A stretch of DNA of 64,000 nucleotides from Thermococcus sp. MV5 (GTDB lineage Archaea > Methanobacteriota_B > Thermococci > Thermococcales > Thermococcaceae): positions 124,001-188,000 of the forward strand of contig NZ_SNUE01000001.1 in the NCBI RefSeq assembly GCF_012027425.1, written 5' to 3'. Position 1 is the first letter of the stretch. Each line of letters starts with the position of its first letter. Of this stretch, positions 1 to 64,000 are shown piece by piece. The notes below the pieces were generated by a model. It made no database searches. It was not told where the DNA came from and worked only from the letters and a program-made list of their open reading frames with translations. The position numbers and the translations under genes were made by a program.

Positions 1-223
1 CCCGGTGCCAGCAGCGGATTACTTCTTGGGAGTCAATCACGTCCTTCCAACTGGTGGAGCGGCCAAGTTCAGCTCGGTTTTAACGGTTATGGACTTTATG
101 AAGAGGATAAGCTTGGCCTACGTGAGCAGGGGAGAGTTCTTGAGTGAAAGATATTTAGGAATTCGCTTAGCGGAGATCGAGGGGTTAGAACTCCACAAAA
201 AAGCTCTGGAGGTAAGAAGATGA
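1..223 (+). CDS. hisD: Histidinol dehydrogenase, C-terminal part (runs off the left edge)
   Basis: This is the last 70 or so codons of HisD, the zinc enzyme that oxidises L-histidinol to L-histidine with two NAD+. The open frame continues to the left edge, so the start lies outside the window. The family signature [14 protein letters not shown] is visible near the start of the fragment, followed by the usual C-terminal helices. The stop TGA overlaps the hisB ATG, as expected in one polycistronic his operon. No alternative family fits this motif. Confidence 0.93.
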
Positions 224-750
224 GAAGAAAAACTAAAGAAGTTGATATAATTGTCGAAATTGGCGTTGAAGGGGAGGTAAATACTGGAGATAGGGTATTA
301 GACCACCTCCTTACTGCTCTGTTATTTTACATGCAAGAGAAGGCTAATGTCAAAGCGAAATGGGATTTGAGGCATCACTTATGGGAAGACTTAGCTATTA
401 CACTTGGAGAAGAGCTTAGGGAGAAAATTAAGGGCAAGAAAATAGCACGCTTTGGGAATGCGATAATGCCGATGGATGATGCATTAGTTCTGGTTGCTGT
501 AGATATCTCGAGACCTTACCTAAACCTCGAGCTTGATTTCAAAGAGAGCGAAGAAGGATTTGAGCTCACTTTAGTTAGGGAGTTCCTCTGGGCTTTAGCG
601 AGGACACTAAATGCTACGATTCACGTGAAGCAACTGAGCGGAGTTAATGCCCACCACATAGTCGAAGCGGCGTTTAAGGGACTCGGCGTCGCTTTAAGAA
701 AGGCTTTGGAAGAGAGCGAGCGTTTGGAGAGCACGAAAGGGGTGTTATAA
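220..750 (+). CDS. hisB: Imidazoleglycerol-phosphate dehydratase
   Basis: HisB removes water from imidazole glycerol phosphate to give imidazole acetol phosphate, the sixth step of histidine synthesis, in the cytoplasm. The protein has 176 residues, a little short for the family, and is monofunctional: there is no N-terminal phosphatase domain of the enterobacterial type. The duplicated metal-binding histidine motifs are visible as [15 protein letters not shown] near residue 50 and [12 protein letters not shown] near residue 147. The ATG overlaps the hisD stop and follows a GGAGGT ribosome site. Its last A is shared with the hisH start. Confidence 0.95.
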
Positions 751-1337
751 TGATAGCGATAGTCGATTTAGGGATTGGGAACTTGGCAAATGTTAGAAAA
801 GCTTTGGGCGGAATAATCACGAGTGACCCCTATGAGATTGAGAGGGCTGATAAAATTGTGCTCCCAGGGGTAGGGAACTTTGGAGCAGTGATGAAAAGGC
901 TTGAACCTCTAAAAGGGACGATCTTAGATGCGATCAATGAAGGAAAGCCATTCCTTGGGATATGCTTAGGGATGCAGCTTTTGTTTGAGTGGAGCGAAGA
1001 AAGCGAAGGGAAGGGCTTAGAAGTCTTTAAGGGCAATGTGGTGAAGTTTAGGGGTGTCAGAGTTCCTCACATAGGCTGGAATCAAGTTTTTCCTGCTAAA
1101 GAGTGCCCACTCTTTGATGGAATCAAAAGCGGGAGCTACTTCTACTTCGTGCACTCCTACTACGTAAACCCCCAGGACAAAGAAGTGATTGCAGCTATAA
1201 CGGACTATGAGTCAAAGGGGGAGAAAGTAGTATTTCCTTCAGCAGTTTGCAAAGATAATGTATTTGGAGTTCAGTTTCACCCAGAAAAGTCGAGCAAAAA
1301 TGGATTGAGGCTTTTAGAAAACTTCAGGAGGCTGTGA
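750..1337 (+). CDS. hisH: Imidazole glycerol phosphate synthase, glutaminase subunit HisH
   Basis: HisH releases ammonia from glutamine and passes it to HisF for ring closure to imidazole glycerol phosphate. The 195-residue protein is a class I glutamine amidotransferase. The nucleophile lies in FLGICLGMQLLFE near residue 75, and the His-Glu pair lies in FGVQFHPEKSS near residue 175. The start ATG overlaps the hisB stop TAA by one base. hisA and hisF follow, so both halves of the synthase are made from one transcript. A clear orthologue of standard length. Confidence 0.95.
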   Translation: MIAIVDLGIGNLANVRKALGGIITSDPYEIERADKIVLPGVGNFGAVMKRLEPLKGTILDAINEGKPFLGICLGMQLLFEWSEESEGKGLEVFKGNVVKFRGVRVPHIGWNQVFPAKECPLFDGIKSGSYFYFVHSYYVNPQDKEVIAAITDYESKGEKVVFPSAVCKDNVFGVQFHPEKSSKNGLRLLENFRRL

Positions 1338-1338
1338 G

Positions 1339-2022
1339 ATGAGGATTTACCCTGCAATAGATTTAATGAGCGGGAAAGCTGTGAGGCTCTATAAGGGCAA
1401 AAAAGAGAGCGTAAAAGTTTATGGTGATCCCGTAGAGATAGCTAAGGATTTTGCCAAGCTCCTCGATAAAATACACGTTGTTGACTTGGATGGGGCCTTT
1501 GAAGGAAAGCCAAAGAACCTCGACGTCGTGAGGAGAATAATAGAGGAGACAGGGCTGAGGGTTCAGGTTGGTGGAGGCTTTAGGGACTATGAGAGCATAG
1601 CGAAAGCCTACTCAATTGGCGTTGAGAACGTCATAATAGGCACGAAAGCCTTTGATTTGGAGTTTTTAGAGAAGGTAACGCAGGATTTTGAAGGTATCAC
1701 TGTAAGCTTAGATGCCAGAGGCGGAAGGATAGCAGTGAAGGGCTGGCTTGAGGAGAGCTCAATAAGTGTTGAGGAAGCCTACGAAATGCTTAGAAAATAC
1801 GTTAATAGGTTCATTTACACGGCAATAGAGAAGGACGGCACACTGACAGGAATTGAAAAGATAGAGCGCTTTTGGGACAGAGAGGAGTTCATCTATGCCG
1901 GTGGGGTTTCAAGCGTTGAGGATGTGCTCAAACTCAAAGAAATTGGGTTCTCTGGAGCAATAGTTGGAAAAGCTCTCTATGAGGAGAAAATAAGCTTAGA
2001 AGAGATTTTGGAGGTATTGTGA
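1339..2022 (+). CDS. hisA: ProFAR isomerase HisA
   Basis: HisA is the (beta/alpha)8-barrel that carries out the Amadori rearrangement of ProFAR to PRFAR. The 227-residue protein begins with [17 protein letters not shown], which holds the first catalytic aspartate. The second half carries [11 protein letters not shown] with the second aspartate, plus the phosphate-binding glycine loops VQVGGGFRD and IYAGGVSS. It begins just after hisH, and its stop overlaps the hisF start. HisA and HisF are old paralogues, but the motifs here separate them without doubt. Confidence 0.95.
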
Positions 2023-2777
2023 TGCTCGCTAAAAGGATTATCGCTGCCTTGGACATAAAAGAGGGAAGAGTTGTAAAGGGAATAAAGTTTCAGAATATCA
2101 GAGATGCCGGAGATCCAATAGAGCTGGCAAAACGCTATGAGAAGGAAGGGATAGATGAGATAGTTTTTCTTGACATTACAGCATCTTACGAAAAGAGGCA
2201 AATTCTCCTCGATTTGGTAAAAAGGATAGCTGAGGAGATTTACGTTCCCTTTACAGTTGGTGGGGGGATTAAGAGCGTTGAGGAGATTAGAGAAATAATA
2301 AAGAGCGGTGCTGATAAAGTTTTCCTCAACACGGCGGCTGTTGACAATCCAGAGCTCGTGAGGGAAGTGGCAAAAGTAGTTGGTTCAGCAAATTTAGTAA
2401 TAGCGATAGATGCTAAATGGAATGGGAAGTTTTGGGAGGTTTATACTCACGGAGGAAGAAAAGCAAGAGGGATAGATGCAGTAGAGTGGGCTAAAGAGGT
2501 CGAATGTTTGGGAGCTGGTGAGATTTTGCTCACTTCTATGGACACGGACGGAACGCAGGAGGGTTTTGACATACCCCTAACTAAAGCAATAGTCGAAGCT
2601 GTTGACATTCCCGTTATCGCCTCTGGAGGTGCTGGAAAGCCTGAACACCTCTATGATGCATTTGAAATTGGTGCAAGCGCGGCTTTAGCTGCATCAATCT
2701 TTCACTATGGGAAGTACACCGTTAGAGAGCTTAAGGAATATTTAGTAAGGAGGGGTGTGAATGTCAGACTTGAATGA
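2022..2777 (+). CDS. hisF: Imidazole glycerol phosphate synthase, cyclase subunit HisF
   Basis: HisF is the barrel subunit that closes the imidazole ring, using ammonia from HisH and releasing AICAR to the purine pathway. The usual N-terminus [20 protein letters not shown] is seen when translation starts at the ATG at 2022, which overlaps the hisA stop (TGATG). A GTG one codon upstream is possible but less likely. Catalytic aspartates lie in AALDIKEG and [13 protein letters not shown]. The 3' end overlaps hisIE by 17 bases. Confidence 0.94.
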
Positions 2778-3393
2778 GCTTATAAAGCAGGTCAACTGGG
2801 AGAAAAGCGAAATAGTTCCGGTTATTGTGCAGAGCATTGATGGAGAAGTTTTGACTTTGGCTTATATGAATGAGGAAGCGCTGAGAAAGACTTTAGAGAC
2901 AGGTTATGCACATTATTATTCAAGGAGTCAAAAGAGAATTAGGATGAAGGGTGAAGTTAGCGGGAACGTTCAAAAAGTTAAGGAGATAAAGATAGACTGC
3001 GACAGTGACGCGTTGCTTTTAATAGTTGAGCAGGTTGGTGTAGCTTGCCACACCGGCAATAGAAGCTGCTTTTACAGGAAATTGGGAGAGCCAGAAAGGG
3101 AAGTTGGGGGAATTGACTACTCGTTGACAGTTTTGAGGGAGCTTGAAGAGCTAATAAAGCAGCGCAAAGAAAATCCAAAAGAAGGCTCCTACACTTCAAA
3201 GCTGTTCAAAGAGGGAAAAGAGAAGATATACAAGAAATTTGGGGAAGAAGCAGTGGAAGTTTTGGTCGCTGAAGAAAGAGAGAGAATAATTTACGAAACG
3301 GCTGATTTAATCTATCATCTCTTAGTTTTGCTCGCTTATAATGGAATAAGCCTAGGTGAAGTCATGAAAGAGCTTAGGAGGCGTAGAAGGTGA
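2761..3393 (+). CDS. hisIE: Bifunctional phosphoribosyl-AMP cyclohydrolase / phosphoribosyl-ATP pyrophosphatase
   Basis: A fusion of two early histidine enzymes. The N-terminal HisI domain (about residues 1-115) shows [10 protein letters not shown] and the zinc/magnesium motif [10 protein letters not shown]. The C-terminal HisE domain (about 120-210) shows [11 protein letters not shown] and [13 protein letters not shown], a MazG-like all-helical fold. HisE hydrolyses PR-ATP to PR-AMP and HisI opens the adenine ring. The ATG lies inside the end of hisF after an AGGAGGGGTG ribosome site. The end overlaps the hisC GTG start. Confidence 0.95.
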
Positions 3394-4394
3394 GAATTAG
3401 AGAGATAGTTAAAGCTTTCGAGTCCTATAAAGTTGTTGAAGGGAGCTACAGAATCTGGCTCGATAAGAATGAGAGTCCTTTTGACCTGCCAGAAGAGATT
3501 AAGAATGAAATTTTCGAGGAAGTGAAGAGAATACCTTTAAACCGCTATCCACACATCACCGCTGATCCTTTAAGAGAGAAAATAGCCGAGTTTTTAGGCT
3601 TTGAAAAGGGAAACATAATCATTGGGAACGGGAGCGATGAGATTATTTCACATCTCCTAAAGCTCTTTGAGGGGGGTTATATAGTTATAAGCTCTCCGAC
3701 CTTTGGAATGTATGATTTCTTTGCAAAGCTTGAGGGGATTGATTTAGTTGATGTGCCATTGGATGAACGCTTTAAGCTCCAGAACGTTGAGAATTATGCA
3801 GAGAATGCAAAAACCATCTTTATCTGCTCTCCAAATAACCCCACGGGCAACACTCAAGAGAGGGAAAAGATAATAAACGTCCTTGAAACCGGAGCTCCGG
3901 TGGTTTTAGATGAAGCGTACATAGAGTTTGCAGAAAGCAGCAATGTGGATTTAGTTAACGAGTACGATAATTTGATAGTTTTGAGAACATTCTCAAAGGC
4001 TTTTGGATTAGCTGGAATTAGAGTTGGCTATGCTGTTGCAAGTGAGGAAATAATAAACTATCTTTTACGTATTAAGCCGCCTTTCAGCCTAAATGCCCTT
4101 TCGATGAAGATAGCAGAGCTTATGCTTGACCATTATGATGTAATTAAACAAAACATTAATTACATAATTAAAGAAAGGAATAGGATTTACAAGGAGTTCA
4201 AAGATTACGCCTATCCAAGTGAAGCTAACTTTTTACTCATGCAGCTCAATGCTTATGAGTTTCTGCTTGAGAAGGGGATAGTTGTGAGAAATCTGAGTGG
4301 TAGATTGTCTAACCACATAAGGGTTACCATCGGTAAAAAAGATGAAAACGACGAGTTGATTAAAGTGTTGAAAGAGTTTATCGAAAGGTTTTAA
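3390..4394 (+). CDS. hisC: Histidinol-phosphate aminotransferase
   Basis: HisC is the PLP enzyme that converts imidazole acetol phosphate and glutamate to histidinol phosphate. The 334-residue protein is a fold-type I aminotransferase. It has SPNNPTGN for cofactor and substrate contacts, VLDEAYIEF with the PLP-pyridine aspartate, and [15 protein letters not shown] with the PLP lysine. It starts with GTG, overlapping the hisIE stop. It is the last clear his gene, and the next enzymatic step (histidinol-phosphatase) has no recognised gene in the cluster. Confidence 0.94.
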
Positions 4395-4428
4395 AAAGTA
4401 AAACCCGAAGTATTACATGGTGATACAG

Positions 4429-4698
4429 ATGGTTAGTATCAGACTTAAGGTTGGGCCCAAAGGGCAGATAGTTATACCAAAGGTGTTCAGGGATGCTTAT
4501 GGTATCAAAGAGGGCGGCGAGGTAATAGTTGAGCCAACCGAGAGAGGATTAATCATTAAAGCCCCAGCCGATGTAAAAACACTAATGAAAAAGCTCAAAG
4601 AACGAAGGAAGATGATGAAAGGGGTGGGGATCCAAGCTAAACCCGGCGACATGAAAAGCATAGACCTGGAGGATGAATTCGATGAGGATATTCCTTGA
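4429..4698 (+). CDS. AbrB/SpoVT-type antitoxin (VapB-like)
   Basis: A small swapped-hairpin AbrB-type DNA-binding protein, the usual antitoxin partner of PIN-domain toxins. The signature VGPKGQIVIPKVFRDAYGI sits at the N-terminus and EVIVEPTERGLIIK follows. The lysine-rich C-terminal tail would bind the toxin. I place the start at the ATG at 4429 because a GGTGAT ribosome site at 4419-4424 lies five bases upstream; the earlier in-frame ATG at 4417 overlaps that site. The 3' end overlaps the PIN gene by 17 bases. The pair probably represses its own promoter. Confidence 0.85.
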   Translation: MVSIRLKVGPKGQIVIPKVFRDAYGIKEGGEVIVEPTERGLIIKAPADVKTLMKKLKERRKMMKGVGIQAKPGDMKSIDLEDEFDEDIP

Positions 4699-5083
4699 TG
4701 CCAGCTTCATCATCTATCTTAACGTTGACGTGTCGGATCACCTTGCAGAAAAAATTGATGCTCTCTACAAGCAGCTTGTGACTAACGGCAAACTTTATAC
4801 CGATGTCCTTGTCCTTGATGAGGTTATATATGTCTCAAGAAAGAAATACAAGGTGCCCTATTCCGAGACAATCAACATGCTTGACGAGATTGTGATTCCC
4901 TACGTTAAGGTTCTTCCAATTGGACTCATGGATTACCTCAAAGCAAAGGAAAACATGCTAAAGTACAACCTCAAGCCTTCGGATGCCATTCATTTGGCCG
5001 TGATAGAGAACAACGGGCTCCAAGCAATAGTTACAGAGGATGCAGATTTTGAGGATATTCCAATAAAAAGAATCTGGCTTTAA
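4682..5083 (+). CDS. PIN-domain ribonuclease toxin (VapC-like)
   Basis: A PIN-domain protein of about 133 residues. Acidic metal-binding residues are visible in IFLDASFIIYL at the N-terminus, VLDEVIYVSRK mid-protein, and PSDAIHLAVIE followed by TEDADFEDI near the C-terminus. VapC toxins of this family cut tRNA or rRNA. The start at 4682 follows GGAGG (4668-4672) with nine bases spacing; an ATG at 4673 abuts that site and is less likely. It overlaps the antitoxin gene. The pair sits as an island between hisC and the HAD gene. Confidence 0.86.
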   Translation: MRIFLDASFIIYLNVDVSDHLAEKIDALYKQLVTNGKLYTDVLVLDEVIYVSRKKYKVPYSETINMLDEIVIPYVKVLPIGLMDYLKAKENMLKYNLKPSDAIHLAVIENNGLQAIVTEDADFEDIPIKRIWL

Positions 5084-5096
5084 TGGAGGTTAACTA

Positions 5097-5837
5097 ATGA
5101 AAAAGCTAAAATGGATAATCTTTGACGTTGACGGCGTTTTGATTGATATTACTGAGAGCTATGACCTAGCAACAAAGCTCACAGTAGAGTATTTTCTAAA
5201 AAAGCTTGGCAAAAACATTGAAGTTGACTTAAGGCTAATAAGGGCATTAAGAAAAAAAGGCGCTTTTGGAGATGATTTTAAAGTTAGTGAAGCGTTAATA
5301 TCTGGTGCTTTAAATGGAAAGTTAAGTGAGTTCGTTGAGAGCTTTCCAGAGGGAGAGGGGATTAAGTGGGTTAGAGAAAAATTTGGAATTACTGTTAAGT
5401 CAGAAGAAATTGAGAGAGTTTTCAATACCTTTTATTTAGGTGAATACTATGAAGAGAGTGCTTTTCAATTTGATGGACTTTGGAAAAAAGAGAAGCCGAT
5501 AGTTGAGAGTGAGCTCTTGAAAAGAGCAAGTGAAAAGTTTAAGCTTGGTGTTATAACTGGAAGGAACAAACTTGAGCTTAAATTAGCTGAAGAACTCATT
5601 GGCTTCCACTTTGAAAATGCAATTACAAGAGAGCTTTATGTTAAACCAAACCCAAAAGCTCTTTGGCACCTAGTTAAAGGAGAAAGAGGAGTTTATATTG
5701 GTGACACGGTAAACGATGGTCTTTTGGTGGAAAATTACAAAAAAGCTTATGGAAAAGAGTTTGGCTTTGTGATGATAGGAAGAGATGCAGAAGATGTGAA
5801 TGAAGCTATAGAAGAGCTACTAGGAAAGCATATCTGA
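5097..5837 (+). CDS. HAD-superfamily phosphatase, candidate histidinol-phosphatase
   Basis: A 246-residue HAD hydrolase of the IA type. Motif I is IIFDVDGVLIDIT with both nucleophile and acid/base aspartates. Motif II is LGVITGRNKLE. Motif III/IV is the lysine in VKPNPKALWHL with YIGDTVNDGLL. It resembles the archaeal/cyanobacterial HAD group often found near histidine genes. The cluster lacks a recognisable HisN or HisB-N, so histidinol-phosphate is a reasonable substrate, but this is inference. The stop TGA falls in the first bases of a mobile-element-like repeat at 5834-5877. Start ATG follows GGAGGT. Confidence 0.82.
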   Translation: MKKLKWIIFDVDGVLIDITESYDLATKLTVEYFLKKLGKNIEVDLRLIRALRKKGAFGDDFKVSEALISGALNGKLSEFVESFPEGEGIKWVREKFGITVKSEEIERVFNTFYLGEYYEESAFQFDGLWKKEKPIVESELLKRASEKFKLGVITGRNKLELKLAEELIGFHFENAITRELYVKPNPKALWHLVKGERGVYIGDTVNDGLLVENYKKAYGKEFGFVMIGRDAEDVNEAIEELLGKHI

Positions 5838-5877
5838 CCTTCTCCCCACCTAAAGGGCGATACTTTCAAGTAGAAAA
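5834..5877 (-). repeat. Short IS605-type LE/RE hybrid repeat
   Basis: Read on the minus strand, this 44-base stretch has a T-rich left edge, a hairpin core like GTATCGCCCTTTAGGTGGGG, and ends GGAGAAGGTCAG. That is the same order as the joined left and right ends of the complete element at 44450-46076. The five bases before it on that strand are TTTAC, matching the pattern seen at the other copies. The last bases provide the TGA stop of the HAD gene. No coding capacity. Confidence 0.7.
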
Positions 5878-6137
5878 GTAAAGTGTTCTAACGATAGCTA
5901 CAGTTCATTGATGTTTTTACATAGATATTTTTCATTTCTACTATGTGAAATCCTCATCCCTTAAAGTAGAGGAGGCCGAATTTTAATTGTAGTATTTATA
6001 TAGTTTTAAAGAACTGGCACTTTATCAAGATGTTGCACAGACGTTTCTATAATATTGTCAAAAATCCAAAAACATCTCAAAAAATATTATAAGTTATAAC
6101 AAAATGCCACCATTAAGTTGATATTGGGTGATGAGTT
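5838..6137. other. Intergenic region with the repeat tail and the proC promoter
   Basis: About 300 AT-rich bases without a credible gene. The first 40 belong to the hairpin repeat. TATA-like stretches are seen near 5986-6000 and near 6085-6100, the latter placed plausibly for proC. A GGGTGATG ribosome site sits just before the proC ATG. I see no conserved RNA motif. Confidence 0.5.
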
Positions 6138-6920
6138 ATGAGAATAGCAGTGATAGGCGCTGGAACCATAGGAAGTGCCGTTGCAAAGGCATTGACTGAA
6201 GAGGGGTATGATGTAATTGTAACAAGGAGAAAGATTGAAAAAGTGAAATGGCTTGGAAAATATGGAGTTGAAATCTCAAATGATAATAAAGCCGCTGCTG
6301 AAAAAGCGGATGTGATTATTCTTACAGTAAAGCCAAACAAGGTCAAAAAAGTTCTTGAAGAAATAAAGCCTGCTGTTGAAGGAAAAATTCTCATTTCATT
6401 TGCCGCGGGGCTCTCACTAAACTTTCTAAAGAAATTAACAGATGCAAAACTTGTGAGAGCAATGCCAAACATAGCAATTCTTGTGAAAGAGTCTTTTACC
6501 GCGTACACAGCTGATGATTTAGATAGAAAGGAAATTGAAATTGTGGAGAAAATATTTGGGGCTTTTGGTAGGTGTGTTAGGGTTGACGAAGAGTATATGG
6601 ATGCTATAACCGGATTGAGTGGTTCCGGGCCAGCCTATGTGTCAGTGTTTCTTGAGTCATTGATATATGGGGGGCTAAAAGTGGGTCTCCCAAGAGACAC
6701 CGCGCTTTTAGCTGCCGCCCAAACACTCTTAGGTACAGCAAAGCTTTTGCTTGAAACTAATTTCCATCCAGCCCAGATAAGAGATATGGTGATAACTCCA
6801 GGAGGGACTACGATAGATGGCATCTTTGAGCTTGAAGATAGTAGGCTTAGAACGGCAATAATGAAAGCCATAGATGCCGCGACAAAGAAGTCAAGAATTC
6901 TATCACTTGAGATTAAGTAA
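6138..6920 (+). CDS. proC: Pyrroline-5-carboxylate reductase
   Basis: ProC reduces pyrroline-5-carboxylate to proline with NAD(P)H. The 260-residue protein has an N-terminal Rossmann motif IGAGTIGSAVAKAL and the C-terminal family signature GLSGSGPAYVSVFLESL with DMVITPGGTTIDGIFELE, which form the helical dimerisation domain. Length is standard. It is a single gene bracketed by two minus-strand hairpin repeats (5834-5877 and 6921-6959). Those repeats look like separate solo relics rather than the two ends of one element carrying proC. The start follows a GGTGATGAGTT ribosome site. Confidence 0.94.
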   Translation: MRIAVIGAGTIGSAVAKALTEEGYDVIVTRRKIEKVKWLGKYGVEISNDNKAAAEKADVIILTVKPNKVKKVLEEIKPAVEGKILISFAAGLSLNFLKKLTDAKLVRAMPNIAILVKESFTAYTADDLDRKEIEIVEKIFGAFGRCVRVDEEYMDAITGLSGSGPAYVSVFLESLIYGGLKVGLPRDTALLAAAQTLLGTAKLLLETNFHPAQIRDMVITPGGTTIDGIFELEDSRLRTAIMKAIDAATKKSRILSLEIK

Positions 6921-6959
6921 CCTACCCCGCCCTAAAGGGCGAGGTTTTCAAGAGAAAAT
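6921..6959 (-). repeat. Hairpin repeat resembling an IS605-type end
   Basis: The stretch 6925-6944 forms a near-perfect stem with a four-base loop, core CGCCC-TTTA-GGGCG. Read on the minus strand it is preceded by TTTTCTCTTGAAAA and, before that, TTTAT, like the left edge of the complete element. The far end is GGGGTAGG, a poor match to the canonical GGAGGTCAG, so this copy is either decayed or only a left end. It separates the convergent proC and UbiD-family genes and could also act in 3' end formation. Confidence 0.6.
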
Positions 6960-6965
6960 ATAAAG

Positions 6966-8231
6966 TTAAATTTTCGCCCTCTCAAACTCTTCCTTTCTAT
7001 CTAAAGGTTTTGTAGCATCAATGCCCCATTTGGTTGTAAACCCTCTCTCCCCAGAGGGATCAAGAGAAGACCCACGAGTTTTTGGAATAATAATTAAGTC
7101 CTTATCAGCTTGGAATCTTGTAGCTATTGCCCACTCTATGTCTCTGTCATCATAAATATCAATATCTTCGTCCACAACCACCACATGTTTTAGACTTGGA
7201 TGGCCAGAGAATGCAGCCAAAATAGCATTCTTTCCATCGCCATCGTGCTGCTTTGTGATGCTTACAACTGCGTGGAGCCACATTGCTCCTCCCTCTGTGA
7301 GCCTTACCCCATGAACCCTGGGAACAACTTGTTTGACAGTCTTGTATATTTGAGGCTCCTTAGGAAGACCCATAAGCATGTAATGTTCATATCCACTTGA
7401 AAACAAAGCATGAAAAATCGGCTTTTCAACATGATACATTTTCTCAAATACTACTACTGGTTGCTCCCTAACTATATCATATGTCCCTGTTATATCGACA
7501 AAGGGACCTTCCTCGTCAAGTTCAGGGAGAATTTTTGCCTCAAAGACAAATTCACTCTCTACCGGGACAGGGATTCCATTCACTTCAACAACTTCCAAAG
7601 ATTTCCCAAAGGCCATTTCCCTCATCGCTGATGCTATGCTTAACTCGCTAACTCCATATTGAGGACTTGTAGCTGCAGCGAGTAATATATGGATAGGATT
7701 GCCAACAATTATTCTTACATCAAGCTCCTCACCATGCTCTGCTTTTTCTTTCCACATTGCATAAAGATGTCTTGGAACAAGTCTTACCGTGGCAGTTTTC
7801 TCATCTCTTACCATTGTTCTGTGATACGAGAGGTTTACAAAATCCCCATCCTTAGCTATATAGATGGCTGAAGTAAAGTACTGACCTCCATCTTTTGGGA
7901 AATAATGAGGCACTGGAAGATCTTTAAGGGAAAAGTCTTTTGTGGAATTCTTAAAGAACTCTGCCTCACTAACTTCTTTGTAAGGCCTGGGGTTATCTAT
8001 TGCCTTCATCATAAAATAAAGAAGTTCTGACCTCTTTATGCCTAGATACTTAGATATTCTCTCTCTAGTACTCCAGAGATTTCCTATAACCTCCCATCCA
8101 TCCACGTCCATAAAAAGAATCGGTTGATCTTTGTGCTGAAGGAGATACTTGGTTATTTCAAATTTTTTATTAACTGGCTTATCAATAACTATCGTTTCAT
8201 CCTGAAATTGAGTAAGTATCTCTCTGAGCAT
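6966..8231 (-). CDS. UbiD-family decarboxylase (candidate anhydromevalonate phosphate decarboxylase)
   Basis: A 421-residue member of the UbiD family of prenylated-FMN decarboxylases. Visible features are the metal- and cofactor-binding stretches near residue 165 ([12 protein letters not shown]), [16 protein letters not shown], and [15 protein letters not shown] with the family glutamate, plus FVDITGTYD. In archaea a UbiD homologue decarboxylates trans-anhydromevalonate phosphate in the modified mevalonate pathway, and hmgA of that pathway lies 8 kb away. The exact substrate is inferred. It starts at an ATG after GGTGATAGCGG and is divergent from the XPB-like helicase. Confidence 0.82.
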
Positions 8232-8377
8232 CCGCTATCACCTTTTCAAAATTAACCTGAGCTTATGATAAACTTTTTGGAAGCTTTCATCATTTCATGT
8301 TTTCTAATTGAATATTTTTCAGAAAGATAGAGAAAAACCTATAAAGGAGAATTCCCAAAAGTCCTATTTGAATTGCT

Positions 8378-9742
8378 ATGAGGGTAGTAACATTAAGAAT
8401 TCCGGATAAGTCTGCATTGGCATATGTGGAGAAAGCAGACCCCAAAGTATACTTTATGATATATGAGGAATTAACATATAGAAAGAGTTTTGGTAAATGG
8501 GAAAAACCTGAGAGTCTTTATAATCCCCACGCAAAGTCATTCCCTGTAGGGTTAATTCCAAGAGTAAAGGCCCTTCTTAATTCTAAAGGGTATAGAGTCA
8601 GGATTATTGATGAACGGAAAATAACAGGTGTCGAGATAAACGGAACTTGGAATGACAAATATCAACTTAGAAGATATCAGCAAAGAGCTGTTAAAAAAGC
8701 TTTAAGAACAAACATGGGTGTTTTAGCACTCCCTGTTGGAAGTGGAAAAACTATAATAGGACTTAGACTTATTTATGAACTTAACTTATCAACTTTGGTG
8801 GTGGTGCACACAAAAGAACTTCTTTACCAATGGGCGGATAATATTAGAGAGGTTTTAGGAATAGAGCCAGGGCTTGTGGGAGATAATAACTGGGATGAGA
8901 AACCTGTAACTGTAGCCATGATACAAACCCTGCTTTCAAGAGGAGTTGACAAACTCAAAAAACAGTATGCAATTCTAATGTTTGACGAATGCCATAGGAC
9001 TTCAGCCGCTGAAAAGTTCTATGAGCTTGGAATTAGCCTTCCCCAAAAATTTAGATTCGGATTATCTGCAACTCCCTGGAGAAGGATTAAGGGCGAGGAA
9101 CTGAAGATAGAAGGAGCCATCGGACCGATTATTTATGAAATAAAGGCCGAAGATCTGATTAAAGAGAAGTTTTTGGCAAAGCCAAGATTCATGATAATAG
9201 GATACGAATCTTCAATGCCTCCTCTGGCAGAACGATACAAAGAGCTCTATGAAGAGATAATAATGGAAAACGAAGAAAGAAACAAGGCAATCGTGAAAAC
9301 TGCATATAAGCTTGCAAAGCAAGAACACAGAGTACTGATTGACGTAAAACGGATAGAACATGGTAAAATACTAATAGAAATGCTCAAAAAGAAAGGTATA
9401 AACGCAGAATTTCTAAGCTCCCAAACTCCAAACAGATGGGAAATTTTTGAAAAGTTTAGAAATGGAGAAATTAATGTACTTATATCTACGTTGTTAAAGG
9501 AAGGTGTGGACATTCCAGAAATTTCGGCTATAATCCTTGCAGGTGGAGGAAAAAGCGATATCATGACAATCCAGACAATAGGAAGGGCCTTGAGGCCCAA
9601 AGGGGGCAGTAATGCAATTATAGTAGATATCAAAGATGAAGATCCTCTGCTCTTTACTCATTTCATAGAGAGACAAAAAGCCCTGAAGCAATACTATGGA
9701 AAATGTTATGATAAAGAACTCGAAAAGATCATAAAGAAATAA
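8378..9742 (+). CDS. XPB/Rad25-like superfamily 2 DNA helicase
   Basis: A 454-residue SF2 helicase. An N-terminal region of about 90 residues resembles the damage-recognition part of archaeal XPB. The Walker A sequence PVGSGKT is at residues 119-125, the Walker B box DECH at 203-206, the SATP motif near 230, and motif VI TIQTIGRALRPK near the end. XPB homologues unwind DNA in repair and transcription-related processes. TATA-like ACCTATAAAGG about 40 bases upstream and no ribosome site at the ATG suggest a leaderless or nearly leaderless mRNA. No Bax1 nuclease gene follows; truA lies convergent and overlaps the 3' end. Confidence 0.85.
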   Translation: MRVVTLRIPDKSALAYVEKADPKVYFMIYEELTYRKSFGKWEKPESLYNPHAKSFPVGLIPRVKALLNSKGYRVRIIDERKITGVEINGTWNDKYQLRRYQQRAVKKALRTNMGVLALPVGSGKTIIGLRLIYELNLSTLVVVHTKELLYQWADNIREVLGIEPGLVGDNNWDEKPVTVAMIQTLLSRGVDKLKKQYAILMFDECHRTSAAEKFYELGISLPQKFRFGLSATPWRRIKGEELKIEGAIGPIIYEIKAEDLIKEKFLAKPRFMIIGYESSMPPLAERYKELYEEIIMENEERNKAIVKTAYKLAKQEHRVLIDVKRIEHGKILIEMLKKKGINAEFLSSQTPNRWEIFEKFRNGEINVLISTLLKEGVDIPEISAIILAGGGKSDIMTIQTIGRALRPKGGSNAIIVDIKDEDPLLFTHFIERQKALKQYYGKCYDKELEKIIKK

Positions 9743-10529
9743 TCCAGTCCTCAAAGATTGCCGCCCTTGTTAGATGCATTCTAAATCTTTCAAAAAATTC
9801 TCTTTTAACTTTTTCAATTGCATAACTGTCCTTCTTAAACGCTATATTTTCATACTTGATTTCCCACAAGACAAGATTTTCTGGATGAGCTGGAGGGAGT
9901 TTTTTATCTACTTTTTCTTTTAACATAAAATCTATTTCTTCCTCCGAAAAAATTCCCATTCCACAGAGTTTAAGAGCAGTGACTATTCTTCTCACCATTT
10001 CCCAGAGAAAACTCTCCCCTTCAATTTCTATCATGATTATCTTCCCTCTGGAAACCACATCAATTCTTCGTATAATCCTTACAGGGTTTTTAAATTCTTC
10101 AAGACGAGCAAAATTGGAGAAATCATGCTCCCCAATGAAGAGTTCAGCACACGACTTAAGTTTTATTAAATCGATCCCTTCATTAAAAAGATAGTAGCGA
10201 TAAACCTTGCCTACAGCCCAAAACCTTGGATGGAACTCCTCAGGAACACTTGCATTCCCCAAAACCCATACATCATTAAGATAGTGATTTAAAATCCTTG
10301 GTTCAGTAAGATCCGGTCTACTTGTATCAAACGCAATTACATTACCAAATGCTGAAACTCCCCTATCTGTCCGAGAGGCCCCCTTGAAATCGGCTTCTCG
10401 AATATCCTCAATTATCCCGAGCTTTTTTAGTACCCTAATCACTTCCCCCTCCACTGTCCGAAGCCCAGGCTGTCGTTGAAACCCATAAAACTTAGTGCCA
10501 TCGTAGGCTATCTTTAACGCTATTCTCAT
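9729..10529 (-). CDS. truA: tRNA pseudouridine synthase A
   Basis: TruA isomerises uridines 38-40 in the tRNA anticodon arm. The 266-residue protein has the catalytic aspartate in GASRTDRGVSAFGN (Asp55) and the conserved FLWEMVRRIVTAL near residue 180, with the basic N-terminus IALKIAYDGTKFYGFQ. The last 14 bases overlap the convergent helicase gene. A TATA-like TTTATATTT about 25 bases before the ATG and the lack of a ribosome site suggest a leaderless transcript. Confidence 0.93.
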   Translation of the reverse strand: MRIALKIAYDGTKFYGFQRQPGLRTVEGEVIRVLKKLGIIEDIREADFKGASRTDRGVSAFGNVIAFDTSRPDLTEPRILNHYLNDVWVLGNASVPEEFHPRFWAVGKVYRYYLFNEGIDLIKLKSCAELFIGEHDFSNFARLEEFKNPVRIIRRIDVVSRGKIIMIEIEGESFLWEMVRRIVTALKLCGMGIFSEEEIDFMLKEKVDKKLPPAHPENLVLWEIKYENIAFKKDSYAIEKVKREFFERFRMHLTRAAIFEDWIISL

Positions 10530-10707
10530 ATTGGATAGATGATTAGGAAAATATAAAAGGATTATTGGGATAAAGTGTGGTTTACAAACAGCAAGGTCAA
10601 TGTGTCTAGTTGATGTATCTTATAGTCCATCATTTTTGAAAATTTGACAATAAAAAAAGGACAAAAGCTAAAACCTCTTTTTCTTAGAAAATTCAGGGGT
10701 GTAAAAA

Positions 10708-10809
10708 ATGACCGTTGAACTGGATATTGAGATTCAAGAGTCCCTAATTAACTTTGAGATCATGTTTACATTTGCAAAGAGATTTCTACAAGAGAGTGCC
10801 CCTTTTTGA
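10708..10809 (+). CDS. Possible 33-residue small protein
   Basis: A short open frame with an ATG preceded by AGGGGTG six bases upstream, a good ribosome site for this genome. The product is acidic, beginning MTVELDIEIQES and ending RFLQESAPF, and could form one amphipathic helix. It occupies the gap between truA and the convergent end of pheT. I recognise no family. It might be a truncated antitoxin-like gene or simply chance; only the ribosome site argues for it. Confidence 0.3.
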   Translation: MTVELDIEIQESLINFEIMFTFAKRFLQESAPF

Positions 10810-10837
10810 GTTCCATACTAAAAGACAAAAAGAAAGA

Positions 10838-12520
10838 TCAAAGAAAACTTCCTCTATAGAATGGCCTTAGGAATACTTCAAAAGCGGCTACTGGCATCTC
10901 TATTCCCCAATTTTCCAAAACTTGGGGATGAACCTCGCCGATTATACCAATGCTCTTTCCTTCCACTATTATTTCTCCGGCCCTACCTGGAATAAATGAG
11001 CCGTATTCTATTTCTCTAAGCTCATATTTTACTCCTAAGTGATGCATCAAACTATCAAGAACCTCTTTGGCTTCAGTGAAAGTAACCTTCGGATGTGCTA
11101 TGGCTACACCAAGTTTGCTCTCACTTACTGTCTTGGTCTCCTTGCTCTCATCAATTAAAGTGACCTTTCCAACCTCAAAGATTTTTTGAGGGTATTCTTC
11201 ATGCGTATTCTGGCCCAGGAACTCCATCAAACTTGGTAAAAGCCATCTTCTAAGGGCACTCCACTTCTGACTTATTGGGTTCTCTATCTCAACTATGTCC
11301 TCCTCTGGAATATTCATTTTGCCAAACTGTGCCTCTCTATTTGTTAAGTTAAAAGTCATGACCTCCTGAAGTCCAAAGCCCACCATAAGGTCCCTCACTG
11401 CATTTTCAAAGTCGATGAAATCATCCCCTCTTCCCTGAACTGCTAACTTAGGCTCTTCGGGTTCAATATTGTTATACCCATAAGCTATAAGCACATCCTC
11501 CATGACATCCCTCGGATGCATTATATCGTCCCTAAAAGCAGGGTATTTGAGTTTTGCTTTACCATCAACAAGCTCAACTTCGTAAAACATCCTTTCAAGA
11601 AGGTCTTTTACTTCCTCATCACTAAGTTCGACACCAGTAAGCTTTTTAATATAATCCAACTCAACCTCAAATTCTTTTGGGGTTAAATCAGGGCTCTCTA
11701 CTTCAAAGTCCTTGTAAACAACCTTAACACTCTTTATTTTTCCTCCTCTTTCTGCTAAGGCAGTCACTATAACGTTTAAAGCAAGCATTATCTTCTCAAG
11801 GTGCCAACCAGTAATATCTATGAAAATATTTCTAGTATTCTCTGTAACCTTCCCATGAGTCTCAGAATTTATAACAGGAGGCATGGAAAGAACATTTCCT
11901 CCACTATCAACAAGTAACGGATAGTATGGTTTCCCCTTAATCAGGTGACCATATTCTTTTCCTTTTTCATGCTTTTCTAATATCTCCTCTGCCGTCATTT
12001 CTCCTTCACTATTTAAGGGAATGAATTTTATTTTCTCAGGCTCTACTGCTTTATAATAGAAAGGAGGCTCAAGTTTATCAAAGTCAAATGTTCCTATGGC
12101 GACTTCCTTTCTTCTTCTGCCAAGTGTCAGTGCAACTTTCTCTTGCAACTGGATAATCTGCTTTAATGCCTCTTCATCTAACCTAAGATTCTCGACTATA
12201 GCATAAACTCCATATGGTCTTATATCCTTAAGTTTCTCGTCAACGTAAACCACCACGTCACTCTTCTCAATTTCATAGCCTGGTAGGCCCTTTCTCATTC
12301 CCAAGGCCCAACGCACCTGTCTAGCTATACCCTCGGCACTCCACAAGTCAGGCCTGTTGGTATCCTTAGCGTCAGCTTTAAAGTATATTTTACCTTCATG
12401 CTCCCAGAGATCATCAAGTTCGCATTTAGCATAGAGGAAAAGATCTTCCCATTCTTCAACTGTGAACTCCTTTCCCACCAGCCTCTCCAAGTCATGCTTA
12501 GCAACATCGAACTTTGGCAT
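10838..12520 (-). CDS. pheT: Phenylalanyl-tRNA synthetase beta subunit
   Basis: The beta subunit of the alpha2-beta2 enzyme that charges tRNA-Phe; it carries editing (B3/B4) and tRNA-binding modules. The 560-residue form is the short archaeal/eukaryotic type, without the bacterial N-terminal EMAP-like and C-terminal RRM-like domains. Visible motifs include FKADAKDTNRPDLWSAEGIA, NSETHGKVTENTRNIFIDIT and the B5-like segment PKEFEVELDYIKKLTG, with FEVGKV near the C-terminus. The gene follows pheS by six bases in one operon. Confidence 0.95.
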   Translation of the reverse strand: MPKFDVAKHDLERLVGKEFTVEEWEDLFLYAKCELDDLWEHEGKIYFKADAKDTNRPDLWSAEGIARQVRWALGMRKGLPGYEIEKSDVVVYVDEKLKDIRPYGVYAIVENLRLDEEALKQIIQLQEKVALTLGRRRKEVAIGTFDFDKLEPPFYYKAVEPEKIKFIPLNSEGEMTAEEILEKHEKGKEYGHLIKGKPYYPLLVDSGGNVLSMPPVINSETHGKVTENTRNIFIDITGWHLEKIMLALNVIVTALAERGGKIKSVKVVYKDFEVESPDLTPKEFEVELDYIKKLTGVELSDEEVKDLLERMFYEVELVDGKAKLKYPAFRDDIMHPRDVMEDVLIAYGYNNIEPEEPKLAVQGRGDDFIDFENAVRDLMVGFGLQEVMTFNLTNREAQFGKMNIPEEDIVEIENPISQKWSALRRWLLPSLMEFLGQNTHEEYPQKIFEVGKVTLIDESKETKTVSESKLGVAIAHPKVTFTEAKEVLDSLMHHLGVKYELREIEYGSFIPGRAGEIIVEGKSIGIIGEVHPQVLENWGIEMPVAAFEVFLRPFYRGSFL

Positions 12521-12526
12521 CTTTCA

Positions 12527-14038
12527 TCACCACACTAATTTAGCTTCTCTCAACCATTTTAGGTCATAACTAAAGAGGTATCGTATATCATCTATCCCAA
12601 GTTTAAACATGGCTAGTCTATCAATTCCAATTCCCCAAGCTATAACTGGAGCATTGATTCCTAGCGGTTTGGTCATTTCCTCTCTAAATATCCCTGCTCC
12701 TCCAAACTCTACCCATCCAAGTTCCTCATGATACGCACTCATCTGGACACTAGGTTCTGTGAATGGGTAATAATCAGGAAGGAACTTCACTTTCTTCGCT
12801 CCAGCTATTTCAACGGCAAACCGCTTCAGTATTCCAAGAAGGTGTTTGAATGTCAAGTCTTCCCCTACCACGAATCCATCCACCTGGTTAAACTCTATAA
12901 GGTGGGTCCTATCCAAAACATCGGGTCTGAAAACTCTTTGAATGGCAAAATACTTGCCAGGTATTTGAACACCTTTACCAAGTTGTCTTGCACTTAAAGC
13001 AGTCGCATGAGCTCTTGGCATTAACAACATAGCAGTTCTTGGATCCCACTTGTAGCCCCAGCCTCTTGAACCAGTGGTCCATCCATGTTCATGGGAGGCT
13101 TTTACTCTTTCTACAAGTTCTTCACTTGGAAGGTATCCATGCTTGGGATACTTAAGCTGATAAGTATCTGTCCAATCCCTAGCCGGATGATTCTGAGGTT
13201 GGAACAGAGCATCAAAGTTCCAAAACTGAGTCTCAATTAAACTCTCCGCACTCATTTCGATGAATCCCATTTCTATGAGTTTTCTTCTTATCTTCTCCAA
13301 AAAGGCTCTATATGGTTGCTTCTTACCGGGATAGATCCTCTTAACAGGAGCCTGTATGTTAAAACGTTTAAACTCGACATTTCTCCATTCTCCACTCTTT
13401 ATAAGCTCTGGAGTTAGAATCGAAACTTCTTTCTTTAATTCAAGCCCCATTTCCACAAGCTTTAATCCATCTTCCGTAATCTCCACTTCTCTTTCCGATT
13501 TTATATCCTCTTCTCCAATTTTTCTGCTTTTCACCTCTTTCAGAGGAATCATCTGTTCAATAGTCTTTTTCTCTACTTCACCCTTCTCCACAAGAAGTTT
13601 GAGGACAGTATCAATAGGCCTTTCCTTATAAAGAGCTTCTTTTGCCTTATCCGTTGCCTCTAAAACAAGACCCCCATCTTCTTTCTTGATATTAGCCCAT
13701 CCTTCTTTCCTAAGAATCCCAATTATTGGTCTGAGTTCATCCTCATCAAGCACACCTTTGAGATCATCCAAAGTTATCCTTCCCCTCTCCACAAGGAGTT
13801 TTAAAGCCCTTCTTTCCGGAAGCCCGATTTGACCATATTTTCTTCCTAATTCTGTGATCCTTACAATTTTTTTCTGCCTTTCATGTAGTCGTGCAAGTCC
13901 CTTACTTTGAAGCCATAGAATAGCCCTCATGACTGCTACTTGATCAAGGTTGGTTTCTTTAACAAGGTCTTCAAATTTCACTTTTTTAAAATCCTTGAGC
14001 TTGATGAGAGTCAACTTTTCTTGATAGCTTAGTTCCAT
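12527..14038 (-). CDS. pheS: Phenylalanyl-tRNA synthetase alpha subunit
   Basis: The catalytic alpha subunit that activates phenylalanine. From the ATG at 14038 the protein has 503 residues: an N-terminal winged-helix tRNA-binding region (about 1-220) and a class II catalytic core with motif 2 around [11 protein letters not shown] and motif 3 [18 protein letters not shown] near the C-terminus. The start [17 protein letters not shown] is chosen because a GGGGGGTTGAT ribosome site precedes it; a longer frame reaching into tdh has no homologous look. It is cotranscribed with pheT. Confidence 0.95.
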
Positions 14039-14117
14039 TATCAACCCCCCGAGAGAACTCTCACAAGAGTTACTTAAAAATTGCGGTGGGAAAATGAACA
14101 AAAGAATACAGAGAGAA

Positions 14118-15170
14118 TTAATACTTGTGTGGGAAGAAGACAACCTTGCCTGTTTTTCCAGCACGCATGAGCTCAAAGGCTTCTTCGAACCTGTCTAACC
14201 CATTGTACTTATGAGTGATGATTGGATCTAAGTTAAGCTTTCCACTCTTTAGAAGATTTGAGACAGTATACCATGTTTGCCATAAGTGTCTTCCGGTTAT
14301 TCCATGCACTTCTAGGGACTTGAAGATAACTAAGTTGTTTATATCAAAAATTACCTCCTTAGGGAACAGTCCTAAAAGACTAACCCTTCCTGCTGGAGTC
14401 ACTGCTTGCAAACCTTGCTCAAGAGCTTTAGGAGCACCACTGAATTCAAGGAAAACATCTACACCATTGCCATTAGTCAAGTCCTTTACTTCCTTAACTA
14501 CATCTTCTTCCATTGGATTTATGACAACATCAGCCCCTACTTTTTTTGCAAGATCTCTTCTAAAATCACTCGGCTCACTTACAATAACAAGAGAAGCACC
14601 ACTTGCCTTAGCAACAGTTATGCCTAGAAGACCTAATGGACCTGCCCCAGTGATAAGAACAGTTTTACCTGCAATAGGTCCTGCTAAAACTGTGTCAACT
14701 GCATTTCCAAGAGGTTCTTGAAGGGTTGCGTATTCTGGAGGAATTTCCTTGGGATTTTTCCACGCATTTTGAGCAGGCACTATTGCATATTCAGCGAAAA
14801 CACCATCACTATCCACACCAAATATTTTTGTGTTCTGACACACATGATAATTACCAGTTTTACACTGATAACATTCTCCGCAAACTATATGTGTCTCTGC
14901 TGAGATATAATCCCCTATTTGAATATTATCCACTCCAGGTCCTACCTCTACTACTTCCCCAGCTACTTCATGACCCATTATTTGAGGAGGTTTTATTCTG
15001 GTCTGGGCCCATTCATTCCATTCGTAAATATGTAAGTCAGTGCCGCAAATACTTGTAGCAAGAACCTTAATGAGAACTTCACCTTCTTTTGGCTTTGGAA
15101 CATCAACTTCAACGAGTTCTGCACCATAAGCAGGTTTACTTTTCATTATTGCGATCATTTTCTCGTTCAT
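14118..15170 (-). CDS. tdh: L-threonine 3-dehydrogenase
   Basis: Tdh oxidises threonine to 2-amino-3-ketobutyrate with NAD+, the first step of threonine breakdown to glycine and acetyl-CoA. The 350-residue zinc-dependent medium-chain dehydrogenase has [15 protein letters not shown] and [14 protein letters not shown] for catalytic zinc, [15 protein letters not shown] for structural zinc, and [18 protein letters not shown] for NAD. It is very like the characterised Pyrococcus enzyme as I remember it. The start [10 protein letters not shown] at 15170 follows GGAGATGAT; five extra codons upstream are possible. Confidence 0.95.
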
Positions 15171-15401
15171 ATGTATCATCTCCATGAATTTTTTAACATT
15201 GCTATCTCTGTTTTCGCTGATATAAATCTTTTTGCTCTATAAAATATGTGGGCCCTAAAAATCAGGCCTTATTTCTCTGTTAGCGTGTGGAATAAAGACC
15301 TAAGTGACGAAAAGTTTGAAAAAGACACATCCATTACCAAAAATCTTAAATACATTTACTATCACCATAAGATTGCAGATACTTACTTGGTGGTGTCTGA
15401 A

Positions 15402-15638
15402 TTGGAGGATAGAAAGTTTGAAAGGAAAGGAAGAGATAAAAGAGCTCCAAGAGTTCCTCCTGTAAAAGTTGGTGAAAGATATAAAGTGAAAATTGAAGCT
15501 CTTGGAAAAAGTGGAGATGGCATAGCTAGGATTAAGGGGTTTGTAGTATTCGTCCCAAACACAAAAGTTGGAGACGAAGTTGAAATTGTCATTAACAGTG
15601 TAAAAAGAAAATTTGCTTTTGGAGAACTCATAGGTTAA
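15402..15638 (+). CDS. TRAM-domain RNA-binding protein
   Basis: A small TRAM-domain protein, an OB-like beta-barrel that binds RNA and is thought to act as an archaeal RNA chaperone. The core runs [18 protein letters not shown], then [17 protein letters not shown] to the C-terminus, after a basic stretch [15 protein letters not shown] choose the TTG at 15402 (78 residues): a TATA-like CTTAAATACA at about 15343-15352 and a GGTGGTG ribosome site at 15389-15395 both point to it. A longer in-frame start at 15246 sits right after a TATA-like ATAAAAT and is unlikely. Confidence 0.82.
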
Positions 15639-15763
15639 CTTCCCTTTTTATTCTTATTTCATGGAAAATCTTATATTTCCTACTTTACATAGATGGGTAA
15701 TGTGAGTACTAGGTCTGCACAAGTTTGACTTTATCAAAATTTATTATAATGGGAGTGTGAGTA

Positions 15764-16522
15764 ATGCCAGTTATAATTGTCACTGGGAGGGGAGGAGCCG
15801 GTAAAACCACTACCACTGCAAATTTAAGTGTATATTTCGCCCAACAAGAATATAGGACTCTTGCAATAGATGGCGACCTTTTCTTACCCAATCTTGGATT
15901 TCACTTTGCTTTAGAAAATGTCAGTTACACCCTTCACTCTATTCTTAAAAACCCCGATGTAGAACCAGAATGGACGATATATAAGCATGCAAAAACTGCG
16001 GTAAATGTGATACCGGGAAGTACTAGACTCCAAGATGTCGTAGGAATTTCCCCTAAACGATTAAGGGATGTCGTGGAGCTGATGAAATATAAGTTCCCCC
16101 TGGTGTTTGTTGATTCTCCCACTGGAATACCTTTCGACACATTACCAACTTTTGAAGTTGCAGACTATCAAATAATAGTCGTTGAAATTGAGAGGTCTCC
16201 AATTTATTCTTTTGAAGCTATGGTTGAGAACGAGATTAATAAACTCAGGGTAATTGGAGAAGAGTATGGATTAAAGATTGGAGTTATTCTAAACAAAGTT
16301 AGAGAGTCAGAAGATGTGATCGAGCATATCGTAGAGGAGATTGACCAGAAGGTTGGTTTACCTGTTATAGGTATTATTCCCTTTGACGAGAGCGTGCCAG
16401 AATCTATTAACGTAGGGATTCCAATTCTTGGGTATAAACCCCGCAGTGATGCTGCAATAGCATTTTATGAAGCTGGAGAAATACTTGAGGAATGGATATT
16501 TAAAAAGGTTAAAAAGAGTTGA
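15764..16522 (+). CDS. MinD/ParA-family P-loop ATPase
   Basis: A 252-residue MinD-like ATPase. The deviant Walker A is VTGRGGAGKTTTTANLS at the N-terminus, with the signature lysine position replaced by arginine in GRGG; LAIDGDLFLPNLG (switch I) and VFVDSPTGIPFDT (Walker B) follow. A short basic, helical C-terminus EEWIFKKVKK could contact the membrane as in MinD. Archaea carry several such paralogues with roles in positioning or regulation. The role here is unknown. hmgA starts 27 bases downstream, so the two may share a transcript. Confidence 0.85.
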   Translation: MPVIIVTGRGGAGKTTTTANLSVYFAQQEYRTLAIDGDLFLPNLGFHFALENVSYTLHSILKNPDVEPEWTIYKHAKTAVNVIPGSTRLQDVVGISPKRLRDVVELMKYKFPLVFVDSPTGIPFDTLPTFEVADYQIIVVEIERSPIYSFEAMVENEINKLRVIGEEYGLKIGVILNKVRESEDVIEHIVEEIDQKVGLPVIGIIPFDESVPESINVGIPILGYKPRSDAAIAFYEAGEILEEWIFKKVKKS

Positions 16523-16548
16523 AAAAATCTCTTTTTGGGGGTTATACT

Positions 16549-17772
16549 ATGAACATTGAAGAACTCATTAAGAAAGTTGCTAAGGGAGAAATTAAACTAC
16601 ACCAAGTGGAAAAATATACAAATGATAAGCGTCTTGCCACAGAAATAAGAAGAAAGGCACTTGAAAGAAAGCTTGGAGTAACATTAGACAACATTGGGCA
16701 CTACTCTATAGATCCAAACCAAGTCATCGGCAAAAATATTGAAAACATGATTGGAGTCGTTCAAATTCCTATGGGTGTAGCAGGACCTCTCAAAATAAAT
16801 GGAGAATATGCCAAAGGAGAATTTTACATTCCTCTTGCCACCACTGAGGGCGCATTGGTAGCCTCTGTTAACAGGGGATGTTCAACTCTAACAGCTGCAG
16901 GAGGTGTCAAAACCACTATAATTGGTGACAAAATGACACGTGCACCTCTTCTCAAGTGTCCCGATGCCAGAAAAGCAAGGGAAGTTGCAGAATGGGTCAA
17001 AGGAAACATTGAGTACCTTCAAGAAGAGGCTGTAAGCAAAGTCACTAGACATGGAAAGCTTAGGGATATTAAACCATATATAGTTGGTAACAATCTCTAT
17101 CTTCGTTTTGAATTTGAAACTGGCGATGCTATGGGAATGAATATGGTAACAATAGCAAGTGAAGAGATCATGAAAGTAATTGAAAGCAGATTTCCAGAAG
17201 TTAAATATCTGGCCCTTTCAGGTAATGTCTGTGTTGACAAAAAGCCTAATGCGATGAATTTCATTAACGGTAGAGGAAAAAGCGTGATTGCTGAAGCCAC
17301 AATACCGCGTGAAATTGTAGAGAAAAAACTTAAGACAACCCCTGAACTTATAGCAGAGGTAAATTATCGTAAAAACCTTGTGGGATCCGCACAAGCAGGG
17401 AGCTACGGATTTAACGCTCACTTTGGAAACATTGTGGGAGCAATTTTCCTTGCAACTGGTCAAGATGAGGCACAAATAACCGAAGGCTCACATGGAATAA
17501 CTTTAGCCGAAGTTACTCCAGAGGGGGACTTATACATCAGTATAACAATGCCTAGCCTTGAAATCGGAACCGTAGGTGGAGGAACAAGAGTACCAACACA
17601 ACGAGAAGCCCTGACTATAATGGGAGTCGCAGGCGGGGGCAAACCACCAGGGGCAAATGCCAAAAAATTTGCAGAGATAATTGCTGGAGCTGTTTTAGCC
17701 GGAGAGCTCTCACTCCTGGCTGCAATAGCTGCGAAACATTTAGCTAAAGCCCATAAAGAGCTTGGACGTTAA
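16549..17772 (+). CDS. hmgA: HMG-CoA reductase
   Basis: Class I hydroxymethylglutaryl-CoA reductase, which makes mevalonate from HMG-CoA with NADPH for archaeal isoprenoid lipids. The 407-residue soluble protein has ATTEGALVASVNRGC with the catalytic glutamate, GDAMGMNMVTIASEEI for NADP binding, the aspartate in ATGQDEAQ, and the C-terminal histidine in AAKHLAKAHKELGR. There is no membrane anchor, as usual in archaea. The ATG at 16549 follows GGGGG; an upstream TTG is possible but gives a non-conserved extension. Confidence 0.95.
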   Translation: MNIEELIKKVAKGEIKLHQVEKYTNDKRLATEIRRKALERKLGVTLDNIGHYSIDPNQVIGKNIENMIGVVQIPMGVAGPLKINGEYAKGEFYIPLATTEGALVASVNRGCSTLTAAGGVKTTIIGDKMTRAPLLKCPDARKAREVAEWVKGNIEYLQEEAVSKVTRHGKLRDIKPYIVGNNLYLRFEFETGDAMGMNMVTIASEEIMKVIESRFPEVKYLALSGNVCVDKKPNAMNFINGRGKSVIAEATIPREIVEKKLKTTPELIAEVNYRKNLVGSAQAGSYGFNAHFGNIVGAIFLATGQDEAQITEGSHGITLAEVTPEGDLYISITMPSLEIGTVGGGTRVPTQREALTIMGVAGGGKPPGANAKKFAEIIAGAVLAGELSLLAAIAAKHLAKAHKELGR

Positions 17773-17780
17773 AAGTTGAC

Positions 17781-18437
17781 TCATCGTTTTATTCTCTTAA
17801 TTTTGTCTCTCAACACTTTCATTCTCTCTGAGTCTTCCACAACACGGACACCTCTAAACTTTAAAAGCGAAAAAGGATAATCTATAACTAGAGTTACCAA
17901 AACCACAAACGTAGTAATTGCTAAAGTCAAAAGAAGATAATCTAAATACTCGTCTGCCTTGAAAAACCACGAAGAAGCCAACCCAATAAGTAACGAAAAC
18001 AAAAAGGTTATTCCCGAACGATGTTCATGTCTTTTTACGCCTATCTTTCTCTGACATATCAGTTTGAGCAAGTATGCCAAGCCTTCTTTTTTCATTATTT
18101 CAAAAACGAATTTAGTAATTTTGCTGTTCTCTAGCTTAAAATCCAATTCTTCCTTTCCAGAAAATAAGTAGAGTACACGACTCAGCTCTCCTTCGATTTC
18201 AATCACCCCAATTACAGGGTCTGACCCATATAGAGAGTTACCAAGTTCTGTCACGATATAACACTCCGGCTCAACAAATCGCAAAGGCCGAATATTTTTT
18301 GAAGATAGGTATCTTTCGAGATCCTTTGAGAGATTAGCAACTGATTCGCCTTTAACCTTTATGTAAACACATCTCTTAATATCCTTTGATTTTGCATTGA
18401 AGTATTCAGAAAAATATCTACGAAATAACTCCCACAT
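17781..18437 (-). CDS. Tail-anchored membrane protein of unknown function (paralogue of next gene)
   Basis: A 218-residue protein I do not recognise. A soluble N-terminal part (about 1-135) is followed by two hydrophobic segments (roughly residues 142-160 and 167-187) and a basic tail LRDKIKRIKR. Its layout matches the upstream neighbour at 18494: both share a pattern of K-V-K near the start, a P-E-x-Y block, a V-V/I-E-(L/I) strand, an F-x-x-F-x-I-K-K-(D/E) block, then the membrane hairpin. The pair probably arose by tandem duplication and may form a membrane complex with cytosolic domains. Confidence 0.7.
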   Translation of the reverse strand: MWELFRRYFSEYFNAKSKDIKRCVYIKVKGESVANLSKDLERYLSSKNIRPLRFVEPECYIVTELGNSLYGSDPVIGVIEIEGELSRVLYLFSGKEELDFKLENSKITKFVFEIMKKEGLAYLLKLICQRKIGVKRHEHRSGITFLFSLLIGLASSWFFKADEYLDYLLLTLAITTFVVLVTLVIDYPFSLLKFRGVRVVEDSERMKVLRDKIKRIKR

Positions 18438-18493
18438 ATTGCTAAGTTACTTTTTGAAGTTTAAAAATATTATGTCTGGGATTTTAAACAAAG

Positions 18494-19129
18494 TTAGTCT
18501 TCCCAAGTCCTCCGTTTGTAACCCTTTTTAATGCTCTGAAGAGCCACAATGAAGAAGATTGCAAAGGTTATGATATTGCTGAGCTGAGAAACGTCAATAA
18601 TATTCTCAAATGCCAAATACCCCGCTATAAAACTGAGAAGCCCAAGACCCACCTGAATTGCACTTAAGACTACCTCAAAGGTGCTTCTTTTAGTAAGTTT
18701 ACCTTCAACCATTTTCCTAAAGATTTCTTCTAGGGCTTCGTCCTTCTTAATCTGAAAGACTAGGAACTTATCCTTATTCTTGAAGCTAATCCTCTCTTCA
18801 CTTGGGACAAAATAAAACCACCGGTTCATCTCATCAGTGAGCTCAACCACATAGATCTTATATGCCTTTGCAAAGAGATTCTTGGCATTCATTAGTAGTG
18901 TATACTCATCAGGATTTACCACTCTATTAAATGTCTTTCCCTTAAAAAGCTCTTCAAGTTCTCTGGCCTTTTCGCTTATAAGCTGATCTTGCTTTACCTT
19001 AATAAGCACGTACACTATCTTCTTTTCCTTCTTGGGCTTTCTAACTTCTTTCCTCTTCTGAGGCTCTTTTCTTCTGGATCTTCTGGGGATTATAATTGGA
19101 CCTGGCGTAAACGGCATAAGCACTCCCAA
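18494..19129 (-). CDS. Tail-anchored membrane protein of unknown function (paralogue of previous gene)
   Basis: A 211-residue protein with a strongly basic, proline-rich N-terminus (about residues 10-38, RRSRRKEPQKRKEVRK), a mixed alpha/beta soluble region, and two hydrophobic segments near residues 153-170 and 178-197, ending basic. The soluble region parallels that of the downstream gene at 17781: INPDEY-type loop, YVVEL-type strand and FLVFQIKKDEALEEIF helix. The basic N-terminus, absent from the neighbour, could bind nucleic acid or ribosomes. No known family was recognised. Confidence 0.7.
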   Translation of the reverse strand: MGVLMPFTPGPIIIPRRSRRKEPQKRKEVRKPKKEKKIVYVLIKVKQDQLISEKARELEELFKGKTFNRVVNPDEYTLLMNAKNLFAKAYKIYVVELTDEMNRWFYFVPSEERISFKNKDKFLVFQIKKDEALEEIFRKMVEGKLTKRSTFEVVLSAIQVGLGLLSFIAGYLAFENIIDVSQLSNIITFAIFFIVALQSIKKGYKRRTWED

Positions 19130-19173
19130 TTAGTTTAATGCATCAATTCTTAAAAAGTTATTGAGAAAAAAGA

Positions 19174-21057
19174 TTAAGAGCTAAATTCTTGAATCTTCTT
19201 TCTTACGAGCTGGCTCACCAGCTTTCCATCAGCTTTGCCCCTAAGTTTTGCCATTGCTCTTCCCATGAGCATTCCCATAGCTCCCATGCCCTTGGCTTTT
19301 ACGACATTAAGATTCTCCCTGACTATCTCTTCGATTATCTTTTCGACCTCTTCCTCGCTTAAGAGAGTCAGTCTCTTCTCCTCAGCAACTTGGAGAGCTG
19401 TTTTCTCTGGATGTAAGGCAAGTTCTTTGAATATCTCCTCAAAAGCCTCCTTTGCAATCTTATTCTCAAGTAGCAACTTGAACGCATCTTTTATGTGCTT
19501 GTCGCTTATGTTTTCAATGGGTACTTCTTTCTTAAGGCCTTTAAGGACTACTACGAGAGTTGATGCTGCCAGAGATGGCTTAACTCCCATTCCTATTAAC
19601 TCCTCAAAGAGCTCATCTCTCTCATCATCAACTAATGTCTGTGCTAGGCTCTTATCGATGCCATACTCCTTAACATAGCGCCCCACTTTTGTCTGTGGGT
19701 ACTCAGGAAGATTTTCAAGGATTTCTCTCTTGATTTCCTCCCCAATAAATATTGGTGGTATATCAGTCTCCGGATACATTCTTGCCTTTCCAGGAAGTGG
19801 GCGCATGTATTGCGTATTTCCATCAGGCAATGCCCTCCTCGTCTCTTCTGGGACTCCTATTATAGCTTCTCTGGCCCTTTTAAGAACCTCTTTAAGAGCT
19901 TTCTTAGCAGTCTCTTCCTCCGCAGCTACTAAAACGAATGCATCTTGTTCTTCAAGACCAAGGGTTTCAATAATTTTATTTACCTCTTCCTGGCTTATAC
20001 CATAGTTAGGAAGCTCATCTATGTGGAAGATTCCCTTTACATATTTTTTAGCCCTATCTGCCATTTCCGTCCCCAATCTTCTCCCTGGTTGAAGTTCAGA
20101 TCCTATAAGGCCTCTGAATTTAGGAAGCTTAACTGCTATGACTTTACCTCCCTTTTTCAAGGCTCTTGCAATTATCTTTGAGCCAGTGTTGTTGAAAACC
20201 TCACTTACATCGTAAAACTCTTCTTTTATCTCTTCTTCATTCGCTCCCCTCTTTTGAAGCTCATCCCTAATTTTTAGGAGATTGATTTGCCTCTGCACCT
20301 CACGCTCTATGATGATTGGGATCATATCTAACTCCTGCACACCCTTTATCTCTATCCTAGCCCCACCCTTGATAGAAACATTGAGATCTTGTCTTATAGT
20401 TCCAAGGCCTCTCTTAACTTTTCTTGTGGCCCTGAGAGCATCTCCTATAAACTTGGCCACCGCTTTTGCCTGCTCCGGATGGTGGATATCTGGAGTAGTC
20501 GCAATCTCAATTAGGGGAATCCCCAAACGATCAAGCCTATAAACTGCTCTCTTATCTCCCTGTTCTATTATTCTACATGCATCCTCCTCAAGACAGATAG
20601 TAGGGATGCCGACGCTTCCCCAAGGAGTGTCTACTCTACCGTTCATTCCCACTATTGCAGTCCTTTGAAAACCAGAAACGTTGGAACCATCAATGACTAT
20701 TTTCCTCATGAAATGGACTTCATCTACTGGAATGGCATTCAAAAGATATGTTATTTGGATCGCCACTTCGAGAGCGTCTTCATCTGGCAAATGAGGAGGT
20801 TCTTCATCCATGTACACCAAATCACTGTACTTATAATTGCCCTCATAAACAAAGATCCTGCCTTTCTTAAATTCCTCTAACGCAGCTTGGTCAATTTCTC
20901 CAAGCTCACTCATAGTTGGTCTCAAGCGACGTTCAAATGTGAAACTAACATCCTCATGAAGCTCACTCGGCACAGGTGAAAAGAGCTTTTTTGTAGCAAG
21001 TTGCCTGTGAATCTCAAGACCAACTTTAAGACCAAGTTCTTTGTAGTCGAACCCCAT
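19174..21057 (-). CDS. gatE: Glutamyl-tRNA(Gln) amidotransferase subunit E
   Basis: GatE is the archaeal-specific subunit that phosphorylates and amidates misacylated Glu-tRNA-Gln to Gln-tRNA-Gln. From [20 protein letters not shown] the protein has 627 residues. It shows the GatB-like kinase core ([47 protein letters not shown]), an AspRS-like insert, and a C-terminal YqeY-like tail with [13 protein letters not shown]. It follows gatD, and the first codons overlap the gatD end if an upstream start is used. Together they make the GatDE complex. Confidence 0.95.
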
Positions 21058-21062
21058 TTTTA

Positions 21063-22382
21063 TCACCTCAAGTAAGTGTCAAACCTTGTGTACGGTGTTA
21101 TTTCTCCACTATAATTTGTCAGCATCATTCTCTTAACTTCTTCAAGATCTTGTGTATGTCCAAGGACCCACATGAGCTTAACATAGGCTGTCTCCGGTAG
21201 CATGTCCTCACATGGGATGACTTTAGCCTTTAGAAGCTTTCTTCCTGTTGAATAAACATTAAGGTTAATCCTTCCATACAGACATTGACTTGTCATGCAG
21301 ACAGCAACTCCTTCTTCAGTTGCTCGCTTTATGCTCGGTATCATATCATTGGGAGTATGGCCAAGTCCTGTACCTTCTATTACAATCCCCTTGTAGCCCT
21401 TGTCAACAAGGAACTCTATGATTTCCCCGGTTACTCCAGGATAGACCTTTATTAGTGCTACCCTTTCCTCAATTTTGTCATCTACCCAAACCTCATTTTC
21501 ACTCCTTTTTCTATAATCATCCCTTAGATATTCTACCTTTCCATTACTCCATATCCTCGCTATTGGAACATCGTTTATACTTCTAAAAGCATCTCTCCTT
21601 GAGGTGTGCATCTTCCGTACTTTTGTTCCTCTATGGGCCAAACAATAAGTATCACCTGTTTCGCCATGCATTACCACCGCAACTTCTCCAAAATCTTCTA
21701 CAGCCATTCTCGTGGAGCAGATTAAATTCATTGCAGCGTCACTTGAAGGCCTATCACTGCTTCTCTGAGAGCCTACAAAGATCACAGGCTTGCCCAAATT
21801 CCTAAGCATGAAGCTTAAAGCTGCTGAAGAATAACCCATAGTGTCAGTTCCATGACCTATTATAACTCCATCCTCTCCACTGTTCAATGCTTTAGCAACT
21901 TCATAGGCCATTTTTTTCCAATATTCAGGTTTCATGTCTTCACTCATTATGTTGAAAAGAAGTTTTGGAGTTATGTTGGCTATCTCAAAAATCTCAGGTA
22001 CTGCTTTTGCAAGTTCTTCGGCAGTAAACGCCGCGTGTACTGCTCCAGTTTTGTAGTCAATCTTACTGGCTATTGTTCCACCGGTTCCGATTATGGCAAC
22101 ATTTGGAAGCCCTGGTTTCTTGGGAAGAACCTCTTTAAAAGAGATTTCTTCTCTTGGTTTGGCTTTTTCAAGAACCCTTACTTCGAGTATCTGGTCAATG
22201 AGAACACCAATGTTATATCCATTGTCCAACTTTATTGTAAGTGTTTCTCCCTTTGAGAGCTCATATGGAGGCATCACGATGCCCCTGTGTGTGATCATCG
22301 TATTATTCTCTTTCTCAACAACTTCAACATAATCGCCAATTGCTATCCCTTTCTCTTTCATAAAAACTTCAACTTTCCTCAT
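21063..22382 (-). CDS. gatD: Glutamyl-tRNA(Gln) amidotransferase subunit D
   Basis: GatD is the asparaginase-like glutaminase that supplies ammonia to GatE. The 439-residue protein has an N-terminal beta-barrel domain of about 75 residues and then an L-asparaginase I fold. Catalytic threonines lie in [12 protein letters not shown] and [16 protein letters not shown] (with the aspartate), and the C-terminal half has [13 protein letters not shown]. GatDE is found only in archaea, which is strong lineage evidence. It is the first gene of the gatD-gatE operon and has GGGGG before its ATG. Confidence 0.95.
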
Positions 22383-22445
22383 GGTTAAACCCCCTTTTGA
22401 TGAATGTTAGCTAAAGAATGTTTGGGATACGGGATATAAACCTTG

Positions 22446-22739
22446 TTACCGGAGTTCAATTTTAAACCTTGGCTCCTCTATCCACTCTGATCTGCACTTT
22501 GGACACTTTCCCGGAGCTTTTATTTCTGCTTTAAACACAAAACCACATTTTCTACACTGGGCTGGTTGGATTAAAAGCACCTTCCCCTCACGCTTTACAA
22601 TATTGGCGATGACTTTTAGGTCTTCTAGTATAATCTTCTTGCTCCCTCTCCCTCTCATTTCAAGCATCAGCGCCAGTTCACTTACACTGTAATCTCTCTC
22701 TTCCAAAAGCTTTATTATCTTCTGTCTTCTCGTCATCAT
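22446..22739 (-). CDS. HTH/zinc-ribbon predicted transcriptional regulator
   Basis: A 97-residue protein with an N-terminal winged-helix-like region (RRQKIIKLLEERDYSVSELA) and a C-terminal zinc ribbon CRKCGFVF...CPKC. This matches the archaeal family of predicted regulators with an HTH fused to a zinc ribbon. Targets are unknown. It is divergent from pus10, with the two starts only tens of bases apart, so both promoters overlap and the protein might regulate either gene. Confidence 0.82.
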   Translation of the reverse strand: MMTRRQKIIKLLEERDYSVSELALMLEMRGRGSKKIILEDLKVIANIVKREGKVLLIQPAQCRKCGFVFKAEIKAPGKCPKCRSEWIEEPRFKIELR

Positions 22740-22784
22740 GATGGGGAGTTGGAAAAGAAATTAAAAAGGTTAAGGGTGAGCAAA

Positions 22785-23957
22785 GTGATAATCGAAAAAG
22801 CCGAAAAAATTCTTGAAAGATACAAGCTCTGCAATCACTGCCTTGGAAGGGCATTTGGACTTCTTGGAAAGGGAGATAACTATATGAGGGGAAAATCCAT
22901 AAGATTGGTTCTAAATATGGAGCGAGAAAGTAGAGGAGAAGCCCCTCTTCTAGAGCCCCAAAACTGTGAACTCTGCAATGATATCTTTAAAAAAGTCGAG
23001 GACTTGGCAAGATTGTGTTATAATAAAGTCTCAAAATTAGGATTAGAATTTGACACCTTTCTTGTGGGTTCAAGGATCCCCAGAGAAATTTTAGAGAAAG
23101 AGAATGAGATAATTGAGAGCTTTGAGTTAAAATATGCCGAACCTATTAACAGGGAATTAAATCGAGAGCTTGGGAAAATTCTTGAAGTTATTCTTCAAAA
23201 AACCGTGAATAAGAACAACCCCGATGTGGTTTTTATTGTTGATCCATACAACGAGACAGTGGAACTTCAGGTAAAACCCCTCTACATTTATGGAAGGTAT
23301 AGAAAGCTTGTAAGGGGAATCCCACAGACACCATTAAAGGGTTTTAAAGAGAGTGTTGCTTCGATAATATGCAAACCGTTTTCTAAAGCTGCAAAAGGGA
23401 AACCTATCTTTCATGGAGTAGGAAGAGAAGATGTCGACGTTAGAATGCTCGGAAATGGACGACCTTTTGTTGTCGAAATTAAAAAACCTGTGAAAAGGAG
23501 AATAAATCTTCAAGAAATTGCCAAGGAAATTAATAAGAGTGGAAAAGTGGAAGTTTTAGGTCTAAGGTTCATAAATAGGGAAGAAGCCGAAAAAATTCTC
23601 ACATCTAATCATAAAAAAGAATATGAAGCTCTAGTGTACGTCGAAGAGAGTGTCAGTGAAAAGGAAGTAGAAAAAGTAGTTAAAGCACTTAAAGATACTA
23701 TTATTCACCAGCGAACTCCAAGAAGAGTTTTGGGTAGAAGGGCAGATATTGTGAGAGTAAGAAAAGTTCATGAAATCACTGGCAACCTCATAGATGAAAA
23801 ACACTTTAAGCTTCGGTTAATAACCGATGGAGGACTTTACATAAAGGAATTAATTTCAGGAGATGATGGAAGAACAAGCCCCTCGGTGACGGAAATATTA
23901 GGAAAGAAATCATGGTGTGAAAAGCTTGACGTTCTGAATATCCTCGATGGAGAGTGA
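22785..23957 (+). CDS. pus10: tRNA pseudouridine synthase Pus10
   Basis: Pus10 makes pseudouridine 54 and 55 in archaeal tRNA, replacing TruB for tRNA. The protein has an N-terminal zinc/THUMP region with CNHCLGRAFG and CELCNDIF cysteine pairs, and a catalytic core with the aspartate in GREDVDVRMLGNGRPF, followed by RTPRRVLGRRADIVRVRKV. I prefer the GTG at 22785 (390 residues), since GGTGA lies five bases upstream; TTG 22749 abuts a ribosome-like site, and GTG 22776 is also possible. The start is therefore uncertain, the identity is not. Confidence 0.93.
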   Translation: MIIEKAEKILERYKLCNHCLGRAFGLLGKGDNYMRGKSIRLVLNMERESRGEAPLLEPQNCELCNDIFKKVEDLARLCYNKVSKLGLEFDTFLVGSRIPREILEKENEIIESFELKYAEPINRELNRELGKILEVILQKTVNKNNPDVVFIVDPYNETVELQVKPLYIYGRYRKLVRGIPQTPLKGFKESVASIICKPFSKAAKGKPIFHGVGREDVDVRMLGNGRPFVVEIKKPVKRRINLQEIAKEINKSGKVEVLGLRFINREEAEKILTSNHKKEYEALVYVEESVSEKEVEKVVKALKDTIIHQRTPRRVLGRRADIVRVRKVHEITGNLIDEKHFKLRLITDGGLYIKELISGDDGRTSPSVTEILGKKSWCEKLDVLNILDGE

Positions 23958-24080
23958 AAACTTTATAAATGGTAGCACACATGAGCTTATGGTATTGGGA
24001 AAGACCCTAAGTTGAGAAAAGATCGTTCCTAAGCGCGTGATTTGTTAAAACTCCTAAATAAGGTTTAAGAGGTGATTAGA

Positions 24081-24374
24081 ATGGTTCAAAAAGCCCATAC
24101 TATTAGAAGGAAAACTAGAGGTAAGCTTAGCAAATCACCAAGAAGGAGAGGACTCCCTCCGCTCACAAGATTCCTTCAAGAGTTTGAAGTTGGACAAAAA
24201 GTTCACATAGTTATTGAGCCAAGTTACCACAAAGGTATGCCAGACCCAAGATTTCATGGAAGAACAGGGACAGTAGTTGGCAAAAGAGGAGATGCCTACG
24301 TAGTTCAGCTCACAGATGGTGGTAAGGTAAAAACATTCTTCATTCACCCAGTTCATCTAAGGCCCCAGAAGTGA
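24081..24374 (+). CDS. rpl21e: 50S ribosomal protein L21e
   Basis: Archaeal/eukaryotic large-subunit protein of 97 residues. The highly basic N-terminus [16 protein letters not shown] and the SH3-like core [20 protein letters not shown] then [16 protein letters not shown] are diagnostic. The ATG at 24081 follows GAGGTGATT; the upstream in-frame codon lies within that ribosome site. A TATA-like CTTTATAAATGG near 23968 would leave an 80-base leader of no clear structure. The gene leads an operon with rpoF. Confidence 0.94.
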
Positions 24375-24379
24375 GGAGT

Positions 24380-24742
24380 ATGATAGGGCGCAAAAAGATA
24401 AAGGAAGAATACATTTCAATTCCAGAAGCGAAAGAGTTATTACTCAAAAGAAAAGAGGAAGGTGCCGAAGAAAACCCAGAGGAGCCCATATTTTACGAAG
24501 CAAGAACCAGCCTAGAACATGCAGAAAGATTTTCAAAAATTACAGCAGACAAAGCAAAAGAGCTGAAAAGCAAGCTCATAGGACTATTCGAATGGCTTGA
24601 CGAACGAATAGCTACGAAGCTTATTGACATAATGCCCAATGATTACTTTGACATGAAAATAATCTTTGCCAAAGAAGAACACATGCCTACAAAAGAAGAG
24701 GCAGAAAAAATACTCGAAATTCTAGACGAATATAGAGAATAG
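24380..24742 (+). CDS. rpoF: RNA polymerase subunit Rpo4 (RpoF)
   Basis: RpoF is the Rpb4-like subunit that forms the stalk of archaeal RNA polymerase with Rpo7 (RpoE) and helps open complex formation and elongation. The product of about 120 residues starts MIGRKKIKEEYISIPEAKE and ends with the HRDC-like helix EEAEKILEILDEYRE. The start is either ATG 24380 or GTG 24371, which overlaps the rpl21e stop; the ATG gives the family N-terminus. The rpl21e-rpoF-DUF655-rsmA order is common in Thermococcales. Confidence 0.92.
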   Translation: MIGRKKIKEEYISIPEAKELLLKRKEEGAEENPEEPIFYEARTSLEHAERFSKITADKAKELKSKLIGLFEWLDERIATKLIDIMPNDYFDMKIIFAKEEHMPTKEEAEKILEILDEYRE

Positions 24743-24820
24743 GCCTTTTCTCTCTTTTTTCATAACTTTCTCAAAAAGTATTAAAAACCCTTAGAGCGTA
24801 TATTCTTGGGGGGAGAGACA

Positions 24821-26810
<1,990 letters not shown>

Positions 26811-26891
26811 GTTATTCCCTTTCTTAATATTGGAATTCAAAATTTAAAAATATGGCGCTTAATTTTTAAACTCCATTCCGAACTTTTAAAC

Positions 26892-28637
26892 ATGATAATT
26901 GCCATAATTGACGGTTATACAGATGAACCAGCTGGCCTTGGTGTACCTCCTTATCTAGGAATCTACCCCCGATATGTTTATGGGGCTATAAAAAAGGCTA
27001 ATAAAAATGCTCAAGTTTTCTACCTTACTATAGATGATCTTCGTTTTACATATGAAGGAGATCAAGGGATAAAAACACGAAATAAAACTCCCAACGTATT
27101 AAAAACTAAGAAGATCCTAGAAAAAGCCGAGATTATTATTTACATCGGTGGCCTCCATACTCCGGGCAAGTACTTATCTGCAGTCCCATCCCAAGTAGAA
27201 GAAGTTGCAAAATTCATAAAACACCTTAAAGGCATTAAAATACTTGGCGGGCCAGCTTTTATGGGTTCTGCTCATGGAGGAGGAACAAAGATAAGCTCAA
27301 AAGAACTCATGCTTGCACAGACGATTTTTGATCACATAGTCTATGGCGATCTGGAAGCTTTTCTTTACGACTTCTTTAAAAACCCTAAAGAAGCCGACCC
27401 TCTTAGATTCAGAACTTATGACGAGCTTAAAGACTATGCTCTTCTGGGAGCTGAGGTTGTGAGACAATTTCCAGACTATCCTCATTTTGTGATAGTTGAA
27501 ATTGAGACCCAAAGGGGATGTTCAAAAGCTGCAGGTATTGGAGGATGTAGTTTCTGTACTGAGCCTGTGAGGTACAAAACAATTGAAGACAGACCCATCA
27601 AAGACATTATAGAGGAGATTCAAATCCTCTATAGTCTGGGAGTGAGACACTTTAGGATTGGGAGACAAAGCTGTATATTTTCCTATATGGCAAAACCCAA
27701 TGACAGAGTACCCATCCCAAATCCTAAGGCACTTGAAGAGCTATTTAGAGGAATTCGAGATGCAGCACCCCTGATAAAGACCCTCCATGTCGATAACGCA
27801 AATCCTGCTATAATAGCAAACTATCCCAAGGAAAGTATTAAGATAGCAAAGGCCCTCATAAAATATGGAACTCCCGGAAATGTTGTTGCCTTTGGACTTG
27901 AAACTGCTGATCCAAAAGTGGCAAAACTTAATAATCTAAATTCCACTCCAGAAGAAGCTTATGAAGCCGTTAAAATCCTAAATGATGTTGGAGCAAAAAG
28001 GGGCTATAATGGAATGCCATGGCTTTTACCCGGAATAAACATTCTATTTGGGTTGCCAGGAGAGACTAAAAAAACATACGAACTTACATATGAATTTTTG
28101 AAAAGAATACTTGATGATGGCCTCTTGGTGAGAAGAATTAACATTAGACAAGTAGTCGTCTTCCCCGGTACTCCCCTCTGGCATATGCGAGAAAAAATTA
28201 AGATTGAGAAGCACAAAAAGCTAATTCAGCACTATAAATACAAAATAAGACATGAGATAGACTATCCAATGCTCAAACGCTTAGTTCCTGTGGGTACGAT
28301 TTTGAGAGACGTTAGGGCAGAAGTTTTTGATAATGGTCTAACTTACGGCAGGCAGATAGGAAGTTACCCTCTCATAGTAGGAATTCCAAAGGAGATAGAA
28401 CTCAATAAGCTCTATAACGTGGTAATAGTTGGTCATGGATTTAGAAGCATAACGGGAATTCCGATTCCAGTTGATATCAATAAGGAAAGCTCCAAAGTAC
28501 TCAGTTATCTTCCAGGGCTCGGTAAGAAGAGGATAATTAGAATTCTCGCACAAAGACCCTTTAAGAACAAGGAAGAATTTCTAAAAATGTTAGATCCAAG
28601 AGAAAAGGAATTCTATGAAAAGATCACAAAGATCTAA
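26892..28637 (+). CDS. Radical SAM protein with B12-like N-terminus and C-terminal HhH (COG1031-type)
   Basis: A 581-residue archaeal Fe-S oxidoreductase family protein of unknown substrate. An N-terminal Rossmann-like domain (about 1-160) looks like the cobalamin-binding part of B12 radical SAM enzymes, though I see no DxHxxG. The radical SAM core starts near residue 210 with QRGCSKAAGIGGCSFCTEP, a CX8CX2C cluster motif instead of CX3CX2C. The C-terminus has a TRAM-like stretch and LSYLPGLGKKRIIRILAQRP, a helix-hairpin-helix. Those RNA-binding-like modules suggest a nucleic acid substrate. The start ATG follows a TTTAAA-rich promoter. Confidence 0.8.
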   Translation: MIIAIIDGYTDEPAGLGVPPYLGIYPRYVYGAIKKANKNAQVFYLTIDDLRFTYEGDQGIKTRNKTPNVLKTKKILEKAEIIIYIGGLHTPGKYLSAVPSQVEEVAKFIKHLKGIKILGGPAFMGSAHGGGTKISSKELMLAQTIFDHIVYGDLEAFLYDFFKNPKEADPLRFRTYDELKDYALLGAEVVRQFPDYPHFVIVEIETQRGCSKAAGIGGCSFCTEPVRYKTIEDRPIKDIIEEIQILYSLGVRHFRIGRQSCIFSYMAKPNDRVPIPNPKALEELFRGIRDAAPLIKTLHVDNANPAIIANYPKESIKIAKALIKYGTPGNVVAFGLETADPKVAKLNNLNSTPEEAYEAVKILNDVGAKRGYNGMPWLLPGINILFGLPGETKKTYELTYEFLKRILDDGLLVRRINIRQVVVFPGTPLWHMREKIKIEKHKKLIQHYKYKIRHEIDYPMLKRLVPVGTILRDVRAEVFDNGLTYGRQIGSYPLIVGIPKEIELNKLYNVVIVGHGFRSITGIPIPVDINKESSKVLSYLPGLGKKRIIRILAQRPFKNKEEFLKMLDPREKEFYEKITKI

Positions 28638-28711
28638 CAATTAAATTTAAACCAGAATTTTTCGATAACAAAACACAAAGTTAAAAAGAAGTTAAGAAAA
28701 GATTAAAGCCT

Positions 28712-30214
28712 TCAGTTTGACTCTATAAGGTCTATGAGCTCGTCAACTGCCTCTGCAGTCTTGGTGTAGTCTTGTCCTGCAGCGATTATGACGTAGTTGT
28801 CTGGGTCGTTTGGAAGTGGCTCAACGATTAATGCGTAGCCGTCTTCGTCCATGACGTCTTCTTTCCACTCTGCAACTTTCTCTTCGCCAAAGACCTCTTC
28901 GAGTTGTGCCCAGACCTTGTTGCTTACCCATCCACCAATGATGTAGAGGTCCTTGGTGTTGTCAGCAACGTTGAACTCTGCCAAGTCAACTTCGTAGTCG
29001 GGGAGTGCAACTGCGTATGGGTCTATTGATGGGATCATGTATTGGGTGTAGGTGTCAACAACTCTCTCTGTGTACCAGACAAGGCGGTAGTCAGTTCCGT
29101 CATCGGTTGTGAGGAACACGTCGAGATCAGCAAGTTCGAAGTCCTCACCAAAGTCAAGTGTTGCTGTACCGTTGAAGTAAACCCAGACTGACTCTCCTTC
29201 TCCTGTCCAGTTGAGCAACCAGTTGTCTACTACAACCTCTCCCTGCTCAACTTCTCCTGTAAGCCAGTAGTGACTCCAGTCAACATAGATGTATTGACTT
29301 CCAAGGACACCAAAGAATGTGTCACCAATATTTATGTGTACAAAGTCTTTAATTTTATCCTTCTTTAGTTCTTTAGTTACGTTTTCTAATCCAGTAACAC
29401 CATACTCAGTCTCTAGTTCATCCAGTGTCTTAATCACGTTGTTTCCATCTTCATCTACGTACACAAAGTAGTCAACGCTCTTGTTCATAATAACAAGGTC
29501 TGCTTGGTCAGCACCAGGACCCTTAATTTGGACTAGGGCTCTTGGTGGGGTTGTGAGTTCATAGTCAACAAAGGTTATCTCCCAACCTGTAATGTCAGCA
29601 ACTGGTACCCCAACCTCATAGGTTTGGAGTGGGTCTGAGGAGTCTGAGTCATAGAAGTAGGCTTCACCATCCAAGTATACAGGAGTGCCTGGGAACTCTG
29701 GGAATGGGCTTATATCTTGGCCAAAGTATATTACTATAGCGGGATTGTCTGTGGTACTATTAATCGTGAATATCTCTTCGGTATCGTTAGCATCTATTCT
29801 AGCCCAGTTGAACCAGATTGTGATGTTCTCTCCAGTAGGTTGGTCAGTGTTTGGAACCTCTATTGAGTATGGGAATGTTTCAAAGTCTGGAACATACATT
29901 GCTGCATTAAACCACCAATCAGTGTTGTCGGCATCCTCAAATGCCTCAGTCATGTGTGTATCTGTAGCTTTTACTTCTACCTCTGTTGATGTGATTGAGT
30001 CTTGGAAGAGTGCTAAGGCAAGCCTTGCAGCTGCTAATCCATCTTCTTTAACGTGGACGACTTGGCCGTCCACCTCTGCGGTTGTTGGGAAGGCAATTAC
30101 GGCTTTTTCAATATTAAGACCAGCATATGCATTCTCGGTTTGAGCTGCTACTGCTCCAAGGCCCCCTGCTACAAGGGCGCCGACACCCAGTGCAATTATT
30201 TTTCTTGCTTTCAT
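28712..30214 (-). CDS. S-layer protein (MJ0822-type family)
   Basis: A secreted, acidic 500-residue surface protein. From MKARKIIALGVGALVAGGLG there is a signal peptide with a likely cut after AVAA near residue 24. The mature part is rich in D, T, Y and W and has several NxS/T sites (NITI, NSTT, NVTK, NGTA). The C-terminal segment YVIIAAGQDYTKTAEAVDELI is typical of archaeal S-layer families, which start and end with conserved blocks. GGAGGTGTGAAG lies before the ATG, and a strong TATA promoter lies upstream, as expected for the most abundant cell-surface protein. Confidence 0.82.
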   Translation of the reverse strand: MKARKIIALGVGALVAGGLGAVAAQTENAYAGLNIEKAVIAFPTTAEVDGQVVHVKEDGLAAARLALALFQDSITSTEVEVKATDTHMTEAFEDADNTDWWFNAAMYVPDFETFPYSIEVPNTDQPTGENITIWFNWARIDANDTEEIFTINSTTDNPAIVIYFGQDISPFPEFPGTPVYLDGEAYFYDSDSSDPLQTYEVGVPVADITGWEITFVDYELTTPPRALVQIKGPGADQADLVIMNKSVDYFVYVDEDGNNVIKTLDELETEYGVTGLENVTKELKKDKIKDFVHINIGDTFFGVLGSQYIYVDWSHYWLTGEVEQGEVVVDNWLLNWTGEGESVWVYFNGTATLDFGEDFELADLDVFLTTDDGTDYRLVWYTERVVDTYTQYMIPSIDPYAVALPDYEVDLAEFNVADNTKDLYIIGGWVSNKVWAQLEEVFGEEKVAEWKEDVMDEDGYALIVEPLPNDPDNYVIIAAGQDYTKTAEAVDELIDLIESN

Positions 30215-30237
30215 ATCTTCACACCTCCAATACCTCG

Positions 30238-30306
30238 TAGGGGCTAAACCCCTAACTATGGCATTCTTCATTACCTATAGGTATCTTGGGGTTTATATAC
30301 TTTTCG
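30238..30306 (-). promoter_or_regulatory. S-layer gene promoter and 5' UTR hairpin
   Basis: On the minus strand a BRE/TATA element CGAAAAGTATATAAAC occupies about 30291-30306. Transcription should begin about 25 bases downstream, giving a leader of some 50 bases. That leader holds a perfect 6-bp stem, TAGGGG and CCCCTA, with a five-base loop at 30238-30254, just ahead of the GGAGGTG ribosome site. The hairpin may protect the mRNA end. Confidence 0.6.
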
Positions 30307-30506
30307 CTTTCAGACCCTTTCTAACGATTAAAAGAGCTCGCTCATTGCCGTAATGACCAAAAATGGCATTTACTTAATGCCTACACTCAATTCGCCTTTT
30401 GCCGATAATATCTTAACCAAAAATTAAGCGTTAATGGCCCATTAATCCCCTACTATGTAAAAGAATTTATAAACATTTCTGCTTTTAAAAATAAAGGATT
30501 CAGAAA
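30272..30506. other. Intergenic region upstream of the S-layer gene
   Basis: AT-rich spacer of about 235 bases. It contains the S-layer promoter at its left side. I see further TATA-like runs near 30468-30475 but no open frame or RNA gene with recognisable motifs. Confidence 0.4.
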
Positions 30507-31331
30507 TCAAGAGAGTTTGATTTTAAACGTGTCGTGCTCAATGAGCTTCTTTTTGACCGGTCTGTGGATGAGTTCATAAACAAAACTTGCCAGATCTGTT
30601 AAGACATTCTGAAGCTCTGCTGCACTTACGTCAATTATTTCTGGTTCCGTTATGGAAATTGCAACAGGGGCGAATTTCCCTGTAAGCTGAAAAAGAGTCT
30701 CAAATGAAGAAATCAACTCTGCAGCAGCTAATATACGAAGCTTTCCATTCTTTTCCTCTTGAACTTTACTGACGATTTTATTTATTTTAGCGCCCTCATA
30801 GTCAAATGCTTTCTTCAAAACGTCTTCAATAGCCTTCTGGTCTTCTCCAAATGCCTCAACGACAAAGCGGTAGAGGATTTCCCTGCCATCTATTATAAAG
30901 TCTTCTATCTCATCTCTGCTATAACCAAGTTTTGGCTCTGGGAGTTCATCAAGCCTGGGATAAACAGCCAGAGTACCAAAATTTTTTATGAGCTCTCCCA
31001 TGAAAAGAGAGACCTCTCCCAGAATTTTCATTAATTCTTTTCCTTCTATCTCCATTTTCGCTGGAGATATCACTTCAACAACCACAGGGGCATATTTCAT
31101 TGTTGCTTTTACTATCTCCCTGAAGGGCCCCTCAAGATCCGCCTCAACCATCATTGAATATTTTAACATGTCATCCTCGGGATTTTCCAGAATCTCCTCA
31201 GCCCGTATATTTTCAACCTTAAGGGTGTCTTCGTTTTTGAGTGATTTTACTATCTCCTCAACAGCCCTTTCTAAAGCTTTCTTGTCGTTGGAAAGACCTT
31301 CAATGTAAAATCTAACTTTCACCGTCTCCAT
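30507..31331 (-). CDS. Unknown archaeal protein with an internal duplication
   Basis: A 274-residue soluble protein I do not recognise. The two halves resemble each other. Residues about 77-115 contain KYAPVVVEVISPAKMEI followed by ELMKILGEVSLFMGELI, and residues about 219-258 contain KFAPVAISITEPEIIDV followed by ELQNVLTDLASFVYELI. Each half looks like a beta-strand pair joined to a long helix, so one chain could mimic a dimer. It lies directly downstream of amrS (one base gap) in the same direction, so the two are probably cotranscribed. Confidence 0.75.
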   Translation of the reverse strand: METVKVRFYIEGLSNDKKALERAVEEIVKSLKNEDTLKVENIRAEEILENPEDDMLKYSMMVEADLEGPFREIVKATMKYAPVVVEVISPAKMEIEGKELMKILGEVSLFMGELIKNFGTLAVYPRLDELPEPKLGYSRDEIEDFIIDGREILYRFVVEAFGEDQKAIEDVLKKAFDYEGAKINKIVSKVQEEKNGKLRILAAAELISSFETLFQLTGKFAPVAISITEPEIIDVSAAELQNVLTDLASFVYELIHRPVKKKLIEHDTFKIKLS

Positions 31332-31332
31332 A

Positions 31333-32379
31333 TTACCACCACAACCCTCTGTAATGTTTTTTCTTATATTCTCCAGTCATCGGTATTGGTTCCCCACAGT
31401 ATTCACATTTTCCATCTTTTATGTGATACTCTTCTATGGTAAAGCCCCACCGAACTATTAAAGGTTTTCCACATTTTGGGCAATATGTGTGCTCTCCATT
31501 ATGGCCGGGAACGTTGCCGATGTAGACAAACTTTAAACCTTCTCCCCTAGCTATCCGGTAAGCTTTTTCAATGCTCTCAACTGGTGTTGGCGGCAAAGAG
31601 AGAAGCTGATAGTGCGGGAAAAACCGGGAGAAGTGTACCGGTGTATCGTCGCCAAGCTCCTCCCTTACCCACCTCACAAAGCTTCTAATTTCTTCCTCCT
31701 TATCGTTAAGCGTTGGAATAATGAGATAAGTAAGTTCTACATGAATTCCAAATTCTCTCTTTGCTATAATCGCCGTTCTCTTGCTTGGCTCAATACTTGG
31801 AACCTTTGCCACTTTTCTATAAAAATCATCACTAAATGCCTTGATGTCTATGTTCATTGCATCTATATAGAGGGCTAGTTCTCTAAAAGGAGCCTCATTA
31901 ATGTAGCCATTTGTAACTAGAATATTGTTCAATCCTTCGTTTTTAGCCAACTTTGCCGTGTCAAGAACAAACTCATACCATATCGTCGGCTCATTATAAG
32001 TATAAGCTACGCTTTCACAGTTATGGTGTTTAGCTAATCGGACTATAGCTTCAGAAGTAGCATTTTCCAAATACAGAAACCTCTCATCAGCTTGGCTTAT
32101 CTCCCAGTTTTGGCAGTGAATGCAGTGCATGTTACACCCAACTGTACCTATCGAAAAAGCGCATGAACCGGGATGAAAATGATAAAGGGGTTTTTTCTCT
32201 ATTGGATCCGCAGCCATGGAAGAAACTTTTCCATAATTGAGTGTATAGAGTCTCCCATCAATATTTTTTCTAATCCTACATGATCCCCTTTGTCCTTCAC
32301 TAATAATACAATTCAAAGGACACAAATGGCATCTCACCCTATTCCCCTCAAGGGGTTCCCAATACATTGCTTCTCTCAT
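31333..32379 (-). CDS. amrS: AmmeMemoRadiSam system radical SAM enzyme
   Basis: A 348-residue radical SAM enzyme of the AmrS family, related to pyruvate formate-lyase activases. The cluster motif is CNMHCIHC, in the family context GTVGCNMHCIHCQNWEIS. Extra cysteines sit at the N-terminus (CHLCPLNC) and in a C-terminal zinc ribbon (CPKCGKP and CEYCGEP). The substrate is not settled. The ATG at 32379 follows GGTGAGACT. The usual partners AmmeMemoRadiSam A and B are not in this window. A 25-codon open frame precedes it. Confidence 0.88.
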   Translation of the reverse strand: MREAMYWEPLEGNRVRCHLCPLNCIISEGQRGSCRIRKNIDGRLYTLNYGKVSSMAADPIEKKPLYHFHPGSCAFSIGTVGCNMHCIHCQNWEISQADERFLYLENATSEAIVRLAKHHNCESVAYTYNEPTIWYEFVLDTAKLAKNEGLNNILVTNGYINEAPFRELALYIDAMNIDIKAFSDDFYRKVAKVPSIEPSKRTAIIAKREFGIHVELTYLIIPTLNDKEEEIRSFVRWVREELGDDTPVHFSRFFPHYQLLSLPPTPVESIEKAYRIARGEGLKFVYIGNVPGHNGEHTYCPKCGKPLIVRWGFTIEEYHIKDGKCEYCGEPIPMTGEYKKKHYRGLWW

Positions 32380-32389
32380 AGTCTCACCA

Positions 32390-32467
32390 TTAAGGAAGTT
32401 TTTTAAGAAAATCAACATTTTCAAAATCATCTCCCCTTTCATAAATTACCTCAATAATCTCACTCAT
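32390..32467 (-). CDS. Possible 25-residue leader or antitoxin remnant
   Basis: A short frame starting MSEIIEVIYERGDDF and ending FLKKLP, with GGGAG five bases before its ATG and a TATA-like TTAAATTATA further upstream. The first ten residues look like the N-terminus of DUF104-type antitoxins, but the rest does not. It ends ten bases before the amrS start, so it may be a leader peptide coupled to amrS or a decayed antitoxin gene. Weakly supported. Confidence 0.35.
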   Translation of the reverse strand: MSEIIEVIYERGDDFENVDFLKKLP

Positions 32468-32553
32468 CTTTTCTCCCTCATGTTAAAATTAGATAGCTAG
32501 ATATAATTTAAGTTTTTGGTTTTTGAAAAATTCAAAAACGAAAAGAGCGAAAT

Positions 32554-33258
32554 TCAAAGAACCTTCCTTCTGAAAAGCACTACTAGCGGAATGAGCCATG
32601 CTAAATGAACGCCAATCGCTATTGGGAAGTCGCTGTAGTTGTTGAGCGGAATACCTTCGAACACTTTATAGAGCCAATAAGTTGGCAAAAATGCGGTAAA
32701 CTTACTCCAGTCTGTCGAGAGGTTCCTCCAAACGACAACGAGCTTTATCACCGGAGGAAGGAGGAGAAACCATCCTACAATCTTGGAAACTGTAATCGCT
32801 TGCATTCTCGACTCTGAAAATACTGTGACGAGCAGTCCATAAATCCATGCCTCAAGAAGGAAGAGAGCTATTAGCGCAAGAAGGCCCTTTTGAGATATCT
32901 CTATGTCGAGGATATAAGGTGAAGCACCAACCAGAACCGCTGTTGCCAGTGATGCCCATGTTAACCTGTAAACCAAGAAGGCCTCACTCGATATTGGGAT
33001 CACCTGTAAGGCCTGTATCGTCTTATCCTCTTTCTCATCCGCCATCATAAAACCCGGTATCATGCCGAGTATCATGGGAATGAGAAGTATCATCAACAGG
33101 GCGAACAGGGGGTAATAAACCCCAATGCGGTCTTTGAAGTACCTGACAATAAGAAGGAGCACAAGTGTCATTGTCACACTATAGAGAAGCATTGGATCTC
33201 TCCTCAACAGCTTGAGGTCCGTTTTGTAGATGGCTCCAAATTTTCCCACAACACTCAC
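32554..33258 (-). CDS. ABC-2 type transporter permease
   Basis: A 234-residue integral membrane protein with about six hydrophobic segments, starting with a cytosolic helix GKFGAIYKTDLKLLRRDPML as in ABC-2 exporters of the ABC-type multidrug/antibiotic kind. The EDKTIQALQVIPIS loop after the second segment is typical of these permeases. It is the last gene of a three-gene operon and overlaps the preceding permease by four bases (GTGA). The substrate is unknown. Confidence 0.85.
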   Translation of the reverse strand: MSVVGKFGAIYKTDLKLLRRDPMLLYSVTMTLVLLLIVRYFKDRIGVYYPLFALLMILLIPMILGMIPGFMMADEKEDKTIQALQVIPISSEAFLVYRLTWASLATAVLVGASPYILDIEISQKGLLALIALFLLEAWIYGLLVTVFSESRMQAITVSKIVGWFLLLPPVIKLVVVWRNLSTDWSKFTAFLPTYWLYKVFEGIPLNNYSDFPIAIGVHLAWLIPLVVLFRRKVL

Positions 33259-33956
33259 CTTAATCCCTCCACAGCGTATTTGTAAAACCTTATTTTAGCT
33301 ATGTAATACGCTACAACCGACCAAACAAGTAAAGCCACCCCTGACCAGATCAATGTATTCCCTGAGATCTCCACAAATGGTGCCTTGAAGAAGTAAAGTG
33401 CTGGATAGCTTGGTATGATGTAAAGGAGTTTCCAGATTTCATTTGTTAGATAGCCGTGGTAGTGAACGAATGGAAGAAGCGAGAGTACCATAACACCGAG
33501 TATTGGCACAAAGTAGTCGTCCAAGTCGTGGTACTTTGCTGATATTCCTATCCCGAGAAGGGTGTAAACTATCGAGCACAGAAACGCGCCAATGATCACA
33601 TATAGAATCCCATTGAAAGAGCTAGTGCCAATAACCATTATTAAAATCGCCCCAACGATTGAGAGTACGCTCAAAAGAAGTGTCTTGGCAAATATGTAGC
33701 TTCTCCACTCTATCGGAGTTACTGCCAAAGCCCCTATTGCGCCATCTTTCTTCTCGGCAAATATTTCCGTGCCCACGAACATTAAGCCAACAAGGCCAGG
33801 CTCAAGGACGAGAAAGACAGGTACCATTGTCGGAAGGTACTGCTCAGGGAAGACCATAAGCATTAAACCATAAGCTAATGCGATGAGTATATAAATTGGA
33901 TAAACATAACTCCTTACTCCAAGCACGAGGTCTGTTTTTATCAGATTTCCTATCAT
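33255..33956 (-). CDS. ABC-2 type transporter permease
   Basis: A 233-residue membrane protein with about six hydrophobic segments and the same general plan as the downstream permease: an N-terminal LIKTDLVLGVRSYVYP helix and the loop EKKDGAIGALAVTPIEWRSY after the second segment. The two probably pair as a heterodimer with two copies of the ATPase. Its ATG overlaps the stop of the ATPase gene and its stop overlaps the next start, so translation is coupled. The base composition of the operon looks somewhat richer in GC than its surroundings. Confidence 0.85.
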   Translation of the reverse strand: MIGNLIKTDLVLGVRSYVYPIYILIALAYGLMLMVFPEQYLPTMVPVFLVLEPGLVGLMFVGTEIFAEKKDGAIGALAVTPIEWRSYIFAKTLLLSVLSIVGAILIMVIGTSSFNGILYVIIGAFLCSIVYTLLGIGISAKYHDLDDYFVPILGVMVLSLLPFVHYHGYLTNEIWKLLYIIPSYPALYFFKAPFVEISGNTLIWSGVALLVWSVVAYYIAKIRFYKYAVEGLR

Positions 33957-34804
33957 ACAAGTCTCCTCCCCGTCACTTTGAGGAATATCTCCTCTAGAGT
34001 GGGCTCTTCAGTGTTTATCCTCCTTATCTCGTGATTCTTGATTATGTTGAGGAACTCCTCGTTTTTACCAAGTCCTTCAAGTGGAAATTCCTTAACCTCA
34101 ACGTTTCCGCTGGTAGCGTACTCTACCCTAACCAGACGCTTCCCCATCTTAACCTTGAGCTCCTTTGGATTATCAACGAGCCTTATAGCTCCCTCTACGA
34201 TGAACCCTACCCTATCACACAGCTCATCCGCTACATACATGTTGTGCGTTGTGAGGAAGATAGTCTTCCCGTTTTCGCGCATTTCGAGAAGTAGATCCTT
34301 AATTTTTCTTGCACTCGCTGGGTCGAGGCCTTCAAGGGGCTCATCAAGGAAGAGTATCTCAGGATCTGAGAGCAATGCCCTCGCAAGATCGAGTTTCTTT
34401 TTCATTCCCTTTGAGAATTCCGCAACTAATTGATTAGCTTCCTTATCAAGGCCTACCATTTTCAAGACTTCCACTGGGTCAAGGTGATTTTTGTAGAAAG
34501 AGGCAAAAAACTCAAGGTTCTCACGGGCAGTGAGACGCGAATAAGCTGCAGGAAACTCAAAGGATACCCCTATCTTATTATAATACTCTTTTCCCCATTT
34601 TCTCAAATCTTTACCGAAGACCTTAATCTCACCACTATAATCCTTTAGTATCTTTACAAGAATTTTCACTGTCGTTGTTTTTCCTGCTCCGTTTGGCCCT
34701 AAAAAGCCGTAGATTTCTCCTTCTTCAACTTGAAAGCTGAGGTTCTCCACACCTCTAACATCACCGTAATACTTTTTGACATTCCTAACTTCAATAACGG
34801 GCAT
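33953..34804 (-). CDS. ABC transporter ATP-binding protein
   Basis: The nucleotide-binding subunit of the exporter, 283 residues from MPVIEVRNVKKYYGDVRG. Walker A is FLGPNGAGKTTTVKIL, the Q-loop follows, the signature is variant FSKGMKKKLDLARAL, and Walker B is ILFLDEPLEGLDP, with the switch histidine in FLTTHNMYVADEL. The ATG at 34804 has GGGTGA upstream and a TATA-like TTATAAGTA at 34838-34846; a longer upstream frame would lie in the promoter. A perfect palindrome just behind that promoter suggests control by the neighbouring HTH protein. Confidence 0.9.
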   Translation of the reverse strand: MPVIEVRNVKKYYGDVRGVENLSFQVEEGEIYGFLGPNGAGKTTTVKILVKILKDYSGEIKVFGKDLRKWGKEYYNKIGVSFEFPAAYSRLTARENLEFFASFYKNHLDPVEVLKMVGLDKEANQLVAEFSKGMKKKLDLARALLSDPEILFLDEPLEGLDPASARKIKDLLLEMRENGKTIFLTTHNMYVADELCDRVGFIVEGAIRLVDNPKELKVKMGKRLVRVEYATSGNVEVKEFPLEGLGKNEEFLNIIKNHEIRRINTEEPTLEEIFLKVTGRRLV

Positions 34805-34850
34805 AGCTTCACCCAGTAAGAATAAGCTCTTGATGTACTTATAAATGATG

Positions 34851-34864
34851 CCGCATATATGCGG
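34851..34864. promoter_or_regulatory. 14-bp perfect palindrome upstream of the ABC operon
   Basis: CCGCATATATGCGG, a perfect inverted repeat, lies about ten bases upstream of the TATA-like element of the ABC operon and one base beyond the stop codon of the HTH regulator gene. The position fits an operator or activator site for that regulator. Confidence 0.5.
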
Positions 34865-34865
34865 G

Positions 34866-35534
34866 TTAACCTTCAATGATTTCGTCCAAAATTTTTCGCT
34901 GAGCTTTCCTTAAATGCTCTTTCACTGTTGATACACTTAAACCAAGCATCTCAGCCAAATCTTTGAGCGTTACCTTATGGGGATTGTCAAAGTAGCCGCT
35001 CTTATATGCCAACAATAAAATCTCTCGCTGTCGTTTGCTTAGTTTTAAGAGGGGATTGTCCTCAGAGACATAATCTTCGATGCTTAGGATACTCCCATTA
35101 TAAACTTCCCTAACTGTAGAAATAACTTCACTTGGAAGGGAATCTTCACAGATAACGTAGAGAATAATCGAATTTCCATCAAAAGTACCCTTTTCAAATA
35201 TCACAAGCCCTTTTCTCTGAAGGTCGAGAATTTTATCAACTTGCTTTGTTGGGAAAGGAATATTTTTCATATCAATCTTGCTGTAAATTATGTGATGATC
35301 ATTCTTTGGGAGTAGCTTAAGCTCTTTCACATGAGGAAGCTTTCTGAGATTTCCAATAATCTCTTCCGGGTTTACACCTTCTTTGAACTTTACTTCTGTT
35401 ATCTTAATAATTTCATCGTCAAGTATAAAGTAGGTATCCCCATAACCCCACTCTATAGCTTTAAGAAACTCCTTAAACATGACAAACATTTCTTGATTGA
35501 GTGGGACTTTGAACTTTATTCTTTTCATAGGCAT
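34866..35534 (-). CDS. Bacterio-opsin-activator-type HTH regulator
   Basis: A 222-residue protein with a C-terminal HTH of the bacterio-opsin activator (HTH_10) type: LSKRQREILLLAYKSGYF, then VTLKDLAEMLGLSVSTVKEH. The N-terminal two-thirds has repeated beta-alpha-beta character and may bind a ligand. I start it at MPMKRIKFKVPL (35534), 26 bases after the thiL stop; the longer frame overlaps thiL. It is directly upstream of, and codirectional with, the ABC exporter operon, so it probably regulates it. Confidence 0.82.
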   Translation of the reverse strand: MPMKRIKFKVPLNQEMFVMFKEFLKAIEWGYGDTYFILDDEIIKITEVKFKEGVNPEEIIGNLRKLPHVKELKLLPKNDHHIIYSKIDMKNIPFPTKQVDKILDLQRKGLVIFEKGTFDGNSIILYVICEDSLPSEVISTVREVYNGSILSIEDYVSEDNPLLKLSKRQREILLLAYKSGYFDNPHKVTLKDLAEMLGLSVSTVKEHLRKAQRKILDEIIEG

Positions 35535-35560
35535 CAAAAAGAATTTGATAAGAGAGGTTA

Positions 35561-36496
35561 TTATGGTTTCGTTAGATGTTCCCATCCCAAAATAGGCATC
35601 CTTTCGAGCTTTTCATCCCTCTTTAAATAAACTCCTTCCCCCTTCTCAATCATTCCAATCACCGTGAAATCAAAGTCAAGCTTCTCTAAGTGCCCCTCAG
35701 AAATTGTAAAGATGAGCTCAAACTCCTCTCCAGATGCTAAAGCAACCTCAATTGGGTCTAACTCTAAAAGCTCAGCGACTTCAAAGACTTCCTCTCTTAT
35801 AGGGAGCTTTTCTGCATCAACTAAAATTTTAACGCCACTCATCTCGGCTATCAGGTGCAATTCCTTGCTCATGCCGTCGCTTATGTCAATTGCTGCATTT
35901 GCATACTTGCTTAAAATTTGTCCCTCTCTAACCCTCGCCTTTGGCTCCAAAAGCTTCTCGTAAAGCGCTTTTCTTGTCCTCTCTCCCACCTCGAGGTTCT
36001 CAAAATATGCTTTAAGCCCAGCTAAAGCCCTCCCAATGTCGCCAGTAACGCAAACCAAGTCCCCAATTTTCGCACCACTTCTCGTAAGTAATCTCTTAGT
36101 CTTTCCAAGAGCTATCCCATCAATTATCAGGTCACAGGCTTCATTTGTATCAGCACTTATTATTGGTGTTCTATAAAACTCAGATGCTTTGGCGATTCCC
36201 CTTGAAATCCCTTCCAAGTACTCCATCTCAAAATCTCTCGGAACTCCAATGGAGAACAGAAATCCTATTGGCGTTGCACCCATGGCTGCAACATCACTAA
36301 CATTCATTGTGAAGATCTTAAATCCTACCTGTTCAGGTGCCATTATATCAGGAACATCTGTAGTGCGCACTAACATGTCATTTGTGACCACTAACCATCC
36401 ACTTTTCAATTTTATCGCACCAGCATCGTCTCCCAAAGGTAGATCTCCCTGAAGTTTAAGGTGTCTCATGAAAAGTTCTATTATCTCACGCTCCAC
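35561..36496 (-). CDS. thiL: Thiamine-monophosphate kinase
   Basis: ThiL phosphorylates thiamine monophosphate to the active diphosphate using ATP. The 311-residue protein shows the PurM-like fold motifs: LPLGDDAGAI at the N-terminus, VVTNDMLVRTTDVP, ISADTNEACDL, VTGDIGRALAGL, and AAIDISDGMSKELH for Mg-nucleotide binding. A GTG start at 36496 follows a GGGGGATC ribosome site. It is divergent from galK and upstream of the HTH regulator, apparently by chance rather than function. Confidence 0.93.
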   Translation of the reverse strand: MEREIIELFMRHLKLQGDLPLGDDAGAIKLKSGWLVVTNDMLVRTTDVPDIMAPEQVGFKIFTMNVSDVAAMGATPIGFLFSIGVPRDFEMEYLEGISRGIAKASEFYRTPIISADTNEACDLIIDGIALGKTKRLLTRSGAKIGDLVCVTGDIGRALAGLKAYFENLEVGERTRKALYEKLLEPKARVREGQILSKYANAAIDISDGMSKELHLIAEMSGVKILVDAEKLPIREEVFEVAELLELDPIEVALASGEEFELIFTISEGHLEKLDFDFTVIGMIEKGEGVYLKRDEKLERMPILGWEHLTKP

Positions 36497-36559
36497 ATCG
36501 ATCCCCCTTGATAGTACGTTCTATCCTCATTAAAAACCTTCGGAGAAAGAAATTTATAG

Positions 36560-37636
<1,077 letters not shown>

Positions 37637-37780
37637 GTGAGAGCATTGGTTTTCCATGGGAAGTTACATTTTCTTTTGAAAGCCTCACCCTTCAAGGAAG
37701 GGGAGGAGGTCAGCCACAATCTGATGGGAAAAGGTAGCAGTCCCAAAAATGAACTCATCAAAAAATTTTATCCCCATTAA
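37637..37780 (+). pseudogene. Remnant of a gal-locus gene (GH57-like start) carrying a mobile-element scar
   Basis: The galK stop TAA is followed at once by a GTG frame reading MRALVFHGKLH, which resembles, from memory, the N-terminus of GH57-family enzymes including the Pyrococcus alpha-galactosidase encoded beside galK. After about ten codons the reading enters the 46-base hairpin repeat (37668-37713) and ends at 37780 after 47 codons. I infer that the original gene was lost by an insertion followed by deletion. An expressed 47-residue peptide remains possible. Confidence 0.5.
37668..37713 (+). repeat. Short IS605-type LE/RE hybrid repeat
   Basis: A T-rich left edge, then AAGCCTCACCCTTC as at the left end of the complete element, running directly into AAGGAAGGGGAGGAGGTCAG as at its right end, 46 bases in all. 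The five bases before it are GTTAC. This looks like a solo copy left when the interior of an element was lost by recombination between its two similar hairpins. Confidence 0.75.
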
Positions 37781-37833
37781 CTCCACCAAAAAATTAATAC
37801 TCTTCCAAATCTAATTAGTCTTACGGTGGTAAG

Positions 37834-38814
37834 ATGAGAGAACTCCGTTATAATCCCTTGCTCGGCCAGTGGGTCATGGTGTCTGCAGAGAGGGAAAAAC
37901 GGCCTTGGAGACCAAAAGATTTTTGCCCCTTCTGCCCAGGTGGTGAAGAAACTGGTTATGGGTGGGAAGTGCTCTCACTTCCTAATCGTTTCCCAATGCT
38001 TTCTTTCAACACCCCTAAACCCGAAAGTAAAGGGTTTTATAAAAAAGCTCGCGCTCTTGGGCAATGCAGTGTTATCGTGGAAACCCCAGAGCATGAATTG
38101 AAAGACTTGGAGGAACTCTCCATAGACCAAATGACTAAAGTTGTCCAGTTGTGGAAGGAAATCACAAGAGAATTAAAAAACAACCCTCATATTGCATACC
38201 TATCAATTTTTCGAAATAAGGGTGAAGAAATAGGTGTGAGTTTAACCCACCCCCATGGGCAATTGTATGCTCTGCCTTTCATACCGTTGAAGGTTCGATT
38301 AAAGATTGAGAATTCTAGAAGATACTATAATCGATTTAAGAAATGTCTATTCTGCAAGATATTAGATGAGGAACTAAAAGGAGAACGGATGATCTACGAA
38401 AATAATGACTTTATTCTCTTCCTACCTTTCTTTGCAAACTGGCCTTTTGAAGTACACATTTATCCAAAAAGACACATCCAATGGCTCACTCAACTAACCC
38501 AAACAGAAATCCTCAACTTAGCGGATATCCTAAGAGTGACTACAGGCACGCTTAATTCTCTTTTTGAAAGACAAATGCCATACGTGATGACCATGTATCA
38601 AGCGCCCTTTAAAGGGGAGTACCCCTTCTATCATCTACATGTTGAGTTTTATCCACTTCTCAGAGGAAAAGATAAACTGAAATATGCCGCTGGAATAGAA
38701 ATGGGTACATGGGAATTCACTTACGATGGAATCCCAGAAGAAAATGCTCAAAAACTTAAAGAAGTCTGTAAAAAGATCAAAGACAAAATAGGTATGAGGG
38801 GAAGGTGCATTTAG
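37834..38814 (+). CDS. galT: Galactose-1-phosphate uridylyltransferase
   Basis: GalT exchanges UMP between UDP-glucose and galactose-1-phosphate. The 326-residue HIT-superfamily protein has the nucleophile motif HPHGQLYALPF near residue 150, zinc-ligand cysteines in FCPFCPGGEE and CLFCKIL, and the second histidine group HLHVEFYP near the C-terminus. A GGTGGTAAG ribosome site precedes the ATG. It completes the Leloir core with galK; no galE is seen in the window. Confidence 0.93.
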   Translation: MRELRYNPLLGQWVMVSAEREKRPWRPKDFCPFCPGGEETGYGWEVLSLPNRFPMLSFNTPKPESKGFYKKARALGQCSVIVETPEHELKDLEELSIDQMTKVVQLWKEITRELKNNPHIAYLSIFRNKGEEIGVSLTHPHGQLYALPFIPLKVRLKIENSRRYYNRFKKCLFCKILDEELKGERMIYENNDFILFLPFFANWPFEVHIYPKRHIQWLTQLTQTEILNLADILRVTTGTLNSLFERQMPYVMTMYQAPFKGEYPFYHLHVEFYPLLRGKDKLKYAAGIEMGTWEFTYDGIPEENAQKLKEVCKKIKDKIGMRGRCI

Positions 38815-40076
38815 TTTTTCTTTAAAAAGCTCAAGATTGAACTTTGTTTAGGCTTATAATACACATCTTCCCCATTAACCTCAATGTTCTCGAGGTCTTC
38901 AAGTTTTGCTCTTTTAACTTCCTCAGGTAGTTTTATCTCTCCATACTTTCCCCCTCCTCCTGGGATAACAATAAGCTTCTCATTCCTGAAAGCCCAGATT
39001 GCTTTCGCTATGTCGTCTCCAATAAGCTCTGCTATACCTTCTATGGGAGCATCCACAAGAACCTTGATCTCACTTCCAAATTCTTTCAAAAGACGCTCCC
39101 ATACACCCTTTACAGACTTGGTTTCAACCCCTTTGTTTAGAACCATTGCAATTATTTCAGCTAGAGGCGCAAGGTGGAGATAAGGAGGCCTATCCTTGGG
39201 TTTCTCCTTGGTATCTGCAAGTTCGAGGATCCTATCGTGAACTCCTTTCTTTATAATCCCTCCACAGAGTTCACATCTCCATCCTAGTCTCTTTGCATCT
39301 TCAAGTCGGTATTTGGTGTAACACCTTGAACATGCGGTTAAATGGTATTTCCCGAGTCTTGGATCTAAACCAGCATTAAGAATAATCTTTCTTCCACCCC
39401 GTTTCAAGATAGCTTTTTTAACTTCTTCAAAAGTTGCTTCCTTGATCTCAAAACGGTTAAATTCTCTTCCAAGACGATGAGGTTGTGGAGAATGAGCATC
39501 AGAATTTGACAAATATGTGAGCTTGTGATGGGCTTTAATCTTATCAGCCATGTATGAATCAGCAGAAAGGCCCAATTCAAGGAAATGTATTTTTGCATTA
39601 TTATATGCTTCCTTTAAGCTGTTATACTCTTTATATAATGCAGTCCATGGGGTAAAGGAATGACTCGGGCCAATTAAAACCCCCACCTCGTTTGCCAGAT
39701 CCGCTATTTCAGCAGCGTTTATTGTTAGATGGGGCCTCCCCTCACTCTTAATATCGTTAGAATAACGTCCAAGTCTCTCTCGCATTTCTTTTACTGCTTC
39801 AATATTAGGAAAGAGAAGAAGGTGATGCACCCTTCTATTATCCTCAACCTCTGCTGTAAGAAGAAACCTTATTCCCTTTATTTCATAAGTACCCTCATCA
39901 ACTTTTTTAGCATATCTAAGGAGTTCTTCTTCCCATTTTGGGTTTAAAATATCTCCTGTTCCAACAATTCCAAGTCCTTTAAGCTTTGCGTTCTCCGCCA
40001 GAATAGGGAAGGTCATTAATTTTGAGACTGCTTTAGAATATCGAGAGTGGATGTGCAGGTCCGCATCAACTAGCAT
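38811..40076 (-). CDS. endoQ: Endonuclease Q
   Basis: EndoQ cuts DNA on the 5' side of deaminated bases (uracil, hypoxanthine, xanthine) and abasic sites. The 421-residue protein has an N-terminal PHP domain starting VDADLHIHSRYS with GIVGTGDIL and SNSDAHSPQPHRLGREFNR, a zinc finger CSRCYTKY...CELCGG near residues 245-270, and a C-terminal helical region. The last residues QSSILSFLKK (from residue 411) form a PIP-box, fitting the known PCNA interaction of this enzyme. It overlaps galT by four bases, tail to tail. Confidence 0.92.
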   Translation of the reverse strand: MLVDADLHIHSRYSKAVSKLMTFPILAENAKLKGLGIVGTGDILNPKWEEELLRYAKKVDEGTYEIKGIRFLLTAEVEDNRRVHHLLLFPNIEAVKEMRERLGRYSNDIKSEGRPHLTINAAEIADLANEVGVLIGPSHSFTPWTALYKEYNSLKEAYNNAKIHFLELGLSADSYMADKIKAHHKLTYLSNSDAHSPQPHRLGREFNRFEIKEATFEEVKKAILKRGGRKIILNAGLDPRLGKYHLTACSRCYTKYRLEDAKRLGWRCELCGGIIKKGVHDRILELADTKEKPKDRPPYLHLAPLAEIIAMVLNKGVETKSVKGVWERLLKEFGSEIKVLVDAPIEGIAELIGDDIAKAIWAFRNEKLIVIPGGGGKYGEIKLPEEVKRAKLEDLENIEVNGEDVYYKPKQSSILSFLKKN

Positions 40077-40103
40077 AAGAACACCTCAAAGGAAAAAATA
40101 AAA

Positions 40104-40889
40104 TCAGAGGTACCCTCTATCTTCCTCTTCGCGTGGTGCTTGAGGAACTTGTTGCTCAAACATTGCCCTCTGCATCTCCTGTACTTTTCTTAGAATTTCT
40201 TCAGTTTCTTTGGCCCTCTCATCGAGTGCACTCATGTCCAACTTTAGATTAAGCACTTTAGCTACAACGCTCAAAACTGCCTTTGCAGCCTTTGCATCCA
40301 CAATGTAGCCAAGGCTCTCTCCAAGGAAACATGCTCCTTTCATTCCTCTAAGTTTTCCAATTCCCAAGAGAAGGCCCGCAGCCCCAACAATCGCTCCTCC
40401 TTCGTCCTCTCTGAAAATCACTGGGAGCCCTTTGTACTTTTCCTTTGTTTCTAGATCAGTGAAGGAAGCAAGAACCTTTGGTTCTCCCTCAAGTTCAGGA
40501 ACTTGATAACCTCCCATTGTGATTATTTCCCTTGTACCAAACTGCTCAACAAAGTCAAGCATTTTTCCAACAACTTCAAAGTGCCCGTAGCTGTCAGTTG
40601 GAGGGACTTGGGTATCTCCAGTAATAATTATCAAGTCTCTATGCTCCTCATCTGGGCTTTTCCAGTAGTAAAACTCATTCCTCATTAGATCTACCGTTGA
40701 ATCTTTCTTCACTATAACTTGATGCATGAAGTGAGGAGAATAAAGTTCGGCAAACTTCTTTGCATTGAGTTCTTGAATCAGATGTTCCGCAGCAAGTTTA
40801 CCAACCAATCCTATACCTGGAAGTCCCTCTATAAAGACTGGATCATATATTTCTGGTTTTTCATAAACAACTATAATACTCTCTTTCAT
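40104..40889 (-). CDS. PAC2-family protein (proteasome assembly chaperone-like)
   Basis: A 261-residue PAC2/DUF75 protein related to the archaeal PbaB-type chaperones. The N-terminal PVFIEGLPGIGLVGKLAAEH and the central GGYQVPELEGEPKV and GAAGLLLGIGKLRGMKGACF are family features. A C-terminal coiled-coil-like helix (about 220-250) precedes a charged tail ending RGYL. Archaeal homologues act in protein complex assembly, some with proteasome-like partners. It overlaps the nop10 stop (ATGA), so it is cotranscribed with nop10 and aIF2 alpha. Confidence 0.87.
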   Translation of the reverse strand: MKESIIVVYEKPEIYDPVFIEGLPGIGLVGKLAAEHLIQELNAKKFAELYSPHFMHQVIVKKDSTVDLMRNEFYYWKSPDEEHRDLIIITGDTQVPPTDSYGHFEVVGKMLDFVEQFGTREIITMGGYQVPELEGEPKVLASFTDLETKEKYKGLPVIFREDEGGAIVGAAGLLLGIGKLRGMKGACFLGESLGYIVDAKAAKAVLSVVAKVLNLKLDMSALDERAKETEEILRKVQEMQRAMFEQQVPQAPREEEDRGYL

Positions 40890-41065
40890 TTTTTCACCCC
40901 TATACCAAGTACTTCTTTTTTCAGTTTCCTCCTGTACTCCCCATATGGGTCTTCGGGGGAAAACTTTGGAGGATGAGCTAGCTTTGTCTTTTCACCACAA
41001 ACTGGGCAGGCCTCTTTTAAAGTGTACCGTCCACATTTTGGACATTTTTTAATTCTAAGCCTCAT
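40886..41065 (-). CDS. nop10: H/ACA RNP protein Nop10
   Basis: A 59-residue protein, the small zinc-ribbon subunit of H/ACA ribonucleoproteins that guide pseudouridylation with Cbf5, Gar1 and L7Ae. It reads MRLRIKKCPKCGRYTLKEAC with a second pair CPVCG, then the linear segment AHPPKFSPEDPYGEYRRKLK that lies along Cbf5. The start overlaps the aIF2 alpha stop by four bases, and the stop overlaps the downstream ATG. This arrangement is standard for Thermococcales. Confidence 0.95.
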   Translation of the reverse strand: MRLRIKKCPKCGRYTLKEACPVCGEKTKLAHPPKFSPEDPYGEYRRKLKKEVLGIGVKK

Positions 41066-41889
41066 GCTTCTCTCCTCTTTATCTTCCGAATCTTCTTCTC
41101 TTTTCTTATTAAGGAAGCCTCTCCGCCAGCTTGTTTTATAACACTTAATATCTCAGAGGCTATTTTCTCTAGCACTCCTTCGGCTTTGTAATAGTCCGGA
41201 GCTGTGACATCTATTCTATATCTTGGAGCTCCAAGGTAACTGAACTTAACTTCAATTCCCTCTTCCTCGTTTGCTCGATCTCTTGCTTTTATCAAAGCCT
41301 CCCTAATAACCTCAACCCCATTTGGTGTTGCCACTGTGATTTCAAACTCTGCATCTATCGTGACAGTAGGAATTTCAACATAATTCGTTATGATTTCTTC
41401 CAAAACAGGAAGCCACTCATCTAGAATGAGATCTTTAAGAACCTCTATACCATTCTGAGCAGCGTCTTCAAAAGCGGCGTAAACCTCCCCATATTCCTCC
41501 TCCAAGGGGACCCAAACTTCTTTCCAAGCAGCCTCAAAATCCTTCCCTAATTTTTCAGCTGCTATCTTTAAGAGATTCTCTGCTTTTTGACCTCTCTTAA
41601 ATTCTTGAAGTTTTGCTTTTCTCTCCTGTTGTTTGACCCGTTTAAGGCTAAGATCTATATGACCCTTGCTCGGATCGACTCTTATAACTTTTGCAACGAT
41701 CTTCTGTCCTTCTTTTAGGTAATCTCTAATGTTCCTCACAAAAGTGGGAGCAACTTCACTTATATGCATAAAACCCTCTTTTCCTGGATACTCATCAAGC
41801 GTTAAGAATGCACCATAGTTGTGAATACTCTTAACAGTAGCTATAACAAACTCTCCTTCCTCTGGAAATTCTCTAGCTCTCCTCGGCAT
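41062..41889 (-). CDS. eif2a: Translation initiation factor aIF2 alpha
   Basis: The alpha subunit of the heterotrimeric aIF2 that brings initiator Met-tRNA to the ribosome. From MPRRAREFPEEGEFVIATVK the protein has 275 residues. An N-terminal S1/OB domain (about 10-85; YGAFLTLDEYPGKEGFMHIS) is followed by a helical domain and a C-terminal alpha/beta domain with VKFSYLGAPRYRIDVTAPDY. There is no Ser51 equivalent context for eukaryotic-type control that I can judge. GGGAGATGATGAAA precedes the chosen ATG. Confidence 0.94.
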   Translation of the reverse strand: MPRRAREFPEEGEFVIATVKSIHNYGAFLTLDEYPGKEGFMHISEVAPTFVRNIRDYLKEGQKIVAKVIRVDPSKGHIDLSLKRVKQQERKAKLQEFKRGQKAENLLKIAAEKLGKDFEAAWKEVWVPLEEEYGEVYAAFEDAAQNGIEVLKDLILDEWLPVLEEIITNYVEIPTVTIDAEFEITVATPNGVEVIREALIKARDRANEEEGIEVKFSYLGAPRYRIDVTAPDYYKAEGVLEKIASEILSVIKQAGGEASLIRKEKKIRKIKRREA

Positions 41890-41974
41890 TTTCATCATCT
41901 CCCGAAATTTTATCTCAGTAATTGGTAGCTATTATAAGTTTTTAAGGTTTTGGAGAAAAGATTGAGAAAAGAAA

Positions 41975-42172
41975 TCACTCAAGAACCTCAAGTATTTTAG
42001 CCTTTATAATACCTCTACCTCCAGCAGGCTCCACTAAAGTAGAGCCACAAACCAAACAACGGACTTTTGTAGCAGGGTTGCTGAAAACTATCTGCTCATT
42101 TCCACAGTCAATACACTTGACCCTAAGGAATCTTGATCTTGGCATGGGGATAAGGTTCTTGGGAATTGCCAT
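41975..42172 (-). CDS. rps27e: 30S ribosomal protein S27e
   Basis: A 65-residue zinc-ribbon ribosomal protein. The cysteine pairs are in [13 protein letters not shown] and [10 protein letters not shown], flanked by the basic N-terminus [15 protein letters not shown]. It follows rpl44e by 11 bases, and a GAGGTGAG ribosome site lies in that gap. Together with aIF2 alpha and nop10 this forms a translation and RNA-processing operon, although a 75-base gap with TATA-like sequence before aIF2 alpha may give it its own promoter. Confidence 0.95.
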
Positions 42173-42183
42173 CTTTTCTCACC

Positions 42184-42462
42184 TCACATGAGTTCAAACT
42201 TCTTTACTCTAAATCCTTTTCCTCTTGTGTGAGCCTTTCCGCACTCTGTGCACCTGTATCTCAAGTCAAGCTTCTTTACTGGTTTCTCTCTTCCAGCAGG
42301 GTTTGGTCTTGGGAAACCTTTGTAACCCTTAAGGATTCTCCTAAATCTCCTTTGACCTGCACTAAGCTCACTCCTAGGCCTCTTCTTGACCTTTTCTACT
42401 TTGTGAATTGTGTGCTTTCTACAAAATGGACAGTACGTTCTTATTTGCTTTGGATACTTCAT
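42184..42462 (-). CDS. rpl44e: 50S ribosomal protein L44e
   Basis: A 92-residue large-subunit protein. It begins [20 protein letters not shown] and has a second cysteine pair in [13 protein letters not shown], with a basic middle section [17 protein letters not shown]. The ATG follows GGGAGGTGGAAAA. The reading frame stays open about 18 codons upstream, but that part is a GC-rich leader, and the family start is the ATG used here. Confidence 0.95.
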
Positions 42463-42560
42463 TTTTCCACCTCCCTCGTACGCCCGGTAGGTTCCTTCCC
42501 GGACACCCCCGAGCATGAACCCATGACAGTTCGAGAACCCTTATGTTGAACCCTTTAAAA
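42463..42560 (-). promoter_or_regulatory. Promoter and GC-rich leader of rpl44e
   Basis: On the minus strand a TATA-like TTTTAAAGG lies near 42550-42560. The next 80 or so bases are clearly richer in GC than surrounding spacers, with CTCG and CGAG blocks about 35 bases apart that could close a stem just ahead of the ribosome site. In a low-GC hyperthermophile this suggests a structured mRNA leader, perhaps for feedback control by a ribosomal protein. Confidence 0.4.
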
Positions 42561-42608
42561 CGTTTTTGGAGGTGTCTATGAGAAACACCTAAAAGTAGGA
42601 AATATTTC

Positions 42609-43196
42609 TCAAAAAATCTGGAGTATAATGGGAATTAAAAATGGTGCTATGGCTGTTAAAATAAACCCATGAATAAATGCCAAAAGCGTTATCTCTGTTC
42701 CTCCAAACTTTGCTATTATTGGTAGAGTAGTATCCATTGTCGTGGCACCTCCCATCACAATTCCAACGTCTTTTGGGATTTTCCGTATGGCAATTGGATA
42801 AAAGATTATGGTGAGAATCTCCCTGGTTAAGTTTGCGAGGAAACCAATAACACCATAAATAGGTGAATAAGCTGCCAGAAGTGGGCCTGTGAGAGAATAC
42901 CATCCAAAACCAGCTGAAATTCCCAAAGCCCATTTCAGAGGTATTCTCAAAAGCAATGAACCTAAAAAGCCACCAAGTAGCGAACCTATAACTGTTGCCA
43001 TTGGAAGTAAAAGAGCCATCCTGCCAAGTTTCTTAAGTTCTTCCCTAAGGCCTTTACTTTTACCTATGTCCACTCCAATGATAAATATCAAAAGGTAAAG
43101 CATGATTTCATATAAGTTTCCAAAATCAAAAGTAGTGGTTTTTCCAACAGTCATGCCCAAAATCAGAGAGGCTAAGACAAAATAAAGAAAGCTCAC
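42609..43196 (-). CDS. LysO-type exporter, C-terminal part
   Basis: A 195-residue membrane protein matching the C-terminal (DUF340) part of the lysine exporter LysO/YbjE. About six hydrophobic segments are seen, with FIIGVDIGKSKGLREELKKL early and the signature GFGWYSLTGPLLAAYSPIYG and GGATTMDTTLPIIAKFGG. Bacterial LysO is one chain of about 300 residues. Here the N-terminal third is a separate gene immediately upstream with a four-base overlap. Lysine export is inferred from family only. Confidence 0.82.
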   Translation of the reverse strand: MSFLYFVLASLILGMTVGKTTTFDFGNLYEIMLYLLIFIIGVDIGKSKGLREELKKLGRMALLLPMATVIGSLLGGFLGSLLLRIPLKWALGISAGFGWYSLTGPLLAAYSPIYGVIGFLANLTREILTIIFYPIAIRKIPKDVGIVMGGATTMDTTLPIIAKFGGTEITLLAFIHGFILTAIAPFLIPIILQIF

Positions 43197-43432
43197 CTCC
43201 TCACCCCCACAAGGGCTACAAATAAACTTCCCAATATCGTAAAAGAAGCAAATACTAAGGAATATATTAAAAGTTTAAATGCATCGATCTCAACCCTTCC
43301 CGCTTCAACCCCCATAAAGAAGATCAATAAGAGTAGGGCTACACTCATAGGCTTATCCATGCTAAATCGAAGCTTATTTCTGAACAAATAACCTACTAGC
43401 ACTCCCACTACAAGTGGTATGAAAATGTTCAT
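43193..43432 (-). CDS. LysO-type exporter, N-terminal part
   Basis: A 79-residue protein with three hydrophobic segments; FFMGVEAGRVEIDAFKLL in the second linker parallels the GVDIGKSKG loop in the partner gene, as in the repeated halves of LysO. It overlaps the downstream gene, so the two chains are probably made together and assemble into one exporter. The split is likely ancestral in this group rather than a frameshift, because each part has its own start. Confidence 0.8.
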   Translation of the reverse strand: MNIFIPLVVGVLVGYLFRNKLRFSMDKPMSVALLLLIFFMGVEAGRVEIDAFKLLIYSLVFASFTILGSLFVALVGVRR

Positions 43433-43470
43433 ATCTTAGCCTAAAGTACATAATAGTAATAAAGTTAACG

Positions 43471-44298
43471 CTACACACACTTTAGGAGTGCCTCATAATC
43501 CTCCCTGCTGAGCCTCCATCCCATTGCACCAAAGTTTTCTTTGATATGAACCTTACTTGTAGCTTTTGGGATCGCAATTACATTTTCCTTCCATATGACC
43601 CAGTTCAAAGCAATTTGTGCAGCAGTTTTGCCGTATTTAGCCCCCATCTCACTTAGGCACCTATTCCTTGCGAGACTTCCTTTTTCAAGCGGAGTATATG
43701 CCATTAGAGTTATTTTCTCTCTTCTCATATACTCCAGAAGGCCACTCTCTTCAGGCCGACGATCTCTGAGAGAATATTTAACTTGATTTACTACAATTTC
43801 ATATTTTTTCATAACCTCTTGAGCTCTCTTGAGAAGATTCAAGTCAAAATTGCTGACCCCTATATACCTTATTACTCCCTCATCTACAAGCTCTTCTAAT
43901 GCATGAAGTGTCTCTTTTATTCTCTTAAAATCATCTATAGGCCAGTGAAGGAGATACAAATCTATGTAAGTACCAAGTCTCTTTGCACTTGCTCTTGCTG
44001 CCCTTTTAGCACTTTCATCTCCAAAGTGTATGGGCCAGATTTTACTTACTATGAAAATATCTTCTCGCTTAAACTCTTTAATCGCCTCGCCAACAAGTTC
44101 TTCACTGTGGCCAGAGGCATAAAACTCAGCAGTGTCTATTAGATTCATACCAAGTTCGAGGCCATACCTCAATGCCTCAACGTTTTCTTCATCCATTGAA
44201 TAATTCGGGCTTTCCCAGCCTCCTACACCCCATGTCCCCATTCCTATGGCAGTGACCTTATCATCAGCTATTCTCTTTAAATCATTAAAAGGCCGCAT
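43471..44298 (-). CDS. Aldo/keto reductase
   Basis: A 275-residue (beta/alpha)8 NAD(P)-dependent oxidoreductase. The catalytic tetrad is visible as Asp and Tyr in NLIDTAEFYASGHSEELVG, Lys in IVSKIWP, and His in DLYLLHWPIDD. VSNFDLNLLKRA and the C-terminal VIAIPKATSKVHIKEN bind the cofactor. The physiological substrate cannot be told. The ATG at 44298 follows AAAGGTG, which overlaps the end of the interrupted DUF59 gene, so it was the last gene of a DUF59-DUF59-AKR operon before the insertion. Confidence 0.9.
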   Translation of the reverse strand: MRPFNDLKRIADDKVTAIGMGTWGVGGWESPNYSMDEENVEALRYGLELGMNLIDTAEFYASGHSEELVGEAIKEFKREDIFIVSKIWPIHFGDESAKRAARASAKRLGTYIDLYLLHWPIDDFKRIKETLHALEELVDEGVIRYIGVSNFDLNLLKRAQEVMKKYEIVVNQVKYSLRDRRPEESGLLEYMRREKITLMAYTPLEKGSLARNRCLSEMGAKYGKTAAQIALNWVIWKENVIAIPKATSKVHIKENFGAMGWRLSREDYEALLKCV

Positions 44299-44303
44299 TC
44301 TTT

Positions 44304-44449
44304 TCACCTTTCTCCCTCCCATTCTTCAAGTAAAAGGCCGATTTCATTATACACCTTCACACTACTAAAGCCCTTATCTCTCAACACGCTGACAATATCT
44401 TTGATAATTCGCTTTTGTACATTCATAGCTATGGCCTGACAAAAGTGAC
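44304..44449 (-). pseudogene. MIP18/DUF59 gene, 3' half (interrupted by an IS element)
   Basis: The last 48 codons of a MIP18-family protein, reading HFCQAIAMNVQKRI and ending VKVYNEIGLLLEEWEGER. MIP18/PaaD-like proteins act in iron-sulfur cluster assembly or delivery. The 5' half is at 46077-46293; deleting 44450-46076 joins the halves in frame (217 + 146 = 363 bases, 120 codons plus stop) and restores the junction STPECHFCQA. An internal ATG at 44426 could make a 40-residue fragment. Both halves look undamaged, so the insertion is recent. Confidence 0.85.
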
Positions 44450-44571
44450 TTTTCTCTCTTCTCAAGCCTCACCCTTCGGGGCGGGGTGCAGTGTTTGGAA
44501 ATTCGCCCATTGAACAGGAAAGCAAAGAAAGATTTAAATACTTGTATGTTTTAATACTTAATGGTGGGACT

Positions 44572-44727
44572 ATGGGAGTCATAACTATCTCCGTTGACGA
44601 TGAGGTTGAAGAGAAGTTCCGGAAACTCGTGGCAAAGAAATACGGACGAATCAGGGGGACATTAGGAGTCGCAGTAACGGAAGCTATGAAACTCTGGATT
44701 GAAAAAGTCGAACGGAAGGAGAAATGA
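44572..44727 (+). CDS. Small ribbon-helix-helix protein inside the IS
   Basis: A 51-residue protein reading MGVITISVDDEVEEKFRKLV then VAVTEAMKLWIEKVERKEK, which fits a ribbon-helix-helix fold: one DNA-contacting strand and two helices. It has its own GGTGG ribosome site and a TATA-like TTTAAATAC at 44532-44540, and it overlaps tnpB by four bases (ATGA), so the two are translationally coupled. It may repress the tnpB promoter. The deleted copy at 60792 lacks it. An upstream in-frame GTG would place the start before the promoter. Confidence 0.75.
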   Translation: MGVITISVDDEVEEKFRKLVAKKYGRIRGTLGVAVTEAMKLWIEKVERKEK

Positions 44728-46028
44728 AGCGTTCGGTAACGATAAAACTACAACCCTCGAAGGAGCAGGAAGAAATCCTCTTCCAGTTAGGCCAAGCAAC
44801 AGCAATAATCTGGAACAAGCTAAACTATGAGAGACTAAAACAGTTCAAGGAGTTTAGCAAAATAGACTTTGGGACAACCGAAAAGGAAGCTTATTACACT
44901 TTCAAAGACTGGATTGGGGGTTCAACAGTCCAGCAGTTAGCGAGGAAGAATGCGGAAGCTTGGAGAAGCTTCTTCACCCTCAACCGGAAGAAAAAGGCCG
45001 GAGAACTTCCCGAATGGTTCAAACCAAAGCCCCCAAAATTCGTCAGGGAGAAGAACGGAAGGAAAATGTTCATTATCCCCCTGAGGAACGACCAGTATCG
45101 GGTCAAAGGGAACGTTCTGGAGTTGAGGAGGCTTGGAAAGTTCGGGAAGCTGGAAATCCAGTTCAAGGGGAGAATACACCTGAAGGGTAAGCAGGGACGC
45201 TTGGAAATCCAGTATGACGAAGTTAAACGCAAGTGGTATGCTCACGTTAGCCTTACGGTGGAGGAAAAACTTGAAGGCGAGGAGTGGGTTAAGCTTCCGA
45301 GGAAGCCAAAAGGAAACCTCTCGGCGGGCATTGACTTGGGAATAAACAATTTGATGGCCGTTTACGTGGAAAATGGGGAAAGCTTTCTCGTGAATGGCAG
45401 GCTATTAAAGAGTATTGACTTCTATTGGCAGAAGAGGGTTGCTGATTACCAGTCCAAACTCAACAAGAGTGGAGCCAAAACGAGCAGGAAGCTCAGGAGA
45501 ATGCATGAAAAAGCCAAGTTACAGGCTAAGCATTACATTAATAGTGCAGTCAGAGGAACGGTTGAGAGGCTTTACGAGTTGGGCGTCTCCACAATTATTG
45601 TTGGCTATCCGAAGGGAATACCAAGAAACTCCGATAAGGGCAAGAAGCAGAATTTCCTCCTTTCCCACGTGTGGCGGTTTAATTACGTCATAAAACGCTT
45701 GAAGGAAGTGGCTGAGGAGTATGGTATTAGAGTTTTGGTTGTTGATGAGGCTTTCACTTCTCAAACTTGCCCTCTCTGCGGCCAACGCCATTCTGATGGA
45801 AGAATCTTTAGAGGTTTGTTTGAGTGCCAGGGGGAGGGCGTTGTTATGAATGCTGACTTGGTTGGAGCTTTCAACATTTTGAAAAAGGTGGTGAGAACGA
45901 TAACCCCGAGCCTTCCCGCTTTGGCGGGAGGTAGGGGTAATGGGGGGAAGGCCCTCCCCGAGGGGCTGAAAGCCCACTTTTTAGTGGATTTAAATGAAGC
46001 CCCTCAAACCTCCCTGCCAAGTGGTTAA
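44724..46028 (+). CDS. tnpB: TnpB RNA-guided endonuclease (IS605 family)
   Basis: A 434-residue TnpB, the ancestor-like relative of Cas12 nucleases, which uses an RNA from the right end of its own element to cut target DNA. The RuvC-like residues are Asp204 in SAGIDLGINNLMAV, Glu342 in VVDEAFTSQTC and Asp378 in VMNADLVGAFNIL. The zinc-finger region has CPLCGQ and a later FEC, but the fourth usual cysteine is absent (CQGEG), a variation I believe occurs in Thermococcales relatives. N-terminal MKRSVTIKLQPSKEQEEILF is the OrfB/HTH start. The gene appears intact. Confidence 0.93.
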   Translation: MKRSVTIKLQPSKEQEEILFQLGQATAIIWNKLNYERLKQFKEFSKIDFGTTEKEAYYTFKDWIGGSTVQQLARKNAEAWRSFFTLNRKKKAGELPEWFKPKPPKFVREKNGRKMFIIPLRNDQYRVKGNVLELRRLGKFGKLEIQFKGRIHLKGKQGRLEIQYDEVKRKWYAHVSLTVEEKLEGEEWVKLPRKPKGNLSAGIDLGINNLMAVYVENGESFLVNGRLLKSIDFYWQKRVADYQSKLNKSGAKTSRKLRRMHEKAKLQAKHYINSAVRGTVERLYELGVSTIIVGYPKGIPRNSDKGKKQNFLLSHVWRFNYVIKRLKEVAEEYGIRVLVVDEAFTSQTCPLCGQRHSDGRIFRGLFECQGEGVVMNADLVGAFNILKKVVRTITPSLPALAGGRGNGGKALPEGLKAHFLVDLNEAPQTSLPSG

Positions 46029-46092
46029 GGGGTTCCTCGTTGGAACCCTCGCCCTTCAAGGCGGGGAGGAGGTCAGACTCTGGGGTACTCCT
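45910..46092 (+). ncRNA. Probable omega (guide) RNA from the IS right end
   Basis: The end of tnpB and the right end hold several stem-loops: CCCC-GA-GGGG near 45956, CCACTTTTTAGTGG near 45977, GGGTTCC-TCGTT-GGAACCC near 46031, and the terminal hairpin. The same order is kept in the deleted copy. In characterised TnpB systems, this region is a guide RNA whose guide is the sequence just past the right end, here starting at 46077 (ACTCTGGGGTACTCC). The 5' border is a guess. Confidence 0.6.
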
Positions 46093-46293
46093 CGCTAAGA
46101 GGAGCCACACCATAACGTTCTTACCTTCAACTGTAATACCATATACCAGCCCTTCATCTACTATGTTAAGCTCAGTTTCAGGATCTTTTACTTTTTTGAG
46201 TTCTTCTACTACCTCTCCAACTTCAGGGGAAAGTTCCTTAATTCTTCCTTTAGGTTTCTCTCTAATAAAATCTAAAAATCCCATCCTTTTCAC
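46077..46293 (-). pseudogene. MIP18/DUF59 gene, 5' half (interrupted by an IS element)
   Basis: The first 72 codons, from a GTG overlapping the stop of the upstream DUF59 gene (or ATG at 46284). It reads KDPETELNIVDEGLVYGITV, the core of the MIP18 fold, then LLLARSTPE, where the element begins. Translation would run on into the IS and give a chimeric C-terminus. The matching 3' half is at 44304-44449. The interrupted protein is the one with a CHFC motif, whereas its intact neighbour lacks these cysteines. Confidence 0.86.
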
Positions 46294-46610
46294 TTTTTCT
46301 CAAATTTTGCGAGTAAATTATTCCCCATATCGTATATATAGACTCGTGAGAACTTTACAAGGGCAAAACGCTCCATTATATCACCTATTATTTTTGAGTG
46401 TGCTATTGCAGCTCCACCTATCATATTATAGTAAGTGTTACTTTCCACCGCCAGCCATATCTCAAGAGTTTCCTCATTTACATTCAACCCTGCTATAAGC
46501 CCGACATCAAGAAGGTTCATAGTACTTATAGGGTCGATAACAGTGGCAAGTTCCTTGAGAACTTCTTGATACTCCTTTGGATACTCTCGATCTTTTCTGT
46601 AAATTTTCAT
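46290..46610 (-). CDS. MIP18/DUF59-family protein without the CHFC motif
   Basis: A 106-residue protein with the MIP18 fold pattern: IDPISTMNLLDVGLIAGLNV followed by EIWLAVESNTYYNMIGGA. The position that is CHFC in the broken downstream paralogue is NTYYN here, so no cysteine ligand is available at that site. Family members assist Fe-S cluster assembly; a cysteine-free form may be a partner rather than a carrier. Its stop overlaps the start of the interrupted gene, so the two probably worked as a pair. Confidence 0.8.
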   Translation of the reverse strand: MKIYRKDREYPKEYQEVLKELATVIDPISTMNLLDVGLIAGLNVNEETLEIWLAVESNTYYNMIGGAAIAHSKIIGDIMERFALVKFSRVYIYDMGNNLLAKFEKK

Positions 46611-46673
46611 TTTTATTCACCATTTTGAGTTTGGAAACTATCACATAAAAACATTTTTGGACAAATATGACTA

Positions 46674-48572
46674 CTAAATCTTTCTAACCTCAACCCAAGT
46701 TGAGTGATAAGCCGATCCATTACCATATTCCTCTACAGTCTCCTCTGTTGTAAGAAAGTTTACATTCCATCCAAGTATCTTGGCCCAGAAGGCTTTGTAA
46801 AGGAGAACAACCCCCTCTGGAATGTTTTCACTTAGTTTTATCCTTGTTCTTATTCTCCCATTCTCGTTAAATACCTCTACTTCGTCATTTTCATGTACAC
46901 CCCGCTTCTTGGCATCTTTTGGATTCATGTAAAGATATGGATCAATTATATTGTATGTATTATGATACTGACTTGTTATGGTCATCTTCCAGGTTGGACT
47001 AAGGAGTTGAAGTCCCCTCCCTCTCCGCGATCTGTACTCTGGAAATGGAGACAAGCCCCTATTAAGTGCTCTTTGAGAGTAAAACTCAATTTTTCCACTT
47101 GGAGTATCGTATGTTCTTTTTTGTAAAGGAATTTTAACAAAACCTGCTTTTCTAAGCTCTTCAAAACATATTCCATTGATTTCCAGAACTTTTTTAATGA
47201 CCTCTTCATCAGTCTCATAGAGGTGAGGATTCTCTATTCCTAACGCCTTAGCCAACAACCTTGTGACTTCACTGTTGCTCTTTCCATAAAGCCTCATAAC
47301 TGGTTCATTAAAGGCCACATACCTATGGTAATAAGAATCCGCAATATCATATCGTTCAAAAAACGTATTCGCTGGAAGAACAACATGAGCATAAAGGGCA
47401 GTGTCAGTAAGAAATATATCATGGACCACAACAAAAACGTCATTATCTTCTATAGCCTTTCTCAAACGATTTTGATTTGGAAGAGAAGCAAATGGATTTG
47501 AATTATACACATAAAGGAACTTTATTTCTCCATTTTCAATATATTCAGCGAGCTTCATTTGAGGAATTTTTCTAGCAGCTCTCGTACGGAGAAATTCTCC
47601 CTCAGCATAACTCTTATCAATGGTCTTCATGTCATAGATAAAGCCAAACCTATGGCCAACAAGGGCCGGAAGTATTGCAATTGCCCTTACGGCATCTCCA
47701 CCACTAAAAGATCGTTGGAAACCATACCCAATGTGTATAACTCCCTTTTTCTCTGCATATCCAAAGGCAAATTCCTCAATTCTTTCCTTCTCAATCCCTG
47801 TTTCACCGCTTACAAAGTTCATATCAAAGCGATTCAGGTATTTTACAAACTTCTCAAATCCATAAACTTTTTCTCTAACAAATTCCCTGTTGTATAATTC
47901 ATTCTCTATAATGAGCCTTGCAACGCCAAGGGCAAAAACCACATCCGTATTGGGCCTAATTTGAAAGAATTTCCCACATCTCTTTGCAGTTTCGGTATTT
48001 ATAACATCCACAACCCACTTCTCAAGACCATATTTCTCAGCAAGCATGAACCCATGAAGGTTCGTCCATACTGGATTTATGCCCCAATAAACTATGAGCT
48101 TCTGATTTTTCAGCTCCTCTGGATCCATACCAACGGCCGTTCCATAAACATCCTTCAGTGCCTCTTGACCAGCCCTATCACATATCCCATAATCGAGCAT
48201 TGAAGTGTTGAGATAATGAAAGAGACGCAATGGAAAGGCATAATTAACGACTCCACGATCCCCAGCATAATTATATACTAAAACACTCTCACTCCCATAT
48301 TTGCGTATGGTTTCCATTAAACGATTCGCAATAAAGTTTATTGCCTCTTCCCAGTTAGTCTCTTTAAAATCCTCTTTCAAATCCCCCCTAATAAGAGGAG
48401 TTTTAAGTCGATCCTTGCTATGAAACCACTTAGGGAGTAATGCACCCTTAGGACACAAAAAACCCTGTGTTATTGGATGAGAGGGATTTCCCCTTACTTT
48501 CAACTTTCCTTCATGGAGCTCACTTATTATCGAACATGTATCATAACAGTCTCGCATACACACGTTAAACAT
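46674..48572 (-). CDS. Molybdopterin/tungstopterin (bis-MGD) oxidoreductase
   Basis: A 632-residue member of the DMSO reductase family. The N-terminal 4Fe-4S site is CMRDCYDTC plus the fourth cysteine in FLCPKGALLPKW. Cofactor-binding stretches include DYGICDRAGQEALKDVYG, VYWGINPVWTNLHG and VYNSNPFASLPNQ, and a C-terminal MGD-binding beta-barrel has LYMNPKDAKKRGVHENDEVEV. In this lineage tungsten is probable. There is no adjacent electron-transfer subunit, so the partner and substrate are unknown. The ATG at 48572 follows AGGTG; a GTG at 48581 is also possible. It follows gins51 closely. Confidence 0.87.
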   Translation of the reverse strand: MFNVCMRDCYDTCSIISELHEGKLKVRGNPSHPITQGFLCPKGALLPKWFHSKDRLKTPLIRGDLKEDFKETNWEEAINFIANRLMETIRKYGSESVLVYNYAGDRGVVNYAFPLRLFHYLNTSMLDYGICDRAGQEALKDVYGTAVGMDPEELKNQKLIVYWGINPVWTNLHGFMLAEKYGLEKWVVDVINTETAKRCGKFFQIRPNTDVVFALGVARLIIENELYNREFVREKVYGFEKFVKYLNRFDMNFVSGETGIEKERIEEFAFGYAEKKGVIHIGYGFQRSFSGGDAVRAIAILPALVGHRFGFIYDMKTIDKSYAEGEFLRTRAARKIPQMKLAEYIENGEIKFLYVYNSNPFASLPNQNRLRKAIEDNDVFVVVHDIFLTDTALYAHVVLPANTFFERYDIADSYYHRYVAFNEPVMRLYGKSNSEVTRLLAKALGIENPHLYETDEEVIKKVLEINGICFEELRKAGFVKIPLQKRTYDTPSGKIEFYSQRALNRGLSPFPEYRSRRGRGLQLLSPTWKMTITSQYHNTYNIIDPYLYMNPKDAKKRGVHENDEVEVFNENGRIRTRIKLSENIPEGVVLLYKAFWAKILGWNVNFLTTEETVEEYGNGSAYHSTWVEVRKI

Positions 48573-48581
48573 CCGAAACAC

Positions 48582-49148
48582 CTAGTACGATATGGATATC
48601 CTTTTAGCTGCTTCTCTCTGAACCAATATATGACCAACCGTTCTAGGGAGGGTTACAAGATCCCCTGCCTTAAATGGGCCGTACTCTCTTAAACGTTCAT
48701 CTAGAACCTTCGGGATATCCTGAAGGAGAATGTAAGCGTTGAAAATTCTTTTATCACTCGTGACCTCCACTTCTTTTGTTTCCTCTATTGAGACTTCTTC
48801 AAATGCTGGTATTTCCTCTCTATGAATAAAGGCCATAATAATGGAGAAAAGTCTCTTTTCATCACTAATAAGATTAAACGGACGGCCCTCAAAAGCCATG
48901 TCAACTATTTTATGAAGTCTAATCTTGAGAATCTCTTTAACCAACTTCTCCGCAACGCTTAGTTCCGCCAGATAAAGCTGTTCATCAACTTCTTCTCCTC
49001 TCTCTTTGGAAGATTCCGCTCTGAGTTTTAGTGCTTTTATAAGGCTATCAAACTCTTCGTAGAAGTCATCATCTAACAAAGTCAACTCTGTTGATGAGAG
49101 CTCCATTTCTAGAAGTTCTCTAAGCTTCCCTAGATCCAAATTGATCAC
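48582..49148 (-). CDS. gins51: Replication complex subunit GINS51
   Basis: A 188-residue subunit of the archaeal GINS complex, which joins Cdc45/RecJ-like protein and MCM in the replicative helicase. The A domain of helices comes first (YEEFDSLIKALKLRAES, LYLAELSVAEKLVKEILKIR) and the small B domain comes last (YGPFKAGDLVTLPRTVGHIL), the order of the Sld5/Psf1 type, GINS51. Its position next to pcn supports the call; the pair is conserved in Thermococcales. The ATG lies 22 bases after the pcn stop. Confidence 0.88.
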   Translation of the reverse strand: MINLDLGKLRELLEMELSSTELTLLDDDFYEEFDSLIKALKLRAESSKERGEEVDEQLYLAELSVAEKLVKEILKIRLHKIVDMAFEGRPFNLISDEKRLFSIIMAFIHREEIPAFEEVSIEETKEVEVTSDKRIFNAYILLQDIPKVLDERLREYGPFKAGDLVTLPRTVGHILVQREAAKRISISY

Positions 49149-49170
49149 CTAAAAAAGATATTAAAAAGGA

Positions 49171-49920
49171 TCATTCCTCAACACGAGGAGCCAACAGGAA
49201 TGTTAGCCTTCCTTCATCTCTTATTGGGTAGTCCATCTGAAGTGGCATCTCGTTTCCAAACTTGAGCACTACTTCATCTGCCTTCCCAATTCCCTTGACC
49301 ATGTCCGCAAGATAACTTACACCATAAGCACTCTTAGTTTCTTCTTCCACATTCAAGTCAAGCAAACCCTCGTCTTCAAGAGTGAGCTTGATTTCGACCT
49401 CTTGGGTTTCTCCCTCTGCTTTCATAACAAACTCATTTTCCTTTGCGAGGAACTTAATACTATCACTGACGAGAGAAGCATCTTTTACAGCCTCCTTGAG
49501 CACCTCTCCTAGTACCATAGCTCTAGCTGTAAATGGAAGTTCTGGCAGTTCAAGTTCTAGTTCTTCAACCTCAATTAAGGGGAGTCTAAAAGTTCTTTTT
49601 GCAGTCCCCTCAAGGATAATCTCAAGAAAGTTTTCCTCTCCTTTCTTAAGAACGAGAATCTCCTTACCTTTTCCTCTCTTGAGAATTTTCTTGAAGTGAT
49701 CCATGTTGACTCCTACAGTCTCCTCCCCATCGATATCATACTTACTAAATATATCAGCAGGAAGATTGAGATCAATCAAAACTACTCTACTTGGATCCAT
49801 TGCTCTCATTGAGATTCCTTCTTCAGTAACTTTGAATGCAGCTTCATCAATTAAGTTGCTTGCTGTGTCAATCAAGCCTGCGAATTCTTTCGCTCCATCA
49901 AAAACTATTTCAAATGGCAT
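49171..49920 (-). CDS. pcn: DNA polymerase sliding clamp PCNA
   Basis: The ring-shaped sliding clamp for DNA polymerases, FEN1, ligase and repair enzymes, here including EndoQ encoded 9 kb away. The 249-residue protein starts MPFEIVFDGAKEFAGLIDTA. The typical RAMDPSRVVLIDLNLPADIF and the interdomain connector region near 120 are seen, and the C-terminal LTFLLAPRVEE is the usual site contacted by partners. A GGGGTGA ribosome site precedes the ATG within the end of the small upstream gene. Confidence 0.95.
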   Translation of the reverse strand: MPFEIVFDGAKEFAGLIDTASNLIDEAAFKVTEEGISMRAMDPSRVVLIDLNLPADIFSKYDIDGEETVGVNMDHFKKILKRGKGKEILVLKKGEENFLEIILEGTAKRTFRLPLIEVEELELELPELPFTARAMVLGEVLKEAVKDASLVSDSIKFLAKENEFVMKAEGETQEVEIKLTLEDEGLLDLNVEEETKSAYGVSYLADMVKGIGKADEVVLKFGNEMPLQMDYPIRDEGRLTFLLAPRVEE

Positions 49921-49922
49921 CT

Positions 49923-50093
49923 TCACCCCTCCATATCATTGAGAATTTTAGCCATCAACCTAACTCTTTCTTTACCTCTCAATAAATAAGTTTTTCCATT
50001 ATTCACATCAGGTAACCTCTTATAAGCTTCGTCTAATTCCTTTAAAGCTTTTTCTACAAGGCGTTTAAGCACTTCTATCTCAAGTTCTCCCAT
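49923..50093 (-). CDS. Small conserved-context protein between tfs and pcn
   Basis: A 56-residue protein reading MGELEIEVLKRLVEKALKEL with a C-terminal GKTYLLRGKERVRLMAKIL. It is mostly helical and charged. It starts 11 bases after the tfs stop and ends two bases before the pcn ATG, with the pcn ribosome site inside its last codons. This tight packing supports it as a real gene. I do not know its function; the tfs-orf-pcn-gins51 order suggests a role near replication or transcription. Confidence 0.75.
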   Translation of the reverse strand: MGELEIEVLKRLVEKALKELDEAYKRLPDVNNGKTYLLRGKERVRLMAKILNDMEG

Positions 50094-50104
50094 ATATGCC
50101 ACCG

Positions 50105-50431
50105 TTATTCATAACTCCTCCAAGTGTACCCACACTTTGTACACCTATAGAAAATGGTTGAAGGCTCATCCCCTGCTCTAGTCTGTAATTCCCACCAATA
50201 TGCTTCATTATTCCCGCATTTTGGACATGTAACCTTAGCCTTTGGAAGTGTGGCCACATCCTGTTCAATAACCGGGATATCCTCTCTCTCGTGTTTAATC
50301 TTTTGGGTTATTTTATACTTGCTTGCAGCTTCTGGGTCAAGAGGCTCCTCATAGCCACATTTTCTGCAAACGAAAACTCCTTTTTTCTTATCTGGAAGCA
50401 TTATACTCCCACATTTTGGACAGAATTTCAT
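50105..50431 (-). CDS. tfs: Transcription factor S (TFIIS-like)
   Basis: TFS enters the RNA polymerase secondary channel and stimulates cleavage of backtracked transcripts. The 108-residue protein has an N-terminal zinc ribbon (MKFCPKCGSIM and FVCRKCGYEE) and a C-terminal one (VTCPKCGNNEAYWWELQTRA and YRCTKCGYTWR). The acidic pair needed for cleavage is in RAGDEPSTIF. A TATA-like TTTTTATTTTAATACC at about 50466-50481 and a GGAGGTGAG ribosome site lie upstream. Confidence 0.95.
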   Translation of the reverse strand: MKFCPKCGSIMLPDKKKGVFVCRKCGYEEPLDPEAASKYKITQKIKHEREDIPVIEQDVATLPKAKVTCPKCGNNEAYWWELQTRAGDEPSTIFYRCTKCGYTWRSYE

Positions 50432-50438
50432 TTTTCTC

Positions 50439-50772
50439 TCACCTCCAGCCTAGGGCAAAGTTGATGGTATTAAAATAAAAAGTTTTGCCATGAACATGTT
50501 GGCAAGTGGGAAAAGAGGTTATAAAAAAAGTTCTCTTTATTAATGCTCTCTCAAGTATGAGAAGCATCTTAGAGAGGAGAACATTTGAAGTCCTTTTATC
50601 AACTCCTGTGAAGACCTTCTTTCTTGCAAGTTTATTAAATAATTTGATTCTCATAAAGTGTATATTTTAAGATTCCTCTTAATCAAACCTTTTGAACAGT
50701 AATGATTTATTCTTCCGAAAGGGCAAGACTTTCGGACGGGGAGGAGGTCAGCTTAGATGACTTGTATTGTAG
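50439..50772. other. Intergenic region: tfs promoter, doubtful 71-codon frame, hairpin repeat
   Basis: About 330 bases. On the minus strand an ATG frame at 50439-50654 could encode 71 residues (MRIKLFNKLARKKVFTG...), but its second half lies across the tfs promoter and ribosome site and has low-complexity look, so I do not call it a gene. A solo hairpin repeat lies at 50707-50751, just beyond the end of the AAA ATPase gene. Confidence 0.45.
50707..50751 (+). repeat. Short IS605-type LE/RE hybrid repeat
   Basis: A 45-base copy preceded by ATGAT. The T-rich edge TTATTCTTCC leads to a hairpin CCGAAAG...CTTTCGG and then GACGGGGAGGAGGTCAG, the canonical right-end terminus. The hairpin stem differs in sequence from the other copies but is still perfectly paired, suggesting that pairing is what matters. 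It lies 21 bases past the stop of the AAA ATPase gene. Confidence 0.7.
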
Positions 50773-52254
50773 TTACTTTAAATCCTGCTCGGTTAGAATT
50801 TTGACTCCCAGCTTTTTACAGGCCTCAAGTGCGTTTTTTGTAAAACCAGTCTTGGAGAAAAAGTACATATCTCCTTCTCCAAACTCGCTTTTCACTTTCT
50901 TGACGAAAGCTTCAACATCCTTGTAAGTCGTGGGCCTACCCCTCCATCTCACTTCAAGTACACAAGGCCTTTCTCTAAAGGCCACTCCGTCAAACTCAAT
51001 CTCTCCCCTTCTGTAAGGTTTAAAATCAAGACCAATGATTTCTCTAAGTCTTTCACGAACCCAAGCCTCGCCCGTAAGGCCAAGCTCGATTTTGGCCTTC
51101 AGAAACTTCTCCTCAAGCTCTCTAATCAGTTCCTCGCGTAGTTTTTCTCTCCTCAACTCAAATTCCGTGATTCCAAGATAAGTCTTGGCCAGCCAGAAGC
51201 GCATGAGCTTGTCTGTGAAGTAATAGCGTCCGTTCTCCCGAGTTATTAAGTCTGTCCTGAGAAGGAACTTGAGGTAGTTCGAAACCTCTCCGCTCGGCTT
51301 TCCAAGTCTCTTTGCAACCTCCGAGAGCTTAAGGCCCTCCTCTCTCGCAAGAATAAGTAATATCTCCCTGTGAACCGGTCCCCTATAGGCTCTTGAGAGG
51401 GATTCGTTGAACACATAGTCGAGATGCATGTAGATGTCCCCACTTTCCATGAGGAGCTCCGTCAGAAACGCATATTCAACTTCCCTTTTACTGACTTTCT
51501 CGAACCCCTCTTCGATAAGTCTCCTGCAGACAGCGTGGATGTAAAACGGATGTCCACTGGTAAGTTTATAAAGCGCCTCCAGTGCCGAGTTGGAGTATTC
51601 AATCTCTGCGTTTTCGAATATGGCCCTAGCGAGAATGAAGGTGTCCTCCTTAGGAAGGCCCGTGAGATAGATCCTCCTGAACTGTCCAAAGAACGGCTTT
51701 TCCGCAGAAAGAATTTCCTCCATCATCCTCACCGCTGAACCGGAGATAAAGTAGGCAATGTTCTCCTGCTTCTCGGTTACGGCCCTCATGAGTTCTAGGA
51801 AGCTAGAAATGTTTCTGACCTCCTGAAACTCGTCGAGGATGAAAACTGCCTTCTGGCCAAGCTTCTCCAAGATATCCTCTTGAAGCTCAAAAAGCACCCC
51901 CATGTCCCCGGTCTTGATAGCCTTTGCCTCATTCTCAACACCAAGCTTGGCTGCAAGTATCAAAAGGTCATCCCAATCCAACAGCTTACTTCTTTCAACT
52001 TCAATAGCATCGGCCTTTCCAAGTTCGTAAAGGAGCTCCCGAAGGTAAGCGAAGACAAACGACTCAATGGTTCCTACTCTTTGGAGGTTCAGGTAAGGGA
52101 TAACTCCATTAGTACTCTCCTTGAACTTCAAGAGTAACTCTGTCTTTCCTATTCTTCTAGGGCCTATGATGGCAAGATTTACCCTATGTCCTTTTTTCAG
52201 GGAGTCATATGCGCTCTTTAATATTTCCAACTCTCTTCTTCTGTTCACGAACAT
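50773..52254 (-). CDS. Archaeal AAA ATPase with C-terminal nuclease-like DUF234
   Basis: A 493-residue member of the archaeal ATPase family (PF01637 type). Walker A is IIGPRRIGKTELLLKF near residue 30, Walker B is AVFILDEFQEVRN near 140, and sensor ISGSAVRMMEEIL follows. A winged-helix segment (LSEVAKRLGKPSGEVSNYL) precedes a C-terminal DUF234 domain with EFDGVAFRERPCVLEVRW, like the restriction-endonuclease-type fold (D...E-x-K/R). The family is variable in copy number and of unknown function, possibly linked to mobile DNA. Its GC content looks higher than the neighbours. A 28-bp palindrome covers its promoter. Confidence 0.85.
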   Translation of the reverse strand: MFVNRRRELEILKSAYDSLKKGHRVNLAIIGPRRIGKTELLLKFKESTNGVIPYLNLQRVGTIESFVFAYLRELLYELGKADAIEVERSKLLDWDDLLILAAKLGVENEAKAIKTGDMGVLFELQEDILEKLGQKAVFILDEFQEVRNISSFLELMRAVTEKQENIAYFISGSAVRMMEEILSAEKPFFGQFRRIYLTGLPKEDTFILARAIFENAEIEYSNSALEALYKLTSGHPFYIHAVCRRLIEEGFEKVSKREVEYAFLTELLMESGDIYMHLDYVFNESLSRAYRGPVHREILLILAREEGLKLSEVAKRLGKPSGEVSNYLKFLLRTDLITRENGRYYFTDKLMRFWLAKTYLGITEFELRREKLREELIRELEEKFLKAKIELGLTGEAWVRERLREIIGLDFKPYRRGEIEFDGVAFRERPCVLEVRWRGRPTTYKDVEAFVKKVKSEFGEGDMYFFSKTGFTKNALEACKKLGVKILTEQDLK

Positions 52255-52264
52255 AAGACATCAC

Positions 52265-52292
52265 ATTATAGTTTTATGCATAAAACTATAAT
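52265..52292. promoter_or_regulatory. 28-bp perfect palindrome at the ATPase promoter
   Basis: The half site ATTATAGTTTTATG is followed without gap by its exact reverse complement. The symmetric sequence contains TATA-like elements in both directions and lies ten bases before the ATG of the AAA ATPase gene. It is the right size for a dimeric repressor site, perhaps autoregulation by the winged-helix part of the ATPase. Confidence 0.65.
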
Positions 52293-52381
52293 ACATTAGG
52301 CTTTTATGCTTTTCGGAGTTGATGGATAGAAAGAATCTAGAAAAGTTCTAATCATCGCAGGTGACGTTGAGAGTAGGGAAG

Positions 52382-52436
52382 TTCTGGCAGTCTGGATACA
52401 ACCCTTCGGAACTGGTAGGTTGCCAGGATTTTTATT
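52382..52436 (+). ncRNA. Possible structured RNA or terminator-like hairpin
   Basis: TTCTGGCA at 52382-52389 pairs fully with TGCCAGGA at 52421-52428 (8 bp, two G-T wobbles), enclosing a second possible CAACC/GGTTG pairing, and is followed by TTTTT. The spacer around it (52293-52534) has no open frame. It could be the 3' part of a small RNA or a decayed insertion; I cannot assign a class. Confidence 0.25.
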
Positions 52437-52534
52437 CTGGTTGTTTTTAAAATCTTGCATTAATCAGCCTGTTGATAGGAAAAGTTACTGAATAACTTTA
52501 AGACGTGATGCCGCACTTATCCCGACAGTATCGG

Positions 52535-52984
52535 TTAAAACCAAGCCTCTGGATTCTTATAACTTCCAAGGACTACGTGAGTTATCACGTTTTCTATTTC
52601 CGGATAATTGTTACCCAACATATGAAGGAAGTCGTTTAGTTCATCTACATTTTTGAAGTATGCCCTCACAATTAAGTCCGTATCTCCCGTAATCTCCCAC
52701 ACATCTTCTACATGAGGTAATTTATACAGCTTTAGTGCCACTGGTCGAGGAAGGCCTCGCTTAACTTTAAGCTCCAACAGAACCTCCAGTTCATATCCGA
52801 GCTGTTTATGGTCCACATCTATTGTAAATCTTTTAATGACACCATTCTCAACCATTTCCTGGACTTTGTTGTAGCAAGTTACGCTGGTAGTATTACACTT
52901 TTTTCCTAGTTCTTTATAAGTTGCTCTGGACTGTTTATAGAGTTCTCTAAGTATCCCCAGATACAATTCGTTAATATTCTTCAC
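52535..52984 (-). CDS. Lrp/AsnC-family transcriptional regulator
   Basis: A 149-residue Lrp-type regulator. From the GTG at 52984 it reads MKNINELYLGILRELYKQSR, then the HTH ATYKELGKKCNTTSVTCYNK. The C-terminal RAM-like domain has LEVLLELKVKRGL and EDVWEITGDTDLIVRAYFKN, where amino acids usually bind. GGTGGTG lies four bases before the GTG; the frame is open further upstream but crosses the promoter. It is divergent from a symporter-led amino acid operon and is its most likely regulator, with the effector being the transported compound or a product. Confidence 0.86.
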   Translation of the reverse strand: MKNINELYLGILRELYKQSRATYKELGKKCNTTSVTCYNKVQEMVENGVIKRFTIDVDHKQLGYELEVLLELKVKRGLPRPVALKLYKLPHVEDVWEITGDTDLIVRAYFKNVDELNDFLHMLGNNYPEIENVITHVVLGSYKNPEAWF

Positions 52985-53133
52985 ATAACACCACCTTGAC
53001 AAAACTATATCTCTAATTTTATTTAAAATTTCCGATTTTTGTTTAATATTATTAAGCAAACTTGTGAAAATAATTAAATAAAGTAAGAAAGAAAACTAGG
53101 TGACCCTTGTACTTGTAGTAGGAGGAATGTGCC

Positions 53134-54570
53134 ATGTTGCCCGCTATTGTATATGTTATAGTAGTATTATATCTCCTAACATTATTAGGGATAGGCCTAT
53201 ATTCCGCGAGGCTAGTAAAAACAGATATAGACTTTATGTTAGCCGGAAGACGACTGGGACCAATACTTATTGCTGGAACTCTTGCTGCTACTGAGGTAGG
53301 TGGCGGGAGTTCAATGGGTGTGGCCCAAAAGGCATTTACTGATTGGGGATTATCCTCTGCATGGTATGTCCTGACAATGGCAATAGTATTTATCATCTTG
53401 GCATTCTTAGCCCCGAAGCTACGTTCCACAATGGTTGCCACCGTCCCTGAGTTCTTTGCAAAAAGATATGGAAAAGAAAATCACATATTGACAGCCATAG
53501 TATTGCTACTACCAATGATAGGACTCACAGCAATTCAGATCATGGCTTCAGGAATTGTCCTCTCAATACTTCTAGGAATCGATTTCAAGATTGCCGTCCT
53601 TATCATGGGAGCAGTAGCAGTCTTTTACTCTGTAATGGGAGGTCTATGGAGTGTAACATTGACTGATATTTTCCAATGGGTCTGTGTAGTAGGTGGAATC
53701 ATTGTTGCAGTTCCATATGGACTAAAAGTAGTAGGTGGATGGGATACTTTAACCTCAACCCTAGAACCATGGAGATTTAGCATAACTGCAGGAATAGGGT
53801 GGGAAACGATAATAAGCCTAACGATAATGTACCTTGCTAGTTTTACAGTAGGCCAAGAATACATACAAAGGTATTTTGCAGCTAAAGATGATAAATCTGC
53901 AAAAATGGGTTCAATCATCGCCGCCATAACTTACTTTATCTTTGCATGGTTCCCAGCAATTTTAGGACTTATAGCCTTAGCTTACATAAAGATGGGACAC
54001 ACAATCCCATACATTGACCAATACGGAACTAGATACGTCCTCCCCGGTTTTGCCGTGGTAGCATTACCCGCCATTCTGTTAGGTATCCTCTTTGCAGCAT
54101 TGGTCTCGGCAACAATGTCAAGTGCAGACTCTGATCTTGTTGCTGGAACTGCTATTTTCGTCAATGATATTTACAAACCTTACATCAATCCTAATGCCAC
54201 ACACGAAGATTTAGGAAAAGTATCAAAAATAGTAACAGCTGTCTTAGGTATACTTTCAATCCTTGTAGCCATGTTCAAAATAAACGTAATAGTCAAGGTA
54301 CTCATGTTCTCATTTTCATTCAGAGCTGCTGGAATATTTGTGCCATACTTAATGAGCCACTATTGGGACAAAGGTAGCAGGATAGGTTCATTCATTGCAA
54401 TCTTGCTCGGCAGTTTGGTAGTGGGGCTAGATGCTCTAGGGATAATATCATTTGGGAAATGGGGAGCCGTTATCCCTGGTATAATCCTAAGCTTTGTAGC
54501 TTTTGTCGTTTTCAGTTACATCTTCCCCGACAAACAACCTAAAACTTTCCAAGAGGTCTTTCAGACTTAA
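53134..54570 (+). CDS. Sodium:solute symporter (SSS family)
   Basis: A 478-residue membrane protein with about 13 hydrophobic segments. It begins with the typical first helix VIYVIVVLYLLTLLGIGLYS and the loop MLAGRRLGPILIAGTLAATE. The segment GGGSSMGVAQKAF and the later SATMSSADSDLVAGTAIFVNDIY, split across the family signature region, identify the SSS family (proline, pantothenate and similar carriers). It probably imports, with Na+, the substrate of the following enzymes. The ATG follows GGAGGAATG; it is the first gene of the five-gene operon. Confidence 0.9.
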   Translation: MLPAIVYVIVVLYLLTLLGIGLYSARLVKTDIDFMLAGRRLGPILIAGTLAATEVGGGSSMGVAQKAFTDWGLSSAWYVLTMAIVFIILAFLAPKLRSTMVATVPEFFAKRYGKENHILTAIVLLLPMIGLTAIQIMASGIVLSILLGIDFKIAVLIMGAVAVFYSVMGGLWSVTLTDIFQWVCVVGGIIVAVPYGLKVVGGWDTLTSTLEPWRFSITAGIGWETIISLTIMYLASFTVGQEYIQRYFAAKDDKSAKMGSIIAAITYFIFAWFPAILGLIALAYIKMGHTIPYIDQYGTRYVLPGFAVVALPAILLGILFAALVSATMSSADSDLVAGTAIFVNDIYKPYINPNATHEDLGKVSKIVTAVLGILSILVAMFKINVIVKVLMFSFSFRAAGIFVPYLMSHYWDKGSRIGSFIAILLGSLVVGLDALGIISFGKWGAVIPGIILSFVAFVVFSYIFPDKQPKTFQEVFQT

Positions 54571-54615
54571 TCTTTTTTTCTTTATACTTATAAATTAGAC
54601 TTGGAGGTATGAGCA

Positions 54616-55656
54616 ATGCACTTGAAGAATTATCTCTCAGATTTAAAAGGAAAAGATTTGATAACCACCCAAGAATGGAGTATAGATGAAATTAGGGCAA
54701 CGATTGAACTAGCTAGGGAATTAAGAGAAATATATGAAAAAAATAACGGCAGGATTCCATGGAATTTCTTAGATAAGAAAACATTCATAATGTTATTTTA
54801 TGCCTCCTCTACCAGGACGCGGTCAGCTTTTGAAACCGCAATGACTCTCTTAGGAGGTCATGCGCAGTTTATAACAAGCTCAATGACAAGAGAAGGTGAG
54901 GGCGAGAGACACAAAGACATAGCAAAAATGTACGAGATCTATGGGGATGGTATTGGTATCAGATTGCTCGATCATGCTATTGATTTTGTATATGGAAGAG
55001 GAAACAAAGTTCTTAGAGAATACGCCAAATATGCAGATGTTCCAATAATAAACATGGCTGATGATACTTTTCATCCAACACAAGCTATGGGAGACTACAT
55101 GACTATAGAGGAGAAACTCGGAAAATTACAAGGCAAAAAATACGTATTAATGTGGGCATATGCCCCGGTTCCAAGAGGATACTGCAGTATTAACTCTGAA
55201 ATGCTACTAGGCACTAGACTTGGAATGGATATAGTAGTGGCCCATCCCCCTGGCTTTGAATTACCAGAAGAAATTGTTAAAATGGCAGAAGAAAACGCCA
55301 AGGCCAGTGGAGCTTCATTAGAATTTTCTAACAACTATAAAGAGGCCTTAGAAGGTGCACACGTAGTGTTTCCTAGGTCCTGGATTTCACAAAGAATGGC
55401 AAGAGAAGGATATTCAAAATTCTGGGAAGAAGAAAGAAAGATTTATGAAAAATACAAAGATTGGAGACTTAAAATGGAAGATCTCGACTTAATGGATCCT
55501 AACGGAATAATAACTCACGTATTGCCAGTTTTACGTGGGCATGAAGCTGATGACGAGGTTATGGATTCTTCTAGATCAGTCATTTATGAGCAAGCTAGAA
55601 ATAACCTCTTCGCAAAAGCTGCTGCCTTGCTTCAAACGTTAGGTATAGTGGAATGA
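54616..55656 (+). CDS. YgeW-like carbamoyltransferase
   Basis: A 346-residue member of the aspartate/ornithine carbamoyltransferase superfamily. The carbamoyl-phosphate site is YASSTRTRSAFETAM, followed by DDTFHPTQAMGDYMT. The second-substrate motif is THVLPVLRGHEADDEV, where ornithine enzymes have HCLP, and there is an unusual MWAYAPVPRGYCSINSEM loop. These differences, and the M20 neighbour, point to the knotted YgeW group, whose substrate is unknown, rather than ArgF. It may run in the phosphorolytic direction, making carbamoyl phosphate. GGAGGTATGAGC precedes the ATG. Confidence 0.82.
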   Translation: MHLKNYLSDLKGKDLITTQEWSIDEIRATIELARELREIYEKNNGRIPWNFLDKKTFIMLFYASSTRTRSAFETAMTLLGGHAQFITSSMTREGEGERHKDIAKMYEIYGDGIGIRLLDHAIDFVYGRGNKVLREYAKYADVPIINMADDTFHPTQAMGDYMTIEEKLGKLQGKKYVLMWAYAPVPRGYCSINSEMLLGTRLGMDIVVAHPPGFELPEEIVKMAEENAKASGASLEFSNNYKEALEGAHVVFPRSWISQRMAREGYSKFWEEERKIYEKYKDWRLKMEDLDLMDPNGIITHVLPVLRGHEADDEVMDSSRSVIYEQARNNLFAKAAALLQTLGIVE

Positions 55657-55667
55657 GGTGAGAGATT

Positions 55668-56843
55668 ATGTTAATTGAAAAGCAAAAGCAAGAACTAGTT
55701 GGTATTTGTCAAGAGCTGATAAGAAGACCTAGCCTTTCTGGAGAAGAAGATAAAGTTGCAAAATTCATCAAAAAAACAATGAACGAGCTTGGTTATGATG
55801 AAGCCTGGATCGATGAGTACGGCAACGTAATAGGAAAAATCGAAGGAAAAGAAAAAGGAAAAATCCTCATATTTGAGGGACACATGGACACAGTTCCAGT
55901 AACTAACCCTGAAGATTGGAAACACGATCCCTTTGGAGCAGAAATTGAGAATGGAAAAATATACGGACGAGGAGCCTCAGATATGAAAGGAGCCCTTTCA
56001 GCGATGATCTATGGGACCAGTTTAATCCCAAGAGAGAAGATAAAGGGGGATATTTATGTAGTTGGCGTAGTTATGGAGGAAATTTTCGAAGGAATAGCCT
56101 TTGGAAAAGTTCTTGATAAAATCCCAGCAGATTATGTGGTGTTGGGTGAATCGACGGAGCTAAACATCAACATCGGACAACGGGGAAGAGCCGAGATAAT
56201 TGTGAAAACAAAAGGAAAGCCAGCTCACTCTTCAAACCCTCAGGTGGGTGTTAACGCTGTTTACAACATGATCCCCCTAATAGAGGGAATTAGGAAACTC
56301 TCCCTTCCATCCCACGAGTTCTTAGGGGATGCAATTATTGAGCTTACAGATATTATATCAAAACCATATCCTGGCGCCTCAGTTGTTCCCTATGAATGTA
56401 GAGTCACCTTTGATAGGAGACTAATAGTAGGGGAAACCGAAGAAAGCGTTTTGAAACCCATCAAAGATCTTATAGAAGATCTAAAAGGCAAAATACCAAA
56501 GTTTGAGGCGGAGGTTGAAATTGCAACAGGAGAAGCTATGACATACACTGGAAAGCAAATTAAGGCTAAACGCTTTTTCCCTGCTTGGCTATTGGAAAAA
56601 GAGCATGAACTGGCTAAGAAATCCTTAGATGCTGTTAATAATATTGGAATTCCTGCAAAATTCTCAAAGTATTCTTTCTGCACTGATGGAAGTCAAAGTG
56701 CTGGAGTTAGAGGGATTCCCACGATTGGATATGGGCCCTCAAAAGAGAGCTTGGCTCACGTAACAGATGAGTATATTGAGATAGAGCAACTCATCAAGGC
56801 TGCGGAGGGATATATTGTCATAGCAAGTACCCTTTTGCATTAA
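55668..56843 (+). CDS. M20-family metallohydrolase, YgeY-like
   Basis: A 391-residue M20 amidohydrolase/peptidase. Metal and catalytic residues are seen in FEGHMDTVPV, GRGASDMKGALSAMI, VMEEIFEG and the histidine of the C-terminal LAHVTDEYIEI. A dimerisation domain lies between (GQRGRAEIIVKTKGKPAHSS). The FCTDGSQSAGVRGIPTIGYG stretch is like the YgeY subgroup that accompanies ygeW in bacteria. It likely removes an acyl or carbamoyl-type group from an amino acid derivative. It begins 11 bases after the carbamoyltransferase stop with GAGGTGAG as ribosome site. Confidence 0.86.
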   Translation: MLIEKQKQELVGICQELIRRPSLSGEEDKVAKFIKKTMNELGYDEAWIDEYGNVIGKIEGKEKGKILIFEGHMDTVPVTNPEDWKHDPFGAEIENGKIYGRGASDMKGALSAMIYGTSLIPREKIKGDIYVVGVVMEEIFEGIAFGKVLDKIPADYVVLGESTELNINIGQRGRAEIIVKTKGKPAHSSNPQVGVNAVYNMIPLIEGIRKLSLPSHEFLGDAIIELTDIISKPYPGASVVPYECRVTFDRRLIVGETEESVLKPIKDLIEDLKGKIPKFEAEVEIATGEAMTYTGKQIKAKRFFPAWLLEKEHELAKKSLDAVNNIGIPAKFSKYSFCTDGSQSAGVRGIPTIGYGPSKESLAHVTDEYIEIEQLIKAAEGYIVIASTLLH

Positions 56844-56877
56844 ATCCCCTTTTTATGAATTATTTGGAGGTGGAAAA

Positions 56878-57900
56878 ATGGTAGGTAAAATAGCCAACAG
56901 CCCGGTTGATTTAATAGGAAACACTCCTATTGTGAGACTTTCTAAAATAGATAAAGACTATCCATTTGAAATATGGGCAAAATGTGAATTTATGAACCCC
57001 ACTGGCAGTGTGAAAGACAGAATGGCCTATTACATGATAAAAGAGGCCGAGAAACAGGGAAAACTAAAACCTGGAATGACCATAGTAATAGCCACAACTG
57101 GAAACACAGGAATAGCCTTTGCTGCATGGGGAGCCTATTTTGGCTATAACGTGCTAATAGTCATGCCTGAGGAAATGAGCTACGAAAGAAAGCTCCTAGA
57201 CATGCTCTTTGGTGCTAAATTAATTTACACTCCCGGAGGAGAAAGTGACGCTATGGGTGCATTAGAATACGCGAAAAAGCTTGAGAAAGAAAATCCTGAC
57301 AAATATGTGGCATTAGATCAGTGGGATGACGAAGCAAACTTCAAGGCCCATTATGAAACCACAGGGACAGAAATAATAGAACAACTTGGAGCAGACACTA
57401 TAAAGGGATTCGTAGCCGGAGTTGGCTCAGGAGGAACACTAGTAGGTGTTGCAAAGAGATTGAAAGATGCCAACCCTAAGATAATAACTGCAGGAATGGA
57501 GCCTGCGGAATGTCCAACGGCCGAAGGATGGTTCAAAAGTGGAGAGCTAGGAGCTTGGGGAAGACATGAAGTTGAGGGAATTGGAGATGGATTCGTCCCA
57601 AGTCTAGTTGAGAAGTACAGAAGGTATCTTGATGACTGGGTTACTGTGAGCAGTGATGAAGCAATTGAGATGGCAAGAAAGATAGCTAGGAAAGAAGCTC
57701 TCGGAGTGGGCATCTCCTCAGGAGCAAACGTTGCAGCAGCAATAAAACTTGCAGAACGGCACAACTTTAGAGAAGGGGATAGAGTTGTCACAATTCTCCC
57801 GGACTATGCCGCAAGATACTTTAGCACCAGACTATTCCTAAAGAGAAGGTTAACAACAGAAGAGCACGAAAGAATGCTAGAACTAGCCAGAGAAGATTGA
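56878..57900 (+). CDS. Cysteine synthase/CBS-like PLP enzyme (fold type II)
   Basis: A 340-residue PLP enzyme of the beta family. The PLP lysine is in PTGSVKDRMAYYMIKEAE, the substrate loop is TTGNTGIAFAAWGAYFG (family usual TSGNTG), and the phosphate-binding glycine loop is AGVGSGGTLVGVAKRL. C-terminal LPDYAARYFST parallels cysteine synthases. The changed substrate loop and the operon context suggest a beta-elimination or replacement on an unusual amino acid, such as a diaminopropionate-like compound, rather than cysteine synthesis. GGAGGTGG precedes the ATG. Confidence 0.8.
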   Translation: MVGKIANSPVDLIGNTPIVRLSKIDKDYPFEIWAKCEFMNPTGSVKDRMAYYMIKEAEKQGKLKPGMTIVIATTGNTGIAFAAWGAYFGYNVLIVMPEEMSYERKLLDMLFGAKLIYTPGGESDAMGALEYAKKLEKENPDKYVALDQWDDEANFKAHYETTGTEIIEQLGADTIKGFVAGVGSGGTLVGVAKRLKDANPKIITAGMEPAECPTAEGWFKSGELGAWGRHEVEGIGDGFVPSLVEKYRRYLDDWVTVSSDEAIEMARKIARKEALGVGISSGANVAAAIKLAERHNFREGDRVVTILPDYAARYFSTRLFLKRRLTTEEHERMLELARED

Positions 57901-57937
57901 TTTCTACTTTTAATTTTTGTATCTTGGAGGAAGCACG

Positions 57938-59188
57938 ATGTTTGTGGAAAAACTTGTGTGCTCAAAGTGTGGATCTGAGTTTTCTCCAGCTTCTCTATAC
58001 TTCAGCTGTCCAAAATGTGGGGAAAGGCTGGACATTTTTTATGACTACAACAAGATCTCAGAGATTATCTCTAAAGATGAGCTTAAGAAGAGAGGCCCAA
58101 GCGTATGGAAATACACGGAACTCTTACCAATTCAAGATTCTTCAAAAATCATCTCTCTTGGAGAAGGAGGTACTCCTCTGATAAGATCAAAGAGACTAGC
58201 TGAGAAATTGGGCCTAAGAGAACTGTATATTAAAGATGAGACCAGAAATCCCACTGGAAGCTTTAAAGATCGTCCAATAGTGGTGGGAATTAGTAGGGTA
58301 AATGAATTTGGAATAAAAAACGTTGTAACTGCATCAAGCGGGAATGCTGCTGCTTCATTGGCAGCATATAGTGCAAAATTGGGCTTAAACTGTGTAGCTT
58401 TCGTACCGGAAAACGCCCCTACAGAAAAAATCTCTCAACTGCGATTATATGGGGCTATGGTAGTGAGAGTCAAAAGGAATGGATTCTTGGGAGATCCCAC
58501 CGTTAAGATGATGGAATTAACCCACAAAGAATTTGGATGGGCCCCAGTTCCTAGTTTTGGAAAGTTCAACCCATACCAGATGGAAGGGCCCAAAACAATA
58601 GCCTATGAAATTTCTGAACAGCTGAACTACCAGGTGCCAGATTGGGTCTTTATTCCAGTCGGAGGAGGGGGATTATTTGCAGGAAATTACAAGGGATTTA
58701 AAGAGTTCGAAATACTGGGGTTCATCGATACGATACCTCATCTCGTAGCAATACAATCTGAGGGATGTGCACCTCTAGTGAAAGCATGGAAAGAGAAAAA
58801 GCCCCTTGAAACATGGGAGAGCCCAAAAACCGTTGCAGGTGGTTTAGCAGATCCATATACATGGGATTGGGACTTAGTATTTAAAGGTCTGAGAGAAAGC
58901 AAAGGTATTGCGGAAGAAGTTAATGATAATCTCATTTTAGAGGCACAAAGACTCTTAGCAAGATATGAAGGAATTTTTGTAGAGCCGAGTGGAGCAGCTT
59001 CCTTAGCAGGCTTACTTAGGATGCTAGATGAAGGTCATATTGACAAAGGAGATTCTATTGTAATTGAAGCCACGGGTATAGGTTTCAAGGACCTAAAATC
59101 AATATCTAGTTATACTGAGGAGGTTCCAATAATAGAGCCCTCTTTGCCATCATTGAAGTATGTACTTGAGAAGTATAAGCTCAGATAA
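57938..59188 (+). CDS. Threonine synthase-like PLP enzyme (fold type II)
   Basis: A 416-residue protein with an N-terminal zinc ribbon (CSKCGSEF and CPKCGERL), as in archaeal threonine synthases, then a fold-type II core. The PLP lysine is in PTGSFKDRPIVVGIS, the substrate loop is TASSGNAAASLAAYSAKLG, and the phosphate loop is PVGGGGLFAGNYKGF. In bacteria the yge cluster has a diaminopropionate ammonia-lyase at this position, a member of the same fold; an ammonia-lyase role is therefore a fair alternative to threonine synthesis. ATG at 57938 follows GGAGG. Last gene of the operon. Confidence 0.82.
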   Translation: MFVEKLVCSKCGSEFSPASLYFSCPKCGERLDIFYDYNKISEIISKDELKKRGPSVWKYTELLPIQDSSKIISLGEGGTPLIRSKRLAEKLGLRELYIKDETRNPTGSFKDRPIVVGISRVNEFGIKNVVTASSGNAAASLAAYSAKLGLNCVAFVPENAPTEKISQLRLYGAMVVRVKRNGFLGDPTVKMMELTHKEFGWAPVPSFGKFNPYQMEGPKTIAYEISEQLNYQVPDWVFIPVGGGGLFAGNYKGFKEFEILGFIDTIPHLVAIQSEGCAPLVKAWKEKKPLETWESPKTVAGGLADPYTWDWDLVFKGLRESKGIAEEVNDNLILEAQRLLARYEGIFVEPSGAASLAGLLRMLDEGHIDKGDSIVIEATGIGFKDLKSISSYTEEVPIIEPSLPSLKYVLEKYKLR

Positions 59189-59386
59189 GCCTTTCCTTCA
59201 ATATTTTTGAAAATTTATCATTCCCAGAGCTGGGGTTTTATTCAAATACTTGAGCATGCTCTTAGCTTTTTCTTCCCAAGCTTTGTCATTTATTGTGGGA
59301 AAGAGAGCAGAGCTCCATTATACACAGCACCCTACGATGAAAACCGATAAAAAATAAAATACAATAAAGAGTGTGGAAGTGAGAAT
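59189..59386. other. Intergenic region with a possible decayed gene fragment on the minus strand
   Basis: On the minus strand a stretch reads INDKAWEEKAKSMLKYLNK then TPALGMINF before a stop near 59200. There is no start, and upstream reading needs a frameshift, so this may be the degraded tail of a lost gene. The right-hand part holds the methyltransferase promoter (AAAAAATAAAATAC near 59348-59361). Confidence 0.3.
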
Positions 59387-60790
59387 ATGGATATGGAAAA
59401 ATACAAGAGAATAAACGAGCTCACTATAAGAAGTTTTAGAACTCTTGAAAATGAATTAAGGGTAAAGGTAAATGACTCAAATAAGGAATTAGTTTCCCAA
59501 TTAAAGAAGGTTGTCAATCCAAAATCCTGTGCTAAAGTTCCTGTTCATAATTGGTATTACCTGAAAGAAAGTTATTCGCCCGATTTAATAAACAAGCTAA
59601 TAGAGAGTGGGATTATTAGGAAACCGGAGAAAAGACTTCTGGATCCCTTTATGGGAGCGGGGAGTTCTCTCTTAGGTGCTCAATGGCTTGGAATCCCCTC
59701 CATTGGAGTGGACATTAACCCATTCTTTTGTTTCCTCGTGAAAACAAAAACAAAGTGGCATAGATACGACTTAAAAGAGATAAAAAATTTTGTAGAGAAG
59801 ACTAAAAAACTTGATACATCGAAAAAAGCAGGATTTAACCCTCCAGAACTTTCAACTTTCAAGAGAATATACGACAACGAAACACTTAATGAATTACTAC
59901 GCATCAAAGAGTTAATACTTAGCGAAGCTGAAAGAAGAGGTGCCGAATTCGATTTTAAGGCTTGTGAGTGGAGAGGAGATATACATCTCAATCTTTACTG
60001 GCTTGCATTTGCCTCAATTTTGGAAGATTCTTCTCTTGCTAAAAAAGATGGAAAGGGCCTCAAAATTGTTAGAAAAGGGCCAAAGGAGAGACCCAAAGAA
60101 TTATTTATGTCCAAACTCAAACAAATGTATCACGATATAAAAACAATAAAATCCCAACTTTATCCACATAGAAAAGCTGAAGTGGAAGTTATAAATGGGG
60201 ATACAAGAAAATTAAAGGAAATCCCTGACAATTATGTGAATGCGATTGTGTTCTCGCCTCCTTACTGCAACACTTTTGACTATACTGAAGTCTATAAGGT
60301 AGAATTGTGGATGCTCAATTTTGTTAAGAATTATGAGGAATTTAGGGAGTTAAGAAATAGAACTCTCAGATCCCACAATCTATTCAATTCAGATGAGATA
60401 AAGAGATGGAAACAAGAGGAGAATGGGAAGTGGAAGAATGAAGTTCTTGAAGAGATCATTGAGTTTTTAAGAACGGAGAAACTGTGGAGCCCAGTTATTC
60501 CAGATATGGTTCAAGCATACTTTGACGACATGTATATTGCAACAAAAAACTTTTTTAGAATAATGGAGAATGGAGATGTTGCAATTGTTGTTGGAAACTC
60601 GGCTTATGCTGGAGTAGTAATACCCACGGATTTGCTCCTCATGAAAATGGCCCAAGAACTTGGTTTTAAGCCAAAAGCAGTTCATTTCGTGAGAAGACTT
60701 GGAACCAGCTCCCAACAACTTAAAATCTTGAAAGAAGCACATATTAGAGATTTGTTGAGAGAAACAATAGTCGTGTATTCAAAAGAGTGA
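59387..60790 (+). CDS. Orphan DNA methyltransferase
   Basis: A 467-residue SAM-dependent methyltransferase. Motif I is LLDPFMGAGSSLLGAQWLG (DPFMGAG at residues 86-92), with a long insertion before motif IV SPPYCNTFDYTEVYK near residue 289. The SPPY type is usual in N4-cytosine or N6-adenine methylases. No restriction endonuclease gene lies beside it. The C-terminal VVGNSAYAGVVIPTDLLLMK probably completes the fold. Its TGA stop lies within the target sequence GTGAT of the deleted IS copy, which therefore did not truncate it. Host-defence or mobile-element linkage is possible. Confidence 0.82.
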   Translation: MDMEKYKRINELTIRSFRTLENELRVKVNDSNKELVSQLKKVVNPKSCAKVPVHNWYYLKESYSPDLINKLIESGIIRKPEKRLLDPFMGAGSSLLGAQWLGIPSIGVDINPFFCFLVKTKTKWHRYDLKEIKNFVEKTKKLDTSKKAGFNPPELSTFKRIYDNETLNELLRIKELILSEAERRGAEFDFKACEWRGDIHLNLYWLAFASILEDSSLAKKDGKGLKIVRKGPKERPKELFMSKLKQMYHDIKTIKSQLYPHRKAEVEVINGDTRKLKEIPDNYVNAIVFSPPYCNTFDYTEVYKVELWMLNFVKNYEEFRELRNRTLRSHNLFNSDEIKRWKQEENGKWKNEVLEEIIEFLRTEKLWSPVIPDMVQAYFDDMYIATKNFFRIMENGDVAIVVGNSAYAGVVIPTDLLLMKMAQELGFKPKAVHFVRRLGTSSQQLKILKEAHIRDLLRETIVVYSKE

Positions 60791-60791
60791 T

Positions 60792-61325
60792 TTTTTTCTT
60801 TCTCCAAGCCTCGCCCTTCAGGGGCGGGGTAAAGTATTCAAAGATTAAGCCATTGAGTGGGAAAGCAACATTATTTTAAACCCCAAAATCATACCATACT
60901 TTGAGATGAAGCGCTCAGTGACTGTAAAACTTCAACCCTCGAAAGAGCAGAAAAAAGCACTATTCCAATTACCAAAGGCTCAAACAATTCAAAGAATATG
61001 ATAAAATAGACTTTGGGACAACTGGAAAGGAAGCCTATCATAACTTCAAAGAGTGGCTTGGGGACTCGACTGTTCAACAATTAGCCCGGAAGAACGCCGA
61101 CCTTGTCGGAGCGTTCAACATCTTGAAGAAGGTTGTGAGAATGATAACCCCAAGTCTGAGCGGGCTTTACGCTCAGAGGAGGGGTAATGGGGGGAAGGCC
61201 CTCCCCGAGGGGTTCGAAGAACCCTCTTTGAGAATTCCCCTGATGAGAACCCCTCAAACCTCCCCGTCACTAGTGAAGGGTTAACTCGCTAGAACCCTCA
61301 CCCTTCAAAGCAGGGAGGAGGTCAG
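60792..61325 (+). mobile_element. Internally deleted IS605-type element
   Basis: A 534-base relative of the element at 44450. The left end starts TTTTTTCTTTCTCCAAGCC after GTGAT, with hairpin CCTCGCCCTTCAGGGGCGGGG, and the right end finishes GGGAGGAGGTCAG. The interior lacks the RHH gene and most of tnpB. The right-end stem-loops are kept. Such an element could still be moved in trans and could still make a guide RNA. Confidence 0.87.
60906..61284 (+). pseudogene. tnpB remnant with a large internal deletion
   Basis: Starts MKRSVTVKLQPSKEQKKALF like the intact tnpB. It lacks about 40 bases near codon 22, which shifts the frame, and then jumps from the codons for QQLARKNA directly to those for DLVGAFNILKKVVRM. 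The junction near 61091-61100 falls at a short similarity (AATGCGGA and AATGCTGA in the intact gene), so the deletion probably arose through microhomology. The C-terminal GNGGKALPEG region remains. No nuclease activity is possible. Confidence 0.88.
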
Positions 61326-61341
61326 AAGAGTGTAACAACAA
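61150..61341 (+). ncRNA. Possible omega RNA of the deleted IS copy
   Basis: The right-end region retains CTCCCC-GA-GGGG, a GGGTT...AACCC stem and the terminal hairpin, in the same order as in the intact copy. The adjacent sequence AAGAGTGTAACAAC (from 61326) would be its guide. Expression is unproven. Confidence 0.4.
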
Positions 61342-61406
61342 AAAGTTAGTAGGCCTCTCAGAAGGCCCCATTCCAAAAAGGCCGAATAGGATTTATTTCG
61401 GATGAT

Positions 61407-61472
61407 TTGCCAATGATGAGTGTCATCCCAGCCGATGGAAAGATGACGACGTTTTATCCCCACCTGAGGTGC
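61407..61472 (+). ncRNA. Candidate C/D box sRNA
   Basis: Box C ATGATGA (61413-61419), 12 bases, box D' CCGA (61432-61435), 7 bases, box C' ATGACGA (61443-61449, one mismatch), 14 bases, box D CTGA (61464-61467). The outer bases GCC and GGT can close a short terminal stem. A TATA-like GATTTATTTCGG lies about 20 bases upstream. Such RNAs guide 2'-O-methylation of rRNA or tRNA with fibrillarin, Nop5 and L7Ae. D guide is CGTTTTATCCCCAC and D' guide is GTGTCATCCCAG; targets not identified. Confidence 0.6.
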
Positions 61473-61545
61473 CCTTAGTCATACACTTTTCCTCTTTTTG
61501 AGAAACTCTATAAAACTGAAATCTAACTAGTGGATAGGTGAAGTA

Positions 61546-62025
61546 ATGAGAATCTGTATCCTCTATGACACTAAAAGAGGCTCAACTGAAAAAGTAGCCC
61601 TTAAAATAGGTGAGGCCCTTAAAGAAAAAGCAGAGGTCAAAGTAGAAAGAGCGAGCAATGGTTTCAGAGTAGAAGACTGTGATCTAATTATAATCGGGGC
61701 ACCAATTTACTACGAGAGGCCACTTCCAAGTGTTATAAACTTCATCCGATCAAAAAATGGACTTGAAGGCAAAAAAGTTGCTGTCTTCATTCTATGTATA
61801 GCTGACAAGTTCGGAGAATTTGGAAAAAAGTACACCGAAAAGCGATATATGAGGTTGATGGTCAATCCAATCAAAGGAGAAATAATAGCAAAGAAAGTTT
61901 TCGACGGCTGGATACTAAATGAGAACCCAAAAACCCTAGAAGATGCAAAACAATGGGCTATACGAGTACTAGAAGCATTTCAAACTGAAAAGATCATCGC
62001 GGGAGTAGAGCACCCTAGTGAGTGA
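61546..62025 (+). CDS. Flavodoxin-domain protein
   Basis: A 159-residue flavodoxin-like protein. The FMN phosphate loop is YDTKRGSTEKVALKIGEAL at the N-terminus, with DLIIIGAPIYYERPLPSVIN for ring binding, and VAVFILCIADKFGEFGKKYT later. It is nearest to the flavodoxin_5 (HemG-like) group. It is probably a small electron carrier or FMN reductase. GGATAGGTGAAG precedes the ATG. It is a single gene; no redox partner is adjacent. Confidence 0.85.
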   Translation: MRICILYDTKRGSTEKVALKIGEALKEKAEVKVERASNGFRVEDCDLIIIGAPIYYERPLPSVINFIRSKNGLEGKKVAVFILCIADKFGEFGKKYTEKRYMRLMVNPIKGEIIAKKVFDGWILNENPKTLEDAKQWAIRVLEAFQTEKIIAGVEHPSE

Positions 62026-62163
62026 CAGCGGTTTTTGCTAACTTGAAAAGATCACATTCTCGAGCTAACCTTAATAAACCTAGGACTTATCCAATATTAG
62101 ACCAACTCAAGATATCTCGTACTGCTCCATGGGATAGGGATATGTTTCAGCTGAGGTGATTTC

Positions 62164-62625
62164 ATGTTTGGCTTTTTAAGAAAAAAGAAGAAAAAATATG
62201 GAATCCCAATATACGTAAGTGAACCCACCATTATTTATCATACTCAAACTGAACGGGCCGTTTTAAGGATTATAGAAGAAAGACTAAACTCCAATAATTT
62301 TATACTTCCCTCTGAATATGGCTTAAAACCTACTCACCATATGATAAAAGATGCAGAGGCCTTTGTCGCTATTGGTATAGTTGGTAAATTTACTTCCTTA
62401 GTTGTGAGAGAAATAAAAACTGCCCAGGAACTAAAGAAAAAGATATATACCCTAAACGTTGCTAGAAAGGGAAATGAAATTTATTATGACTTCTTTGAGG
62501 GCATACCTGAAGATATGGAGTGGTTGAATGAAGAAGAGACTAACCAGCTTTATGAGGATTTTAGGGGAGAGGAGTTCTCTGGATTTATGAAAATATTTCT
62601 GGGAGATAGAAGAAGACAGTGGTAG
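62164..62625 (+). CDS. Protein of unknown function
   Basis: A 153-residue protein I do not recognise. It opens with a short hydrophobic then lysine-rich run (MFGFLRKKKKKYG), which could touch membrane or RNA. The middle has alpha/beta character (YHTQTERAVLRIIEERLN, FVAIGIVGKFTSLVVREIK) and the C-terminus is acidic then basic. The hydrophobic FVAIGIVGKFTSLV suggests a buried strand-helix pair. GAGGTGATTTC precedes the ATG. The preceding 138-base spacer holds nothing I can name. Confidence 0.7.
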   Translation: MFGFLRKKKKKYGIPIYVSEPTIIYHTQTERAVLRIIEERLNSNNFILPSEYGLKPTHHMIKDAEAFVAIGIVGKFTSLVVREIKTAQELKKKIYTLNVARKGNEIYYDFFEGIPEDMEWLNEEETNQLYEDFRGEEFSGFMKIFLGDRRRQW

Positions 62626-62670
62626 TTAACCTTATTATACACCCCCACCAATTTTTTCTGGGTGAAAAAC

Positions 62671-63459
62671 ATGGTAAAAATTCCCAAAAGCCATCCGAGA
62701 TATTGGAGCCTTTACTACAGAGAAAAGATCATCGAAGGCATGGAGAAGGGCATGACAGCTAAAGCTGGCTTGATAGCCCATGGAAGGGGAGAGGCCTTCG
62801 ACTATCTAATTGGAGAAAAGACCATAGAACCGGCTGAGAAAGCCATGAAAGCCGCAATTGCAAAACTCCTTCTAGCAGAATACCCAGTGGTCTCAGTAAA
62901 CGGAAATGTTGCAGCTCTAGTCCCTAAAGAAACCATAGAACTGGCGAAGGCACTAGATGCAAAACTAGAAATAAATCTCTTTTACAGAACAGAAGACCGA
63001 ATTAAGGCAATTGCAGAAGAGTTGAAAAAGCATGACCCCAATGTAGAACTTCTTGGCATAAACCCCACCAAAAGGATTCCAAACCTAGAAAGTGAGCGGG
63101 GTAAAGTGGATGAAAATGGGATATGGAAAGCCGATGTTGTAGTTGTACCCCTGGAAGACGGGGACAGAACTGAGGCATTGGTTGCTATGGGCAAATTTAT
63201 CATAACAATCGACCTAAACCCCCTCTCAAGGAGTGCAAGAATGGCAGACATAACAATAGTCGACAATATTGTAAGAGCATATCCAAGGATGATCGAACTG
63301 GCTAAAGAAATGAAAAAACTCCCGAGGGAAGAGCTTGAGAAGATAGTGAAAGAATACAATAACGGTCAAATTTTAAACGAAGTACTTATACATATAAACT
63401 CCAGACTAGAAAAGCTGTCTAAGGAAGGAGTTTGGAAGAAAAAAGAACTCCCAACCTAG
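62671..63459 (+). CDS. 4-phosphopantoate--beta-alanine ligase
   Basis: The archaeal phosphopantothenate synthetase, which joins 4-phosphopantoate and beta-alanine with ATP in the archaeal CoA pathway (in place of bacterial PanC). From [20 protein letters not shown] the protein has 262 residues. Family stretches include [45 protein letters not shown] and [29 protein letters not shown] lies before the ATG; a GTG nine bases earlier is within that site. The 3' end overlaps the convergent partial gene by four bases. Confidence 0.92.
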
Positions 63460-64000
63460 CCCCTTTCACTCTTTTCGACAAGTGCCCTTAGATTTAGAAT
63501 AAGTTCATTTTCGTCTTTAACGTGTGAGACTACTAGTGGTACTCTTTCTCTTTCGGCTATTTTTACTGCAAGTTCATCGAGGTTTTTAACACCATACAAC
63601 ACAACTACAGCTGGTTTTAGTCCTTGTACCCTTATCGCTATCATTGGGCTTCTTCCAGTAGTAACTTTTGTGAATATTAATGCCCTCTCTGTAGTCCACC
63701 CATAAAGTTTCAGAAATTCGTCACTACTCATCTCAAGTATAGCTTGAATACTATCTATCACCGTGTAACCGTAAATCTTCCTACCAAGTAAATCTTCATT
63801 AGCGACAACTTCTCCTTTTACTGCCTTCAGTATGTCTTTTACCGTGACAGGAAAAGCAAACTCTCTTATATCAAGAATAGCATTAGTGGGTAGGTCACCA
63901 CCGATAGTCCGACTGAATGCTCTTATGACGTTTCCTCCACGTTTTTCATCTATCACTAGAAGAGCTTCAACAAACTTTCTAATAGTTGATGCTCCAGGAC
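63456..64000 (-). CDS. Archaeal protein of unknown function, possibly HTH regulator (runs off the right edge)
   Basis: The frame is open to the right edge, so the true start lies outside. The visible 181 residues begin [19 protein letters not shown], which could be the end of a winged-helix DNA-binding domain. They continue with an alpha/beta region ([39 protein letters not shown]) and a final Rossmann-like part ([20 protein letters not shown]). The last part resembles ligand-binding domains of archaeal regulators, but I cannot name the family with confidence. A GTG at 63956 is not the start. Confidence 0.7.

What the first reader, a model, noticed from the sequence alone, without database searches (positions are those of the whole stretch)
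44304..46293. IS605-type element inserted in a MIP18/DUF59 gene; exact removal restores a CHFC-containing 120-residue protein
The minus-strand halves 46293-46077 (217 bases) and 44449-44304 (146 bases) join to 363 bases, exactly 121 codons, and the junction reads STPECHFCQA. This fixes the element as 44450-46076 with left target GTGAC and no duplication, as expected for single-strand IS200/IS605 transposition. Both halves are undamaged, so the event is recent and excision could reactivate the gene. The guide expected from the right end (from 46077) would match precisely the empty site next to GTGAC, which is what the known TnpB retention mechanism predicts.
Basis: partly seen in the sequence, partly recalled or inferred. 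Interest (0 to 1): 0.75.

Follow-up and report, generated by a model that had tools for sequence, protein, structure and literature searches.

The report
TnpB transposon splitting a DUF59 gene
A 1,627-base jumping element has recently and cleanly split an iron-sulfur-assembly-type gene in a heat-loving archaeon; it carries the RNA-guided DNA cutter TnpB but no transposase, and in the transposase's place it has a small DNA-binding-type protein, a pairing that recurs with three TnpB families and for which we found no report.

Summary
Removing 44450-46076 restores a 120-residue DUF59/PF01883 protein, and eleven relatives carry the uninterrupted locus. The two closest align across the junction without loss or duplication. 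The element is IS200/IS605, IS1341-like (tnpB without tnpA). About 120 relatives in Thermococcaceae share its right end. Where left ends could be read (102), cleavage sites and guide tetranucleotides covary as in IS608. This one is TGAC/CAAG left and TCAG/GAAC right, so the target is TGAC, not GTGAC. TnpB keeps its conserved acidic and zinc residues. Its 3' end matches Rfam HgcC and runs into the flank, as an omega RNA should; the guide fits the empty site of the closest species 20/20 and 19/20. The genome has no detectable Y1 TnpA, so mobilisation must have been in trans (inferred). Excision and nuclease activity are untested. It precedes tnpB in 27 of 130 family copies, where tnpA lies in 9 others. 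Related proteins overlap two further TnpB families. I found no report of this pairing; I propose that it represses its own operon. The genome also holds about 20 solo-hairpin remnants.

The parts
44450..46076 (+). whole element, 1,627 bp, no target duplication
   Evidence: exact empty sites in G003 and G007; right end shared by about 120 copies with differing flanks
44446..44449 (+). target / left cleavage site (CL) TGAC, presumed TAM
44463..44466 (+). left guide tetranucleotide (GL) CAAG
   Evidence: covaries with CL in the family; pairing scheme from PMC5934647
44467..44486 (+). left-end subterminal hairpin CCTCACCCTTCGGGGCGGGG
   Evidence: sequence; conserved in the family
44516..44540 (+). 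BRE/TATA-like promoter (GGAAAGC...TTTAAATA)
   Evidence: conserved upstream of the first gene in family copies; archaeal promoter reading from general knowledge
44572..44727 (+). 51-residue ribbon-helix-helix-like protein, ATGA overlap with tnpB
44724..46028 (+). tnpB, 434 aa; D204, E342, D378 and zinc ligands C349 C352 H356 C368 conserved
   Evidence: PF01385 2.1e-28, PF07282 1.1e-16; NF040570 guided_TnpB 1.1e-49; conservation
45940..46089 (+). HgcC (RF00062) RNA match = predicted omega RNA; last 13 nt are flank, i.e. guide
   Evidence: 54.9 bits, gathering 50
46043..46046 (+). right guide tetranucleotide (GR) GAAC
46047..46066 (+). right-end subterminal hairpin CCTCGCCCTTCAAGGCGGGG
46073..46076 (+). 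right cleavage site (CR) TCAG, end of element
46077..46096 (+). predicted guide ACTCTGGGGTACTCCTCGCT
   Evidence: matches the empty site of G003 20/20 and G007 19/20 next to TGAC (read from the alignment)
46077..46293 (-). 5' part of the interrupted DUF59/PF01883 gene
44304..44449 (-). 3' part of the interrupted DUF59/PF01883 gene; split inside Cys codon 73

Best explanation
A recent IS200/IS605-family, IS1341-like insertion (tnpB without tnpA) in a DUF59-family gene. Shown: exact borders, target TGAC, hairpins, guide/cleavage tetranucleotides that obey the IS608 pairing rule, an intact TnpB reading frame, an HgcC/omega-RNA match running into the flank, intact gene halves, and a small RHH-like gene overlapping the start of tnpB. 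Inferred: a Y1 TnpA in trans (since lost, unassembled, or in the donor) moved it as a single strand. TnpB with its HgcC-type omega RNA cuts the TGAC-flanked empty site left after excision, or in a related chromosome, so that the element is restored by repair. The RHH protein binds the promoter and keeps tnpB expression low.
For: Borders and empty sites. Family and domains. Right end ...GGAGGTCAG shared with variable flanks. Covariation: CL2-GL1 88/102 Watson-Crick, 0 of 20,000 shuffles as good; CL4-GL4 95/102, 0 of 20,000; CR4-GR4 86/103, 3 of 20,000; same pair scheme as the IS608 structure. tnpA lies between the left end and tnpB in 9 family copies, and family genomes carry Y1 TnpA. Nuclease residues conserved. 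Omega RNA; T. kodakarensis HgcC1-3 are transcribed in sense from within transposase genes (PMC4247193). RHH coupling.
Against: No tnpA in this genome, which is a draft (95.9% complete, 101 contigs), so the mobilising enzyme is not seen. No experiment on this TnpB; its catalytic glutamate is at the alternative position. The shuffles do not correct for relatedness. The RHH assignment rests on weak profile hits (RHH_6 0.0017 and RHH_1 0.0052 for a relative) and Foldseek matches with E above 1 but TM about 0.6. A repressor role is not shown, and no operator was established.
Confidence: 0.88

Rival explanations
1. IS607-type element (serine recombinase), which also leaves no target duplication.
For: No duplication; TnpB also occurs in IS607.
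Against: Subterminal hairpins with covarying IS608-type guides; Y1 tnpA in the same position in family copies; fixed TGAC/TTAC targets; NF038280 IS607_TnpB far below its cut-off.
Confidence: 0.02
2. The element is immobile now and TnpB/RHH are relics; the insertion will only decay.
For: No tnpA in the genome; the other copies here are internally deleted or reduced.
Against: TnpB, RHH and both ends are intact and conserved; the insertion is younger than the split from G007.
Confidence: 0.35
3. The RHH protein is not a repressor but a TnpB partner (antitoxin-like inhibitor or RNP cofactor), or helps transposition in place of TnpA.
For: Overlap with tnpB and occupation of the tnpA slot; best fold matches include ParD antitoxins.
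Against: 51 residues is a bare DNA-binding unit; many copies lack it (94 of 130), so it is dispensable.
Confidence: 0.25
4. The two gene halves are separate real genes or an assembly chimera.
For: None found.
Against: Uninterrupted orthologues in the congeners, and colinear flanks over tens of kilobases.
Confidence: 0.01

Closest known systems
IS1341-like group of IS200/IS605 (tnpB without tnpA)
   Same: tnpB alone, hairpin ends, no target duplication, 3' sense-overlapping guide RNA
   Different: a small RHH-like gene overlaps the tnpB start; target TGAC
IS608 (Helicobacter pylori)
   Same: CL/GL and CR/GR pairing scheme (TTAC/AAAG, TCAA/GAAT; PMC5934647)
   Different: no tnpA here; tetranucleotides TGAC/CAAG and TCAG/GAAC
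ISDka2 of Hyperthermophilic Archaeal Virus 2
   Same: nearest named TnpB hit among phage records, 48% identity over 95%; IS200/IS605 with orfA and orfB
   Different: carries orfA; only the TnpB match was examined
HgcC RNA (RF00062) and sot0042 (RF02656)
   Same: the element's 3' end matches both models, HgcC above and sot0042 below its gathering score
   Different: Rfam names HgcC only as an RNA family; I found no paper calling it an omega RNA
TnpB of ISDra2 / SisTnpB of Sulfolobus islandicus
   Same: guided TnpB with a 5' TAM corresponding to the TnpA target (PMC11043419)
   Different: glutamate of the catalytic triad at the alternative position (from general knowledge of the canonical one); activity not tested

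Membership tests
IS200/IS605 | Y1 (HUH) transposase TnpA in the element (defines autonomous members; tnpB-only members are grouped as IS1341-like) | tested here: not met
   none in element or genome; present in sister copies of the family
IS200/IS605 | subterminal hairpins at both ends with 5' guide tetranucleotides pairing with the cleavage sites | tested here: met
   scheme
IS200/IS605 | insertion 3' of a short fixed target, no duplication | tested here: met
   TGAC
IS1341-like (tnpB-only) group | tnpB without tnpA, IS200/IS605-type ends | tested here: met
RNA-guided TnpB nuclease | RuvC D/E/D and zinc ribbon; NF040570 above cut-off | tested here: met
   169.8 bits against 100; residues; E342 at the alternative position
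RNA-guided TnpB nuclease | omega RNA spanning tnpB 3' end, right end and flank | tested here: met
   RF00062 above gathering, 45940-46089
RNA-guided TnpB nuclease | guided cleavage of TAM-flanked DNA | not testable with these tools
   needs biochemistry
Ribbon-helix-helix (MetJ/Arc/CopG) | strand-helix-helix fold | tested here: inconclusive
   AlphaFold pLDDT 91, helices 10-24 and 30-50 after an extended N-terminus; top fold hits PrpA-RHH, ParD, MatP with TM 0.55-0.64 but E above 1; weak Pfam RHH hits for one relative
MIP18/DUF59 (PF01883) | profile match of the joined protein | tested here: met
   41.5 bits against cut-off 23.5

The most novel reading that the evidence does not exclude
Thermococcaceae carry a distinct RHH-TnpB operon type in which a small RHH protein, in the slot otherwise held by the transposase gene, controls an RNA-guided nuclease whose guide RNA is the long-known orphan RNA HgcC. 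It has been joined to at least three TnpB families, possibly as an antitoxin-like brake on a guided nuclease.
Probability: 0.45. Interest if true: 0.7.

Novelty: new variant of a known kind. Interest (0 to 1): 0.5.

Why it matters
The locus is a clean case for testing TnpB-based transposon retention in a hyperthermophile, with two sister species as ready-made empty sites. The family gives a natural experiment in target switching (TTAC, TGAC, TTAT, TGAT) with matching guide changes. It links an orphan Rfam RNA, HgcC, to TnpB, and shows a recurrent small regulator-like gene coupled to tnpB for which I found no report.

Tried and rejected
The 5-base target GTGAC was rejected because the first base varies. 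An IS607 origin was rejected (hairpins, guides, Y1 TnpA in sisters). A closer source copy in this genome was sought: only decayed or deleted copies were found. No plasmid match. A common RHH operator was sought in the leaders: AATACTT occurs in 10 of 27 RHH copies against 1 of 94 others, but this follows subclades and is not proof. Naming the organism failed: the own record is left out of genome-contig results; its relatives there are Thermococcaceae. Loss of selection on the split gene: 3 synonymous and 5 nonsynonymous changes on the own branch, too few to judge. The CR2-GR1 pair does not vary enough to test. A first fuzzy-pattern scan timed out and was replaced.

Full report
Observation. The two minus-strand halves join to 363 bases, 120 codons plus stop, and the product matches PF01883. 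A search of the genus found the uninterrupted locus in eleven of twelve congeners; the alignment places every one of them at the same codon, inside Cys73 of the CHFC stretch. Ten read straight through and draft genome G012 is frameshifted there. Aligning the whole window to syntenic regions of the two closest genomes gives adjacent coordinates across 44449|46077 in both. The insertion is therefore real, exact, without duplication, and younger than the split from these species.

The element. TnpB matches PF01385, PF07282 and NF040570. In 94 Thermococcaceae genomes, 62 hold close relatives. I read 130 copies: nearly all whose right end could be read finish in GGAGGTCAG or a close variant, followed by different flanks, which fixes the right border independently. 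Left ends read target, pyrimidine tract, guide tetranucleotide, hairpin. Two main target classes occur: TGAC with guide CAAG and TTAC with guide AAAG, plus TTAT/AAAA and TGAT/CAAA. The pairs CL2-GL1 and CL4-GL4, and at the right end CR4-GR4, covary. This is the scheme of the IS608 structure, in which the first two guide bases pair with the second and first target bases (PMC5934647). The shuffles ignore relatedness, but the first guide base changes at least six times on the TnpB tree, so this is more than one event. The window copy has TGAC/CAAG and GAAC/TCAG, all pairs intact.

Mobilisation. The genome has no Y1 TnpA; 25 of 94 family genomes do, and nine of the surveyed copies carry tnpA between the left end and tnpB. 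All nine lie outside the clade (at least 77% TnpB identity) to which the window copy belongs. Because the target is read by the guide DNA and not by the protein, a TnpA from the sister class could in principle serve; this is inference.

TnpB and its RNA. D204, E342, D378 and C349, C352, H356, C368 are conserved in at least 98% of 119 sequences. The glutamate is at the alternative position, on the strand just before the zinc ribbon. The 3' part of tnpB with the right end and 13 flank bases matches Rfam HgcC above its gathering score. In T. kodakarensis, HgcC1-3 are transcribed in sense from starts inside transposase genes (PMC4247193). I read HgcC as the omega RNA of this TnpB group; I found no paper that says so, with limited searches. 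The first 20 bases of flank match the empty site of G003 at 20 and of G007 at 19 positions next to TGAC (read from the alignment). The match in the own genome is true by construction and proves nothing.

The small gene in front. A 51-residue protein (44572-44727) ends in an ATGA overlap with tnpB. Its closest relatives lie directly in front of family tnpB genes; 27 of 130 copies have it, 9 have tnpA there, 94 neither. More distant relatives overlap the start of two other TnpB families: one with a GTGA overlap and one with an 11-base overlap. In the phylum the profile hits only this family's genomes. The model has two helices after an extended N-terminus, and the best-placed fold matches are RHH domains with TM about 0.6, though the E-values are not significant for so short a chain. 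The presence of the gene is patchy on the TnpB tree (at least 13 changes, 7 forced by well-supported branches). Searches for TnpB with ribbon-helix-helix found nothing on point. An autorepressor is my first guess, an antitoxin-like partner second.

Host gene. It lies between a degenerate DUF59-like gene with a molybdopterin oxidoreductase upstream and an aldo/keto reductase downstream. A second DUF59 paralogue elsewhere in the genome is about 44% identical, so function may not be lost outright. Neither half has a stop or frameshift.

Limits. No reads, no expression data, one genome per species, and a draft assembly. Mobility, nuclease activity, retention and the RHH role are inferred from anatomy and from named relatives.

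Noticed in passing
5834-5877 (-), 37669-37713 (+), about 6921-6963 (-); loci L204-L230 on contigs C1-C7: About 20 solo-hairpin remnants of some 45 nt in this genome: left-end tract and guide, one hairpin, right-end terminus. The one at 5834-5877 has an exact empty site in G003. They look like deletions between the two near-identical end hairpins; mobility as mini-elements is not excluded.
   Followed up: partly
37669-37713: At this solo hairpin about 3.5 kb of genes present in G003 and G007 (including an MFS transporter and a glycosidase-like gene) are missing.
   Followed up: partly
60794-61325: Internally deleted relative of the element, next to about 113 bp that G007 has and this genome lacks.
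   Followed up: partly
50493-52532: About 2 kb present here and absent from G003 and G007; holds a 495-residue ORF (minus) that looks like an archaeal P-loop ATPase, and a right-end-like piece at 50729-50751.
   Followed up: no
46290-46610 (-): 106-residue protein beside the split gene, weakly similar to SufT/DUF59 proteins, overlapping it by stop/start.
   Followed up: no
61409-61469: C/D box sRNA sR55 (RF01307).
   Followed up: no
L088-L095, L284-L288: Two further TnpB families preceded by RHH genes with overlapping stop/start; the first (355-codon ORF) shows no Pfam hit and matches TIGR01765.
   Followed up: partly
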